Below are positions 1-64,000 of a DNA stretch of 64,000 bases, one piece after another (within the stretch, counting starts at the first letter, position 1; each line of letters opens with the position of its first letter). The notes under the pieces were generated by a model that was not told the DNA's origin, ran no database searches, and worked only from the letters and a program-made list of their open reading frames with translations. Origin of the DNA: Alloascoidea africana. Its lineage: Eukaryota; Ascomycota; Alloascoideomycetes; Alloascoideales; Alloascoideaceae. The DNA lies in contig JAKTTT010000011.1 in assembly GCA_030581615.1 (NCBI GenBank), positions 395,127-459,126 on the forward strand, given 5' to 3'. Made by a program: the position numbers and the translations under genes.

Positions 1-681
1 AGCTGAATATGAAGGAATTGTAGGGGACGCGGTTGTCGGTGGAGCCACGGGAGGCCGCGTGGGAGGAGCATTTGCTGGAGCAAACTGAGGCAGCGCCGGA
101 GGCCGTGAGGACGGAGGAGATGCTGGAGAAGGCACAGACACATGTGTGGGCGGCGGCTGGGGGACATACTGCTGCTGAGCAGTGGCCGGAGGAGCTGGAG
201 GAGCTGGAGGAGCTGGAGGAGCTGGAGGAGCCGGGGTATGAGCCGGGGGCATTTGGGACACCGACGGCTGTGGAGGAGCCATCATGACTCGCTGTGGAGG
301 AGGAGGAGGAGGGCCAGTGGCCGCGGGAAGCTCGCCAGGCCTTTGGGACAAGGGCACCCGCGGAGGAGGAGGAGGAGGAGCTGAGGAAGCACCGCCGGGC
401 ACAGAAACCGGCCTTCGCTGGGGAGGAACCGGGGGCAGCTGCGATCCATACTGGCCGGGGGCCTGCTGGGGCACTCCAAACGTGGGCACGTCGCCGGCTT
501 GCATGGGCACCCGGGGAGGCAGCGACGGTGCGGGAGGCACTGGTCTGCCCTGGAGGCCGGGGCCGGGGGCCTGGGGCGGCACGCTGGGCACTCCACGCGG
601 AGGCATGTTGGGAATTGGGAAAGGCTCTCGCTGCGGCAGCGAAGGAGGTTGGGCACCCATGGCAGCAGCGGCAGCAGCAAC

Positions 682-714
<33 letters not shown>

Positions 715-1695
715 TGAGGTCTGTGGAGGAGCTGGGGGGCCATTCGCAAACTGGCCGATGAAGGGCATCGCTGGAGGAGCATTGCGGCGGACAGGAGCTG
801 GAGGAGCTGGGGCTGCAGACTCTGAGTCTTCCGCACTGTCGCTCTCCCTCGACGAAGCCCCGGCAGAGGCAGGCAGAGGCGGCGCAGGGGGGCCGGAGCT
901 GACATCTGGAGCCACGGGAGGAACGGCTCCAGGGGGAGGTGGCGGTGGTGGGGCCTTTTTGTCTCTTCTTGACGACGTGTGCTCGAGCTGGACTTCACTG
1001 TCCTCTGTGAATGAAGAAGGTGTCTTTCTATGCTTTCTTGGAATCGGAGGCTCCAATCCCACCAGAGGTCCTCCTTGTTGACGGATATAGTCCTTGATAA
1101 ACTCCCTATTCTCAGCAATCATATCTTCATCGATTCCAGCGGCAGCCAATTCCGAGTACAGAGCTCGCCATTCTTCTGGCGGTTCGTCATCGTAGTACAA
1201 TGGCTGATATTTCCTGCGTTGACCATTTGGATCACCACGAGGCCCCGGAGCCGCTTGTTCTGGCGCTTTTTTCTGTAGAGCAATTGCCTTGTTGTTGTTT
1301 AGCGTAGCCTTGGAAGCATACTTGTTCTTATGGGTCACCCTTTTCAGGAAATGGCTGGCGTCACCATCATCTTCGAACAACAGACCAGCATAACACTCTT
1401 CAAGCTCAAAAGAATGGAAAAACGTGCGATCTTGCTGATATTTAAAGTCAATGTAAAGTTCCTGATCCCATATCACCCCCCGATGTCCGACCACATCGAC
1501 CATCTTTAAAAAAAAAGTGTTTCCAACCAGGTCGTTTGCCAGTACAATGGCTCCTTGTAATCCAGTGAAGGTCCATGCGTTAGGATCTGGGTATGCAATA
1601 TAGAGTCTCGCAATGGTCGCATCCACAATCTTGTTGGACGCCTTGGGGACTGCTCTTTTTATCTTGTCCTTGTCTGTATTGCTAAGAACCGCCAT
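1..1695 (-). CDS. LAS17: WASP-family actin nucleation promoter Las17 (3' end beyond window)
   Basis: Activator of Arp2/3-driven actin assembly at endocytic patches. The minus-strand frame is open from ATG 1695 to the left edge (565 codons), so the C-terminal WH2 and central/acidic parts lie outside the window. Residues 1-130 form a WH1/EVH1 domain, with hallmark stretches such as VGNTFFLK, GHRGVIWDQELY and DRTFFHSFELEE, which normally bind the WIP homologue Vrp1. A conserved fungal segment follows around residues 165-210 (EEWRALYSEL, then REFIKDYIRQQ). The rest is proline-rich, with PPPPPP runs and short APPAPP and PAPAPA repeats that are SH3 and profilin ligands. High GC and repetitive proline codons make long false frames on the opposite strand. 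Family assignment is firm; the full length is unknown. Confidence 0.95.
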
Positions 1696-3833
1696 GATTC
1701 CTGGGTCGCTGTGGCTAATCGCTTGGAGCGTCGTGGTTCAGAGGTTCAAGAGCCTGATCATGGAGAGGATGTGTTTCTTGCCCCCGCCACACAGAGGCCG
1801 GGTAACCGGAAGAGAGTTTAGGGAGAGCCCCAAACAGCTGCGAAGAGCAGACTATTCTTCTTTCTCTTTGCTGTAGAGTCTGTGCCAGAAATCGGACTGT
1901 TTCCATCTAATAAGAGCTAGGTTACAAGAGTTGTAAGTCATACAGAATGTAAGAGGAAGACACGAGAACGGTCAGATTTTTCCCAGTGTTATACTGGACT
2001 AGTCGAGATTCTTGAGTTGCTTTTTCAGTGGACACATTGAAGAGATGTGCACAGATTTAGAACCAATTGTGAGAAAATGAGCTCGCTATGAAGATGTGAA
2101 GTTTTATTTCCATTCAATAGATCAATCCAAATGGCATAGTTGTGCAGCGCTAGATATGAAAAACTTTGTAGTTTAGCTATTCCTATCTCTGTTGCTTCAG
2201 TTGCTCAAGAAGCGCTACGGCCAGATGATTTCTCGATGTCAATGTCTATTGAAAAAAACACAGAATTGTTTGGAGATCAAGTCTACTGATATACAATTCA
2301 TCTGTAGCCCACATTATACTTCCAGAAACAGCTTGATTAACAAAAAGGCATACTTTAGAAAACATATCATCAGATGACAGGAGGCTATGCCGGGCTTTTT
2401 TTGCTTTTTACCTTTTCTGTTCTCTGGCGCTTAAAGCTGTATATGTTGTCCGATGCGGGCCAAAAGAAGAACTTGACGTTCGTATGGAGTTGTCTTGGAA
2501 TAAAAAGAGCGAATTCCTTCGACAGATCACCAAGTTCAGTCTTATCACCAGCATCGATCGTTGAATCATAAAAGCAATGATTAGACCATCAACTTGGTGT
2601 TATTATTAGAGTAGACCATAGCGACAGATCTGTAAGGGTTCGAAAAGGTGGACGGCTTCAAACAAACACTAGGATCGTAAATTCTTCCCCCATGAGGGGG
2701 AACAGATGGGCTATTTATACAGACCTATCTAAACCTCACTACTAGAGAATGAGGAGATTGCCTGTCTGAGGCTAACAAGATCAATTGAAATTGTCATTAA
2801 CACGAGTGATAAGAAAGAGCTGCAGAGATTCCTCGACTTTCATCCATCATTTGGAGATTGTCGAGGTTTTTATTTGCTAGAAGAAAGAAGGAAGCTATGG
2901 AAGAAGAAATTGAACCATGACGACTAGACATCGTGGGGTAGACCACGAACGATTTGCAAACAACTACTTTCTGTCAGTTATTAACAAGGCTAAACTCACA
3001 AGACTTGCAAATGAGATAAAAAAAAAAGGGTATTGGAGAGATCATAACATCGTTATGTATAACAAAGCAAAAGTGATATAAGTCAGACCATCTATCGGGC
3101 ACTACTTTAGCACTTTGGCAGTTACCTTTGGAAGACTGCAATCTAATTTGGGATCCTGTACAATTCATTTTGAATTGCGATTTATGTTTAAATATATACT
3201 GTATATGCTGTTAGCAAGTAGTTGTCAATAAATACATATATGTTTTATTACACAGGTTTAAGATTCCCATTCTCTCTTTTTAATTCTGTATTTTAGGCTA
3301 CTCCATAGTAGAAGCCTCATAACTTTTCCAAGCTCTTATCACACTCAGCGGGAAACGTCGGTCTTAACTAGATAAAAGGGAATGAAAAAAGAGAACTACA
3401 ACAGAAACGGTGCGGATCATCTTGGTGGTTATTTCTACTTGTTCTCTAGACGAGAGTAGGAACAAGCTTGAGAGAGCAAGGGGTACGGATTTTCACGTGA
3501 AGAAAATGCCTTGGCGCTGTGATAAAAATGCCAAAATCCAATTCTGTTCTGCTCATCTCGTCTTTTGTCGCATCTCTTGAGATTCCCTTTTGGTTGAAAC
3601 ATCCTCTCTTATTGTTCAATTGCTTTCTTTTTTTTTGGTTTCATCTGTGGAAATCTATAGATGCTGGGTTAATTGACAATTGAGTAATAGTAAGCGTTCA
3701 AATTTGGGATACAGATCAACATGACATGTGCGTTGCAATGCAATTACTGACCCCATGAAGCACGTCGATTGTTTTCTCGTCTAGCATAGTTTTAAAAAGA
3801 AAACAAGATAAAACAGGGGAAAAACAGCAAAAA
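1696..3833. other. Divergent intergenic region LAS17/NUS1
   Basis: About 2.1 kb between divergently transcribed LAS17 and NUS1. No convincing coding frame is present; all frames are short and unlike known proteins. It holds two 7-bp hairpins, at 2685-2702 and 2831-2866, that could belong to a non-coding RNA. It presumably contains both promoters. The NUS1-proximal part is A-rich directly upstream of the ATG. Confidence 0.6.
2685..2866. other. Two hairpins, possible structured RNA
   Basis: TTCCCCC at 2685-2691 and GGGGGAA at 2696-2702 form a 7-bp stem with a 4-nt loop. CCTCGAC at 2831-2837 pairs with GTCGAGG at 2860-2866 and is followed by TTTTTATTT. No known RNA family was recognised. These could be chance pairings. 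Confidence 0.25.
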
Positions 3834-4778
3834 ATGCTACTGCCATCACCTGTTAGAAGCATCCGACACAGAATTCACCGTTCCAAGCCAAAGGTGAACC
3901 CAAGTAACAAACGAGCCCTGTATGGAATTGCAAAGTCAATTACAGATCATAATGTATCAGACACCTCATCTCCTCGAAGAAGCCAATCGCTCGCAAGAGA
4001 TCCTCTATACATTTTCCATCACCTACTGCTTGTCATTGCGTACTTTGTCATATGGACATACCGACTTGTCGTGCATTTCAGAAGGTTGTCAGTTGCACGT
4101 TGGGATCAGCTCATTGGCCTGAACTCTCCAACTCTCAATTCCATCCAGGAAAGTATACTTGATTTGCAAAAACTTCCGAGACATGCTGCAGTGGTGCTTG
4201 ATTTGAAGAAAAACCAAGAAAACAGTTTGGAGGACGTGATGAATTCGGTCGGGGATTTAGTAACCTGGTGTATCTCCTGTGGTATCCCCAATTTGATAGT
4301 TTATGAACCCACAGGTGCTCTTAAAAACTCAAAAAAGCAGGTATTTGCCGCAATTGAAAAAAAGTTTGTACAGTTTTTTGGAAGTAAAAACTATAATTAC
4401 TGCATAAATGTGCCTGGATCGAACCCTTCATCAACCGCCAGAAATAACGGTCCTGTGTATATCACGATTGATCTTCTTTCCCTTCAAGATGGCAGAGAAA
4501 CAATTGTGAATTTGACAAAAAACTTGATAAACAATGAGGAAATCAAACCGGAAGATATCAAGATCCCCCTAGTTGACAACATGTTGACAAAACTTGTCTG
4601 CAAAGAGCCAGATTTGTTAATTATATTCGGTCCCCAATTGGACCTCAAGGGATTCCCACCATGGCATATCCGACTCAGTGAAATGCATTATGAGTCTGGG
4701 AATAACATTGTATCATATATGGTTTTTCGCAATGCTCTTGAACTTTATTCAAAGTGCAAGATCAACGTTGGCAAATAA
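3834..4778 (+). CDS. NUS1: Nus1/NgBR subunit of cis-prenyltransferase (dehydrodolichyl diphosphate synthase)
   Basis: Non-catalytic subunit of the ER cis-prenyltransferase that makes the dolichol backbone for protein glycosylation; it pairs with Rer2/Srt1-type catalytic subunits. The 314-residue protein has a basic N-terminal region, one hydrophobic segment at about residues 58-80, and a C-terminal UPP-synthetase-like domain. Near the C-terminus, PDLLIIFGP followed by GFPPWHIRLSE is the family signature, as in human NgBR. The last residues are CKINVGK. In human NgBR the equivalent end is RLGK, carrying the RxG motif that supports catalysis, so asparagine appears to replace the arginine here. 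The ATG follows an A-rich leader. No intron is needed. Confidence 0.9.
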   Translation: MLLPSPVRSIRHRIHRSKPKVNPSNKRALYGIAKSITDHNVSDTSSPRRSQSLARDPLYIFHHLLLVIAYFVIWTYRLVVHFRRLSVARWDQLIGLNSPTLNSIQESILDLQKLPRHAAVVLDLKKNQENSLEDVMNSVGDLVTWCISCGIPNLIVYEPTGALKNSKKQVFAAIEKKFVQFFGSKNYNYCINVPGSNPSSTARNNGPVYITIDLLSLQDGRETIVNLTKNLINNEEIKPEDIKIPLVDNMLTKLVCKEPDLLIIFGPQLDLKGFPPWHIRLSEMHYESGNNIVSYMVFRNALELYSKCKINVGK

Positions 4779-5176
4779 CCAACAACTGAAGGGAGGGAAG
4801 AGATATATTTCCCCGTTGCATGTGCTTTCCAATTGCTGTAAATAAAGTTGCTAACTCTTTAATGAATTGTATGAGACGCCTGTTTTAGTGATCTCTGATC
4901 CAACTCCATTCATTGCCCAAGAACAGGATTGCCACTGTAGGTGCTAACTCACCGTGACGTGGCCGCCCATAAGCGCTGGGTAAAAATGGCACCTGGACAC
5001 AGAGACCCGTATTGTTAGCTAGTTACTTCACATAGTAAAACTACAAGGACCCGTAGTTTGACCCCGGTCAACCTAGGAATTTTAACAACTTGGTAATAAT
5101 CCACAATCCGCCTACTGTCATGGGGGGGTGGTGACACCTATTGCAATTACTATTTTCCAAATCTGTTATTGAACTG

Positions 5177-5184
5177 TATATAAA
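5177..5184 (+). promoter_or_regulatory. TATA box of ARF gene
   Basis: TATATAAA lies about 70 nt before the predicted 5'-UTR donor at 5256. This spacing suits a transcript that starts around 5210-5250 and is then spliced to the ATG at 5550. Confidence 0.55.
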
Positions 5185-5255
5185 GATGTCTCTCCATCTC
5201 TCGTTTGTGTGGATTCATCTTAACAAACAATTACCATAGTTTTTCAGCGTTATCT

Positions 5256-5546
5256 GTAAGTATTTCTGCATGTATTCCCAACTATATGCAGTATCCTTGA
5301 TTCTATTGAATTTGGATATATGTAATGAATGTGTTGCCTTTCGATACGATCAAAAAATGGCCAAAGATCTCTTTATCAATTCAATTAGAACCTCAGGTGA
5401 GATTCTTTTATTCCGGCTTGTGACCTATATCTTTGGCGCACATGAGATGTGAAATCCAATTCTAGTTTTCAAAGTAATTGCGGTTAATTATCAATTTCGA
5501 TCGTTAATAACCGAACTCTATTAACATTAAACACACCACGCTTTAG
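5256..5546 (+). other. Probable 5'-UTR intron of ARF gene
   Basis: A GTAAGT donor at 5256 follows the TATA box. CTTTAG ends at 5546, three bases before the ATG. A branch-like CTATTAAC lies about 22 nt before the acceptor. The 291-nt intron would remove all upstream ATGs. This is inferred from signals only. Confidence 0.5.
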
Positions 5547-6110
<564 letters not shown>

Positions 6111-6393
6111 TTGATCTGTTTTTGAATTTTATAGAGTGAGGGTTTAGTGTATGAGTGATTTTAAAACAAATGCAGGTTCAAATAGGGCACTGCCCTATAG
6201 TCGTAAGTATCGTATGTGCGTACATTTGGAAACACACAGTACAAATCAGAACGATCTATGCTCCGAAAACGTCGATGGTATTCCTAATCGGGAAGTTACC
6301 CTGTTTTTAGAGTAGCAAAGATTTTAGTTTCCAAATCGTGAATTTTGTTCAGAACGTGATCGTTATTCATTAATACGCAAGACTATAGACACG

Positions 6394-7030
6394 ATGGTAT
6401 GTGCAATACAGGGCTTTAAAGAATTTGATTCGGATGCTATTGAGGATGCTTTTTGAGAGTATTTAGTTTGGCTTTGGAGCTTGCGAGACTGGAAGAACGA
6501 ACGAGAAATGGCTGTTTTTTTTTCTCAATAGCAAATGAACAGAACAAGATACAGAAATTCAACACACAATGCTATACCCTACTCTTGATTAGATTTTCGC
6601 AAAGTCCCGAATAAAATGAAACAACTATTTCTATTTGTTTCTACATTGCTAACTGTTCTTTTAGGCTGGCCTTAAAGCTTATGAACTTCGCACCAAATCG
6701 AAGCAAGAACTAGAGACCCAACTTGTTGAATTGAAGCAGGAACTGGCAAACCTGCGTGTTCAGAAATTGACTCGACCTTCTCTTCCCAAAATCCACACAG
6801 TCCGCAAGAACATTGCCCGAGTTTTGACTATTATCAACTTACAGCAACGTGACAATGTACGAGAATTTTACGCCAAACAGGGAAGCAAGTACCTGCCCAA
6901 GGACTTGAGAGCCAAGAAGACGAGAGCTATTAGACGACGTTTGTCTCCTCAAGATGCCTCTGCTGTTACACTTAGACAGCGAAAGAAGCAGACTGCATTC
7001 CCACAGAGGAAGTATGCTATCAAGGCTTAA
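6394..7030 (+). CDS. RPL35: 60S ribosomal protein L35 (uL29), one intron
   Basis: Component of the large ribosomal subunit near the exit tunnel. Exon 1 is only the ATG at 6394-6396. The intron runs 6397-6664 with donor GTATGT, branch TGCTAAC around 6647-6653 and acceptor TTTTAG. Exon 2 is 6665-7030, starting [13 protein letters not shown]. The 122-residue product keeps [18 protein letters not shown] and ends [10 protein letters not shown], as in yeast Rpl35. An intron directly after the start codon is also found in S. cerevisiae RPL35A/B, so both model and start are firm. Confidence 0.95.
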
Positions 7031-8134
7031 TTTGTGTTTGACAGATGAGAACATGATTAAGGCAGAGGCAGAATCTCTTGTGTTATGTATTGAATTTAAA
7101 AGGTTTAGACAGGCATCTGTAATTTTATTCAAGCGGGTGGTCGTCCGAATTATTCGTTCTTCGTAACGCATTGGGAGTTTTCTCTTAGTCTGTAGAGGGA
7201 GATAAAATTCCATGTCTAATGTTTGTAAACAAAAATGATTTCACAGTGTAGATTCACAGAACACACAATTTCGCAGCATTTACTGTAGACATGAGGTTTT
7301 CCATCTTGAATGTTCAGTTCAACTAGCATGTTGAAAAGTAGAGCACCAGCAACGATAAGATTGGAGGTTGCCTTAGTTCCAGTTGTTGATTTTGAAAATC
7401 TATAGAGATTTACACCTTTCTAGTCATCGCCAAAACTGTGTGCAGGATTAGAAAGTGGTTTTCAACTTGAAGCAATTGATACACAGCAAGTGACTTTTGG
7501 CGGTTACCACACGCTTCAATACAGAATCAATGTCTAGTTCTGACCTGAGAATTTTACATTTGTTTGGAATATCTGGTTCAGAACTCAATATTACGGAATA
7601 TTAACCAAGAAAATACGAGTTTACCAGAGAAAGACAGGCTTGTAGGGTCATTTCTACTATACGGGCCAAAAGCATGAAATCATGATTGCAGAAGTGTCTA
7701 GGAACCAAATGTGGATCTGACTTTATTGTTGAACAGGATTGGAATGAATCTACAGTATAATTTTCAGAATAAAGGTCATGACATTGGATATTTCTTAACA
7801 TCAATATGTACTTAAACTTAACAAAGACCTTTTCATTTTATTGAGTATGAGCGAGCGAGGTCATCAAAATCTCATTACAAAAAAAAAATTCAGTCAATAA
7901 ACATCATATCATCTCAGAGCACATCCTTTTATACTCCATATTCTCATTCTCCCTTTGCACTTTGCACTTTCAATCTGAATGAACAGACTTTTCTCTTTTG
8001 AGCTTGCTTGGCATCATCATTGCGCAAGACGCAACAATGTCAGATCCAACATAGCCGGATATAAAACACAGGTTGTAAATCGAAAACGATTGGACGATTA
8101 AAGACCGTCATTCATTCATATAAGGAGACGTCGC
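7031..8134. other. Intergenic between RPL35 and RPL41
   Basis: About 1.1 kb between the convergent 3' ends of RPL35 (plus) and RPL41 (minus). The short frames on both strands resemble no protein. No RNA gene or repeat was recognised. Confidence 0.5.
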
Positions 8135-8212
8135 TTATTTGGATCTGGCTCTGACCTTCCGTCTCTTTCTCTTAAGTCTTCTAACTCTCTTCTTTCTCCA
8201 TTTGGCTCTCAT
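8135..8212 (-). CDS. RPL41: 60S ribosomal protein L41 (eL41), 25 residues
   Basis: One of the smallest eukaryotic proteins, a single basic helix at the ribosomal subunit interface. Reading the minus strand from ATG 8212 gives MRAKWRKKR, then VRRLKRKRRKVR, then ARSK and stop TAA at 8135-8137. This is 25 residues and differs from the familiar yeast sequence at about one position (V for T). It is too short for normal gene-finding cut-offs. A TTTTTTTAG lies directly before the ATG and marks the end of a likely 5'-UTR intron. Confidence 0.96.
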   Translation of the reverse strand: MRAKWRKKRVRRLKRKRRKVRARSK

Positions 8213-8213
8213 T

Positions 8214-8328
8214 CTAAAAAAGCAAGACACAGATTAGTACATCCAGTCCACAAAGATGTTGAGGCAATGCCAACTCGGAGGCCCCACTCAAGAAACCAGA
8301 GCTCTCTGTCGGATTAAACAGCACATAC
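8214..8328 (-). other. Probable 5'-UTR intron of RPL41
   Basis: On the minus strand, donor GTATGT starts at 8328, branch TACTAAT lies about 20 nt before the acceptor, and a T-rich tract leads to TAG ending at 8214, one base before the ATG. Length is 115 nt. Signals match the coding introns of this genome. Confidence 0.6.
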
Positions 8329-8457
8329 TTGGATAAATGATTGGTTGTTCGTGACGAGAAGAAGAGGAAAAGAAGTCGCCAGTGGGCCCACCGATATACA
8401 CCCGTGTGACTGCCCCTGCCGAAAGGGGAAACCCAGGGGTAATACAACTACACATGT

Positions 8458-8463
8458 CACGTG
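8458..8463. promoter_or_regulatory. CACGTG E-box in the RPL41/SRF1 divergent promoter
   Basis: A palindromic CACGTG, a Cbf1-type site, lies 130 bp upstream of the predicted RPL41 donor. Cbf1 is used at ribosomal-protein promoters in several non-Saccharomyces yeasts. Function here is inferred. Confidence 0.35.
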
Positions 8464-8500
8464 AGCATTTTTCTCTTCAGTGCCTGAGGCAACTGACCGC

Positions 8501-8554
8501 GATGGAGATGACTTTCACGATGGAGATGACGTCCACGATGGCGATGATCAGCTG
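8501..8554 (+). repeat. Three tandem 18-bp repeats
   Basis: Units at 8501-8518, 8519-8536 and 8537-8554 share GATGGMGATGA cores. Further GATGGCGATGA-like units follow to about 8570. They lie between the divergent RPL41 and SRF1 genes and would add several upstream ATGs to any SRF1 transcript starting before them. Confidence 0.6.
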
Positions 8555-8765
8555 GCGATGGCGATGAGCTCGAAGAGTCCGCGGGGCCCTGCTCTGGAGC
8601 CCACTACCCGGGTCTCCACCGCGATAATTGGCGTCTGGTGCTCGCACTCTCGCTTCTCTCCTATAGAGGTGCTGCCAGCCCCCGGTTCATGTGACCCGAG
8701 CACCACACACGACTTCTCGTTCTCGCTTGCACGTTCCCCGTCTGTCTGTGGCATTTACTACGCTC

Positions 8766-10376
8766 ATGTCCTCGACGGAGCCAGCATCGCGGCCGCCACA
8801 GCCCCTCTATGCTCCTGACATGGCCGTTAGCGCAGCTTCAAGCAATTCGGAGTCGACTCGGAAAGAAAATCAGCCTGTGGATGATCAGCGGCAGCGGACC
8901 AAAAGCCACTCTGAGCAGAAGAAGAAGAACTCTAATTCGAGTTTAACCAGGTATCAATATTCCAACCCATATACGAATGTCGTTGTGGAGAGTATGACGG
9001 CGGCAGGGGAGGCTACGGGAGATAAAACGACACCAGCATCGAAAGGTACAGCTCTGTTATCCTCGTCAGCATCATCTGGATTACAAAGTCGGAATGGTAG
9101 CACGCTGATTCTAAACGAGCAGCAACAGCCCCAACAGCCTGTTTATAGACACTCGGTTCAGCCTGTTCCCATTTTCGTCCTGGACAAGGTATCCAAGACT
9201 GTTACCACTTCGAATTCAAACCAGTACATACATTCTGTGATCGGTTCCACGGAATGGCCATATGGGGATCGCACAGACACAAAGTCAATAGGTGGGGGGT
9301 GTATTTGGGTATATTGAGGGAAATAGGATGAATGACTGACTAACCACGGGTTAAAACTATCTAGGCAGCCAGGATTTATTTGGGGAGCAAATTCACTCCT
9401 GGGGCACGTTCTTATCAACAATTAAACAAAATAGCCGAATAGCAGATGAACAGGTAATTGGTGACGAAGAGGTTCACAAAACGTTTAACAACGACCTTTA
9501 TGGAGAATGGACCGGAGCAACAACTGCATTTAGCGATCTGGGTAGAGATTCCTCCGTCACAGATGACAGTTCTCTAAGGTACAGTCGGCGTGCAGCGTTA
9601 AGAGACAAGGTACGACAAGAAAAGGATACTTTTAAAAGAATGTCAAGAGATGAAGAATTGGACGATTTAAAGGCAAGATTCTGGCTTTCTGAAGAGAAAC
9701 GAGCCAAATGGAAACCCAAAATGATGAAAATCTTACTAAATAACCCCCATATACCACTCACGTTCCGTTCAATCATATTTGCGCTCTCGGCGTGTGCTTT
9801 AGGGCTGGCAATTTCAATTTTCATTTACTCGAAACGGCGATATGAAGTTTCTGAAGTGTCATTTTTAATATCCCAACAACCTTCAACAATTATGGCAATA
9901 TGTGTTCAAAGCATTGCACTTGTCTACCTCGTGTGGATTACATATGATGAATATTCGGGCCAGCCACTTGGTCTAAGAGATCCAGCAGCAAAAGTTCGGC
10001 TGATAATGCTGGATATGCTGTTTATAATTTTTTCTTCTGCAAATCTATCTCTTACTTTCAACACCCTGTACGATAAGAGATGGGTTTGTGTTTCATCTGT
10101 AAGTATTCCAATACTTTTTTCTTGCAAATGGTTGTGCTAACCTGATGGTGAAAGCTGGATGACCATGATGGCATTCCCTTTATAGCTTCTATATGTTCCA
10201 GGCAACGCGGTCTGGCAGGCATAATGTTTCTGATACTGTTCATGTGGATGATGACATTCACTGTCAGTATTTTCAGGTACGATAACCCATTTGTCCAAAT
10301 CGCGGTTTTTGAAACATTACAATTAACGCCATCCATGTGATATTTTTATAGGTTGGTGGAGCGTGTCGCGCAGTAG
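8766..10376 (+). CDS. SRF1: Srf1-like regulator of phospholipase D, four exons
   Basis: Fungal membrane protein resembling Srf1, which regulates the phospholipase D Spo14. Proposed exons are 8766-9300, 9365-10098, 10155-10276 and 10352-10376, encoding about 471 residues. The first half is polar and Ser/Gln-rich. Then come a conserved SWGTFLS motif, a charged stretch around LDDLKARFWLSEEKR, and at least four hydrophobic segments, the first after HIPLTFRS. Introns are 64, 56 and 75 nt. Donors are GTATTT, GTAAGT and GTACGA; branch sites are GACTAACC and TGCTAACC, with ATTAAC in the last. All exon phases join without stops. The start is the first in-frame ATG. The weakest points are the first donor and the family name. 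Confidence 0.75.
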
Positions 10377-10842
10377 TATGGACCAACGCATCTATCCGTT
10401 GAAGATTAATAACGACCGATTTTTCAGACTCAACTTGATTGACATTAAAAAACGTTATTTTATTATTTTTTTTTTTCTGTTATTGATTGATTGTTCTCCA
10501 TCTCATGGGCTGTATTACGTTGGCAATGGCGGTTAGAATCTGGCTTCATCTGCTTTTGGGTTTCTGTTATTTGATTGCTTTTCCATGTTTTCTTTTTTTC
10601 ACATTTGTTATGCCTTTATCACTTTTTCGCTTTTTTCAGTTTGCAAGTTTTCTCTAATATACACATGCGCGTGTCCCGATGCGGACCATCTCGCAGAAAG
10701 GTGCGTTGTATCTTTCCCCAATGGCCAACGCAGAATTTTAATGGCGCTCTGGGCATTTGCTCCCCACCCACAATCGCTTTTTTCTTGCTGCTTCCTCTTC
10801 TCTTCTCTTCTTCTCCTTCCTCATCGCTTTGTGCCCCCAACA
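10377..10842. other. Promoter region of LYS20/21
   Basis: T- and pyrimidine-rich stretch between the SRF1 stop and the homocitrate synthase ATG. CT-rich tracts run close to the start, as in well-expressed yeast genes. No clear Lys14 site was recognised. Confidence 0.4.
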
Positions 10843-12258
10843 ATGTCTTCTAACAACCTCGGTATGTCCACAGTTCATTGTGAAAAATCAAGAAAAAATA
10901 TTATTTTTTAGTGAATGAAAATTGTATCGTTATCTGTATATCTATCTGACTGACCGCCCGCTGCTGGAGCAGACCAATTCCAAGAAGTCAATGAGTCAGT
11001 GACAAATCCATATGGGGCAAACCCCCAGGACTATCTCTCGAACGTTGGCAAATTCCAGATTATCGAGTCCACACTACGAGAGGGTGAGCAATTCGCAAAT
11101 GCCTTTTTCGATACAGAGACCAAAATCAAGATTGCAAAAGCGCTCGATGAGTTTGGTGTCGATTACATTGAGTTGACGAGTCCTGTTGCATCTGAACAAT
11201 CCAGGAGCGACTGCGAAGCGATCTGTAAACTTGGATTGAAGGCCAAGATTTTGACCCATATCCGATGCCACATGGATGACGCAAAGATTGCTGTTGAAAC
11301 GGGTGTTGATGGTGTTGACGTTGTCATTGGAACTTCGCAATTTTTGCGGACCTATTCCCATGGGAAGGACATGTCTTACATCACCAAGAGCGCTATTGAG
11401 GTAATTGAGTTTGTCAAGAGCAAGGGCATCGAGATCCGGTTTTCCTCGGAGGACTCGTTCCGAAGCGACCTGGTCGACCTTCTAAACATCTACAAGACCG
11501 TGGACAAGATTGGAGTGAACCGAGTGGGTATCGCGGATACGGTTGGGTGTGCAAACCCGCGCCAGGTCTATGAACTCGTCCGCACTTTAAAGTCGGTTGT
11601 TTCTTGTGATATCGAGTGCCATTTCCATAACGATACGGGCTGCGCAATCGCCAATGCTTACTGCGCTCTAGAGGCTGGTGCAAAACTGATCGATGTCTCG
11701 GTGCTCGGTATCGGAGAGAGAAACGGTATCACGTCTTTGAACGGGCTCATCTCCCGGATGATTGCAGCGGATCGTGAATACGTTACCAAAAAATACAACC
11801 TCAAAAAGCTCCGAGATTTGGAGATTTTGGTCGCACAGGCTGTTCAAGTCAACATTCCTTTTAACAATCCCATCACTGGATTTTGTGCATTCACTCACAA
11901 GGCCGGCATACATGCCAAAGCAATTCTTGCGAATCCTTCCACTTACGAGATTTTGAAACCCGAGGACTTTGGCCTCACACGATACATCCATTTTGCGAAC
12001 CGACTTACCGGTTGGAACGCAATCAAATCGCGTGTTGAACAGTTGAACCTTGCTCTAACGGATGACCAAGTCAAGGAAGTCACAGTCAAGATCAAGAAGC
12101 TTGGAGACATTAGACCATTGAACATTGACGATGTGGATTCTATTATTGAGGATTACCATGCAGAAGTAAATACTCCAATGGTCAAGCCCATTGTAAAGGC
12201 CAAAGTGGATGAGACTCTGGATATTAACGAGCCCGCTACAAAGAAGCAAAAGACATGA
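10843..12258 (+). CDS. LYS20: Homocitrate synthase (lysine biosynthesis), one intron
   Basis: Catalyses condensation of acetyl-CoA with 2-oxoglutarate to homocitrate, the first and lysine-inhibited step of the alpha-aminoadipate pathway. Exon 1 is 10843-10861 (MSSNNL plus one base), intron 10862-10972 has donor GTATGT, and exon 2 is 10973-12258; total 434 residues. The DRE-TIM barrel starts with the signature STLREGEQF. Metal-binding [10 protein letters not shown] and VLGIGERNG are present, and the LeuA-dimer-like region carries [19 protein letters not shown]. The N-terminal [14 protein letters not shown] matches S. cerevisiae Lys20/Lys21, so the name is by homology to either paralogue. The tail EPATKKQKT resembles the nuclear-type C-terminus of the yeast enzymes. 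Confidence 0.95.
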
Positions 12259-12459
12259 AAAGGTAAATCGACTAGATTGTTGTGGTACAAAAAATATAGA
12301 TAGAGCTGTGGTGGAGAGCGACAAAAAAACAAGGAAAAAGAGAATTGAATAATAAAAAAAACGAAAGGTTAACCAGTCATAGTAATAAAAACAGATTCTC
12401 TATGTTTTGTGAGTGTAATAGTAGTCGATAAAGCATCACCATCAATTATTGTATAATAC

Positions 12460-13325
12460 TTAAACAACGTCCGGTTGTTCATAATCTCCTTGATGTTGCA
12501 TACTATCTGGTTTCTCATCTCCAAGAGCAGGCACAAAGTTTATAATCACATAAATAACGCCAATTCCAGCAATGACGGATCCAACTATGATTCTAAGAAT
12601 GTGGTCATGTAGGATTATGAGACCGATGAGGGTGTAGACTAAAAAAAGCCGTTAATGGGACATTTCCAGTTTAGAGTATAAATTAGATCCTTTATCATCC
12701 AAAAAAGGAAATGAAATATCAAGGAATAAACATACAGACACCTCTCCCGACAAATGAATATAGGAAGGAAGCATAGGGATATACTAGAGCAGATGGGTTT
12801 TTGAATTCGAGACCCAGTATAGCGATGCCGAAAAGAATCACAAATATTGCAATCACAGCCTATTATTAAATTAAACAATTGGTTAGGACCACAAACCTGC
12901 CCTCTTTTTGGATTTGTTTGTTTGTTTGTTTTTGTTGCTTTTGTTCTTCTAGTAATTAGAGGAGCATACAGATTGACTTTGGGTGAGTTAGGTTAGTATA
13001 ATCCGGGGCAAGTCATTACCGATTCCTTAGATTCAAGCCTCCCAAAAAAAACAGCAAGTAGTTGTTTTGAAATTCTTACAAAGACACGGGAAAGAATTGA
13101 GAAATTCCTCCGGCAATCTATATCAAAAATTGTGAGGATTGTGTTAGTCTTTTATTGGTTCCTGCTCAATTAACAGGTAGTCCTATCCATCACAGCCACC
13201 CCACACACACACTTGAATGGCAAGAGGTGAAGGGGAAATTGCCACCCAAAAATCAACAAACATACAGAAAGACCACCAACTCCGAGGTTTACAATTCGGA
13301 AGATATCTGCTTTTGCAAATGCCAT
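12460..13325 (-). CDS. TVP15: Golgi membrane protein Tvp15 (COPI-associated family), five exons including a 7-nt microexon
   Basis: Small tetraspan protein of late-Golgi (Tlg2-containing) vesicles. Exons on the minus strand are 13325-13266, 13117-13080, 12976-12970, 12859-12736 and 12638-12460; together 408 nt, 135 residues. Family landmarks are IFRIVNLGVG, GGISQFFP, YASFLYSFVGRGVFY and LIILHDHILR. Exon 3 is only TCAATCT. Joined to the TT ending exon 2 it gives Phe-Gln-Ser, matching the FxMQS-like position I recall in filamentous-fungal Tvp15; skipping it produces an immediate stop. Introns are 97-148 nt with GTATGT/GTAAGA/GTATGC donors; ACTAAC, TACTAACC and CCTAACC branch sites precede exons 2-4. 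The gene converges on LYS20 with 201 nt between stops. Confidence 0.87.
12970..12976 (-). other. TVP15: 7-nt microexon of TVP15
   Basis: Minus-strand TCAATCT is flanked by an acceptor AAAG, preceded by ATACTAACC, and a donor GTATGC. It restores frame between a phase-2 exon end (TT) and a phase-0 exon start (GCT). Confidence 0.8.
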
Positions 13326-14123
13326 TGTGAATGCGAGCGTACTGTTCTTTCTCGATGAAATAAATGGGACGACCGGAGTGGGAGGAGAAGAGCTGCGGAT
13401 CTGAGATGATGCTGCCGATAGCCCATACATCCATACGCCCGATGAAAAGGAGAGTCTATGAAAGCATTTTACAGGTTTTACAAAGTTTTAATATGAGCTC
13501 TCGTTACTTTCATTAGATTTGGGGTCATCATGTCATATATGTATCGTAGTTTGTCCTCTTTCTTTTCCAAAAAATATTGGAAACAGACAATTATTGGTCT
13601 TTTTTTTTTTCTTTTTGGGTCCATCATATACATTACTGTATGGCCCCCATCACCATGGTGTATCATCATCATCATCATCATCATCTTTCAATATCTCAAA
13701 CAAAAATCAAATCACCAGCAAATGAGCAATAACAATAATAATAAAAAAAGAATATGGGGATGGTTCAAAAGCATGTACAACACTTGTATATCTATAATTC
13801 TAAATGAAGACAAGAGACGTAATAATAGATGAATGAAAAATGTGGGAAATTGTAGCAAAGAAAGCAAGTCAAACCAGACTATAGATAGAAAAGCATTGTA
13901 CTCATAATATCATTTTTTTGGGGATTTTTAATCTCGTTGAAAGAAAAAAAAATAAAGGAAAAATTAATAGAAAAAATAGGAATCAGAAGGACGAGAGAGA
14001 ACGCAAAATGAGCGAATACCCACGCATGCAAATGAAAAGTATACCGTTGTGGCGATTTGGCGATTTGGGAAAATTCAAATTTCAAAACAACAGAAAAAAG
14101 AAATGAGAAAAAAGTGACTATTT
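13326..14123. other. Intergenic TVP15 5' / PFK26 3'
   Basis: AT-rich stretch with low-complexity tracts, including an (ATC)n run at 13662-13685 and several A- and T-runs. No gene was recognised. Confidence 0.5.
13662..13685 (+). repeat. (ATC)n microsatellite
   Basis: Eight perfect ATC units in non-coding DNA. Confidence 0.85.
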
Positions 14124-16427
14124 CTAGTCCTCTCTGGATGACAAATTCAGCTTTTGTAGTCTCCTTGTCAATGAGTCAGACAAATTCATCTGTTTGGCCC
14201 TAGAATCATACGAGTCAGGGGTTCCCGAATTGGTAGAAGGGTCTGTGCTCGTATTACTGCTCTGGCCTTGACCCTGACAGTATTGCAACTGCGAAGAAGT
14301 TCGGGTTTGTTGTGTTAGCGCTGCTGTCAACAAACTACTACAACCCGTGAAAGAACTATTTCGAAGCGAACCCTTGCGCATGAAACTGGGCAAACAAAGA
14401 TTTGCTTGTGATGGAGCAGCAGAGGGCAATTTGATATAGCTGAAATGGGGTCCCACGGGCTCGCTTGGTTGAACGGCTTTGCTAAATCCTTTTGATCCTG
14501 GGAAATCACTAGGGACGTGGTAAAACCAATCCGACTCTTCGTCATACTTGTACAAAGCCCAATCTACACCATACGGTTTTGGTTCGAGCACAAACACCGA
14601 ATGAAGAGGAACAACAAGATCCGTGATGGCAAACCTATCCAGGTTCATAAAATAGGAGAGCAAAACACGAGTGACCACCTGGTGGCCAATGAGAAGCACA
14701 CTGTCTTCCATTCTTTCCAACTCGACAATGACTGGCTTCAATCTGTTGATAACGTCAAGATAAGACTCTCCCCCAATGCCCGGGTATCTGTATCGTAGTT
14801 TATCGTGGAGCCGAGCGTAATACTCATTCGGATACTGTTCTCTGACTTCTTCATATGTCATGCCTTCGCATATTCCAGCGCTCAGCTCGTTTAGCATTCT
14901 CATTTCTTTGACAAAGTACCTCTCATCATCAAAGAACTGGGCAGTTTCAACACTTCTGTTCAACATGCTTGTCCAAACGCAAAAATTTCCTTCTTCAGGT
15001 TCGGACAAGGGAGTCGCGGGATGAGATCCGTTTCTAGACAAGATTCTCTTGCTTTTAGCGGCAAAATGCTCAAGTTGGCGTTGCCTGAAAGCCGCACGTT
15101 TGAAATCCATAAAGCTGGCAAGGGCACGAGAGTATTTGGTCCCCTTTGCAGTCAGATGTGCATCGCCGCCGATTCTTCCTTCCTCATTGTCGGTACTTTC
15201 ACCATGTCGGGCAATCCAGATTTGCCTCTCTGCCAAGTTAAAGTTGAACAAGAAATAGACCGCTTGACCCGATAAAAATCCATGGATGTTGTAGGATACG
15301 ACTTTACGGCCGACATTAATCATCTTGACATACTGGAATGTGTCATCCTCTTCTGCTTCTGCATCATCAATCGTTTCATAGGCCTTTTCATAGTTGCGCA
15401 TACGACCAATGAAATCTTGTAATGCGACTTCAGAATCCATATCTTTGTAATCTGGGCCAGAAAGCTTTAAGCGGATGTTTTCTTCAATTATGCTGGACTT
15501 TGTGCAAATGGATTCCAAAAATAAAACTTTTAATTCGCCATTGCTGCGCTCCTTTATCTTGTCCAAAACGCGCTTTCTTCTTTTTTTAGTCGTGTTGGTA
15601 GCGTCAAAGATGCCGACGGATCCAGGCCCATCGAGCACGTAGTCTAGCAACTCATCAAGCGTGTCCATGGCCCAGGTGTCTCGCAAAGCCGCAGCCTCCG
15701 GGTTATCGGGGTTGAAAAATTTGGCATCATGCTCGCCCTCTGCTTTGTTTTCTTGCTCGTGTTCGCACTCGAGTACTCTGGGGTCTTTAGTTAGAGGAGA
15801 AATGTCGTCCGAAAGTGGGCCATGTGCTGGACCCAGCGAGGTTTTAGCCTTTCGGCGAGTGTTTCCCACGTTGAAGATTCTGCAGTCGTGCTGAAGCCAG
15901 TTTAGGTATCTTGTCAACTTTTTTGTAATGTAGGACTTTCCTCTCGCAGGAAGGCCAACCATGACAATGACGAGCTTCGAGCCGACGTCAGTGGATGAGA
16001 TAGTGCCATTTGGACTCGTTTTGCTCCTGGTCAGCCCCGGCACGTCGAGGGTAGTTGGGCGTCTAGAAGAGGACTTTGGCGCAAAGGAGTCCGAGTTGAC
16101 AGAAGTTACCGAGGTCGAGGAGTAATCCGACGTGACTGAGAGTGGTTTATGATAGTTTGTACTGTTTATGACGATGTTCATGGCGCTTGGAGCCTCGTAG
16201 CCATCACCAGACTCACCGGTGGCAGTAGGAGCAGTGACATATGGAATGGAGCTGTGTGAGTCGCCACTTGGCGCGGGCTGGTATGCCTCCGGCGCCCTCG
16301 CCGTGGGTGTATCGTATCGCGGACGCATCTGAAAAGAGCTGGCTGGAACCTGTGGATCTGGAGAAGGAGCAGAGGAAAGAGCAGAAAGAGGGGACTGTCC
16401 AGGCTTTATATTTCGCTGGATGGTCAT
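14124..16427 (-). CDS. PFK26: 6-phosphofructo-2-kinase/fructose-2,6-bisphosphatase (Pfk26-type)
   Basis: Sets the level of fructose 2,6-bisphosphate, the activator of phosphofructokinase and inhibitor of gluconeogenesis. From the first in-frame ATG (16427) it has 767 residues. A long Ser/Pro-rich N-terminus leads to RRPTTLDVPGLTRSKTSP, matching S. cerevisiae Pfk26 just before the kinase. The P-loop GLPARGKS lies near residue 155, with FNVGNTRR after it. The bisphosphatase domain has RHGESTDN near 405, ELSAGICEGMTYEE, and GHQVVTR near 581. The His, Glu and His expected of an active bisphosphatase are therefore all present. A Ser/Thr-rich tail follows. A 40-residue charged insert after NTRRKA is unusual. 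The gene lies 155 nt downstream of the tropomyosin stop, on the same strand. Confidence 0.93.
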   Translation of the reverse strand: MTIQRNIKPGQSPLSALSSAPSPDPQVPASSFQMRPRYDTPTARAPEAYQPAPSGDSHSSIPYVTAPTATGESGDGYEAPSAMNIVINSTNYHKPLSVTSDYSSTSVTSVNSDSFAPKSSSRRPTTLDVPGLTRSKTSPNGTISSTDVGSKLVIVMVGLPARGKSYITKKLTRYLNWLQHDCRIFNVGNTRRKAKTSLGPAHGPLSDDISPLTKDPRVLECEHEQENKAEGEHDAKFFNPDNPEAAALRDTWAMDTLDELLDYVLDGPGSVGIFDATNTTKKRRKRVLDKIKERSNGELKVLFLESICTKSSIIEENIRLKLSGPDYKDMDSEVALQDFIGRMRNYEKAYETIDDAEAEEDDTFQYVKMINVGRKVVSYNIHGFLSGQAVYFLFNFNLAERQIWIARHGESTDNEEGRIGGDAHLTAKGTKYSRALASFMDFKRAAFRQRQLEHFAAKSKRILSRNGSHPATPLSEPEEGNFCVWTSMLNRSVETAQFFDDERYFVKEMRMLNELSAGICEGMTYEEVREQYPNEYYARLHDKLRYRYPGIGGESYLDVINRLKPVIVELERMEDSVLLIGHQVVTRVLLSYFMNLDRFAITDLVVPLHSVFVLEPKPYGVDWALYKYDEESDWFYHVPSDFPGSKGFSKAVQPSEPVGPHFSYIKLPSAAPSQANLCLPSFMRKGSLRNSSFTGCSSLLTAALTQQTRTSSQLQYCQGQGQSSNTSTDPSTNSGTPDSYDSRAKQMNLSDSLTRRLQKLNLSSRED

Positions 16428-16582
16428 ATTTCGAGATGAGATGGCGGCCAGGCACGGCGCCCGATCGGGCAGTACGGGCACGTGAGCGGTTCGCGGGTGT
16501 ACGGATTATTCGGGCACTAGCACTAGCTCTAACTAACAGGTCAATTCGTCCAGATCAGGCATCTCGGACACAATGCTCAGCA

Positions 16583-16954
16583 TCAGATCGCCTCCAGCTG
16601 CTGCGAAATCTCGTCCAGCTCGGCCTTGGCCTTCGCATACTTCTCGTTGAGCTCCTCAAACTTCTTTTCCCACTCGTCCCGCTCCCCTTCAACGGACGTC
16701 ACCTTCTTCTCCAGCTGTTCCGCCTTGACGTCGGTCTCCCTGAGTTGCTGCGTGGTCTCTTTCAGAGCCTTGTCAGACTGCTCCAATTCGTCCTCCAAAA
16801 CCTCGTTTTTCCGTCGTAGCACCTCGAGTTCCTGGTCCTTGGACGCCTGTTCGTTCTCCAGGTCCTTGACTCTGGTATTTGCCTCGTCTGCCTTCTCCTG
16901 GGCGGCCTCGGCGTCAAGCTTTAAAGCGTTGAGTTTTTCCCTTAATCTATCCAT
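16583..16954 (-). CDS. TPM: Tropomyosin, unusually short (123 residues)
   Basis: Coiled-coil actin-cable protein. The N-terminus MDRLREKLNALKLDAEAAQEK and C-terminus DEWEKKFEELNEKYAKAKAE are canonical for fungal tropomyosins, and the reading frame is uninterrupted from ATG to stop. The length is only 123 residues. S. cerevisiae Tpm2 and S. pombe Cdc8 are 161 and Tpm1 is 199, as far as I recall. Aligned by eye to Tpm2, residues 1-57 match its first 57 and residues 58-123 match its last 66, so exactly 38 residues of the middle are missing. That equals the Tpm1/Tpm2 length step and would leave three actin-binding periods. No splice signals suggest a missing exon. Confidence 0.93.
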   Translation of the reverse strand: MDRLREKLNALKLDAEAAQEKADEANTRVKDLENEQASKDQELEVLRRKNEVLEDELEQSDKALKETTQQLRETDVKAEQLEKKVTSVEGERDEWEKKFEELNEKYAKAKAELDEISQQLEAI

Positions 16955-17851
16955 GGCTCAAACCTAATTTCTAGTTGTTTTTGATTGATTCTGCAGGATG
17001 TGTCTACAAAGTATGAGGATAGGGGGTAGTGGTCGTACAGCTGGTCAAAATCACGCTCTGTGGTAGCAGTAGCAATAGTAGCAGCGGTAGTAACAGGTAG
17101 AAGCAGCAAAAAAAGAATATGTCCACACAAGTAACCGTTAACAGATCACAACCGTGTGAATGTGGACAAGAAAAAGTGCAATTTGTGCAGTCATTCTCCT
17201 GAATTTGATGAGATGCCACTCTTTTATACTCCGTTGGCGGGTAACAGACTCCAACTACATTCCCGAGAGACTGCGAGACAAGAGAGAAAAAAGACGCCCT
17301 TGGGGAGAGAAAAGAAGCCAAGAGCTAACTTAACTTTACTTGTTTGTTCTCACAATCTGTCAATACTTTGCTTTCTTGTAGAAATGCAAAAAGTATGAAC
17401 AAAAAACAGAGTCTGCCGAGAGCGCTCACTCCCCCGCCCAGGCTCTGATTCTGGTGCTGGTGCTTCTTCTCCAGTTGCAAACTTCAAGGGAATGATTGGA
17501 TCCCACCACTTATTCTCACACGTAATTATGCATGTGAATCCAAAATATCTTAAGCTATTATTTCCCATCATCCATCAGAGACAAACCTCTTTGTAATGAT
17601 GGTGGCGGGGGTCTCCAATATTTGTAGCTCGGTTCGGTGTGTGGCAATCCTCTTCTTTTGATTATAAGCCAGTGCGATGATCCGAACTTCTGAAATCAAA
17701 AGCATCAAAGGAATTGATAGACTTTTTTTGCTCCACTTTTACAATGATCAAATAAAATTTCCTCTTGACAAATTCTAGAAAAACGAAAACATGCAATAAA
17801 CACCAATACTTTCAAGAGTTACAAAACATCTATATATATGTCCATACGTTT
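16955..17851. other. Intergenic tropomyosin 5' / PRM10 3'
   Basis: About 0.9 kb, presumably the tropomyosin promoter and PRM10 3' region. A TAG/CAG-like imperfect trinucleotide run lies near 17060-17105. Nothing else was recognised. Confidence 0.5.
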
Positions 17852-20800
17852 TTAAAATGTAAATAGTCCAGTTCTCTTCTTGCCAAAAGGATAAACCGCA
17901 ATGGCAGCAGAAAAGAGGCCCACAGAAATGCCAATACTAACCTCTATCATTGTAATTCCAAAGCTGACTCCCGAATAATTGTTGTTGGATGAAGAACTGG
18001 TTGAATTTGTAGTGTTTTTATGTGCAACGATCAAATTCGCATTCTCAATCCCAGAGAGTAAACTTCCTTGAGATGCAATTCCTCCTGGAACCTGCACAAA
18101 TATCGCAGGTAGCATGGCACCAAACGCCAATCCTCGGCCAATACGTGAATAAACATTACCCAGTATCCCAATGATAAAAGCGCCAATTGCAGCAGTGAAT
18201 TCGGTAGATTGAGAAAAGTGAAGTCCGGAAAAGTAGGTGACAACGTAGCCCGCACCAGAAATCCCCACCATTACAGGAAGCTGAGACCATTTCGCCTGGT
18301 TCACCAATGCAAGTCCGATTGTAAACATTGGCACAAATAAAAATCTAAACCAGGGGCTAATCGGTTCAGGACAGGTTGTTTCCGAAGTCGCATTCTTATC
18401 AATCCATCCATACAAAGCGGCTCCAAGAGTTATTCCAAATCCAAGAAACAAAGAGTAGATAATCGCATAAAACATTCGAACAGCTCCTGCAACAATATTT
18501 CGAGATTGTAATTCCAAAGAACCACATAGAATTGTATACCCTGGTAAAATCAGTGCAAGACTGCCTTGAACCAACCCGGAGAAACAGAAAGTATTGTGGT
18601 CTTTCCCCGCGGATCCAATCGCTCTACCAATAAAACTCACAACGATCGATGCTGAGACCTCAAACACGTTGGAATACAAAGAGGATCTCGGAGACACAAT
18701 AAATTGCAGAAACCCTACACAAGCACCGAGGCAAAAACAGATAGGCAGGTCTTTCCACCCAGCTTTGAAAGCAAATGGTGCCACCATTGCACTTGAAAAC
18801 CCGGCAATGAGAATACATACCCATGGCTGGAACGAGGGCTTTTTTGATAACAGGTCGTCAATCTTGGTAGAGGCTTCTTCCACGCCCATTCGGTCATGAA
18901 CCACATGTTTGTAGATGGTGTGGACGTCATACAGTTTGCTCAGATTCACTCCCTGATTGCACTTGACAAGGTGCATTTCGGAAGTCCTCGTCGAGGCATC
19001 ACCAAAGGATACAATCATACAGCCTGGGATGTATAGAAACTGGCCATCAACCTCCAGTACTCTGGCAGTCATCACCATGTATTCTTCCAGTCTATGCGTA
19101 GGGGCTCCGTAAAGCATCAAAGCGCGGCACATCCTTAAAATAAATCTCTGTCTTTGGAGAATATCTGCAATGTGCACGGTGATTCTCGCTTCGGCTTCCA
19201 TTCTCCGTTTCTTGGATAGAATTATGCCTCCAGAAGATCGTTTGGTAGGTTTCGGTCTTTTGGTCTCGAATTTTGGAATGGTTGAGTTCCTACTCTCATC
19301 GTAAAGATGCCCGTTTGCAGTTCGTAAAGAAGACTGGACCAGATTCGCTACGCTACCGTTACCACCACCCCCAACACCAGGATAATTGTCTAGATTGGAG
19401 GACGACATGTTTTTGAGTTTTTTAAATTTTAGCAAATCGAGGGAATTGCGTGCAGAGTGAACAGGACTCATTCTGCCCTGTTTGGGAGTTGTGGTTGCGC
19501 TTGAGTCTTCAAACAACGTTGTAGAACTTTTACCAGCAGATGGATTTTGATAAAGCTTTAACAAGCTGCTCAAAACGCCCGCTCTCACAAAAGACGGAGC
19601 TTTTATCATTTTGTCCTGGTCTTCTTCATCTATTCCATCTCCTCCCATGGGGTCCATTGACTCAAAAATGTCGCCCTCATCGCGAAGATAGAAATCGGGA
19701 TTCGGGACCGCAAACATTCTGTCAAGACTGTTTCTTCTACTGTTTGGGCCAGAGTCGGTATTGCCAACTGAAGCAGTTGGTTTATGGATCGCATGCGCTT
19801 TCACCAGCCCCTCTGCTTCGTTCTTGTGGGTTTCTTCCTTGTTTTTGAGCGAGCTACCATCATCACCATCTTTCAAATGTTGTCTACCACTGTCGTTTGA
19901 TTTTCGGAAAAACCCTGCAAGCGTTTCTCCCAGCGTATGGGACCTTGTGATCTTTCTTCTTTTGTCAATATCACTGTCCTGATCGCTATTGTCTTTCGCG
20001 GTCGTATTGCTACTACCGCTGCTCCCTTTGAACTGAGCAGGTTCATCTTCACCGCTATTTCTCTCTTTTTTGGCGGCCACTTCTCGGAGATCCATCATCG
20101 GTATGTCCTCTCCGCGACCATTACCCGATAATCTGGCGTACTCCGTATTGAAACGGGCTTGCTTTTCCAGATCGTCTTCTTGTTCGGATCGGTACTCAAT
20201 TGCACCTGGCGCCAACCCTCCGGCTCCAACATTCCCAGCAGACAAAAGCTGTCCGAATAGAGTGTCGTTCGCAGTGCCTGTAGCCGCGGCCGCAGCAGCA
20301 GCCAAGTTTGACGATGAAGACGTGGAGCGGAAATGCGAAAACGCACCTGGGTTCTGTGCTTCTGCTTCCTCATTCTGGCGGTCAAAGCTATTGGAGCCAG
20401 AAGCACGGGGCTCATCTCGGTGGTCGTAGTCATCTTCAAAGTTGACTGCTTTTGTCGATGGCACTTTTTGATGACGGTGGAAGTAATCCTCTTGGGGTCG
20501 CTGACTTTGCTCGGTTGTAACCGGCGGGCTAGAAGGGTTTCGAGCGGCTCTTAGGCTTGAGGTGTAAAAATCGCTTGGAACTCTGCTTCGGTGGGTCTGT
20601 TTGTGAGCATTACTATTACTATTGCTACTGGCAGCGGTAGCTTGGTGGAATCTACTGGAAGAGCTCGAGTCCGGGTCCGATTCATAATCAATAGCCGCCG
20701 ATTCGGATTGTTCATCATCTGAATCATCTGAAGAAACCGTTGTTGCATTTTCTAGATCTAGACCGTCGGAGATGTCCTCCTTATCATGTAGCAAAAGCTC

Positions 20801-21133
20801 ATCTTCATCGGTTCTGTTCTTTTTCGGTTTCGGAGAGTTTACTGCAAACGAGGGCAATACAAAGCTCTGAGAGGAATAAGTATGTGGAAGTGGCGGCCTT
20901 GGGGGATATTGACTTCCACTGGTCTCATCATTGGTATTCTCATCGTCTTGGTTATAATCGCTATCATCCGAATATTGATCGCTAACGGTTTTACTCTTAT
21001 CTTTTCCCTTTCCTTTTCCTTTTCCTTTCCCTTTTTTGCCCTTCCCGTTATGGCGCTCGGGTTTGGCTTGACCTTTAGAAGAGGACGTTATTGTTGAGTG
21101 ACTTGAAGAAGATTTGAACGGCCGTGGAACCAT
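17852..21133 (-). CDS. PRM10: Prm10-like ThrE/DUF1212-family membrane protein
   Basis: Fungal relative of the ThrE threonine/serine exporter family. The S. cerevisiae orthologue Prm10 is pheromone-regulated and its transport substrate is unknown. The 1093-residue protein has a roughly 650-residue hydrophilic N-terminus rich in Ser, Asp/Glu and Lys, including a KGKGKGKGKGKDKSK run near residues 31-50. The conserved part starts at RQRFILRMCRALMLYGAPTHRLEEYM. Its first half carries the cytosolic catalytic-like domain (GCMIVSFGDASTRTSEMHLV), followed by about ten membrane segments, including PGGIASQGSLLSG in the last third. No intron. The long disordered N-terminus is typical of fungal members, though large here. 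Confidence 0.88.
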   Translation of the reverse strand: MVPRPFKSSSSHSTITSSSKGQAKPERHNGKGKKGKGKGKGKGKDKSKTVSDQYSDDSDYNQDDENTNDETSGSQYPPRPPLPHTYSSQSFVLPSFAVNSPKPKKNRTDEDELLLHDKEDISDGLDLENATTVSSDDSDDEQSESAAIDYESDPDSSSSSRFHQATAASSNSNSNAHKQTHRSRVPSDFYTSSLRAARNPSSPPVTTEQSQRPQEDYFHRHQKVPSTKAVNFEDDYDHRDEPRASGSNSFDRQNEEAEAQNPGAFSHFRSTSSSSNLAAAAAAATGTANDTLFGQLLSAGNVGAGGLAPGAIEYRSEQEDDLEKQARFNTEYARLSGNGRGEDIPMMDLREVAAKKERNSGEDEPAQFKGSSGSSNTTAKDNSDQDSDIDKRRKITRSHTLGETLAGFFRKSNDSGRQHLKDGDDGSSLKNKEETHKNEAEGLVKAHAIHKPTASVGNTDSGPNSRRNSLDRMFAVPNPDFYLRDEGDIFESMDPMGGDGIDEEDQDKMIKAPSFVRAGVLSSLLKLYQNPSAGKSSTTLFEDSSATTTPKQGRMSPVHSARNSLDLLKFKKLKNMSSSNLDNYPGVGGGGNGSVANLVQSSLRTANGHLYDESRNSTIPKFETKRPKPTKRSSGGIILSKKRRMEAEARITVHIADILQRQRFILRMCRALMLYGAPTHRLEEYMVMTARVLEVDGQFLYIPGCMIVSFGDASTRTSEMHLVKCNQGVNLSKLYDVHTIYKHVVHDRMGVEEASTKIDDLLSKKPSFQPWVCILIAGFSSAMVAPFAFKAGWKDLPICFCLGACVGFLQFIVSPRSSLYSNVFEVSASIVVSFIGRAIGSAGKDHNTFCFSGLVQGSLALILPGYTILCGSLELQSRNIVAGAVRMFYAIIYSLFLGFGITLGAALYGWIDKNATSETTCPEPISPWFRFLFVPMFTIGLALVNQAKWSQLPVMVGISGAGYVVTYFSGLHFSQSTEFTAAIGAFIIGILGNVYSRIGRGLAFGAMLPAIFVQVPGGIASQGSLLSGIENANLIVAHKNTTNSTSSSSNNNYSGVSFGITMIEVSIGISVGLFSAAIAVYPFGKKRTGLFTF

Positions 21134-22622
21134 CTTTGTGGATGCAGAAACGAAGTGTTGAGGTACAGCGAGGGCAATAAATACACAACAAAAGAAACGA
21201 AAAGATCAGAAAGGCTTCTCTGAGATCTCAGAACAAGAGGGAAACAACACAAATGAAGAGATAAAAAATGATTGTATAAATATGTAGAGAGAAAAGAGGG
21301 AAAGGGGACAAATGAGGGTTTATTTATTCCACAATGTTTGTCTCGGGAGTTGATGGGTCAAAAAAAAAAGGTTAAAATGTGCCAAAAGAAACGGTAAGAA
21401 CAACCCCGGTCTGGGTGCGCTAGAAGGGGCCAAACCAACCAGCAAAGGCCGGGAGGAGAAAATAGAAAATAGGAAACAACCTCAAAATTATGCAATGTTT
21501 CACAAGTGATCCCAGAATAACACAAACTACTCATTGCGATTGACTTTTGTATAGGCTGACCCTTGCACGTTCCTGCTACTCTATCTGTACCAAGCCTTGC
21601 AGAACATGTTCCTTCTTGCCCTGTCTGGTCTTGTGCGGGAAGCGCCAGGGGGGAAAAGGTCTGGACCTAAAGTACCATGTTTCAAAAATCTACGTCTTGA
21701 CATTGACGTTTCGCTGACACCTTCTTTCTCCCGTTTCCGTTATGAACTACCATTCATTTTCTAAATGCATCAAGATTTGGGATAATCCCGCCCTAGTCTA
21801 ACTAATCCACTCGATTGCTCACATTGCTCTTGTTGCGGCTTGATAAATCACGACCAGAAAAGTAAAGTTAAGCTCCACCGCTACCAGTTTTCGGTGACGT
21901 TATCCATACTCTCTCTCCTCTCCGGCACCCTTACACATTTTAAGACATTCTTCTGTAAAAGACATATTTGAACAGTGAGATTTCTGACGTAACCATTCAT
22001 CGTCTGCTCCATCTCTTTTAAATTGCACAGTGAATACATCAATTGAACTTGTTTAAACTAATATAATTTCTGTCACTATAGAGAAAACTAACCCCCCGAC
22101 CATCCACATCTTCCTCTGAAAATAAAACATAAATAACACACAAATGGAGCAGAGTTATATATATGAGTATATATACACACACAAAAATAGAACTAAAGAT
22201 AGCCTAAAAAAGAGTTACATTGCAAAGAGAGAGAGAGGGATAGATAAACGAAAATATAAAATACAAAACATAAGCATATCGTCTCATCAAAATTTAATCC
22301 AAAAAAGTTAACCGCCAATAAATCTCAAAATCGGAGGGAAGATTAAGTCTCAAAAAAAAAAAGATAAACGAAAAAAAAAGTGTAAGGTGATCAAACACAG
22401 CATGAACCGGAGTAATTGTGAGTTGTTTGTCAACAGCTGTTCCATCAGCGTGTTGAGATGCACACTCGCACTTGTGTTTCAAATAAAAAGGGTGGAAAGA
22501 AGAAAAGGGGTGTGGACGAAAAGCGTGAAGCGTAGTTTGATAATAGAATATAGCGTCTTTTAACCATGAAATTCAAAGCGAAAAAAAAAAAGAGTTGAAC
22601 ATTTCACATTTTATTTCTGCAC
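21134..22622. other. Intergenic PRM10 5' / SET3 3'
   Basis: About 1.5 kb of AT-rich DNA containing the PRM10 promoter and the SET3 3' region. A/T runs and a TATATA-rich patch lie near 22158-22175. No gene was recognised. Confidence 0.5.
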
Positions 22623-25600
22623 TTAATTATTTGGTTTCTGTTTCCTCTTGTAATCAGCAAAGCTTAACTTTTTCACTGGTTTCGATAATCCAGACAACGA
22701 GGAACTACTTGAATTCCTCGAAGTAGCGCCCATTGACACTGTGCTGTTGGCTCTTTGCATTTGAGTTGCATCGGTTGTTCCACTTCTACTTCTACTCTTC
22801 AACCCTGCGTTGAACACATCAACCTCCATCGCTTCTGGCTTCATATCAACATTGGAATATGTCCCACTAACAAAGCCGTTACCTTTAATAGAAGATATAT
22901 CTTTGGGTATTACTTCTGGTGCTAAGGAGTACTTTTCATTACCGGAGAACCCCAAATTCCCGCTGTTGAAATATATCGCACTTGTCGATATGGGAACAGG
23001 TAACAGCTGTGACTTTGTAACTTCAGGTTCCCTTCTTCCAGACTCAGAGCTTGAATTTGTGTTGCCCTGCTCCAAGCTAGAATGAGAATTCGTCTTAGAA
23101 TGAGTTTTCGAGAACGAGTTTTCCGATTGGGAAGTCGAGCTTGAACCGTTTAAAGATGGTGACCTGCTGCTTGTTTCAATGGTTGAAGTTCTTGCAGCCT
23201 GGAACTTGTTGTATAAAACTTGCCGGATCGAAGGAATCTGTTTCTGGCCTGTGATATACCCTGTTATCGAACTATTCTCCCTTTCCTTATCGGCTATGCC
23301 GTTGACTTCAGGCAAAGCCAAAGACGGTTTGGCTGTTTTCCAAAACTCTCTCTTCCCGACGATACTTTTAATTGAAAAGTGAACATTCCTCGTATTTGGC
23401 TCTTTAGCGATAGAGGAGATATCTTTTCCCTTCTTGCCGTCGCTTTCCTGTTCTTTGGTTTTCTTCTTGGCACTTTTGATGATTTTACTGAACCAAGATT
23501 CGGAGGGGGAATCCGCTGTGTCACAACATTCCTGTATTCTTTCGATCGAATTGATAAGATAGGATTTGTCTGAATTCTCTAAATCTTCGTACTTTACAAG
23601 ACCATTGCTGACTTTAAGAATTGGGTGATATGGGTCCCATTCCCAAGGCAACGTGAGCTCGCTTCCGGCCTTTACAGGCTTCGTCGTGAAAACAACAAAT
23701 TTGACATCTTTGTTTTCAACAACTACCGCGGTCACCTGGCAATTGGGGTTGAAACTTCTTCGTAAAAACCGAGCTTTGTTCCCACGATGTCGAGCATCAA
23801 CTATAAGAGGTAATGTAGAATGCTGAAGCACATATGGCTTAACGCATCCTGTTATTGCATACTGATTGATTGGATTAGAAATATAAGTGCTTTTGAAGTT
23901 GACCAATCCAACATATTCTGAAACAAACCTGTTCTTGGTCAGGGATATCTCAGTGAATAGGCCAACTTTGTGAAAACCCACGTATTTCTGTTTAGCCACT
24001 GAAGTCGAATAATTTTTCAACGATAATTGAGGCATTTCAACTCGTGAATACTCACTCTGAGAGATGTAAGTTATCGATTCGTCATTTTTGTACGAGCTAG
24101 GAATAGAACTGATGAATTGTTCCACTTCCGTGTCGACAGCCCTAAGATCCGAAATTTCCCAGTACTCTACTTTCGTTAACTGTTCAACCTCAATCGTCTT
24201 ACGCTTTTGAGTACTTGTCTCATCCTCTGAAGTTTGATTGGCGCTTGTTACACCCTTCTTTGTTTTCCTCTTTGACCGTGAATTCGTTTGATTTGGTGCT
24301 GTATTCGAATTATTTTGTAAGTTGTTCCCATGATCATCGCTCCCATTGCTCACCGATCGCTGTTTCTTATTAGTTGTTGCAGATCCATGTTCATTCGTGC
24401 CATCAATTGAACTGTCTCTCTGTCTTTTGTTATTTACCACTTGCTGCTGAGGAGTTTTCTGTCGATGCACGCTTTTCCTTCGCTTTTCATTAAATTCTTC
24501 TTCCAGTTGATCCTTCTTTCTTAGCCGTTGTTTTAGCTTCGCCCTTTCAACATCCAGGGGTCTTGGGTTGCACTGGTCGCATAAATAAACCTCTGGAGCA
24601 TCGTCGATAGAGGCTATGCCAACACAGACAGCGTGCTGCCATCGATAGCACTTCTCGCACTGAACCGTAAACCCGTCGTCGTCATCAAAACCACATATAC
24701 ACTTTATTATTCCAGCATCCTCTGGGAATATTTCCAGCGGAGTCACCGTTGCTGGTAGATGTGGCAGCTTCGACTGTTTCGCGTCTTTTGGTTTTTCCTT
24801 AACATTTTCGAATTTGCTTGAGACTGATCGGGGTTGTAACGATGGTACTGGATTCTCATTGCTTGCAGTTGGGCTAGTTTCTAGTTTGGCTGCGATGGTT
24901 GGTATGGGTGTAACTGTGTCCAGTTTTTTTTCTGGTAACTTTTTTTGCTTTGCCACCACCAACGGACTATCGACAATGGGTTCGTTGTGAAGTGGAGGTG
25001 TTGGGTTTTGAATAGCTAATAGAATAGAATCTACTGGGGACTGGCTTGACAGTTTCGGCGATATCTGTCGTTGGACAATTATAGGCGATTGTATTGGTTG
25101 CTTGCTGCCAACAGGTTGTTTGTCTTCCGAAGGTAGCGCTAAGCCATTTGATAAAGGAGGTGAGGACGTAGGTAAAATTGTTGGGGAGAGAACGCCCTTT
25201 ATTGTTGATATTCCATCTCTAGGTTGGCGACACGGGTCAGATACTATTGGAGAGGAGGTCTGAGTGGGGGAATGCTGCTGGCCATTCGGAAGAGAATGGA
25301 ACGAATGAAGGTAGGAGCGTGAAGTGGATCTCGAATCCGAGTTCGAGGTGTATCCGGTGGGAAAGGCGACGACCGAGTTCTCAGGTAAATCGGTTATAGC
25401 TGTGAAATGGGATAGTGGCGACGGTAGTTGGTTTGTTGAGGGTTTGGTGGATTGGTTGAGGGCACTACTTGCTGGCGTTATGGGCTTTCCGCTCACACTC
25501 CGTAAATCTGAACTTGAATTTACACCGCGGTTATTCGGTGTCAGAAACGAGCCTGACGACAGTAAAAGAAGAGCCGAAGCATCTTCGTATAAGGATGAGG

Positions 25601-25820
25601 ACACCGTGCTACTCGTCAGGTTCGGTTTGTCTGGTATAGGATTGGTTCTCATTGAAGAAGTGGCTTGTTGTGCATTGTCTATTGGTTGGGGCACAGAAAC
25701 ACAAAGATTCTTATCCGAAGATGTCCGCTGCGCGTTTGCAAGAGAGGTTATAGCGCTCCTGTATGCTCCAACTCCATTGGCGTTTGACATAGACCCATTA
25801 TAGTCGCCGTCTATAGACAT
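22623..25820 (-). CDS. SET3: Set3-like protein with PHD finger and SET domain
   Basis: Likely scaffold of the Set3C histone deacetylase complex, which reads H3K4 methylation through its PHD finger. From ATG 25820 the protein has 1065 residues. The first 350 are Ser/Pro/Thr-rich. The PHD finger around residues 371-415 has the Cys4-His-Cys3 pattern CICGF, CEKC, WQHAVCVG, CDQC. A basic linker follows, then a SET domain at about 610-730 (YVGFHKVGLFTEISL to ELTLPWEWDP). The NHS/catalytic motif is replaced by SFNPNCQ, in keeping with the Set3/Set4 group, which is thought to lack methyltransferase activity. The C-terminus is Ser-rich and ends in a basic LSFADYKRKQK motif. Confidence 0.9.
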   Translation of the reverse strand: MSIDGDYNGSMSNANGVGAYRSAITSLANAQRTSSDKNLCVSVPQPIDNAQQATSSMRTNPIPDKPNLTSSTVSSSLYEDASALLLLSSGSFLTPNNRGVNSSSDLRSVSGKPITPASSALNQSTKPSTNQLPSPLSHFTAITDLPENSVVAFPTGYTSNSDSRSTSRSYLHSFHSLPNGQQHSPTQTSSPIVSDPCRQPRDGISTIKGVLSPTILPTSSPPLSNGLALPSEDKQPVGSKQPIQSPIIVQRQISPKLSSQSPVDSILLAIQNPTPPLHNEPIVDSPLVVAKQKKLPEKKLDTVTPIPTIAAKLETSPTASNENPVPSLQPRSVSSKFENVKEKPKDAKQSKLPHLPATVTPLEIFPEDAGIIKCICGFDDDDGFTVQCEKCYRWQHAVCVGIASIDDAPEVYLCDQCNPRPLDVERAKLKQRLRKKDQLEEEFNEKRRKSVHRQKTPQQQVVNNKRQRDSSIDGTNEHGSATTNKKQRSVSNGSDDHGNNLQNNSNTAPNQTNSRSKRKTKKGVTSANQTSEDETSTQKRKTIEVEQLTKVEYWEISDLRAVDTEVEQFISSIPSSYKNDESITYISQSEYSRVEMPQLSLKNYSTSVAKQKYVGFHKVGLFTEISLTKNRFVSEYVGLVNFKSTYISNPINQYAITGCVKPYVLQHSTLPLIVDARHRGNKARFLRRSFNPNCQVTAVVVENKDVKFVVFTTKPVKAGSELTLPWEWDPYHPILKVSNGLVKYEDLENSDKSYLINSIERIQECCDTADSPSESWFSKIIKSAKKKTKEQESDGKKGKDISSIAKEPNTRNVHFSIKSIVGKREFWKTAKPSLALPEVNGIADKERENSSITGYITGQKQIPSIRQVLYNKFQAARTSTIETSSRSPSLNGSSSTSQSENSFSKTHSKTNSHSSLEQGNTNSSSESGRREPEVTKSQLLPVPISTSAIYFNSGNLGFSGNEKYSLAPEVIPKDISSIKGNGFVSGTYSNVDMKPEAMEVDVFNAGLKSRSRSGTTDATQMQRANSTVSMGATSRNSSSSSLSGLSKPVKKLSFADYKRKQKPNN

Positions 25821-26155
25821 TGTAGGCCAGGTTGGAACTAAGTGTGGGTCGAAAGGGCTGTTGGGAAGCGTTTGTGAGCTAGTAACTGAGTATAAGAGCA
25901 AGAAGACACGCTAAAGAGCACATAGACGGAATCTGCGAGAAAAGCCTCCGGAGCCCAGCGCGTGTGTAGATGGTATGGCGATGGCGGTGTTGTGGGTTCA
26001 AGAACTGGTTGGGCAAAGAGGATTAGGAGTAGGGAAAAAAATTGAGTGTGGGCATAAGTGTCGCGGCGTCGTGTGCACCGCGCACGCACTTTTTCTGTTT
26101 TCATCCAACATGGCCTCTCCATTTGGAGATTACTTCAAGATCCCGATCTCTTCAG
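25821..26155. promoter_or_regulatory. Divergent promoter SET3/PAM16
   Basis: 335 bp between the SET3 ATG (minus) and the PAM16 ATG (plus). It contains an upstream ATG at 26110 in good context that is out of frame with PAM16. Confidence 0.5.
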
Positions 26156-26290
26156 ATGGTAAGTACGTTTGGTTGCGCTCTGGTTCTCGAAGCACAGGCT
26201 AACCTCTGTGGTGTAGGCCCATCGACTTGTCTTTCAGGTGATAATCACTGGCGCTCAGGCGTTCGGTCGAGCTTTTGGCGCAGCTTATAA
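26110..26290 (+). other. Upstream ORF overlapping PAM16 (40 codons after splicing)
   Basis: ATG 26110 has A at -3 and G at +4. Spliced with the PAM16 intron (26110-26158 joined to 26217-26290) it encodes 40 residues in another frame and stops inside PAM16. The PAM16 ATG at 26156 has a weaker context. The frame matters only if transcripts start upstream of 26110. Confidence 0.35.
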
Positions 26291-26588
26291 GCAAGCGGCC
26301 AAAACCAGTGCCCAGCAAAGCGTGGAATCCGCTGCTCGCCAAAAGGCTGGCGGAATAGATTTGGCAGAGGCTTGCAAAATCCTGGATGTAGAGCCCAAGG
26401 GCCTAACAATGGAAAAAATCAACCAACGCTATGAATATCTGTTTGATATCAACGCCAAAGACAAAGGGGGCAGTTTCTATCTGCAGTCAAAGGTGTATAG
26501 AGCCATGGAAAGAATGAAATATGAGCTGAATGCTGCTCAGGAGGCTAGCAAAAGTAGTGGTGGTGGCGGCGGAGGCAAGAGCCAGTAG
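26156..26588 (+). CDS. PAM16: Mitochondrial import motor subunit Pam16/Tim16, one intron
   Basis: Subunit of the TIM23-associated import motor that pairs with Pam18 to control Hsp70. Exon 1 is the ATG at 26156-26158. The intron 26159-26216 (58 nt) has donor GTAAGT, branch GGCTAACC and acceptor GTGTAG. Exon 2 is 26217-26588. The 124-residue product starts MAHRLVFQVIITGAQAFG, as in other Pam16 proteins. The degenerate J-like domain contains ACKILDV, INQRYEYLFDIN and KGGSFYLQSKVYRAMERM, without an HPD motif, as expected. The tail is Gly/Ser-rich. The intron directly after the start codon mirrors RPL35. Confidence 0.94.
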
Positions 26589-27671
26589 CCCTTGGTCAAG
26601 TCTTCTCTGACATGAAAAAAAAAAATACTGTATTTTGGTGAAGGGAGAGCCCGGTAGTTAGTTGCATCGAAGTCACCTTATTTACTTTGTATATAGCATC
26701 GGAATGGAATTAATAAGAACGCAAGACCGGAAAGATGTTTTGGTCTTTGACTTTTGGACGGCAAGCTCTGGTTTCTCCTTTCCTTCATGGCGCTAAAGCT
26801 GGGGAATCGGGACTTTGGGGGGACGGTGCGACATTTACGCACCGGTCTGACATGTACCGGCGACTCATGGAGCCCATTTTGGTGTCTTTCGTACTGGCGT
26901 GTGTCTCCTTTCAGGCCCGGCGTAGCCCTGAAGCCTGTCAGGAGGGCGTCTGTAGATACTCTGTGCCGGGTGTATGCCCCTGTTCCATGGTGTGCATGCT
27001 GCTGGTGGCGTAAACAGGTATTTGGGAGTCCTGTGCTTCGTTCATAAAAGTGTTGATCAGAACAAAGAGGAACAAAAAAATAGGGTTTGCTTTAAAGTGC
27101 TCCGAGAACCTCATCCTGCTGCAGACGGCTGGGAGACACACACGATGAGAGAGCACGCTGTCGATCCAGAGATGGTAGGACCAGAGTGGAAATATGCTTC
27201 AGATACCCGTTTCTGTCCCTGAAGTTTCCGCATTGGATTTGTGACCGCTGTGGCATTCAAAAGCACTGAATAAGGTCCAGACACAATGTCTTCAAGCATC
27301 TCTTGAATTGCAGAGCTGGGTTTGCTACCGCTCCCTCCAGCTCTCAACATCTGCCTGGACTCCCTCCAAGCTCGCCTGGACGCCAGTCGCACCCCCAGAG
27401 CCCCGAGCCAGGTCACTGCTGGCCCGCTTCGAAAGCCATCTCGCTGTTTTTTCATCTCTGCTGGCGGCTCTAGCCAGGGTGCTGGGAGGTATTCTGGCGA
27501 TTTAGTGTATTTATTTTGAGGAGTAACCTGAGCTGTGCTGTCTCGATACTCTTCCTCCCGCTTTGCTTACAACCAACACAATAACACTTTTCCTGCTTTC
27601 TTTCCATTTCGGTTGCACACTTTTATTCTGTTTTCCTTTACATCGTTACATAGCATATCCTGTTTCTATTG
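26589..27671. other. GC-rich intergenic island between PAM16 and CDC34
   Basis: From about 26740 to 27500 base composition rises well above neighbouring intergenic DNA. Clear hairpins are present: CGGTGCG 26824-26830 with CGCACCG 26838-26844, and CCCGGC 26916-26921 with GCCGGG 26965-26970 enclosing CCTGA/TCAGG. A TATATA-like TGTATATAG lies near 26690. Open frames here, including one of 114 codons on the minus strand (27455-27111), match no known family. A structured non-coding RNA is the favoured but unproven reading. Confidence 0.35.
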
Positions 27672-28915
27672 ATGAGTTTTACAAGCGCTTCTTCTATTCT
27701 GCTCCGGCACTATAGAGAACTCACGAACCCTGCAAGGTCGATTCCATCATTTCACATTTCGGTAAGATCTGACGTTTTGGTCCATCTTTTCCTCTCCTTT
27801 CTAGTGGTTGTTCTGATCATATATCAAAGCCCGTCTTGTAACGCTCTTGGGTTGTGAGCACATAGGCAAAAAAAGTCTTGCGTTACAGTAGATGACTTTT
27901 GTGTATCTCATGATGATATCACTAACTAGCCTTTGAACAGCTGGAAGACGACAACATATTTCATTGGTAAGTCACTTTTCCGAGTTATTTCTTTCCTTGT
28001 TAGCATGGTAGTTGTTGTTATATCCTTTAGCTTTTTACACTTTGGCCGATAAGAGGGCGGCTGCGATGTTTGTGGACAGATACGGAGATATGGACTGCAC
28101 AAGCAGATATCTAACTACAATAAAGGAATATTGGTGTTATGGTTCTAAACGAGGATTCGGCTTATCGAGGTGGTTACTTCAAGGTATGCAGTAAATGTTT
28201 CTTTTGTTTTTTAATCCAGAGGCAAATGGATCAAAGTGCAAAGTGCAAATGACCCAATATTGACTTTGTCTTGTGATGACGGATAGGCACAAATGAGATT
28301 CCCATCAAATTTCCCCTATTCTCCCCCAACATTTCGATTCACGCCTGCTATATACCATCCAAACGTTTACAGAGATGGCCGTCTTTGTATTTCTATTCTC
28401 CATGGTACGGGGGATATCACGAATGGAGAACTTGATGCCGTATGTACCATATCTCACATGCCTTTGCGAATTTCAAGTTTAAATGCCATAGACATTCTAA
28501 TCCTAAATGAGCGCAGGAAACGTGGAGTCCCGTACAATCTGTCGAAAGCGTGTTAATCAGCATTGTGTCTCTATTAGAAGATCCGAACATATCATCGCCT
28601 GCGAACGTAGATGCCGCTGTTGAATGGAAAAAAGATCGCCAATCGTACCGCAAAAGAGTTTCGATGGATGTGGAGCGCTCAAAAAAAGACATACCCCCCG
28701 GATTTGTAATACCATCTGCCTCGAGCGGATATCTTGCCAGGGATCAAAAGAAAGTAGAAGAAACAGTGAGCCCTGATTTCTGGTACGAGTCTGAAGAGTC
28801 TTTGGAGAGCGGTGATGACAACAGTATAATGGACGAGTATGATGAAGATGAAGATGATGAAGTTGAAGTTGAAGATGAAGACGAAGATACTGGTATGATT
28901 GATCTTTCTCACTGA
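27672..28915 (+). CDS. CDC34: Ubiquitin-conjugating enzyme E2 Cdc34, five exons
   Basis: E2 of the SCF ubiquitin ligase that drives G1/S by degrading CDK inhibitors. Exons are 27672-27761, 27941-27966, 28126-28183, 28287-28439 and 28517-28915; 241 residues. The UBC fold contains the HPN motif at 82-84, catalytic Cys92 in GRLCISILH, and the Cdc34-specific acidic loop ([14 protein letters not shown]) before [11 protein letters not shown]. The C-terminal tail is strongly acidic ([19 protein letters not shown]), the feature that binds the Cul1 basic canyon. Introns are 179, 159, 103 and 77 nt with GTAAGA, GTAAGT, GTATGC and GTATGT donors and ACTAAC, TCTAAC or CTAAT branches. All joints are in phase. 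As I recall, S. cerevisiae CDC34 has no intron. Confidence 0.94.
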
Positions 28916-29439
28916 TTTGCTAATACTAGCGGTGCTCTAACCTGCTTGGTAGGAGTGTTTGCTGACAAATAGAAAAGTCGAAGAATGAAAACAGCCGCTT
29001 TTTGTTTTTCTCCTTTACTGTTTTTTAACCTTTAGATATCTCTCTCGCCATATGCGATGGTATGGAATGTTTTTACCGTTGAAAAGGAAAGCAACATCTA
29101 CACTTCTGACTATTATTTTTTTTACTTGACAGTCTTCTGTTTTCTTGTTTTTACTGCATATTGTTTTAATGTATCACCACCTAGGCCAGTTAACTGGGGT
29201 TTCATTGTTTAGCTAGAGTTGTTTCTTTTGAGCCAATACACTTCTTGGTTTGTTAATCATCACGCGCCTTGTATATATTTAAAGAGCTGTGGAAAATGCT
29301 TAAAGCTAGCATCCACAAGCTTCGTATTTCAATGGAATGAAAGTTGTGTGTTGATGCCCTTTGCCTTAGGCGTAGGTTTTTGTTTGCATTTCTTCACAGC
29401 TCACAACCGATGTCCTAAACAAAACTCTCCAACCACACA
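28916..29439. other. Intergenic CDC34 3' / WRAP73-like 5'
   Basis: About 0.5 kb, T-rich, without a recognisable gene. It presumably contains the promoter of the WD-repeat gene. Confidence 0.5.
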
Positions 29440-31611
29440 ATGGCGAACCGAGCCATCTCCAATCAAGTTCGGCAAAGTGTCACTCCCGAGGCACCGTCAA
29501 CCTCGTTCACCTATACCCAGAACGTATTGCCAAGAGTCTCACACTGTGGCAAGTATGTGGCATACCTGAACAGTTCCAGGCTTGTCATTCGAAGCACAAT
29601 AACCCTCGCTACGCGACGAATAATCACCTGTAATGAGTTATTCGCAAACACAGAGGTTGAAGTAGAAACAGATAGGCTCTCCAGAACTGCACCTTCGATA
29701 TCAAGAAAGCTTTCTTCGCTTCATCTTGGAACAGGATCCAGATCAGGACACGGCAACGTACACGAACATCACCACAGGCACAGACCTCCTAGTGCTGGTC
29801 GGGAGACCACCCAATCTAAAAGGGTGGAGGTTCGCGACATTGTTTGGGAATCAAATTCGCGCTTGGTCGGTAGAGACAAACAGCCAGCAAAACTGGCGGT
29901 CATTATAGGGTATGATACAGTGAAAATATACGATGTTTATTCGGACATGGAGATTACCATTCGACAAGGGCATGGTGGGATTGAAAAAGTTGAGTGGATA
30001 ACCTCTCCGAATAGTTTATCACACAATGGGTCTCAGTTGTTGATAGTATATTCGCAAGACCAATTGAAGGCTACTATTTGGTCATTAAGAACCAGAGTAA
30101 AGCTTTTTGATATTCTACGACCCAAACCGTCTGTTCAGCTACTACCCAAACCAAACTCGAACATCATCTCGCTGATAACAAGACCAGACACACGCGACCA
30201 AGTCCACAACCTGTCAATCGTGCTCGACAATTCACTGGCAAGTCTGGTGAACAGTTTTGATGTATCAAATGGAATGCCCGTGAATCCTTTATTAGAGCAA
30301 ACGGGAAGTACCAAGATGGTGGATGCCCAGACAGAACTTTGCAAATGGAGTCCCTCGGGGAAGTACTTCCTCGTCGTGGATAATCCAGTATTGGGACTCA
30401 GAATGCAATTGTTCAATCTGCTTGGGTTTGGAGAGTCAAGAAACGGACCAGTTTTTAAATTTGATTCTACTTCTCTTCAAAAAAACAATTCCATTGCTAG
30501 ATATGAGCAGTTTTGGCAACACTACTTGGGGCCGTGTTGTGTTGAATGGCTGTCTCCATCGTTTTCTAATGATCCGTTGATTGAAAGTTCAAATGAATAC
30601 ATAATTGTGGGCGATTATAATGAGAATGTGGTTGTCTTTGATACAATGCTTGATATCAAGGCAGTATTCTTCAGCAGAGATTTAATCAGTGATGAAGAAC
30701 GCGCATTGGTATGGTCATTGAATGAGACTCAAAAGCAAGGTGATCCTGGTACCATAGTGGATTATACCCTGGTTCAAAGCAATACGTTTCGAATCCCACG
30801 ATATGTAGGCAAAGGGTCAAATCAAAATGATACAGACATAGAACCCCGGATTTCATTTATGAAGGTATCTCCCGATGGAACAACTCTGGCAACAGTGTGT
30901 AGCACAATGCCTCAGACTTTGTGGATATGGGATCTTTCCTGGATAGTCAAAAATGACCCTAGCAATTACAATCAAGAGAACAGGGAGTATGGAGATGAGG
31001 ATACAATCGGTCTTTTCCAAAGACGAGGGTTGGTTTCTTTTCTTATCCATCCCCGACCGATCAAAAGCATAGACTTTCATCCAATGTTTCCGGACTTGAT
31101 ACTCATAGGCTTTGGTAACAATGCACAGTATTTTTCATGCTGGAGTTCCCAGTGGAGCAAACCGTTTTGTATCATGAACTCGGGTCTGGAAACCGTTCGA
31201 GACGTTCAATGGATAAAGACAATTATTCATGGGGTATCATCATCGGCTGTAACTACCGAGGTTTTGTGTTGTGATGGACAGAGTTTCAACACCGCTAAAC
31301 TATCACTACGAGGTTTTTCAGAGTACTTGAAACGTTCTAGTATGAAGGATAGTGTCAGCCCGGCTCCTATTAAGGACGAACAGTCGCCTGTTGTGTTTAG
31401 TAGTAGCACCGACACAACAATTGAAAGAATGCGCCAGGGAAGCCCCCAGTTATTACAGGATGATGATACGGCTGCCCTAAACATTGTGAATGGGGTTCAG
31501 CAGCAGGAATGGGGCGAAGATGATTCAAAACTAAAAATGGACGATACATTCAGCAAAATCAAGGTGTTTAAAAGGCAAAAGAATAAACAAGAGAAGCGTT
31601 TATTAGATTAG
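29440..31611 (+). CDS. WD-repeat protein of the WRAP73/Wdr8 family
   Basis: 723 residues without introns. Family clues are CKWSPSGKYFLVVDNP in the middle, FMKVSPDGTTLATVCSTMPQTLWIWDL further on, and then PIKSIDFHPMFPDLILIGFGN. The spacing of the conserved 'tolerance of atypical WD motif' blocks is that of human WRAP73/WDR8 and fission yeast Wdr8. In fission yeast Wdr8 acts with Msd1 and the kinesin-14 Pkl1 to anchor minus ends at the spindle pole. Charged, Ser-rich inserts occur around residues 85-130 and in the last 100 residues, and the C-terminus is Lys-rich. The assignment rests on pattern, not a search; another WD40 family is possible. Confidence 0.7.
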   Translation: MANRAISNQVRQSVTPEAPSTSFTYTQNVLPRVSHCGKYVAYLNSSRLVIRSTITLATRRIITCNELFANTEVEVETDRLSRTAPSISRKLSSLHLGTGSRSGHGNVHEHHHRHRPPSAGRETTQSKRVEVRDIVWESNSRLVGRDKQPAKLAVIIGYDTVKIYDVYSDMEITIRQGHGGIEKVEWITSPNSLSHNGSQLLIVYSQDQLKATIWSLRTRVKLFDILRPKPSVQLLPKPNSNIISLITRPDTRDQVHNLSIVLDNSLASLVNSFDVSNGMPVNPLLEQTGSTKMVDAQTELCKWSPSGKYFLVVDNPVLGLRMQLFNLLGFGESRNGPVFKFDSTSLQKNNSIARYEQFWQHYLGPCCVEWLSPSFSNDPLIESSNEYIIVGDYNENVVVFDTMLDIKAVFFSRDLISDEERALVWSLNETQKQGDPGTIVDYTLVQSNTFRIPRYVGKGSNQNDTDIEPRISFMKVSPDGTTLATVCSTMPQTLWIWDLSWIVKNDPSNYNQENREYGDEDTIGLFQRRGLVSFLIHPRPIKSIDFHPMFPDLILIGFGNNAQYFSCWSSQWSKPFCIMNSGLETVRDVQWIKTIIHGVSSSAVTTEVLCCDGQSFNTAKLSLRGFSEYLKRSSMKDSVSPAPIKDEQSPVVFSSSTDTTIERMRQGSPQLLQDDDTAALNIVNGVQQQEWGEDDSKLKMDDTFSKIKVFKRQKNKQEKRLLD

Positions 31612-32402
31612 TGATATAATGTAAGGGTCTCCTCAACTGTCACGCCAGTCTTGAACTATACTTAAGTTTAGTGTAGAGCCGGGTACCCAAAGGCTTCAGC
31701 GTGGAATGATGGATAAAATTTCAGTGAGCACCTCTCCAAGTTCTAGATTAGATAAAAAGTCCCAAATTTGATACAGGCTTTATATGCTTCTCGTTTTACT
31801 GAACCATGTCTTAACACTACATAATTTGGAAAAGTCGTTCGCGTTCGGGTGATGGTAGAGATTTGCTGGGCCTTTTAGACTCTAAACCAATGGAAAAAAA
31901 CACGTATCTGCATTCAGATCTCTATCTGTATTTGACTGTCAGGTCTGAGAGCCCTGAAAAGAGAATCTGTACAATGTCTAGATCAGTTCAAAGAGCTTTT
32001 AGAGGTTTGTCTCAAATTTGGTCCCCTGCGGGCCATTTCAGTTGCCAGGTCAAGGTCACCCTCCGAATTAGGAAGTTAAACTTGGCCACAAGTCACACCT
32101 CGTATTAGGCTCGTAAATCTAAAACAATCCTAAACTCGCACCGCTTCTCGCCGCCTGTCTTTCTTCCTGCTATCTCTCTCATTTCTTTTTGGAATAGCTA
32201 TCTGCTTTCTGTCTTGAACCTCGATCTCTAGCATCGGAGTCGTTCCTATCCTTATAACTACTCGCCGTGTTCCTGCGGATAAATTTTCACCGCTCGCTAT
32301 TTTTAGATCTGTACTTCCGGACGGCATTCTCTCGCTTACTTTTTTCTTGTGTTGTTTAACAAACCAGGGATCAGAGGAGAAAAAACATTTAAAAGGTCAA
32401 CA
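31612..32402. other. Intergenic upstream of WSC gene
   Basis: Nearly 0.8 kb without a convincing gene. The last 200 bases are CT-rich and probably form the promoter and leader of the WSC sensor. Confidence 0.5.
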
Positions 32403-33326
32403 ATGAGTCGCTCAACGATACAACCCGAGCGTTCTGTTTCTCAGATATCGCTGTTTAAAACTCTGGTGTATGGTCTTATAGTAGCACAGGCCGTCCTGGC
32501 AGACGGCGTGTCAAAAGGATGCTTTTCAACGTTGCCTGATGGATTTCAGCTGGCACCTGCAAATAACTGGCAGTCCTCAAGAACATGTCTGGCTTCATGC
32601 TCAAGTAAGGGCCAGTCGGTTTTTGCTCTACACAACGGAAAGGACTGCTACTGCGGAGATAGCTTACCCAGTTCAGATGACGAATCGGATGGCTGCAATG
32701 TTGTATGCGCTGGATACGGTGAAGAAATGTGCGGAGGAGCAAAAGACTACAGTTTTTTCCTGACCGGAGAAGACGAGCAGTCGAGTTTATCCAGTAATTC
32801 TCCGAAATCGTCTGCTACTTCATCTACATCCACTTCTTCACCTTCTAAAACTACCAATACGGCAGAGTCAAGCGACACTGATACCAGTAGTGGGAGTCAT
32901 ACGGCATCCTCGACGAGCTCAACAAGCTCTTCTTCCTCTACATCAAAGCCCGATAAAGATAAAGACTCTGGTACTTCTTCCGGTGTCATTGCCGGAGTGG
33001 TTGTCGGCGTAGTTGGAGGAGCGGCAGCTTTAGGGGGACTCATAGCGTATCTAGTTTGGCGGAGAAGGCGCAACCATGAGTTTGACGACACTTCTCTCCA
33101 TCGATCCGGAACAAATCCCTTTTTTAGTGGTGATGACAAATACGCCAGCCCACATCTTGGTGGGCCGCTTGACTACAGTCCTAACTTTGGTGGGTCCGAT
33201 TCTCAGTACGACCAACGGTTGAATCCCGCTATGTTAGGTCGAAGAAGATTAAGTGAAGGAACTTTGGCCGATGAAGCTGATTATTCCAGAAAGATTTTAC
33301 ATGTTGCAAATCCAGATGACTTTTAA
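32403..33326 (+). CDS. WSC-domain cell-wall stress sensor (Wsc/Slg1 family)
   Basis: Plasma-membrane mechanosensor that signals through Rom2-Rho1 to the cell-wall integrity pathway. The 307-residue protein has a signal peptide (hydrophobic core about 20-33) and a WSC domain at about 38-120 with eight cysteines (40, 62, 66, 82, 84, 98, 102, 110). A Ser/Thr-rich, presumably O-mannosylated rod spans about 127-193. One membrane helix lies at about 194-219, followed by the basic stop-transfer WRRRRN. The 88-residue cytoplasmic tail contains GTNPFF and the terminal KILHVANPDDF, similar to the Rom2-binding end of yeast Wsc proteins. Which WSC paralogue it matches is not decided. The start is the first in-frame ATG before the signal peptide. 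Confidence 0.9.
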   Translation: MSRSTIQPERSVSQISLFKTLVYGLIVAQAVLADGVSKGCFSTLPDGFQLAPANNWQSSRTCLASCSSKGQSVFALHNGKDCYCGDSLPSSDDESDGCNVVCAGYGEEMCGGAKDYSFFLTGEDEQSSLSSNSPKSSATSSTSTSSPSKTTNTAESSDTDTSSGSHTASSTSSTSSSSSTSKPDKDKDSGTSSGVIAGVVVGVVGGAAALGGLIAYLVWRRRRNHEFDDTSLHRSGTNPFFSGDDKYASPHLGGPLDYSPNFGGSDSQYDQRLNPAMLGRRRLSEGTLADEADYSRKILHVANPDDF

Positions 33327-36160
33327 GGAATCTGATTACACTATTTTATCATTGCACCAGAGATGTTTTATCGAGGATAGCTTTCCATGTCTTTGATAGC
33401 TGGGAAGATATATAGCAAGTCGATTACGTGGTTTGTGCTGATTGTTGTTGCGGTTTCTTTTTTTGGTTTATTTCTAACTACGAATGTACGAGAGTATGAT
33501 TTTTATTTGGAAGCCCTTTTGTGTTCTACGGCAAGTTGAACATGCTCCTGTTTCTTCACCAGGCTTGTGTCCAACCATTGTGTGAATGTTGAGAAAGCTG
33601 ATCATTAATCATCTCTCAAAGAAGAATTGTGTTTATAACGCATTGGTGTTCCATCCGCATTAGTTTGAGATAGTTGCCTTGAAGTTAATACAGAAAGCTT
33701 TGGCATATTTTTTCATTTACTAGATGGTCATCCAGAGTTAGAAAAGAATTTATGATTTTAGAAGATGTGTAGAAAGAAACATCCAGAGTCTTCGGTGAGA
33801 GCGGCATCACAATTACATGTAGATGTTTTATTCTTTTCCAAAATACAATACTGACAAGCTGGAATTTTTTCATAAGTAATAAAGTATTATGAGCAGTTGG
33901 GGGTTTCCACTCTAGTTCATTCTATAGTTGTCAACTGGTAATACTGGTGAATCAAAGAATTTAGACCTGATGTTTTGAACAAAACTGAAATGGGATAAGC
34001 AATTGTAGAATGAGAGTCCTAGTGTGTGGATTAGTAATAGGAATATTCCGGGTTGGAATTGTAGATTATGCTCGATTAATATAGATAAACAAGTCACTGG
34101 CCGTATTAAAAACTAGCCCAATAAACTAAATGACCTCGGAAGTTTCCATAAGTTAATAGAAAGATGAAACAAAACCAGAATCAGTCAGATTAGTACAATA
34201 ACAGCGGCATGCTTAACAACCTTTGAATTTTATATTTGCCTGATAGGAGAAAGAATGTTTCCGATCAAATTCTTTCTGAATATGAAGCCTCTACAATTGG
34301 TAAAACAGATGTGCTTGTCTCTGTCTGGAATTCTTTCGGAGACAATGTGTAGAAAAACAAGGTGAAGAAAGCCAAATGATATACTATCAGTCTGACTTCA
34401 AGATAATTGAGCACAGTGACACTTATAGATATAACTAACGGTTCTTTTTTGTTTTGGAAATGGCTGTATTGTTTTGAATGGCCAATTCTTTTATCTTCAG
34501 GCACGCTTTCATTTCATGGTTTCTGTGATTTGTCATATAGTTCTGGCTTGTGAAGAAAGATCGCCAAACCATTCTATGTGTGGTTAAAAAGATCGCATAT
34601 AAATTGATCACAAATTCGTCCCTTCATTTAATTCTGTTTGCCTACAAAACAGTTTCGATAATCTTTGAAATGTCCACTATCTATTAAACGCCAAATAATA
34701 TTGCCAAAAAGGCTCGACTGAATTCTGATCTGATGATGACAAATCATGTAAGCGAACGAACGGTTTTCATTGCTGAACTGTCAGCATGCCCCTTCTTCCG
34801 CTTCTGTTCCATTAGACAACTCACAATTCGTTCTCCAACTTTCAGTATCGATCATCTTTGTGTATTGCATTCTAATCGAATCGAAATCTAGTTTGGCCCC
34901 AAAGCAAAACTGCTGCTATTTTTTACTACTATCACTTATGGAATTTTTGCTTAGTTTGTCTTCCCTTCGTAACCATAGTTTATCACTTTCTTTTTTAAAC
35001 TAGTTTTTCTGTGCATCTGAGTTTGCCTTGCCAGGACCATGTCTCATAGTCTTTTTTCCCTTTTATTCCAGCTTTCATAGGGCTGAGCTTAAAAAAAAAA
35101 TCCAACGGTCGAGATCAATAAATTCTAGTTATTATCCTCAGTTAGTGGATTTGTTGCTTAACGAGCATTGAAGAGCACCAAATTGTTCCTGGCTGGGACT
35201 CGGGTAAAGCCGAGCCGAACAATGCAAACTCTTTTCATAGAAATTCAGCAGCAACTTCCTAAATTCACGAGCTTTTGACTTCCTACAATCCCTTATAAAA
35301 CATATCATAGCTTGTAGATGCTCCATGTGTATCAATTGCTCGATGTAACATTATATGCCAAACACTTTTCTTTCCGTAGTTGTAGCCGCGTCGCGCGGCC
35401 AGAATGACAGGTGCATGAGAACCGTCTAAACTAAAAAAAAAAAGGCCATGTCAACACTGGCTCCTCTAGGGCCAAAATGCTTTCAAAACATTCTAAAACA
35501 TCATACATTAAAAATTGAATCCTTCATTTATTTCTTAAATGAGTTTAAACTTTGAATTTTTTGATTTTCTTGGACTCAAAGGATGTCAATTTGGCTAAGG
35601 ACGATTGACGAGGCGAATTGTCTCACTTGTCAATACTGTGTCTCTCAATGCTTAACTTAAATAAATTTGTATCCAGTTAAAAAGTCGGAGTTGCCAAGGC
35701 AAGTCAGCCTGACAAAGACAAGAAGGAGAATAGGTCGTTGAGTTATGGCGTATGTCATCAAGTGGATTTCCGTGGAGACTTGGCGGCTAACTAGATCGCA
35801 ATTTGCATGCGCGTAGTAAGCAAGATTCTCCTACGAGATCTAAAAAAGTGGTGTGCAGGACAATTAGATACTGTCAATTGACTATCTGTCACTACATCTC
35901 TCTCTAAATGTTCTTACTTAAAAAATTTCCTCTTCGCCTTATAACATTTCTTTTCTTCTCATTTTCACAACAGTTTCACAACAGTTTCACAAGTGGTGGC
36001 GATTCGTTCAAGTTCGCTACGTAGCGCTATTGATTGCCTCCTAAACTCAAATCCCGAAGCAGACTTGGCTAGGGCGTTCCCGTTCTTTGAAAGGCAGAAT
36101 CTCCGATGAAATAGTCGCCAATAGGATTCGTGCTGGAGAAAAAACAGATAGTAGTTCAAC
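33327..36160. other. Intergenic, 2.8 kb, WSC 3' / FRE-like 5'
   Basis: AT-rich with only short, unrecognisable frames on both strands. Just upstream of the reductase a 12-bp unit (TTTCACAACAGT) is repeated near 35960-35990. No RNA gene was recognised. The reductase promoter should be here. Confidence 0.5.
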
Positions 36161-38200
36161 ATGACTATTCCACTCTCTAAACAGTTTCAAGCCGAACAGG
36201 CTATGAACGCAAGGTACTCATGGGGTTTGATAGCATTCACAATTCTTCTTTGCATGGTTTACGGGGGTATCTTTCACAAGTTAAATGCCATACTACGATC
36301 AAAAAGAGATCCAGAAACTGGTCAGATATACAAAAGATACTTTCGAATTAATATGTGGCTGGAGTACTTTAACTCCTGTGTCGCTATTCAGATCCCATTC
36401 CACAATGATCCAGTACTGTTCCAACCCTCTCTTATCTTCTTGGCGGTGGCGTATCTTGCAATAAACATTGTATTCATTGAGGCTGAAACGGAAAGAATCA
36501 CATATCAGCCGCGCTGGTATATCATAGCAAAGCGTATTGGAATCATGACAAATGCAAACTATGTTGTTTGTTACTTGTTTGTATTAAAACACAACCCAGT
36601 GGGCTATTTAACGGGACTTGCTCAAGATAAGGTGAACATCATACATCGATGGCTAGGCAGATGGGTCTGGCTACTAATGTGTATTCACATCTATTTCGCA
36701 AGTCGATTCTGGATAAACCTGAAAATGTGGATTATGCTGGAGATTCCACCCCAGTATTTTGCAATGGTTGCAACAATAGGAATGACGATAATTACGTGGG
36801 CTGGAACAGGGGAAATTAGAAAATGGGCATACGAATGCTTTTTATTCCACCATCGATTTTTTGCCTTTTTTACCGTGCTTTTTGCTATTTTCCACAATTC
36901 CAAGGGAAGAGCACTTTTAATTGTTGGAATTCATATCTTGGTTATTGACCATGTCATTGGAACGTTCAAGGTGATGATACACAAGAACTGGTCCCCTACA
37001 AAAGGCATCTCAGACTGTACTATTCTGGATAGGGATACCATTACTGTGGACATTCCTCTTTCCCAAATATCACTATCAGATAAAGTTTTAAATTGGAAGA
37101 TTTTTGACAAGATGGGAAACTTTGGAAAAATAGTTCAAAAGTACCTGGCTCTTGTTGTGCCAACCATTGGAACATGGAAAGCTGGGCAACATGTTTTTTT
37201 ACAAGTAAAGTCAACAGGACGGTTACAATGGCATCCTTTTACAATAGGAAGCATATCTGAAACCGGAGTAATGCATTTATTGATTAAAACTCGAAGAGGC
37301 TTCACAAGAACATTGGCAAAGAACATTCAAAAACAAATAATTGAAAACGCCGAGGGCAATACAAACGACACAGATGGGTGTCAAAAAGCAAAATTCCTGG
37401 CCAAAATACACGGTCCATATGGAGGCGAGTATCTTCCCTTGATCACTTTTGACACGGCCCTGTTCATCGGGGGAGGTTCTGGTGCCTCGTTTACACTCCC
37501 TGTATGTATAGATTTATTGTCCAAAATCAAAGCTCGCAACGAGTCTGAGGATTATCTAGGGCGACCAAAAAGAGCCAGAGTTAAATATATTTGGGTTATA
37601 CAGCGTTTGAAGAATATAAGCTGGTATGAAGATGAGCTGAAGCAGCTGTATGAGTACAACGACGTTTGCGATTTAGAGGTGGAATTTTATATAACCAGAG
37701 AGCACCTCCAGAAAGAAAACAAGGATACCAGAGACACTCTTGTTGAAAGCAGAACTGCAGTTGTTCCTGCTCTCGAGGACATCACTTCTGGAGTGTTCAT
37801 TGAGGAAGACCACGATGACACTTTGTTAAGGTGTTCTTCAAGCCATTCAAACGCAGCAGATCGCAGAAAGGAATTTGAGGATAAACACATAAAGACTCTT
37901 TCTCAATCCTATAGGTCTTGTTTAAGAGTATCTTTCAATTCTGGAGATAATAGCCGACCAAGCTCTGTTTTAAGTCTAGTTGACGACGGGCTAATAAAAG
38001 CAAACTATCGGCGACCGCGCATAGCAGATATAGTACACGAAGAAGCATCTTTATTGGATTGTGAAAAGAATCAGCTTTCCTTGTCGGTGTTATCTTGTGG
38101 ACCTGTTGCTCTAACGAACGAGGTACGAATGGCATGCCAAACGGAGAGATGGGGCAAACGAGGCCCAGATATTTATTGTTATAGTGAGAAATACGAATAG
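36161..38200 (+). CDS. Ferric/cupric reductase or NADPH-oxidase-like flavocytochrome (FRE family)
   Basis: Transfers electrons from NADPH through FAD and two haems across a membrane. The 679-residue protein has an N-terminal helix, then a ferric-reductase transmembrane domain with two His pairs of identical spacing: His162/His176 in HRWLGRWVWLLMCIH, and His231/His245. FAD-binding HPFTIGS follows near residue 365, then GPYGG, the NADPH-binding GGGSGASFTLP, and the terminal SCGPVALTNEVR. A hydrophilic insert of about 130 residues separates the NAD-binding halves. It lacks a clear cleaved signal peptide and resembles the shorter Fre7/Fre8/Aim14-like members, so iron, copper or superoxide production cannot be told apart from sequence. 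No intron. Confidence 0.87.
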   Translation: MTIPLSKQFQAEQAMNARYSWGLIAFTILLCMVYGGIFHKLNAILRSKRDPETGQIYKRYFRINMWLEYFNSCVAIQIPFHNDPVLFQPSLIFLAVAYLAINIVFIEAETERITYQPRWYIIAKRIGIMTNANYVVCYLFVLKHNPVGYLTGLAQDKVNIIHRWLGRWVWLLMCIHIYFASRFWINLKMWIMLEIPPQYFAMVATIGMTIITWAGTGEIRKWAYECFLFHHRFFAFFTVLFAIFHNSKGRALLIVGIHILVIDHVIGTFKVMIHKNWSPTKGISDCTILDRDTITVDIPLSQISLSDKVLNWKIFDKMGNFGKIVQKYLALVVPTIGTWKAGQHVFLQVKSTGRLQWHPFTIGSISETGVMHLLIKTRRGFTRTLAKNIQKQIIENAEGNTNDTDGCQKAKFLAKIHGPYGGEYLPLITFDTALFIGGGSGASFTLPVCIDLLSKIKARNESEDYLGRPKRARVKYIWVIQRLKNISWYEDELKQLYEYNDVCDLEVEFYITREHLQKENKDTRDTLVESRTAVVPALEDITSGVFIEEDHDDTLLRCSSSHSNAADRRKEFEDKHIKTLSQSYRSCLRVSFNSGDNSRPSSVLSLVDDGLIKANYRRPRIADIVHEEASLLDCEKNQLSLSVLSCGPVALTNEVRMACQTERWGKRGPDIYCYSEKYE

Positions 38201-39877
38201 ATCAGGCTTGAAAGTCAGAACTTGATTTCGCAACATCTTTTCATAATAATTAAAGATTTCAATTAATAGAGTAGCGAATTACTTGTAGAGTATATTGATG
38301 ATGGTTAAGTTAATTTGTTTCTGCATGCTTGGACTTGCTTTCTGATGTATCCACAAATTCAGCACTCAATTTATCCTTTCATTATTATTATATCTAATGG
38401 AATCTGAAAATGAATATAGAGAGCTGATGCATATAGTTAACAGTTGAGATATTGGAATAATGTCCAGCTTTTGCTTTCAAAGTTATTATTAGAAAACACA
38501 TGAACTATGCTGTTTTCTTTGCCTATGTCCTACTTTGAGCAAATCTTTTAAAAAAACTCTAAAAGATTGCTCGTTGATGGTTCGAATTTAAAGGAGATGC
38601 TCATTGCGAATCAAGCGTGGTATGTATCTTAAGCACAGAAACAAACGATATACAGAAACAAAAATCATTTCAGATCGCTTACTACAATTGACCGATGTAA
38701 CATCAATGAACTTGTCATATCTACTTCAAGATAAACCCTTGCTTGGGGGCGCAATTGGCGTTGTTGCGAGGGAAGTCAGCTACCTTTTACCAACACAAAC
38801 ATTATTGCGAAAGATGTGTCCCCACCATATTTTGAGAGCATTGCTACTACCTCCCCCACAATAAGCTAAGAACTTAGAAAAAGCGTTTGAACCAGATTGA
38901 ATTGATATTTGCGAAAGACTTTTTCTCGTAGGATGACACATTCAATTACATATAATCCGCATTTTTGGACTATTCCAGGTGCCGACATTTGAGCCGAATC
39001 AAGCTCTGGATATGACGACGGGATAGAACGTGGATGACCTACTTTTTTACTTCCTTCCTTCCGTGCATTCTCTCGCCCACGGCCAAACAGATAGACGGAC
39101 ACGCACGCGATGCTTTAAATACCCAACGGTTAGGTTCTAAAATCATCGCCATTTGGGGGGAAATGTGATGAGAAAGACAATCAACTGGAACTGAGATGAA
39201 ATAGGAACCATGGAACCTGCCGATTGTTACGTGGAGGATGCATTTAAGATTCTATTCAGAGCCATGCTTTTTCATACCGTCATCACAGAATACAATCGGA
39301 CGGTGATGACTATGTGAAACGTCTGCCTGTGGTTTTGAATTATACATTCTGGATTGACATCAAGCGGGATGCACTTGTTTAGTGGTCTGCGAAGCCCATC
39401 GATGATCAGAACACGGTCACGAACACAGGCGTCAGTGCCCACACCCCGAAGACTGGGTTTGGGAACCTCTATCACTAGTTGATTGCGGGCGAGCGACTCT
39501 TGTGGTAATGTGGCGGCGGTGGGCTGATGATTTGATCTCATCTGGCGTACCCGAATCAGTCAGCAGCGTAGAGAGAGATAAAGGCGAAGTTTATCCGAGA
39601 TCAATGCCGCCTTTCGCCAAACAATCTCAACATCTCAAGCCCTGCGATGAGATGAGTCTAGTCGTTTTAGAGTGCTACTACATGCCAGGATAACTGAATT
39701 GCCGAGTTGTGCCTACTAACAGAGTTCTCATTACGATCATACTAGCGCCGTTTCTCTTACACTATAGCCAACAGTGGATCTTTTCTCCATCCTCTACTGT
39801 ACAAAACACAAGGTAAACAAGTCAATGATTCCTGCCGCTTATCTCATCTCATCTCATCGCATCGCATCCCTTCAATG

Positions 39878-39885
39878 TGACGTCA
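39878..39885. promoter_or_regulatory. CRE-like palindrome TGACGTCA
   Basis: Perfect ATF/CREB (Sko1/Aca-type) site in gene-poor DNA. No adjacent gene is recognised, so a role is uncertain. Confidence 0.3.
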
Positions 39886-40754
39886 TCAGGTCAAAATGAT
39901 ATGTATTGGCCTGAACTGGCTTCTCACTGGAGTGACATGATCATTTTCTGAAGTCCCGAAAGCGGCAGCAGTCCTAAGCCGGCAAAGAGCCCGCTACCGC
40001 GATCACTGCCCTAAATATTAGTCAAGTTCAGACGGCGATCATTTAATTCAAGCACAAGCGGTCTGGTTTGTCTGATTTCCCCCGCGCTTTGATTTGTTTC
40101 GGCTAAATGGTACTTTACTTTACCATGGCGATGTGTGATTGACGATATCGTGTAGAATTGAGCGTGTTTTGTAGAGTATGGTCACGGTTAAGTAGCAACC
40201 AGGAATAATGCCCCTGCTCCTGTTCCTGTCTACGGCCACTTACCTGTTTCTTCTTTTCCTTTATTATTATTGTCTGCTAGACCACCTTGCAATGAGACAA
40301 ATCCTTGGAAGATTGAAACGCCAATTGCCACAAATTAGGGATTCCGCCTCAAGGGTTCGGTCTAGCTTATTGTTGTTTGTAGCCTTGATCGATTGATCAA
40401 TTATTCAGAAAACAATACATACAATAAGGAGCGTAAGTGAGTAGTGATACGCTTACTTGTGTTCTGGTCAGTTTGTAAATTTTTGATCCCATCTTGTGAT
40501 TCCTATTCCACCCGCCTGCGCGCTGCTCGATCATCTACTTTTTTTAGGATTAAACGAGAAGAGACTAGCCTGTATATATTTTTTTGGATTCTTAGTTCTC
40601 CAAAGACGCCAAATCCATGGGTTTCAATTCCACTTTTCCCTTCTCTCAATTGCAATTGCAATTCCAAATCTCAATTTTCAAGGTCTGTAGGCTTGCTTCT
40701 CTACAACAAACATCTAACGAGGATGTTACTACATAGGACTTTAATATAGAAGCA

Positions 40755-40781
40755 ACACACACACACACACACACACACACA
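40755..40781. repeat. (AC)n microsatellite
   Basis: 27 nt of perfect AC dinucleotide repeat in non-coding DNA. Confidence 0.95.
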
Positions 40782-40955
40782 AATGGAATGTTAACCAAGA
40801 AGATGCAATGTACTGTGCTATGTCTGCGAAGAGCCACGATCCGATACGAAACTATGTCAAATCAAATCGTTCTGAAATGGCACAATCATATCCAGCCACA
40901 CGCCATCAACAACCATCATAAAGGGAAGGACGAATTGGTGAGCTCAAGCCTAGGT

Positions 40956-41010
40956 TTGAATTGAAACAAATTGAATTGAATTGAATTGAAATGAATTGAA
41001 TTGAATTGAT
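40956..41010. repeat. (TTGAA)n pentanucleotide repeat
   Basis: About ten mostly perfect TTGAA units with two interruptions. On the minus strand it would encode an Asn/Gln/Phe/Ile/Ser-rich peptide if transcribed and open. Confidence 0.85.
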
Positions 41011-41074
41011 TCAACCAGGATTGGCCCAAGAGCCATATAGAGTCCTCGCATTTTTGCAAATTTGGGGAATACTG

Positions 41075-41179
41075 CCTGAATCGAGTTAGAACGCTAATCA
41101 GCACCAAAGCTTTTGCTTGTTGGGCCCACTTACATGAATATGTCCGGTGACGGCGTTGATGACGACGACGACGATGGTG
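41075..41179 (-). other. Candidate spliced segment (46-nt exon and 58-nt intron)
   Basis: On the minus strand a branch-like TGCTAAC and acceptor AATCAG precede a 46-nt segment (41179-41134). Donor GTAAGT starts at 41133 and a 58-nt intron (41133-41076) contains TTCTAACTC 10-15 nt before its CAG. Two frames stay open across the junction, one of them hydrophobic before the junction (YYWLVISTIVVVVINAV, counting bases 5' of the acceptor). No family was recognised and no start exon was found. Confidence 0.28.
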
Positions 41180-42290
41180 CTGATTACAAGCCAGTAATAA
41201 CAGTTAGCAGTAGAACCCTGGGTTTATGGGTATAGGTCTACCCTAGTTTAGCCGGGTCCGGCTACGGCCGTATCCGCGTCCAGAACCGTTAGGGTGGGGA
41301 CAACAAAAGTTGCCTGGATGATCTGCTAATGCAAACCCGTTATCTAGAAGCATTTGAATTCTGGTGATAGCTACAACAAATCTTGCGTTCAAAATCATCA
41401 ACCAGAAATATCCTGTTACGCTGTTTTCAATACTCTCAAGGGCACTCAACTCAGCCCAATGAATGTATGAAAAGACAGGAAACAATCAACCACTTTCGGG
41501 AGGTTTTTCTTGGGAAAAGAGGGAAAATGGACCGTGGGAAACATAGGACTTAACCAATTCTGTCATCCAAATCACAGCCAAAAATAAATAAATAAAAATT
41601 ACATAATGACGGCCTGGCTAGAAGTTATCTATCGACCGTGATCATTGCTGATGATCATGGGAAGGACCTGGGGCAACACCCATACACCCGCGATGCTAGG
41701 ACAAGGTAATTTTTTTTTAGAATCTTCGGATTCCACAAAGTGTCCCCACACTCCAAGGTCATCGTTCAAGACCAACAGAATTGATTTGCTTTAGAAATTT
41801 TACATACAGATTAATTGTTCTTAATTAAACCATTTTTTTGTCAACATTTCTGACCACAATTTTCATTTCATCTTCAGTCTTATCTAAAAGCACAGATATA
41901 GTGTACATAACGATTAGTTCACTTTTTATACCATATAACCAACGTTAGCTTAACTCAAGATACAAAACTGAATTAAAAAAAGACAGGAATTAACCAAAGA
42001 TTAGTCATAGTGATACCAAATAAGGACAGAATAATATAATAAAGTAGATTCTGTTGAAGTAGAAATACCCTGAAATAACCACCAAAAGCAGTGCAAAAAA
42101 CCATAATAATAGTAATAGTGTTCTGAGATATCAAATAAGGATGTGCTTCAAAAAAAAATCTCATAAAGTACGATAATGATGACGATGATAGAGAAGATAA
42201 ATGTAACGATCATGAGTACACAATAGAAGGACCAAAACAGATATCCTTCCAGAATTAGCGTTTCGCAAACCAACTCAACAGAAATAAAAA

Positions 42291-42291
<1 letters not shown>

Positions 42292-42322
<31 letters not shown>
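42292..42322. repeat. (AAT)n microsatellite
   Basis: About ten AAT units in non-coding DNA downstream of the SWIRM gene. Confidence 0.9.
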
Positions 42323-42650
42323 TGCTCCGATAAACGTGGAAATCTGCCAGGTGAGTTCAAGAAAAAAAAAAAGCCCCTTTATCTTTTTTGTTTTTAGTTC
42401 CTTGGTAGCAGCAGTAAGTTCCAATTTCTCCCAACGTTTGTCCCTTGTTTGATCCCAATATACGTAACATTTTCTTCGTCTGCTTTACACGGTGTGAAAA
42501 AATAGTAAAAAAAAAAAAGAGTTGCAGAGTGAATGCCAATAGACAGAGTTCCTGAAAAAGACCAAAATCAATACAAATAGCAATAGGAGCCCATAATAAC
42601 AAAGTCAAACAATAGTGTCGATACAAAAATAATAAGAAAAAAGCAGTGAA

Positions 42651-44045
42651 TTAGAGATAAGTCTTAAACTGCTCGTCATTTAGCCAGCCAACTTTCTCAA
42701 AAGCCACAAACAGTTTTGAAGCTTTGTTGACATCGATTCGGCACGCCTTCTGTGCGTCTGTTCTTCGGAATGGCAGCTTGTGTCGAAGCTTTCGTACCTT
42801 CTCAGCAAACAGTCTCTTTTTGCTGTCAAGGTAGATTTCGCAAGGTAGTCTCAGGGTCGACGCCAGAAGAACCTCTGCAGGATGGAGTTTCCCGATTAGT
42901 GGGTCCTGGGACAAATCCATGGGCTGGCCCTTCCATTCTGTCTTCATGCACTTGTTGTTGCTGGGCAGAGAGGCAAGGGCGGGCGAGTAGTCTTCCAATT
43001 GTGAGAGGGCCGCGTCGTGGACCTTCGAGACGCCGCTGGCCGAGGCCGAGAAGCTTGTGTTGGAGCTGGAGCTGGAGCTGGAGCTGGAGCTGGAGCTGGA
43101 GCCGGAGCCGGAGCCGGAGGAGCTGGCGGTGGAGCCCGTGGACGAGGCCCGGGAGGAACCCGGTGCCCTCGCGGGTCGGGCGCCCGGGCCCGGGGCTCTG
43201 CGGGTGGTGAGTGATGCGTCATGCTCGCCTTCGCTGCTGGACTTGTTGGCGCTAGCCTCTCCTCGCCTGGCGTTTCTGGTCCTGACCTCGTAGGTCGAAG
43301 AAGAGACCGTGGGTCGACGGGGAGACGATCGGTGACTGCTCGAGTCGCTGGCGTAGCGTGTGTTCTTCTTGGGCGTGCTGGAAGAGCCCTTCTTGTTACT
43401 CGTGGCTGGGATTTTGACCGCTTCTTTCTCTGCGATGGCTCTGGCACGGTACTCTTCCAATATCTCCAATTGCTTCTTCTTGTATGACATTGGACGGGAC
43501 TTCAAGCCCTTCCAGGCGCTAATTACCAGTGTGACTCCTCTATAGTTCTTGAAGGGGAAGCTCGTCTCCTTGGTGCCTGTAAGTATATCCTTCTTGGGAC
43601 TATCGCAGTTGTTGCTAACAGAAACATCGTGTACTTTCTCCTCACCGGGCTTGTTGAATTTAACTGTCTTCTGTTTTTTGAAAGGCTGTTGTGTGTTCAT
43701 GGAGACCAGTATACCCGGCTTCCTTTTGTTGTTACTGTTGAGCTCTTCTACATTATTGTGGTCTTCCAAAGGCGCTTTGGTGGAGCAGCAGGCAGTATTT
43801 CTATCGTTTTTTACCTCAGACAAAGGAATTGGTGATAATTCCCCAGGCTCATAAAGTTTGTCGTTTTGATTTAGAGGAGACAAAGGTGGAGATGGAATGG
43901 ACATAATTGATGTGTTTGAGCGATGATTCGTAGGGCGATTGATCAATCGATTTGTGTGATAATTCTCTGTGTCGAAGCTGGACTGGAGTTTGCAAAGGAA
44001 AAAGTCGGCTGGCGACTCATTAATACTCGTGTGAAATAAAGCCAT
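42651..44045 (-). CDS. SWIRM-domain protein, Fun19-like
   Basis: Probable chromatin-associated protein related to S. cerevisiae Fun19 and fission yeast Laf1/Laf2 (Clr6/Rpd3L-associated). The 464-residue frame starts MALFHTSINE; an alternative start at 43904 (MSIPSPPLSPLNQ) fits the family well because a PSPPLSPL motif near the N-terminus is common there. Residues 165-200 contain YRGVTLVISAWKG and SYKKKQLEILEEYRARA, another conserved block. A poly-Ser tract follows (from the hexamer repeat at 43062-43100). The C-terminal 95 residues are the SWIRM domain: GQPMDLSQDPLIGKLHPAEVL, LRLPCEIYL and KVGWLNDEQF. No catalytic domain is attached. It is transcribed away from the 13.7-kb gene desert. Confidence 0.83.
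   Translation of the reverse strand: MALFHTSINESPADFFLCKLQSSFDTENYHTNRLINRPTNHRSNTSIMSIPSPPLSPLNQNDKLYEPGELSPIPLSEVKNDRNTACCSTKAPLEDHNNVEELNSNNKRKPGILVSMNTQQPFKKQKTVKFNKPGEEKVHDVSVSNNCDSPKKDILTGTKETSFPFKNYRGVTLVISAWKGLKSRPMSYKKKQLEILEEYRARAIAEKEAVKIPATSNKKGSSSTPKKNTRYASDSSSHRSSPRRPTVSSSTYEVRTRNARRGEASANKSSSEGEHDASLTTRRAPGPGARPARAPGSSRASSTGSTASSSGSGSGSSSSSSSSSSSSSNTSFSASASGVSKVHDAALSQLEDYSPALASLPSNNKCMKTEWKGQPMDLSQDPLIGKLHPAEVLLASTLRLPCEIYLDSKKRLFAEKVRKLRHKLPFRRTDAQKACRIDVNKASKLFVAFEKVGWLNDEQFKTYL
43062..43100. repeat. (GAGCTG)n hexamer repeat inside SWIRM gene
   Basis: Six or more near-perfect hexamers that encode part of the poly-Ser tract in the minus-strand gene. They generate long false frames on the plus strand. 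Confidence 0.85.
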
Positions 44046-44303
44046 GATGATGATGATGATGATTGTATGTGTGTCCCTTTTGTTCTTGTTAAGTTAATGC
44101 TCTTGTGCTTTCCTAATTAGTATGTTTGAGAAGAATAGGCTATGAGCTTGGTGTGCTCTAATTGCTCTTGTGAAAGAGATTCTTTGATTGTTGATTAAGC
44201 GAACAATCTTAAAAACAGAAATAGGAAGGTATACGTGAGAACAAAAGGAAAGAAGAGTAGGATGTGTGAGCTTATATAAATGATACCGGTTGGGGCAGCT
44301 ATC

Positions 44304-44328
44304 AAAAAAAAAAAAAAAAAAAAAAAAA
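44304..44328 (+). repeat. A25 homopolymer tract
   Basis: 25 consecutive A about 260 bp upstream of the SWIRM gene ATG (T-tract on its coding strand). Poly(dA:dT) tracts commonly exclude nucleosomes in yeast promoters. Confidence 0.9.
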
Positions 44329-47300
44329 TTCTGTTTCCAAAAACTTTCTTTTTTAAGTTGCATCACTTTTCAAACTGTGTTCTTTTATTATAATCGACCC
44401 TTTAATGTTCACATGTTGCATGTACGCAACAAAACGCATTTCACTTCGTGCAGATCTGCGGTGGAAATTGCGTTTCCCAGTGCGCATTTTCAGAAACAGA
44501 AAATGCGTGTGCGTGCCATGCAACTGCGCAGCGCTGTGTGGCCTCATGAAACAACGAGATAAGAAAAAGGCCCAAACTGGCATCTCTCGCTCTCTTCTTT
44601 TCCCCGTGGTGTCTGCCGCGGTCAATTCCAGTCATTGGGCCCGAAAACTGGCGGGTACAGGCGCCAGGGCCCATCTGGATTAACGACTACGGGACTGGAA
44701 GGTGGGAAGGGGTAAAGTTAGGGGGGAAGGATCCCCAGGAGCGGAAACGGAAAGGGAAAGCAAAATGGGGAAACTCGAGGCACCAGTCATGCCTTACTCT
44801 CAAGTGTCTGTTGTTTCCTATCCTTTCCTGCCCTTCACGCCCCATATATCCTTTCCAATCAGCATTGGACAAGCGAGGCAAGTCCCTGCCTGCTTCCTGC
44901 CTCACCAACTACTGGTCTGCCTTATCGGGACGGTTTCTACCAACTAGGCCACCTAACCGAGCCGTCTGGGCCCTGGCGGGCAGGGGGACGAAAGCACTGT
45001 GCTTGGTGGTATATATATGTGTCTACGCAGTGGTACACTGCCGAAAGGCTAATGTTGGTTGATGATGGACTTACCTTACCTTAATTAATATCTTTTCCCA
45101 TCGTCACCATCTATCCCCCATCGGCTGCCAACTTGCGCGCCATCTGGAGACTTGGCAAAAATTATCGCGAAAGAAGGGGGGAGGAGGTTCAAAAAAGTTC
45201 AATGCTTGTATTATTCAGCATATCCATGGCTTTCGTTTTAGCTTTCCTCGGATTTCAAATCTACTTTATTAATAGAAGGGGGAAAGAAAAAAAAAAGTGT
45301 CTCTGTTTGATGACATGACAGGACAATCACTTTATTCTACTCCACTAGGTCAATCTCACTCTGTATGAGCTCAATTCCAGTTTCAATTCCTCTATTCCAA
45401 ACCCGAAAGAAAGGGACGAAACATGTAGAGAATCTGGATCGTAAAACCGAAAAAATTTGAAATGGACCAATTGTAATTGGCAGGCTACTTAAGGGGTGAA
45501 AAACTCCCCATGAGCTACGTTACAGAGGGCGGCCCAGACGGCGGAGAAGCACGCCAGCGCTAAGGGCTCCCAGCCCAATCCAGTCCAGTCCTGGGAGAAA
45601 GACACCGGAAGAACGGCATGTCTCTCTGCGACACACTGCGAGGTCGCACACTCCCAACTAACGGTACAGGAGCACTCCACAGTGCATTTCATCGGTGTTC
45701 GCCCTGCTGTATTTCTGTGTCTTTTCAAGTCCCTGTATATGTGAACACATGGTACAGGGAGAGAAGTAATGGTGCTTGCGTGTCTGAAGATGAATGTTTG
45801 ATGGGCGTTGCTTGTTGGCTAGGCGTTTCAGAGTGAGAGCATTCATACTATGTGACCAAACCCACAAAACAAAAGGCTTCCCTTTAATCAAGACTCTACG
45901 GTGCTCACAAAATTTTGTTCCGGAATTCTTAAATCATTAATCATGGTAGCCTGCCTTGTTGCTGTGGCTCTTGCTCTGGACCCAATTGATTAGAAAATGG
46001 GAAAACATGGTAGGTCACCAGCGGAATTCCTCAATCTTCTCCACATTTTCATGACGAGACGGCGAGCGTGCTCTGATAGAATGGACAAAAATTACTGCGG
46101 CTCTCCTAGATGCCAGGCTTTACAGGCCAACAGCATTATCAGCTGGAAAATTGTATAGATAGTTTACTCTCATCTAGTTATTAACTCATCACGTAACGCC
46201 AAGAAGCCTTTTTTTTTGTTGTAGTTACTTCATCGTCATCCCGGGATGCCAAAATGGTTCATCTTTGTTCTCTAAAGCTCTTACATGTATAATGTCAATG
46301 CTCTACCTATTCGATTCAGGCGTCGCAAGCATCCACCATAAGGAATTGAAACCGTAGCCAAAGACCAATAGTTCAGATTATGGTCGTCGATATGAGCGGC
46401 CCAATTTTATTGTTTCTGACCAACCCTGTTTTTGCAGTATAATAATATCATGGAAACAAATAAAAACCGACAACAATTCTAAACCACCCAAAAAGAATCC
46501 TTTTGTGTTTACTTGTCCATTTATTTCCAATGGTGTTCTCTATTCAGAGTAAAGCTACAATCACTACGTTACTAATGTTGCGGTATTATAGCCACAAAAG
46601 CACATTCAAGAGTTGGGTCTTTGGACTGGTTATTAAAAATTGGGAAATTAGTCCACGGCTTAAAAATTTGCCCGTCTCTCTACCAGATCCCAAGTTGGTT
46701 GTTTCCCATTAAGCCCGCTTTGCGACTTTTGGCTGATTCTTACATTTGCCATCCATGATCGCAAGAATAATCATAATCATCAAAGCTTTGAAGAAAATGC
46801 TTTTTTTGGGGGGTTTTCTCCAACCCAATGGGTTTCAACACAGAAACCAACTCAGCGGCTCTTGGTGATAAACAATTGATTCAATAATACAGCATGTTTC
46901 ACATTTTGAGATCCTATGAAAGACATTGGGGGAAAATTACACAGTATAATTAACGTCGTTACATATCAGCCTTATTTAATTGGTCACTGAGCGAAAAGGA
47001 GAGAAGCCCTTTTAGTTGGTTGAATGTTGGCCCGCTTTTCATTCATGCCCATTCTTAACTTACAAGGGTGATGACGCTTTTTCATACTCATCAATTGAGC
47101 CGACAGGTAGCTAGTCATTGTAAGGGAAAAAACCCCCAGGATTAGGACAACCAAACACGCCAATCGTGCCGGATATATGCCGACTTGTGACTCTATGTGC
47201 TTGCTTACCAATTAAGCAAGAAATTTGTGCAAATGGGAAAAGTGAAAAAGAAAGATGCAGGGAAGAAGAATAGAATAGAATAATTGCATCGGATGCGTGG

Positions 47301-48204
47301 GATTTTTCGTGAGCGCTTGAAGGTTTTACAATGCTGAATGAATGTCTTTTCACAAACAGAATGTACAATAAACAAATCCTTCTAGCCTAGAGAACAATGC
47401 AAAAGGTGAATGATCGTCTAACCTGGCCTGGCCAGGACTGACAAGAACGAAGATTCTAGGCCAGGGGCAATTGACGTTTCATGAATCATTTAGTTCATCC
47501 ACAATTGGCCCTACAAACCAATTGTCAACAAAACAGCGTCGACTATGAGGGAGGGAATTACTAAACATCCGCGCGGGTCTTCGATTTATTTCCTACATAA
47601 CGGAAGAGAACGCATAGAAACATTTTCAACTGTTGAATGTGAAAATCCATTCTACTATCTAAAAGCCAAAGATATGGTTACACCCAAGAATCGAGAATCT
47701 TTCCCTGATACTATTCTTCCAATTGAATTCCGCCACGATAAGGGCGGTGATTAGACTCCCCTGTCAATAGGTTCTCATGTCTTGGCACACTATAATTTTT
47801 ACATTTTTCTGTTACTTGATTTTAGAAACCTCAAAAAAGAGGATCTAAAAATCCGGGGAATGAGGCCTTATCCTTATCCGCCTTCATGTTTCAACAACAG
47901 GCTCATAATGTAAATGTAGGCACAATTGGAGGAAGTGACGCCATGTGCTGCAGTTGAGTCTGCGGAATGGGATGGGACCGAAAAGAAAAAGAAGGGCATT
48001 TGAGTTAAAGGCACCAGCTCTATTCTCGGGCTACTACGCTTTTCAGTTTTTGATGTTGTGATCCCACTATAATATGGTCTACTTTTGTATGCAGAATATA
48101 TGGATCCCACAAGCAGACCAAAGTCTAATTTAGGCGGAGAAAGACACACTCTTTCGGTATCAACATGTGAATTGAAAAGTTGGTCATTGATGCTATCCCT
48201 AGTT

Positions 48205-48233
48205 AGAACTAGAACTAGAACTAGAACTAGAAC
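48205..48233 (+). repeat. (AGAACT)n hexamer repeat
   Basis: Four full units plus five bases, perfect, in the gene desert. Confidence 0.95.
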
Positions 48234-48781
48234 AGGAATTCGGAATGGACACGGACCACGAAGAAAAAAAAAAGAAAGTTCGAGCTCTGTAAAGCTTTTC
48301 AACTGTGATAATCATGAACGGGAAAGGCGCTAAATGGGATGAGAAAACCGTCAAGCATAGTTCTGGATCTTAGTTCCAGTAACGAAAATAAAAACACGAC
48401 TTGTTTTATATGCTAGCCTGGGCATTTTAGTTAACTATACTATATTGTGCAGCGGTTTCTCAAATGTTATAACGGGAAGCTAAATCGGCCAACTGAAACT
48501 GCCTGCCTTTCGCTATGCCAGCAGGATCTTGGCCAAAAGAAAGCACTGTGAACCTTTAGCCAAGTCAAGTCCACCAAAATGGGTAATTGCTCGCTTTGCC
48601 ATTGTCCCTGGTTACACTTGTATGAACAAAACACAACCAACGCTAGTGACTTGAAAACTTCTCGACCCTTTTGCACCAGATGTCAGAGGAAACTTGAAAC
48701 GCCTGCTCAGGGCGGAAAAGGGCAGTTATCGCAAGGGGAGCTTTTACCCAAAAGGTCCAGTCTGCGACATATTCGCACATG

Positions 48782-48895
48782 ACGCATATTTTTGGTTCGT
48801 ACGCATATTTGACCACTGACTTCTGTGCAGCTGGGGTCTTCCTTTCACCCTTTTACTGCAGGACGAATCCTTGTATGGACACAACACGCATATTT
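48782..48895 (+). promoter_or_regulatory. Cluster of three ACGCATATTT motifs
   Basis: Copies at 48782-48791, 48801-48810 and 48886-48895; a fourth lies at 52707-52716. TATATATG follows at 48968 and a 43-codon frame starts at 48990. The TATA is too close to that ATG for a normal yeast leader, so a promoter of a non-coding or later-starting transcript is more likely. No factor was recognised. Confidence 0.3.
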
Positions 48896-51800
48896 GTGTG
48901 TGTCGATAATACAAAATGTGATAGGTCGCGTGGGTAGTACAAAGCCAAAACCCTATAGATTGGGGCCTATATATGCAAAAGGCATTTCGATGAGTCAGAC
49001 TCACGAGCTTGTGCCGTCAGTGTCGGTCCCAGGGCCAATTCTGACAAACCCAGTAACGGCAGCGATGGGATTGGCTATGGGAGAGTGGGTTAGTACCCGG
49101 AGTCTGATCACAAATCTTTAAAGCTGGCTCATTCTGTGCGACTCCTGGTTAGGAGATATTAGTAGAATTTCAATGAATTTTTACAGGCATTGGCGAGTGC
49201 TACTAAACAATGATAGTGACGTCTATGGAAATTCAAAAGGTATTGTGTGAAATGCCTACATGACTGCTGGTCCCTAGCGATAGTGTCTAGATCCATCTAT
49301 CGAAAAGCAATTTTCCCCCCATTTGACGCTTCGTTGCTGGTAACCTTCTCGCAATTGAATGGGTCAAAAGGCATTGCATGCTCTTAAGCTTTTAATGTAA
49401 GTGGGGAAAAAAAGGGTAAACAAAAAAAAGGGAGACTTGCCCATTTATCATGAAGATCAGATGTTTAGAGCATTGGAATTTGCCAACTGTCGGACTGCGT
49501 CATTTCGATCAGGCTGTTCCCAACCCCCCGATTTCAAAAATTTGCGCTTCACTTCCCTCGCCTGTGCAAGCCATCTACTAGATGAAAGCTACTGCTAGTT
49601 GTAAAATCTTTTTTTAATTGTAATGGAACTACTAGCGCAGAAGGTGTGGAAACCAATTGCGATTGCAATTGCACTCATATTTTCTGCCACTGTCATATTA
49701 ATTTTGCACAAATGTGTGTGTGATCATCATCATTTCCTCAAGGAACAATACGGATCAATGCGGGTGACCACGACTAGCGTCCTCAAACCAACAATTCACC
49801 AACTAACCTAACTCACTGCCATACTATTCCCATTGAACAAGACCTTGCAATTGCCTCCTCAGTTTGTATTTTTTGAACTTGTAAATATAGGTCTCAACAA
49901 ATCAAGGCCTGGAAATGAGAGGTTATTGGCCAATTAATTGTTGGCACCAACTCAAACGTCATAATGACGATGATGGCAGTGATGACAGTGATCTAAACAA
50001 ATTAGAAAATAAGCTAAACAAAAAGTTATTTGCACAATCAAGCGGTACTAAAAGTGAATGCTTGTCTCATCGTGTGCAAAAGAAATCCATAGTTTTCCTC
50101 TACTAGTTATCTGTTGTATGCTATCATAGGACTATCAATCGCTAAACTACTGGTAGAATTCAACTCCTTCAAGACTCAGGTTGCCAAAAGCACGAGAGAT
50201 CGACAAAGCATGTGTAGAGCGGCTTCTTTCATTTAGAACAGGGTGAGGATCCTTATCAGGAGAAATCGTATATAGGTGTTTAGAAAGCGATCATAATTGC
50301 GGTTAATTAGATGGGGAAAAAACTTTTTTTCCCGCTGAAAATTGGCTTCGGTTGCCCTACGCATGAACATGTGAATTGGTATTGGTATGACCATGAGAAA
50401 ACAACAGAAAAATGTGTGGAAGTTCGATAAAAAAAAGTGTATACAGTACACACACGGCTATACTTGCATCTTTCTTCCCACTAAGAAGCTTCCACGGTGA
50501 CTAAATAATACTATATTTCCCGTGCTTATACGAGCAGAAGAAGTTAGCTGTGTCGCATATGTTTCGAAGAAATGCCCAGCACAACTGCAAAAGCGAGAGG
50601 GGTTGGGTTCTATATTAAAAGGGTGGCCTAGCATTGCACAGCTTGTTTTTTTTTTTCAAAAGTTTACTTGCAGTGGCGCGTAAAATGATGAAAGTCTTCG
50701 TGGCTGGAATACTCGCTTCAATTGATCCTCCTAATCCCGCTGTGCTCTGTACCCAAAAAAGATCCTTTAGCCTTTGCAATGCTAGCCTCACCATATTTGT
50801 TTGGAGGCAACAACCACCGGATTTTCATCCGCTACAGGGCGTGTGACTCCTTTTAATCTTTTAATTGTAAAAGCATTTCCCCTGATCTGATCCTGATCGG
50901 CTAAAGGTTGTCAAATCAATCAATGTATCAGGTCATTTTGGAGCGAGAGCATGGCATATTCTCACAGTTGATATATTATAGGGTTCAGTAAGAAGGTTTT
51001 TCTGCTTAATTGGCTGAACTGAAATGTTTGCACCGATCACGTTCTTTCTCACATAATGTGTGCCGGCACCGCTGTGCTTGTACGCCATCCGAGGACTCAT
51101 TTTTTTTTCTTGACAAGCAGGTTCAATCAGAAGTGATTCGAAGGTATTGAACTGGAGATTTTGATTACAGACCAGTTGGTTCGTTCAAAGGCGCCTGGCC
51201 TACGCCTAAGAACCGAGATCTGAGTCCCTGAGCTCAATCTTTTTTTGATCATGAGATTTAGCCTTACAATCGGTTTATGTAATCATAATGAATGCCGATT
51301 CGGAAATGCAAAAGCATACGCCCAGCGCCAGAATCAGTTTTTATACTATATACACACTCCTTCTCAAACTGGACTATACAATGTAAGCTGCCTTCCAGCC
51401 GAGAAAGTGCCACATCCTTTGAAATTATCAACTGACCTTGTACTTGAGTTGGGGCCAGATTTATGCCCCTGGATAGTGAAAACTATAGATTACACATCTC
51501 AATTTGGCTTTTGAATATAAATCAAAACCTTTTTTGGCAGTAACACCATGAAGACATCTCTCTCTCAATGTGAAGTCAAAGTTGCCTCCTCATAAATAGT
51601 GCTGTCTACGTAGAAGACATAGTTATTGAGGATTCCCAAATAAGAAACCATAGATGATAGTCTCAATATTTTGTGCTAACTGAATCCTTGTTAGAAGCGA
51701 TAAAACAAGACAATTCTTGGTTACATCTACCCGAATGCCCATTTGTTGAGTAGCTGAGTATCCAATTGGTAAATCAGTTACCGAGCTGGGATAGTATGTC

Positions 51801-54800
51801 ACAAATTTTTGAAGCTGGTCAAACAGTCCAATGGTACGCTTTATGCCTAGAATAAGTACACCTAGATAGCCGTACAGTAATCCGAACAAGACCATTGGGT
51901 ACACAACTAATGACTATAGTTCTAGAACCGAACCGATCTAAATCTGAAATAAGTATCAGGTTCAAACCATTTCAAATCCGCCAGCAGAAATCTGGCAGTT
52001 GGTTTGATGTGAGATTTCTTGTTTCATTCTCACTTTCCATTTCAAATTCAACGTCAAGGGTCTGCCTTGAGTCGGTTGACAAAGCAGATAGGAATCACAT
52101 CTATCAAAATCCACAATCGCTTCGAGAACAAGTTCAATCGGTATAGCAGAAACAATGCAAAATGTTGTAAAGATCTGAGTGATGAGATCATGTGATCCGA
52201 TCTTGCCTTCAGTATACTTAAAGCTGAATAGTGGCACTTTCTAGATCTATCCAACTTCACTTACGACGTGCCTTCTAATAGCAATTTCTATTTGAAGGAA
52301 ACATAAAACCATGAAGCTGAGCATGGGACGTGTATCACCATCATCGTTGCTTGCTTGGCTGTCCTTTTTCCCTCCTTTTCTTCGTATGCATAGCAAGACC
52401 ATCACTTGCTTGCGATTCAAATTGCACATGCAGCAGGTTGACACGTTTCCAACATCAGACAGTAGAAAAAGCGGAAAATGATGAGGAAAAGAATCTGATA
52501 GGGACATGGCTTTAGCATTTCTGGCGCTCTTTTCATTTTTTCTTTACACAAAACTCGAGATGCCCTGTTGTTTAGTGTGACGCTTGAACTTTAAACTTTT
52601 GGTCTGTTCATGCATTTCACATGCGCTCGAGAATAGGTCACAATGTCTTTGTACCTGCTTTTGAGTAGAAAACTCAGCCATAAAGTCTCACAAATGTATA
52701 ATTAGCACGCATATTTGGTGTCACAAACATGTGTATTTGGATGACCTGTTGATGGTGGTGGGAAAAAACACTGCCTATGGCTATCTTCAGCTACTGATTA
52801 TTCTGAGCGAAGCCTAAGAGAGGCAGTACGTTTGTCTATTTATATCTTGAACCCTGCCTTCTCCTATGACTTTTGGCGAGCCAAAACGCAAAACTATATC
52901 TCTACAAGTCATCTTTGTAAAATAGCCCTGTTATTTGTATCCTTACGCAAATGTCTTACCTTTGACCAACAGTCATCTATCTACAGGTTGACTAGGGGGT
53001 TTCTATGGAGGAATACCTAGATTTCTCTATAGCGTGACGGCTCTCATATTTTTCATTATCATATGATACATAGACACGAATACTCTAATGTCAACATAGC
53101 TTTTAAAGGCGTAAAGATTTGACTATAATGATCCTAAATAAGAGAGAAGAGAAGCTAACATCTCTGCTCGGTACCTCTTCGATATCTCGGAAGATTATTA
53201 TGCTATTGGTCGGAAAAACTCTGGTGCGCACAAACACCTGAAGTTTATTTTGACATGTCTCCTCCTTAACCAGAAAATCAGTGGGCTTCTAAAAAGGACA
53301 AGAACCTAGTAAAACTAGATAAAGCCTATGACGTTCTTCTTACTTCATAGGGAGTTACAACGCAAAATTGAAGCCTGCATTTACAACAGTACTTTACGAT
53401 TTATGTCGAAAATCAGCCAACATTCAACCAGCACACACCATTTCGCTATGACGCAGACCATAGACAGGATAAAGAAGAGGAAGGAAAAAGGTGTAGAGCT
53501 TCACAAGTAGGTTAACGACGGAAACTTGTACAAGCATCGCGCTATTAAGCTTTCGAAATACTTTTCTGTTTTCTTTTCATTTGGATGGATGAGCAGGGAT
53601 TTGTTCCGATGAATTAGATTTTTTTGGCTCGTATCTTCTCCACCCTTTGTTGTTTTTGAAAAATTTTACGAAACCCGTCTCATGAGCGCCTACGCAATGA
53701 TCAAGGCATGGTTATAGCTTCGCGCCAATTTTCCTTCAGTTTTTGAAATCTTTAGTTTTACGGGCAATCTTGACTGTCTATACTAATATACCTGAGACTT
53801 GGAAGATTACTAATCTTTCACAATAGACACAGTATACAATACTAACAACCTTGAGCTTTTGGACCATGTCTACCCCAAGATCTATCATGCTCAGAGAAAA
53901 AGAGTTTTCCCTCTTCACCACTGCACCGCTGTCCTCATCCCTCCATACACGTTATTCAAAACGTTCTCCATCCTTTACATGGGCTCTTTCAAAATCAGAG
54001 GTGAAAGCTTAAACCAGCGTCCACTACGTTTTCCGGGGTGTATCGTGTGTGTGCTTCAGTTCATACGGAAATGAAGTTGAACATTTTTGCCTTCTCCTTT
54101 ACATACTGGTGGCTTGATTTAACAACAACAATGAGATAAATGGGCAGTTTAAAGTATTTCCATGCTTGCTGTAGAGCCATTCCTTGCCATTGATGTGGGG
54201 TTCGATCATGCTACAACAATATTGAAAGGCAAGCTCACCAGCCACTCCAAAGACACAAGCGCAGTTGATGTTTCAGGGGCTTTATGACACAGTACTGGGG
54301 AGGCTTCTATTTATGTAATGTTTAACTTTATTTCTGGTTTTATATTAGCATTCACTTTCAGCGCGGCTTCGTTACACCTATAGTCAATTGGAGTGTTTAC
54401 TTTGATATTTACAAAATTTTGGGCGAAGCTTTTTCATTCCCAAATTGCTCGATCTAAATCTCCCCAATTGAAAGCATTGTTTGATTTGTTTTTCCCCTTT
54501 CTTTAAGCCCCAATCTAACTTATACTAGTTTACCTATAAGCTTACCTTGCAATCATATGCACAAGTAAATGTTAAGCACACTAAAATCTTACTACAGTAT
54601 GCACACAATGTACAGTTTATGCCGTGCTATACTCATAAAAACAATGAAAATGGATTATACATCTACGGGGTTATCCGCCTTGTACCGAAGTAACCATATA
54701 AATGGGGAGACAGACGAGAGCCAAAAGTCAAAGACTGAAGTATGAAACAAAAACGGTTATTTGACTATCAATACTAAAAGGATAGAATTTCAATTGGCCT

Positions 54801-54992
54801 CAACAGGTGGGAATGGCACGTGAGAAAAACGCCATTACCATTAGCTTTGCAAATGTGCGACAACCGCAAATTCTGGCAAGCACTGGCTTGACCAAATTGG
54901 ATGATCCGACCCTGTCAGAAATCTGCAATCAATGAAAGATCAAGGCACTAATATGATGACCGTGTATAGATAGAGAAACTCTAAACAAAAGT

Positions 54993-55412
54993 TTATTGGC
55001 AGGTCTCGGCCATTACCAAATATTTTCTCATTAATGAAACCACAATAGTTCCAACCACAGTTTCCAATTCTTGGTTTATAGCTTGAAAAGCTGAAAAGTT
55101 GATCCAGCTGATATATTGGCATACCCTCCTTCGAGATTTAATCAATTGACGTTCTCTTCTCATTAGCCAACCGGAAACATCACTTGACAAGACGCAGGGT
55201 ATATGGGTCAAAAAAACTATATTCTCATCATCCACTAAACCAGGGACTGTGGTTTGAGGTCTAGATAAACTTTGGCGTTTCATTGTATATTTTTTTTTAC
55301 GCTCTGCACATACGCTTTTCCAATCAATTGGTATACGGGAATTGGAATAGTTACTAGTTTCAGTGTGAAATTTTTGTTGGAAAGCCATCACCCGGCTAGC
55401 TAGCTCACTCAT
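54993..55412 (-). CDS. Hypothetical protein, 139 residues (orphan)
   Basis: Longest ATG-initiated frame in the gene desert. The peptide is basic (pieces such as ERKKKYTMKRQSLSRP and MRRERQLIKSRRR) and ends TCQ. No domain, signal peptide or membrane segment was recognised, and no homologue comes to mind. Composition is protein-like, but chance cannot be excluded in a 13.7-kb search space. It could be an orphan gene, an exon, or an eroded coding sequence. Confidence 0.3.
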   Translation of the reverse strand: MSELASRVMAFQQKFHTETSNYSNSRIPIDWKSVCAERKKKYTMKRQSLSRPQTTVPGLVDDENIVFLTHIPCVLSSDVSGWLMRRERQLIKSRRRVCQYISWINFSAFQAINQELETVVGTIVVSLMRKYLVMAETCQ

Positions 55413-55740
55413 AGTATTAATTGGGTATTTTTTTTTTGGATATAGAGATGCAGAAAGTCAGAAATAGATAAAAGCCTAGGTTCGGCACAATCACACAGTT
55501 TTTGATCCGGTGCTATTATCGTCATTTTTTGTGTGTGAACAGATTCTAGAGGTTAGGATTAGCCAATAAGCGACAGATGAATGATCAGAGACAAAAGCTT
55601 CAGAAGTGAAAATTTTAAAATAACCAGTGGTTAGAGTTTGACGGTTCGCTCAGACTCTATCATTGGCTGATGGGTATATTGCCCGTTGAAAAAAAAAAAA
55701 CGGAGCCTCAATTCAACGGTCGCAATTATGCGCGAAAATT

Positions 55741-55752
55741 TTGCGCGCGCAA
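55741..55752. other. 12-bp palindrome TTGCGCGCGCAA
   Basis: Perfect GC-rich palindrome. The CGCGAAAA 15 bp before it (SCB-like) and TTTTGCGC (E2F-like) suggest a cell-cycle factor site, but no target gene is visible nearby. Confidence 0.35.
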
Positions 55753-56076
55753 GTTTTTTAGAAAAGAGCGTAGCGCCAACGATGAGGATAAAACCCTTAA
55801 AAGCAGTTAAACCCATTCTTTTGCTCCCCTTTCAATTGCTATCACCATTGGATATCATGAACCCTGCTATTTCCAATGGTCTTGAGTAATAGTGCTTAGG
55901 CTTTTTTTCCAGGGGCCAATGACCTTACAGATGGGTACATCTCGGTTGGGGACTAATCTAGATTTTACACTTACCATTCACATAGATTTAAGGAGAAGAC
56001 ATACGCGATTGCGTTCGTGACTCAAACCGTGCGAAGAGTGTGAACTGTGTGTTTTTATGCACAAATAGACGAGTTA

Positions 56077-56092
56077 AGATATGCGCATATCT
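56077..56092. other. 16-bp perfect palindrome AGATATGCGCATATCT
   Basis: Exact inverted repeat without a spacer in the gene desert. About one such site is expected by chance in 64 kb, so significance depends on context. Confidence 0.4.
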
Positions 56093-57756
56093 CCAGCTAC
56101 AACAATTTTGCGTCGTTGAGAGAGACAAGTCGATCATGACACCTTGAAAAGTTCATATAAGCGAGTTAAACTTCACACGAATGAATCCAGGACAGTTAAA
56201 TTACCTTGGAAATTGTTCTGTAAGGCCGTTGTTCAATCCGCATCGACCAGTTTTCGTTCTAATTTATGTTATTAGGGTAAAGCACATGAGCGCGATGCCT
56301 TTACCTGGGGTACAATTGGCTGTTGTTTCGGCTTGTGTCGAAATGATAATTCACTCTACCACCGTTGTGAAGATTTTCACTTGAGAAAAATTAATTCAGT
56401 ACACCTGGGGTTGGTTTTGTTCAAGTCAGGATAGAGAGCATATGCTCTTACACGGATTTAAGGCAAACCCGGTAGATTCCTCGATTAGTGTAAACTATGA
56501 CTCTTTGGAGCCCCAGACTGGACAGGTGCAGAAGAGTCATACCGACTCTCTGGCATTAACAGGTTAAATAATCGAAAGAATTGATTGGAAAAGATGGGAG
56601 CATCCCGACTGGTTGCTGCCCTTCATAAGGGTTTACAGTGGATAGCATCGTCCAGGCTCATGTTTAAGGGAATGACCTCAGGTATGATCTAGATCTACAC
56701 TAAAGGATCTAATTCTCTACCACTCAGGCATTCGATGAGGCAAGAAGCTTGTCCCCTTTCAACTAAAAGAATGAACTGCATAAGTTACTCACTACATTCA
56801 ATGTGGAGCAAAAATCAGACTATTACAATTTCCAAGTCCACCACCGGTTCTTTCCTTTTACCCATCAATACCTTGCAAAAGCCCACCCAACATTGAACGC
56901 ATTCTGTATGGTCATCAAGGAAACAACAACAGGAATCAGATTGCTTTTTCAATGCTGGTGCATCTTTCTAACGGCATCCATGCAGTTTCTGCATGTCAAA
57001 TGAAGAAGCATTCCGTCTGCTCAAATCGAGATTGATTTTTGAATCCGATGGCATGTTGTAGATGATCTTCAACAACAAAAATATATTACTAGGATGTAAA
57101 AAAGAGCAGCCTAGATGTTTGTAAGATTTGAAGTTCATTGCTTATCATCTTGCTAAATCACCTTTTCTCTCCAGGTCCAAGTTTCCCGTGTGTCAGCTTT
57201 CTGCGTCTCTGTTGAACAACCTGCAAGAGAAAATCGAAGCAACTGCAAAAAAAAATGATTTACAAGTTGTAAGCGTATGACAGCCAATCGATCGAAATCC
57301 ATAGCACAACTTCCCCTTACGACGCAGCGCCGTTAGCATAGTTAGAAATAATTAATACAAAATATCATAGCTGGTTCTCATGCATACGGAATTCAACGGA
57401 CTTATCCGTCTTGCCTTGTGCGCTATAAACTTTACCGTTAACGGCTTGAGATGGTTAAACCTGGGGAAACAGATACATGATTGACATTGTTACTGATGGA
57501 CATGGGTAATGTGGGGTATATCGCTCAACTGATTTCTATTTTGCTATACCTTTTGGCTTCTGCACTTTCACAGCATTGACGGACGAGAGTACTTTACCCG
57601 CCAAGATAGTTCTTTTGAGCATCCATTGCCGATCTATAGAGTGATTTCATAGAGTTACGGAGGATGGCAAATGCTACCGGGATGCATTTGTCATATCAAT
57701 GGAGTAGTCGAAGAACTCTTTTAACTTATCTCTATTCTCAGAATTTGTCATTACAT

Positions 57757-59844
57757 TTAGACAACTACATCCTCCTCACTACTTATGCTAAATTGATCAT
57801 CAACATTGCGCAGTCGGCCATCAGCGTCCATCGTGTTTAATTCCATTGCATCCAGCTCATCATTCTCATTAACAAAGCTGTATCGTTGACCCTGATGCCT
57901 TCTGCCAAATATTCTTCCAACCAACCTTGAGAAGCCTGAACTGTTTTCACTGCTATTTTGTGTCCTATCTCCACCCAAGTTAACACCACGAGACCCTGTG
58001 ATTGTACTTTTTATAGACTGATAAATTTCAGTCCGCTTTGTCTTTCCCAGCATGAGATAAACGACAATCACCATAATGCTGAGAAACATTATCGAGCCAT
58101 ACAACCGATGCTTGTTAGCCTCCTCATAATCTTTCCAAGAAGCGCGTTCCCGCTCATCATCTGTTTTACTGTAACTTTCGGTAAATAGTGGTCGTTTGTA
58201 ACCGCCAATCTCACCTCCAAGATACTTTGTTTTCCCCATTGTGATCTCCACAGGGATCTTCTTTGAAACCTCGCTGGAGGCGTAGAGAACCGCGCGTCCC
58301 ATCGTCCATGAAAAATCAATATTGTTGATCGCATCAATACTCTGAAATGGATCTAGATACTTGCTATCCGAACTTGTTTTGGAATTGGTATTGCTTCCAA
58401 TTACAGAATTGTTCCCATTCAAGGAATCATACTGGGGGAAACCGAGTCCCTTATGTAGAATTGAAGTCACCCAGTTTGCGTTGAAACACATGGTTTTCAA
58501 ATCATCTTTTTTGATATTTTTGTATTTCAGTTTGTTTTCTTTGCTCTCAATGTCTTTCCAACTGGTTTCACAAAACTGCTTTATCTGCTGGTTAAAAGAA
58601 GTGTAGTTGTACGTCACATACTTTGCATCTTTATCTTTGTCATTTCCAGAAAACCCATTCGTAATGTCCCAGTATCCACTGACACCTACAAAATGGTTCA
58701 CGTCAAAGTCAAAAGCTGGAATATTGTCGTTGAGCAAGCAGGCGGCATTTGAATTTGAATTGTCTGAATCTTTACAATTCGAAGATTCTTCCGTTTTTAA
58801 CAAATGTGTGATCTTTTCTACGCATTGTGTCACATCTCCTGTCCCCACATAAGTTTTCCCTCCTTCCTCTTGAGACAAATCCGGATTCATACACGGATTA
58901 AGAATTTCATATTTACCGCTGTCCAGTTCATTTCTGAATTTTGACCGAGCTTCATTCATGCCATACCCCAAAAACGTTGTTGAGAAAACTTTCCAGGATG
59001 CTTCTTCATCTCCAAGCTTGGCCAATTTGACGTTATATATGCTTGATTTGTGTTCATCAGCCTCTGTTTTATTGGGCTCAAAGACTACTTGAGTCGAAGC
59101 ACCACCCATATCCAACAATCCATATGTTGAATGATCTTTCCCATGATCGTGAGCTCCAGGATTATCAAGAGCATCTACTAGATAGTTCAGTGACAGCCAA
59201 CCGTAAAGTCCTTCTAAATCGCCGTCAATGACATTTAAGTGGGACTTGCAGTCTGGGAGATAGAAGCGCGTTTTGTCGCGAATGTATTCACAGGCATAGT
59301 TCAGAATGTCCTCCTGTTGGCTCTGGGGAAGCAACCTCATGCCAGCAGTGGCATGCAGAAAGATAGGAGTTCTATGAACCTGTGACTTTGGAATGATATC
59401 CTGTGCAAATTTCAGTAATGGCTTGAGATGTTTCTTTCCCACTTTCTTTGGCTCTTCGCCAAACGTAGAAATTCCGGGATGAATCTTCTTGTGCCAGCTT
59501 TTTGGTGAGTTGATAATGGGCAAACCAAAACGTTTCAGTGTTCCTTTATCGCCCTTTTGGTTCCCTTTATTCTTATCTTGATCTTTACCGTCGTCGTCGT
59601 CCTCTTCGTCATCTGTGTCACTGTCTTCGTCAGTGTCATCATCATCGTCTTCGTTATTACCACGCCCTTTAATGTTGGAGGCTCCATCTGGAGATGCCCA
59701 GCTGTACACATAAACTCTGGATCCTGAAGAGCCAGCATCAATTACCACAACGTAGTCATTTGGAACTTTTGCTGAACTATCAAAGTATATTTCTCCTTTC
59801 TCAACGGTTTTTCGCTTTGACAAGCCAGCTGAGGTCACCGGCAT
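57757..59844 (-). CDS. YND1: Golgi apyrase Ynd1 (GDA1/CD39 nucleoside diphosphatase)
   Basis: Hydrolyses nucleoside di- and triphosphates in the Golgi lumen so that nucleotide-sugar transport can continue. The 695-residue protein has apyrase-conserved regions: VVVIDAGSSGSRVYVYSW (about 32-49), LHATAGMRLLP, EGLYGWLSLNYLV and LLDMGGASTQVVFE. One membrane helix lies near 594-614 (GSIMFLSIMVIVVYLMLG), followed by a cytoplasmic tail of about 80 residues, as in S. cerevisiae Ynd1 (630 residues as I recall). There is no N-terminal anchor, which separates it from Gda1. An Asp/Glu-rich insert at about 63-90 follows the first apyrase motif. No intron. It is divergent from MCA1. Confidence 0.93.
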   Translation of the reverse strand: MPVTSAGLSKRKTVEKGEIYFDSSAKVPNDYVVVIDAGSSGSRVYVYSWASPDGASNIKGRGNNEDDDDDTDEDSDTDDEEDDDDGKDQDKNKGNQKGDKGTLKRFGLPIINSPKSWHKKIHPGISTFGEEPKKVGKKHLKPLLKFAQDIIPKSQVHRTPIFLHATAGMRLLPQSQQEDILNYACEYIRDKTRFYLPDCKSHLNVIDGDLEGLYGWLSLNYLVDALDNPGAHDHGKDHSTYGLLDMGGASTQVVFEPNKTEADEHKSSIYNVKLAKLGDEEASWKVFSTTFLGYGMNEARSKFRNELDSGKYEILNPCMNPDLSQEEGGKTYVGTGDVTQCVEKITHLLKTEESSNCKDSDNSNSNAACLLNDNIPAFDFDVNHFVGVSGYWDITNGFSGNDKDKDAKYVTYNYTSFNQQIKQFCETSWKDIESKENKLKYKNIKKDDLKTMCFNANWVTSILHKGLGFPQYDSLNGNNSVIGSNTNSKTSSDSKYLDPFQSIDAINNIDFSWTMGRAVLYASSEVSKKIPVEITMGKTKYLGGEIGGYKRPLFTESYSKTDDERERASWKDYEEANKHRLYGSIMFLSIMVIVVYLMLGKTKRTEIYQSIKSTITGSRGVNLGGDRTQNSSENSSGFSRLVGRIFGRRHQGQRYSFVNENDELDAMELNTMDADGRLRNVDDQFSISSEEDVVV

Positions 59845-60628
59845 CGTTCCCTACAAGTGCTGTTCTTTTCGTCTCGGTTTCGTTGCTATTTAAAGGTCAG
59901 CTCAGGACTTTTCAAAAACACACTGGGTGTACGGGTGTGTTATGTGGAGAGAAACGAACAAGCATTTCGTACCGCAGTAAACAAGAATGCTTATGCTACT
60001 CCAAGCTTTGAAAAGCATATTGGTTTCTAGTAGATCCAATCTGAATCTTTTTAGCATCTGCTTAGTATACCCGTACAATGTCTAGCTCTTAAACACCTAT
60101 GTTTTGCTCATTGTGATAATCGCGGTGTACATCAGCCAGAGCATCTTTTTGCTTTCTCTGGTTATCTTTTCAAGTCTTGACTTTCTTTAAGATTTCCTTT
60201 ATAGCTCCAACTTCCCAATTCAAAACCAGAAAATACTCAAGTTCTGGATCCAGACACTCTTTCTCCCTTATGCACTTAATCCCTGCAATCCTTTTTGCTC
60301 TTCGTAATATACTCGATGGAGCTGTATGTATAGCAGACTGAGGAACTCCGAGGTGAAAACAACAGACTTTGTAGACAATATCATGATCTACACAATATAT
60401 GTGAATAAAAGACATGTGGAGAACCTACAATTGACCAGTTTATTCTGTTATTTAGTTTCCAAATCAATTAGTTTTTAACTCACGTGATATATTCGAGTGT
60501 GTTGAGACTATATTTACACCTACGTGGAACTGATTTAATCTCCAGACTCAACAATTTATTCTTTCCTTTTTATTCACCTTGTTCTCTATTGTTTAGTAGA
60601 TCAATTCTTGAAGAAAAGAGATTTAGAC
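59845..60628. other. Divergent intergenic YND1/MCA1
   Basis: 784 bp that should hold both promoters. A small frame (60415-60170, minus) is reported separately with low confidence. Confidence 0.5.
60170..60415 (-). CDS. Small hypothetical protein, 81 residues
   Basis: ATG-initiated minus-strand frame inside the YND1/MCA1 divergent promoter. The second half is Lys/Glu/Ile-rich and could be helical (SSILRRAKRIAG, then GAIKEILKKVKT). No family was recognised and nothing supports expression. A chance frame is quite possible. Confidence 0.22.
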   Translation of the reverse strand: MSFIHIYCVDHDIVYKVCCFHLGVPQSAIHTAPSSILRRAKRIAGIKCIREKECLDPELEYFLVLNWEVGAIKEILKKVKT

Positions 60629-62518
60629 ATGTCTTATCCAGGACAAGGCAACCACAGCTATGGAGGATACAATCCTCAAGGGAACCGATATGGTCCTCCG
60701 TCGGGGCCACCTCCACCCCAAACGTATTATGGTCATCAGGAACATGGTGGAGGATATGGATATCCGAACCAAGGTGCACCAGGACCCTATCAACATGCCA
60801 ACTATGGCGGATCTGAAGATCTTGATTATGAGAATCGTAAGAAGAAGGAGAAAAAGGAGAAGAAAAAGAAGAAGAAGAAGGAAAAGAAGCATTCAGATTC
60901 GGATTCAGATTCAGATTCGGATGATGACAAAAAAAAACATTCTCATGATCCTTACTCGGCACGTCCTCCTTCTGGACCACCTCCATCAAGTCCATATCAA
61001 TCCAGTGGCTATGGAAATCAGCAGCCTCATTATTCTTCTCAAGGGAATTACAATAGCTATGGTAATGCCCAAACTCATCAAGATGGTGGTTATGGCGGTT
61101 CACACGCTAACCAGTATCAGTCCCATGGCGGGGGTTACGGAAATCAACCACCTGCTTCTCCATACAATTATAACAGCAATGCTGGGTCTGGATATGGCAA
61201 TCAAAACCAACCTAGTTCTCCGTACCATCATAACAGTAACGCTGGATCTGGTTATGGAAAACCACCGGGCTCTCCCTACCAGCACAATACCAATGCTGGG
61301 GCTGGATATGGAAATCAAAAACCATCTGGTTCTCAATACAACCATAACAGTAACTCTGGATATGGAAATCAAAACTCTCCTAGTTCTCCTTATCACCATA
61401 ACACTGGGGCAGCAGCTGGAACCGGTGCTTACGTTGCAAACCAGTATCATCAACAAAATCAGCCTTACAGTCCTGGAGGTTATGGTCATGAAGGTAGACC
61501 CCAGAGTTCGAGTCCAGGATATGGTGGAAATAATGATCCCCCTCAGCAACCTCATTTGCCGTCTTTCAAGGCTCAAAAGTTTTCCAACAAGGTTTCAGAA
61601 GACTACACTTATCAATACTCGAGTTGTACCGGTAAAAGAAAAGCGTTATTGATTGGCATTAATTATATTGGCACAAAGAATGAATTGAAAGGATGTATAA
61701 ATGATGTCAAGAATGTGTCTGAATTTTTGCAACGTGAGTATGGTTTTGCAAAAGATGATATGGTTATCATTACGGATGCGCCGGATAGTAGAGCAAAGCC
61801 AGATAAAGCCACTATCATTAGGGGATGTCAATGGCTTGTGAAGAATGCAGAACCTAATGATTCCTTGTTTTTCCACTACTCGGGACATGGAGGACAGGTT
61901 GCTGATAAGGAAGGAGACGAGGCGGATGGGTTTGATGAGTGCATTTACCCTCTTGATTTTGAAAAGAATGGAGAGATTATTGATGATCAATTGCATTCTC
62001 TATTGGTGAATCCATTGAAACCTGGAGTTCGTTTGACTGCTCTTTTCGATAGTTGTCATTCAGGAACCGTTTTGGATTTGCCCTATGTCTACTCAACCAA
62101 AGGAGTGATCAAGGAGCCAAATTTGTTGCAAGAGGCAGGTGAAGGACTACTCTCAGCATTGACAAATTATGCTTCTGGTAACTATACCGGAATTATAAAC
62201 GATGTAACGAATCTTTTCACAAAGGCGACAATTGGGGATTCTGCAACGGAAAAGACCAAAAAGACAAAAACCCATCCTGCGGACGTTATTCTCATCAGTG
62301 GTTGTAAAGATGATCAAACAAGCGCAGATGCAAAAGAACAGGGTGCTTCAACCGGTGCAATGTCATATGCATTTCTTACTGTTATGAGAAAGGATAAGAA
62401 TCAATCCTATCTCAGTCTTCTACGCAATATGAGAGCACTGTTGAGAGAGAAATATAAGCAAAAGCCTCAGTTGAGTTGCTGTCATCCTATTGATACAAAC
62501 TTGAAGTTTGTGATGTAA
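60629..62518 (+). CDS. MCA1: Metacaspase Mca1/Yca1
   Basis: Calcium-dependent cysteine protease with roles in protein quality control and stress-induced death. 629 residues from the first in-frame ATG. The N-terminus starts MSYPGQGNHSYGGY and is Gly/Tyr/Gln/Asn-rich. A Lys-rich block at about 72-90 is followed by an alternating Ser-Asp run at about 91-105 and several degenerate repeats with the core YGNQ...SPYHHN..AG (about 175-275). The protease domain begins at QYSSCTGKRKALLIGINYIG. The catalytic His is in HYSGHGGQ (near 420) and the catalytic Cys in DSCHSGTVLDLP (near 475). The C-terminus QLSCCHPIDTNLKFVM matches yeast Mca1. No intron. Confidence 0.95.
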   Translation: MSYPGQGNHSYGGYNPQGNRYGPPSGPPPPQTYYGHQEHGGGYGYPNQGAPGPYQHANYGGSEDLDYENRKKKEKKEKKKKKKKEKKHSDSDSDSDSDDDKKKHSHDPYSARPPSGPPPSSPYQSSGYGNQQPHYSSQGNYNSYGNAQTHQDGGYGGSHANQYQSHGGGYGNQPPASPYNYNSNAGSGYGNQNQPSSPYHHNSNAGSGYGKPPGSPYQHNTNAGAGYGNQKPSGSQYNHNSNSGYGNQNSPSSPYHHNTGAAAGTGAYVANQYHQQNQPYSPGGYGHEGRPQSSSPGYGGNNDPPQQPHLPSFKAQKFSNKVSEDYTYQYSSCTGKRKALLIGINYIGTKNELKGCINDVKNVSEFLQREYGFAKDDMVIITDAPDSRAKPDKATIIRGCQWLVKNAEPNDSLFFHYSGHGGQVADKEGDEADGFDECIYPLDFEKNGEIIDDQLHSLLVNPLKPGVRLTALFDSCHSGTVLDLPYVYSTKGVIKEPNLLQEAGEGLLSALTNYASGNYTGIINDVTNLFTKATIGDSATEKTKKTKTHPADVILISGCKDDQTSADAKEQGASTGAMSYAFLTVMRKDKNQSYLSLLRNMRALLREKYKQKPQLSCCHPIDTNLKFVM

Positions 62519-62940
62519 AATACCATCAAAAGTGGCATTTATTTGAAGTTGACGTTGATTAGGCGATGTTATTTTAGTCTCCATTAAATAAAAACAATAA
62601 AGCAGTTATCTGAAGAGCACATTTTGGAAGATCTCGGATTCTAATTCTGACTACTACTTTATAGACAAGACTTTCAAAGATAAACTGACCAAAAACTTGG
62701 ATAAAATCAGAGCTTTAAATCAAGGTTTAGCGATTCATTTTACTGCTTCTCTATACTTGAACAGATCTACTCTACATCATTAATGACGAAACAATAAAAA
62801 AACAACGGGTAATGAAGATGATGAAATGTAATGACGAGGCATTACACAGTTTGCAATCGGTTTCCAAATCTGCAACAGATTTTGGATGGTATCATAGGAT
62901 AGCAATTAAGATATGGGAAGGCATTTCGTACACCATGATC
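62519..62940. other. Convergent intergenic MCA1/UBC11
   Basis: 422 bp between two convergent stops; AT-rich; nothing recognised beyond presumed 3' ends. Confidence 0.5.
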
Positions 62941-63592
62941 CTAATATTCAATCTCCTCGTATCTTTGTTTCAAAAGTCTCTTGTATTCGGTAGGATCTTC
63001 ATCCCAGAGTTGAGCAGCCCTAATGAAACCAGTTAGTACAAGAGAAAAGTATTTGAAAAGAGGATTGTAAGCTTACTGTGCATTCAGCGGACTACTGTTG
63101 TTTGGCTCTTCCAACAAAGATTGTAAGGACAGTAGCAGGGTCTGAATATTGTACACAGCAGACCATTTATCTTTGAGAATATCGAGACAAATATTTCCAG
63201 ACATGTCGACGTTTGGATGCCACATTGGGCTTACAAACTTGACTTTTGGAGAGGTGTAAGGATAGCTTGGTGGGAATGATAGTGATAGCTTGAAAGTCAA
63301 GCCTTCATAGTATGTTCCCGAGGGCCCGGTGATCGTGGCACTCCATTCCAATAGATTGTCATCACTTACTGGGAAAGCGCTTATTCCTGGGGTGCCAGAC
63401 ATCTGAATCAAGGGTTAGTGGTGTACTTTTTCCTCGGTGTTGTTTTGGGTCTATCAACAAACTACTCACCATGAGCTGAACCAACTCGCTTTGTAGTCTT
63501 TTTGTGACAGAATGGCCATCTGTAGGCACAGAAGGTTGAGCAGACATTTTAGAAGAGTTCAAAGATAGTGGGTCTGTATTTTGAGCATCCAT
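62941..63592 (-). CDS. UBC11: Ubiquitin-conjugating enzyme of the UBE2C/Ubc11 family, three exons
   Basis: E2 of the anaphase-promoting complex in most eukaryotes (UbcH10/UbcP4). Exons on the minus strand are 63592-63470, 63402-63077 and 63019-62941; 175 residues. The N-terminal extension MDAQNTDP resembles that of human UBE2C, and the first exon junction rebuilds [17 protein letters not shown], a close match to the human sequence. HPN lies at about 103-105 and catalytic Cys113 in [17 protein letters not shown]. The C-terminus is [16 protein letters not shown]. Introns are 67 nt (donor GTGAGT, branch CACTAACC) and 57 nt (donor GTAAGC, branch TACTAAC). An internal ATG at 63547 is an alternative start. 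Confidence 0.94.
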
Positions 63593-64000
63593 TGTTTTTT
63601 TTAGGTAACTTTTGAGCAAGTAGATAGAGAGTTGAACACAAACAGAAACAAACTCTGAATCTGTTAGTTTGGATCACGGACACCGGAGGTGACGAAGCAA
63701 GGACTTGAGCATACAGATAGAATGAGATCGTGTGATTGAGACAGCAAAGAATTGGACGTGTGACAGGACCAGGTGGAAGAGGAAGAAGAAAGAAAGAAAG
63801 AAGAGAGAATAGGAAATGCTGGGTGGATTTTTATCACTGCTTGGGAAGGGGCGTTCTCAAAAGGGAAGTTGGTAAACATCATCGGTTGCCCCAGAGCGAG
63901 TTCTTGTGAAACCACCGTGAAAAGTCCCCTGAAACATGTACGGACTCTTCACATTTATAAAATCAATCGTTTCAACGTTTAGTGAACAGTTTTCTTGTTC
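63593..64000. other. Upstream region of UBC11 to window end
   Basis: 408 bp with purine-rich tracts (GAA/AGA around 63775-63810). No gene was recognised; presumably the UBC11 promoter. Confidence 0.45.

What the first reader, a model, noticed from the sequence alone, without database searches (positions are those of the whole stretch)
12970..12976. 7-nt coding microexon in the TVP15 gene
Sequence: between a phase-2 exon end (TT, 13080) and a phase-0 exon start (GCT, 12859), skipping directly gives an immediate stop. A 7-nt segment TCAATCT has its own branch site (ATACTAACC), acceptor and GTATGC donor and restores the frame. It adds Phe-Gln-Ser exactly where Tvp15 homologues have a similar tripeptide before the VI.I/LFG helix. 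Coding exons this short are very rare in budding yeasts and are missed by gene predictors.
Basis: partly seen in the sequence, partly recalled or inferred. Interest (0 to 1): 0.75.

Follow-up and report, generated by a model that had tools for sequence, protein, structure and literature searches.

The report
Seven-base coding exon in TVP15
A yeast gene for a small Golgi membrane protein appears to contain a coding exon only seven bases long, and a distantly related second copy of the gene in the same genome carries the same seven bases at the same place, so the tiny exon is probably old and conserved, although no RNA data were available to see it spliced.

Summary
On the minus strand, TVP15 (135 aa, Pfam COPI_assoc, E=3e-29) needs the 7-nt exon TCAATCT at 12976-12970; skipping it or keeping either flanking intron gives a premature stop. 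It encodes Phe-Gln-Ser. In the 120 best-listed homologues, 120 of 120 have three ungapped residues there and 70 have FQS. Of 150 enumerated splice paths the microexon path scores best against a Tvp15 profile.

New, independent evidence: the only other COPI_assoc gene found in this genome (contig C16, 40% protein identity) has the identical microexon and identical donor GTATGC at the homologous place. CTAAC-N4-30-AG-TCAATCT-GTATG occurs exactly twice in 23.18 Mb, in these two genes (reversed control 0). So the microexon very probably predates the duplication.

The kind is not unprecedented: a cDNA-confirmed 4-nt internal exon is reported in the budding yeast Yarrowia lipolytica (PMC2911113, passages). 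Constitutive inclusion by intron definition, one intron at a time, is the likeliest mechanism; no RNA data were available. Splice-site motifs alone are not enriched in this genome; the case rests on homology and the paralogue. Verdict: real, conserved, a new member of a known kind.

The parts
13266..13325 (-). TVP15 exon 1 (60 nt, phase 0 end; MAFAKADIFRIVNLGVGGLS)
   Evidence: homologues start near here
13118..13265 (-). intron 1 (148 nt), donor GTATGT, acceptor ATATAG
   Evidence: sequence read directly; the paralogue model has an intron at the homologous place
13080..13117 (-). exon 2 (38 nt), ends in phase 2 (TT)
12977..13079 (-). intron A (103 nt), donor GTAAGA, branch TACTAAC 12998-12992, first AG after the branch (CCCAAAG)
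12970..12976 (-). 7-nt microexon TCAATCT: completes Phe33, encodes Gln34-Ser35
12860..12969 (-). intron B (110 nt), donor GTATGC, branch-like TCCTAAC, acceptor AATAG
12736..12859 (-). exon 3 (124 nt), phase 0 start, phase 1 end
12639..12735 (-). intron 4 (97 nt), donor GTATGT, acceptor TTTTAG
   Evidence: same position in the paralogue model
12460..12638 (-). exon 4 (179 nt including the TAA stop)

Best explanation
A constitutive, frame-restoring 7-nt coding microexon in a five-exon TVP15 gene, inherited from before the duplication that gave this genome its two COPI_assoc genes. Each flanking intron (103 and 110 nt) is recognised as its own unit by intron definition; because seven bases cannot hold two spliceosomes, the two introns are removed one after the other. 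The consensus TACTAAC branch of intron A, made before that of intron B during transcription, commits the microexon's acceptor and so prevents skipping. Faulty products (skipping, or keeping either intron) carry early stops and should be removed by nonsense-mediated decay. Shown: sequence, frame, homology, paralogue. Inferred: actual splicing, its order, constitutive use, decay of faulty products.
For: Reading frame and 135-aa product, PF08507 E=3e-29. FQS columns: 120 of 120 homologues ungapped, 70 FQS. Removing FQS lowers the profile score from 148.9 to 135.3 bits, and in the paralogue from 110.5 to 101.2. Best of 150 enumerated paths, next 139.4; in the paralogue best of 876, next 107.6. Identical microexon and donor in the C16 paralogue, L005 1611-1617, which is itself PF08507 E=1.7e-24 and 40% identical. 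Cassette found twice in the whole genome, control 0. Skipping breaks the frame with a stop in both genes. In S. cerevisiae DYN2, a suboptimal first-intron branch point causes skipping of the second exon (Howe 2003 as described in PMC5793784, passage read).
Against: No RNA evidence. The donors GTAAGA and GTATGC are not common: upstream of 41 TACTAAC anchors in the 152 kb held they occur 1 and 0 times against a scaled control of 1.5 each, while GTATGT occurs 9 times against 0 (anchors had to be followed by CAG or TAG, and the loci had been picked by a splice-like pattern). Genome-wide motif pairs do not exceed the reversed-pattern control (GTAAGA..TACTAAC 9 against 52; GTATGC..CTAAC..TAG 54 against 94; but even GTATGT..TACTAAC 22 against 37). 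The paralogue's second intron has no CTAAC branch. No unusual RNA fold aids inclusion (z -0.14 and 0.19). A Mago homologue exists, so an exon junction complex may be present; in human cells that complex represses donors close downstream of a fresh junction (PMC6224609, passages), which would disfavour removing intron A first. Introns A and B of the two genes score slightly above the best of 50 shuffles in a gapped alignment (0.81 against 0.76, 0.67 against 0.66), so some shared flanking sequence is not excluded.
Confidence: 0.94

Rival explanations
1. No microexon: exon 2 uses an earlier donor GTGTCT, eight bases upstream, and joins exon 3 directly, giving a 130-aa protein that lacks V-S-F-Q-S.
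For: The frame is open and reaches the C-terminus (130.5 bits).
Against: 18 bits worse than the microexon product; deletes three residues whose columns are filled in 120 of 120 homologues; GTGTCT is an unlikely donor (established knowledge); leaves the identical cassette in the paralogue unexplained.
Confidence: 0.02
2. The microexon is real but alternatively included, as an on/off switch: skipping yields an unproductive transcript and tunes the Tvp15 level, in the manner of the glucose-dependent Xlr2 microexon of Trichoderma. (A variant of the best explanation, not exclusive of it.)
For: Skipping gives an early stop in both paralogues; length is not a multiple of three; Xlr2 precedent (PMC11121469, passages); the flanking donors are not the common ones.
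Against: No positive sign of regulation was found; intron A has a consensus branch, which favours inclusion; no unusual fold.
Confidence: 0.2
3. A different internal exon (for example GCTTGAATCTAAGGAATCG, 19 nt) is used.
For: An in-frame product of 139 aa exists (139.4 bits).
Against: 9.5 bits worse; its path drops out when a CT[AG]A[CT] branch element is required; donor GTAATG; the paralogue's best path uses TCAATCT.
Confidence: 0.01

Closest known systems
4-nt internal exon of Yarrowia lipolytica YALI0E34170g (PMC2911113; passages read)
   Same: Very short internal exon in a multi-intron gene of a budding yeast.
   Different: 4 nt rather than 7; gene product not given in the passages read; validated there by two cDNAs, ours by homology only; the passages mention no paralogue.
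Xlr2 microexon of Trichoderma (PMC11121469; passages read)
   Same: Fungal microexon absent from the annotated gene model and conserved among relatives.
   Different: Switch-like, dependent on glucose, with two protein isoforms; ours is probably constitutive, and skipping gives a truncated frame.
S. cerevisiae DYN2 second exon (Howe 2003, not held; seen through PMC5793784 passages)
   Same: Internal exon kept in by the branch point of the upstream intron.
   Different: Longer exon (recalled as about 23 nt, from no call).
4-bp constitutive microexon of MPC1 (PMC9929638; search listing and start of abstract only)
   Same: Constitutive, length not a multiple of three.
   Different: Not fungal; its title speaks of exon definitive regions, whereas intron definition is supposed here.

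Membership tests
microexon (internal exon of at most about 30 nt) | length | tested here: met
   7 nt, coordinates 12976-12970
microexon (internal exon of at most about 30 nt) | flanked by GT-AG introns with branch sites | tested here: met
   GTAAGA..TACTAAC..AAG and GTATGC..TCCTAAC..TAG; these donors are not common ones here, and the paralogue's second intron lacks CTAAC
microexon (internal exon of at most about 30 nt) | coding and conserved in homologous protein or gene | tested here: met
   three ungapped residues in 120 of 120 listed homologues, FQS in 70; identical in the paralogue. Whether other species encode it as a separate exon was not testable.
microexon (internal exon of at most about 30 nt) | present in mature mRNA | not testable with these tools
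   no transcript data
Tvp15 / COPI-associated family (PF08507) | match over the curated cut-off | tested here: met
   102.2 bits against a cut-off of 30; paralogue 86.8
Tvp15 / COPI-associated family (PF08507) | Golgi membrane location | not testable with these tools
   inferred from the family name only
switch-like (regulated) microexon | condition-dependent inclusion | not testable with these tools
   no RNA data
zero-length recursive splice site | donor directly at the exon-exon junction | tested here: not met
   seven bases lie between acceptor and donor and are needed for the frame

The most novel reading that the evidence does not exclude
The 15-base cassette AG-TCAATCT-GTATGC is held constant by the splicing machinery itself, not only by the protein: after a duplication old enough that exons 3 and 4 are no more alike than shuffled DNA, the microexon with its three synonymous positions and all six donor bases are unchanged. 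The cassette would be an ancient TVP15 microexon, possibly shared by other early-branching budding yeasts, and a natural test of how an exon shorter than a spliceosome footprint is spliced in a yeast that still has a Mago homologue.
Probability: 0.2. Interest if true: 0.55.

Novelty: new member of a known kind. Interest (0 to 1): 0.42.

Why it matters
It suggests that a 7-nt coding exon can be kept over a long time in two diverged yeast genes, so it is not a one-off oddity or a prediction error. Such exons can break automatic gene models (without it the frame is lost), and yeast genetics would make the order and rules of microexon splicing under intron definition directly testable.

Tried and rejected
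Motif-only evidence: TACTAAC..AG-3..18 nt-GTATG gives 41 matches in the genome against 57 for the reversed control. For 30 of these 41 (those given as loci; the window's own gene, L018, is one of them) I listed acceptors and open frames. One search missed the minus-strand loci by mistake and is superseded, which found the match in 30 of 30. Without homology none of the other 29 can be called a microexon or excluded; the remaining 11 of the 41 were not looked at.

RNA folding as an aid to inclusion: nothing unusual. Solved structures: none for Tvp15 at E <= 0.01. Retained-intron models: excluded by stops (one search read directly). Likeness of the pieces of the two genes in gapped alignments, against 50 shuffles: exon 2 0.66 (shuffled maximum 0.69), intron A 0.81 (0.76), intron B 0.67 (0.66), exon 3 0.62 (0.67), exon 4 0.59 (0.63). 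The introns are thus slightly above shuffles, perhaps through T-rich runs; a shared remnant is not excluded. A Cryptococcus paper (PMC3990503, one passage) only mentions a mapping setting for microexons.

Full report
Gene model. The minus strand of 13325-12460 reads as a five-exon gene: 60, 38, 7, 124 and 179 nt. The 135-residue product matches Pfam COPI_assoc (PF08507) at E=3e-29. A first search gave 6 homologues; the best named ones are a Magnusiomyces paraingens protein (56% identity) and Sporothrix epigloea proteins (58-59%). An upstream in-frame ATG at 13430 would add an N-terminal stretch; homologues start near residue 1 of the model used here, so I kept 13325.

The microexon. Exon 2 ends in phase 2 and exon 3 begins in phase 0. 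Direct joining gives PVSLL-stop. TCAATCT restores the frame and adds F-Q-S. Keeping intron A gives a stop at once (TTG TAA, read); keeping intron B gives a 41-residue product.

Homology test. A profile search scored 1601 proteins at E <= 0.001 and listed the best 120; more distant ones were not seen. I aligned those 120 (P0001-P0121 without P0006, a fragment of 80 aa that does not cover the region). In the three columns 0 of 120 have a gap; 70 are FQS, 24 MSS, the other 26 various; 1 of 120 (P0104) has two extra residues just before them. With a profile from these 120, which leaves the window's gene out, I scored products from GT/AG joins between exons 2 and 3 with introns of at least 40 nt and internal exons of at most 60 nt. 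With the branch element CT[AG]A[CT] required, the microexon path is best of 34 paths (148.9 bits; next 139.0, which also uses TCAATCT). Without that demand it is best of 150 (next 139.4).

Chance. Among 20000 dinucleotide shuffles of the 220-nt stretch, 10 hold AG, any 7-mer coding F-Q-S in frame, and GT; with CTAAC and GTA[TA]G as well, 0. For the paralogue's 166-nt stretch the numbers are 11 and 0. A looser in-frame microexon of up to 28 nt with those signals, whatever it encodes, appears in 85 and 14 of 20000.

Paralogue. A protein search of the same genome (G000, 23.18 Mb, 138 contigs; the window is C11:395127-459126) found a second gene on C16; a search with the Pfam family found only these two loci. 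Its DNA (L005) shows the same plan: exon 2 ends ...GGATT before GTAAGT; then ...CAACTAACATGTACCAG, TCAATCT, GTATGC; then an intron ending ATCTAG before TTCATTTTG. The spliced product has 136 aa, PF08507 E=1.7e-24, 50 of 124 aligned positions identical to TVP15, with FQS aligned to FQS. Without the microexon the frame breaks. With the branch element required, no full-length product came out for this gene, because its second intron has no CT[AG]A[CT] element near the acceptor; without that demand the microexon path is best of 876 (110.5; next 107.6, a narrow lead). Each of the four introns of TVP15 has a counterpart in the paralogue model, which has one more (exon borders). Exons 3 and 4 are no more alike in DNA than shuffled sequence, while both introns are slightly above shuffles, so the duplication looks old, though some shared flanking sequence is not excluded. 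AG-TCAATCT-GTATGC is identical. A search for CTAAC-N4-30-AG-TCAATCT-GTATG in the whole genome gave two matches, these two, and 0 for the reversed control.

Results against. The motif alone is not enriched (41 against 57). The donors GTAAGA and GTATGC are not common upstream of TACTAAC in the 152 kb I held nor above control in the genome; the common donor GTATGT with TACTAAC does not exceed that control either (22 against 37), so the reversed control is a harsh one. RNA folding is ordinary. No transcript was seen.

Mechanism. Seven bases are too few for the acceptor of one intron and the donor of the next to be occupied at once (established knowledge of spliceosome size, not tested), so removal must be sequential. 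Either order keeps the microexon. Skipping needs the donor of intron A to pair with the weaker branch TCCTAAC of intron B. The consensus branch of intron A argues against that, as in DYN2, where a suboptimal first branch point causes skipping (PMC5793784 passages). A Mago homologue is present (PF02792 over cut-off), so an exon junction complex may exist; in human cells it represses donors close to a new junction (PMC6224609 passages). This would favour removing intron B first, or mean that the yeast complex does not act so. The order stays open.

Organism. Unnamed. The homocitrate synthase next door has its best-listed hits among budding-yeast proteins, 91% over 93% to one of [Candida] boidinii, 86% over 95% to one of Lipomyces arxii. 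An early-branching budding yeast is likely, not shown.

Literature. Very short exons in a budding yeast are known: in Y. lipolytica the shortest internal exon is 4 nt, confirmed by two cDNAs (PMC2911113, passages). For fungi in general the paper on Xlr2 says that identification of microexons is relatively limited (PMC11121469, passages). My searches (listings only, some capped) showed no report of this exon; the one TVP15 passage read concerns a protointron of S. cerevisiae TVP15 (PMC6726248). The library holds open-licence papers only, so absence there is weak evidence.

Verdict. The finding is real as far as sequence can show. It is a new member of a known kind, made more interesting by its conservation in an old paralogue.

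Noticed in passing
window 16583-16954 (-): Tropomyosin ORF of only 123 aa (PF00261, E=5.5e-30); the best-matching solved chain (8puz_A) has 161 aa. The difference of 38 residues is about one actin-binding period (recalled), so this may be a three-period tropomyosin. A second match over all 123 residues (84% identity) lies on C25, and two apparently longer ones on C4 and C42.
   Followed up: partly
L005 1280-2156 (G000 C16): Second COPI_assoc gene with the same microexon and one more intron, whose acceptor in my model (CCAAG before TTCCTCCG) is unusual.
   Followed up: yes
G000 C42:174117-174793 (L038-L041): Mago nashi homologue in several pieces, so this yeast may have kept the exon junction complex.
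   Followed up: no
window 14124-16481 (-), 17852-21133 (-), 10999-12258 (+): Neighbours by Pfam: 6-phosphofructo-2-kinase with a histidine phosphatase domain (785 aa), ThrE-like putative threonine/serine exporter (1093 aa), HMGL-like homocitrate synthase (419 aa).
   Followed up: no
L006-L035: Other TACTAAC..AG-short-GTATG places; a few (L014, L016, L019, L020) have a pyrimidine-rich stretch before a TAG and could be further microexons or chance.
   Followed up: partly
outside the window: S. cerevisiae TVP15 (PMC6726248, table passage): A protointron reported in S. cerevisiae TVP15 also has the donor GTATGC. Whether its place matches the microexon's donor here is unknown; it may be coincidence.
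   Followed up: no
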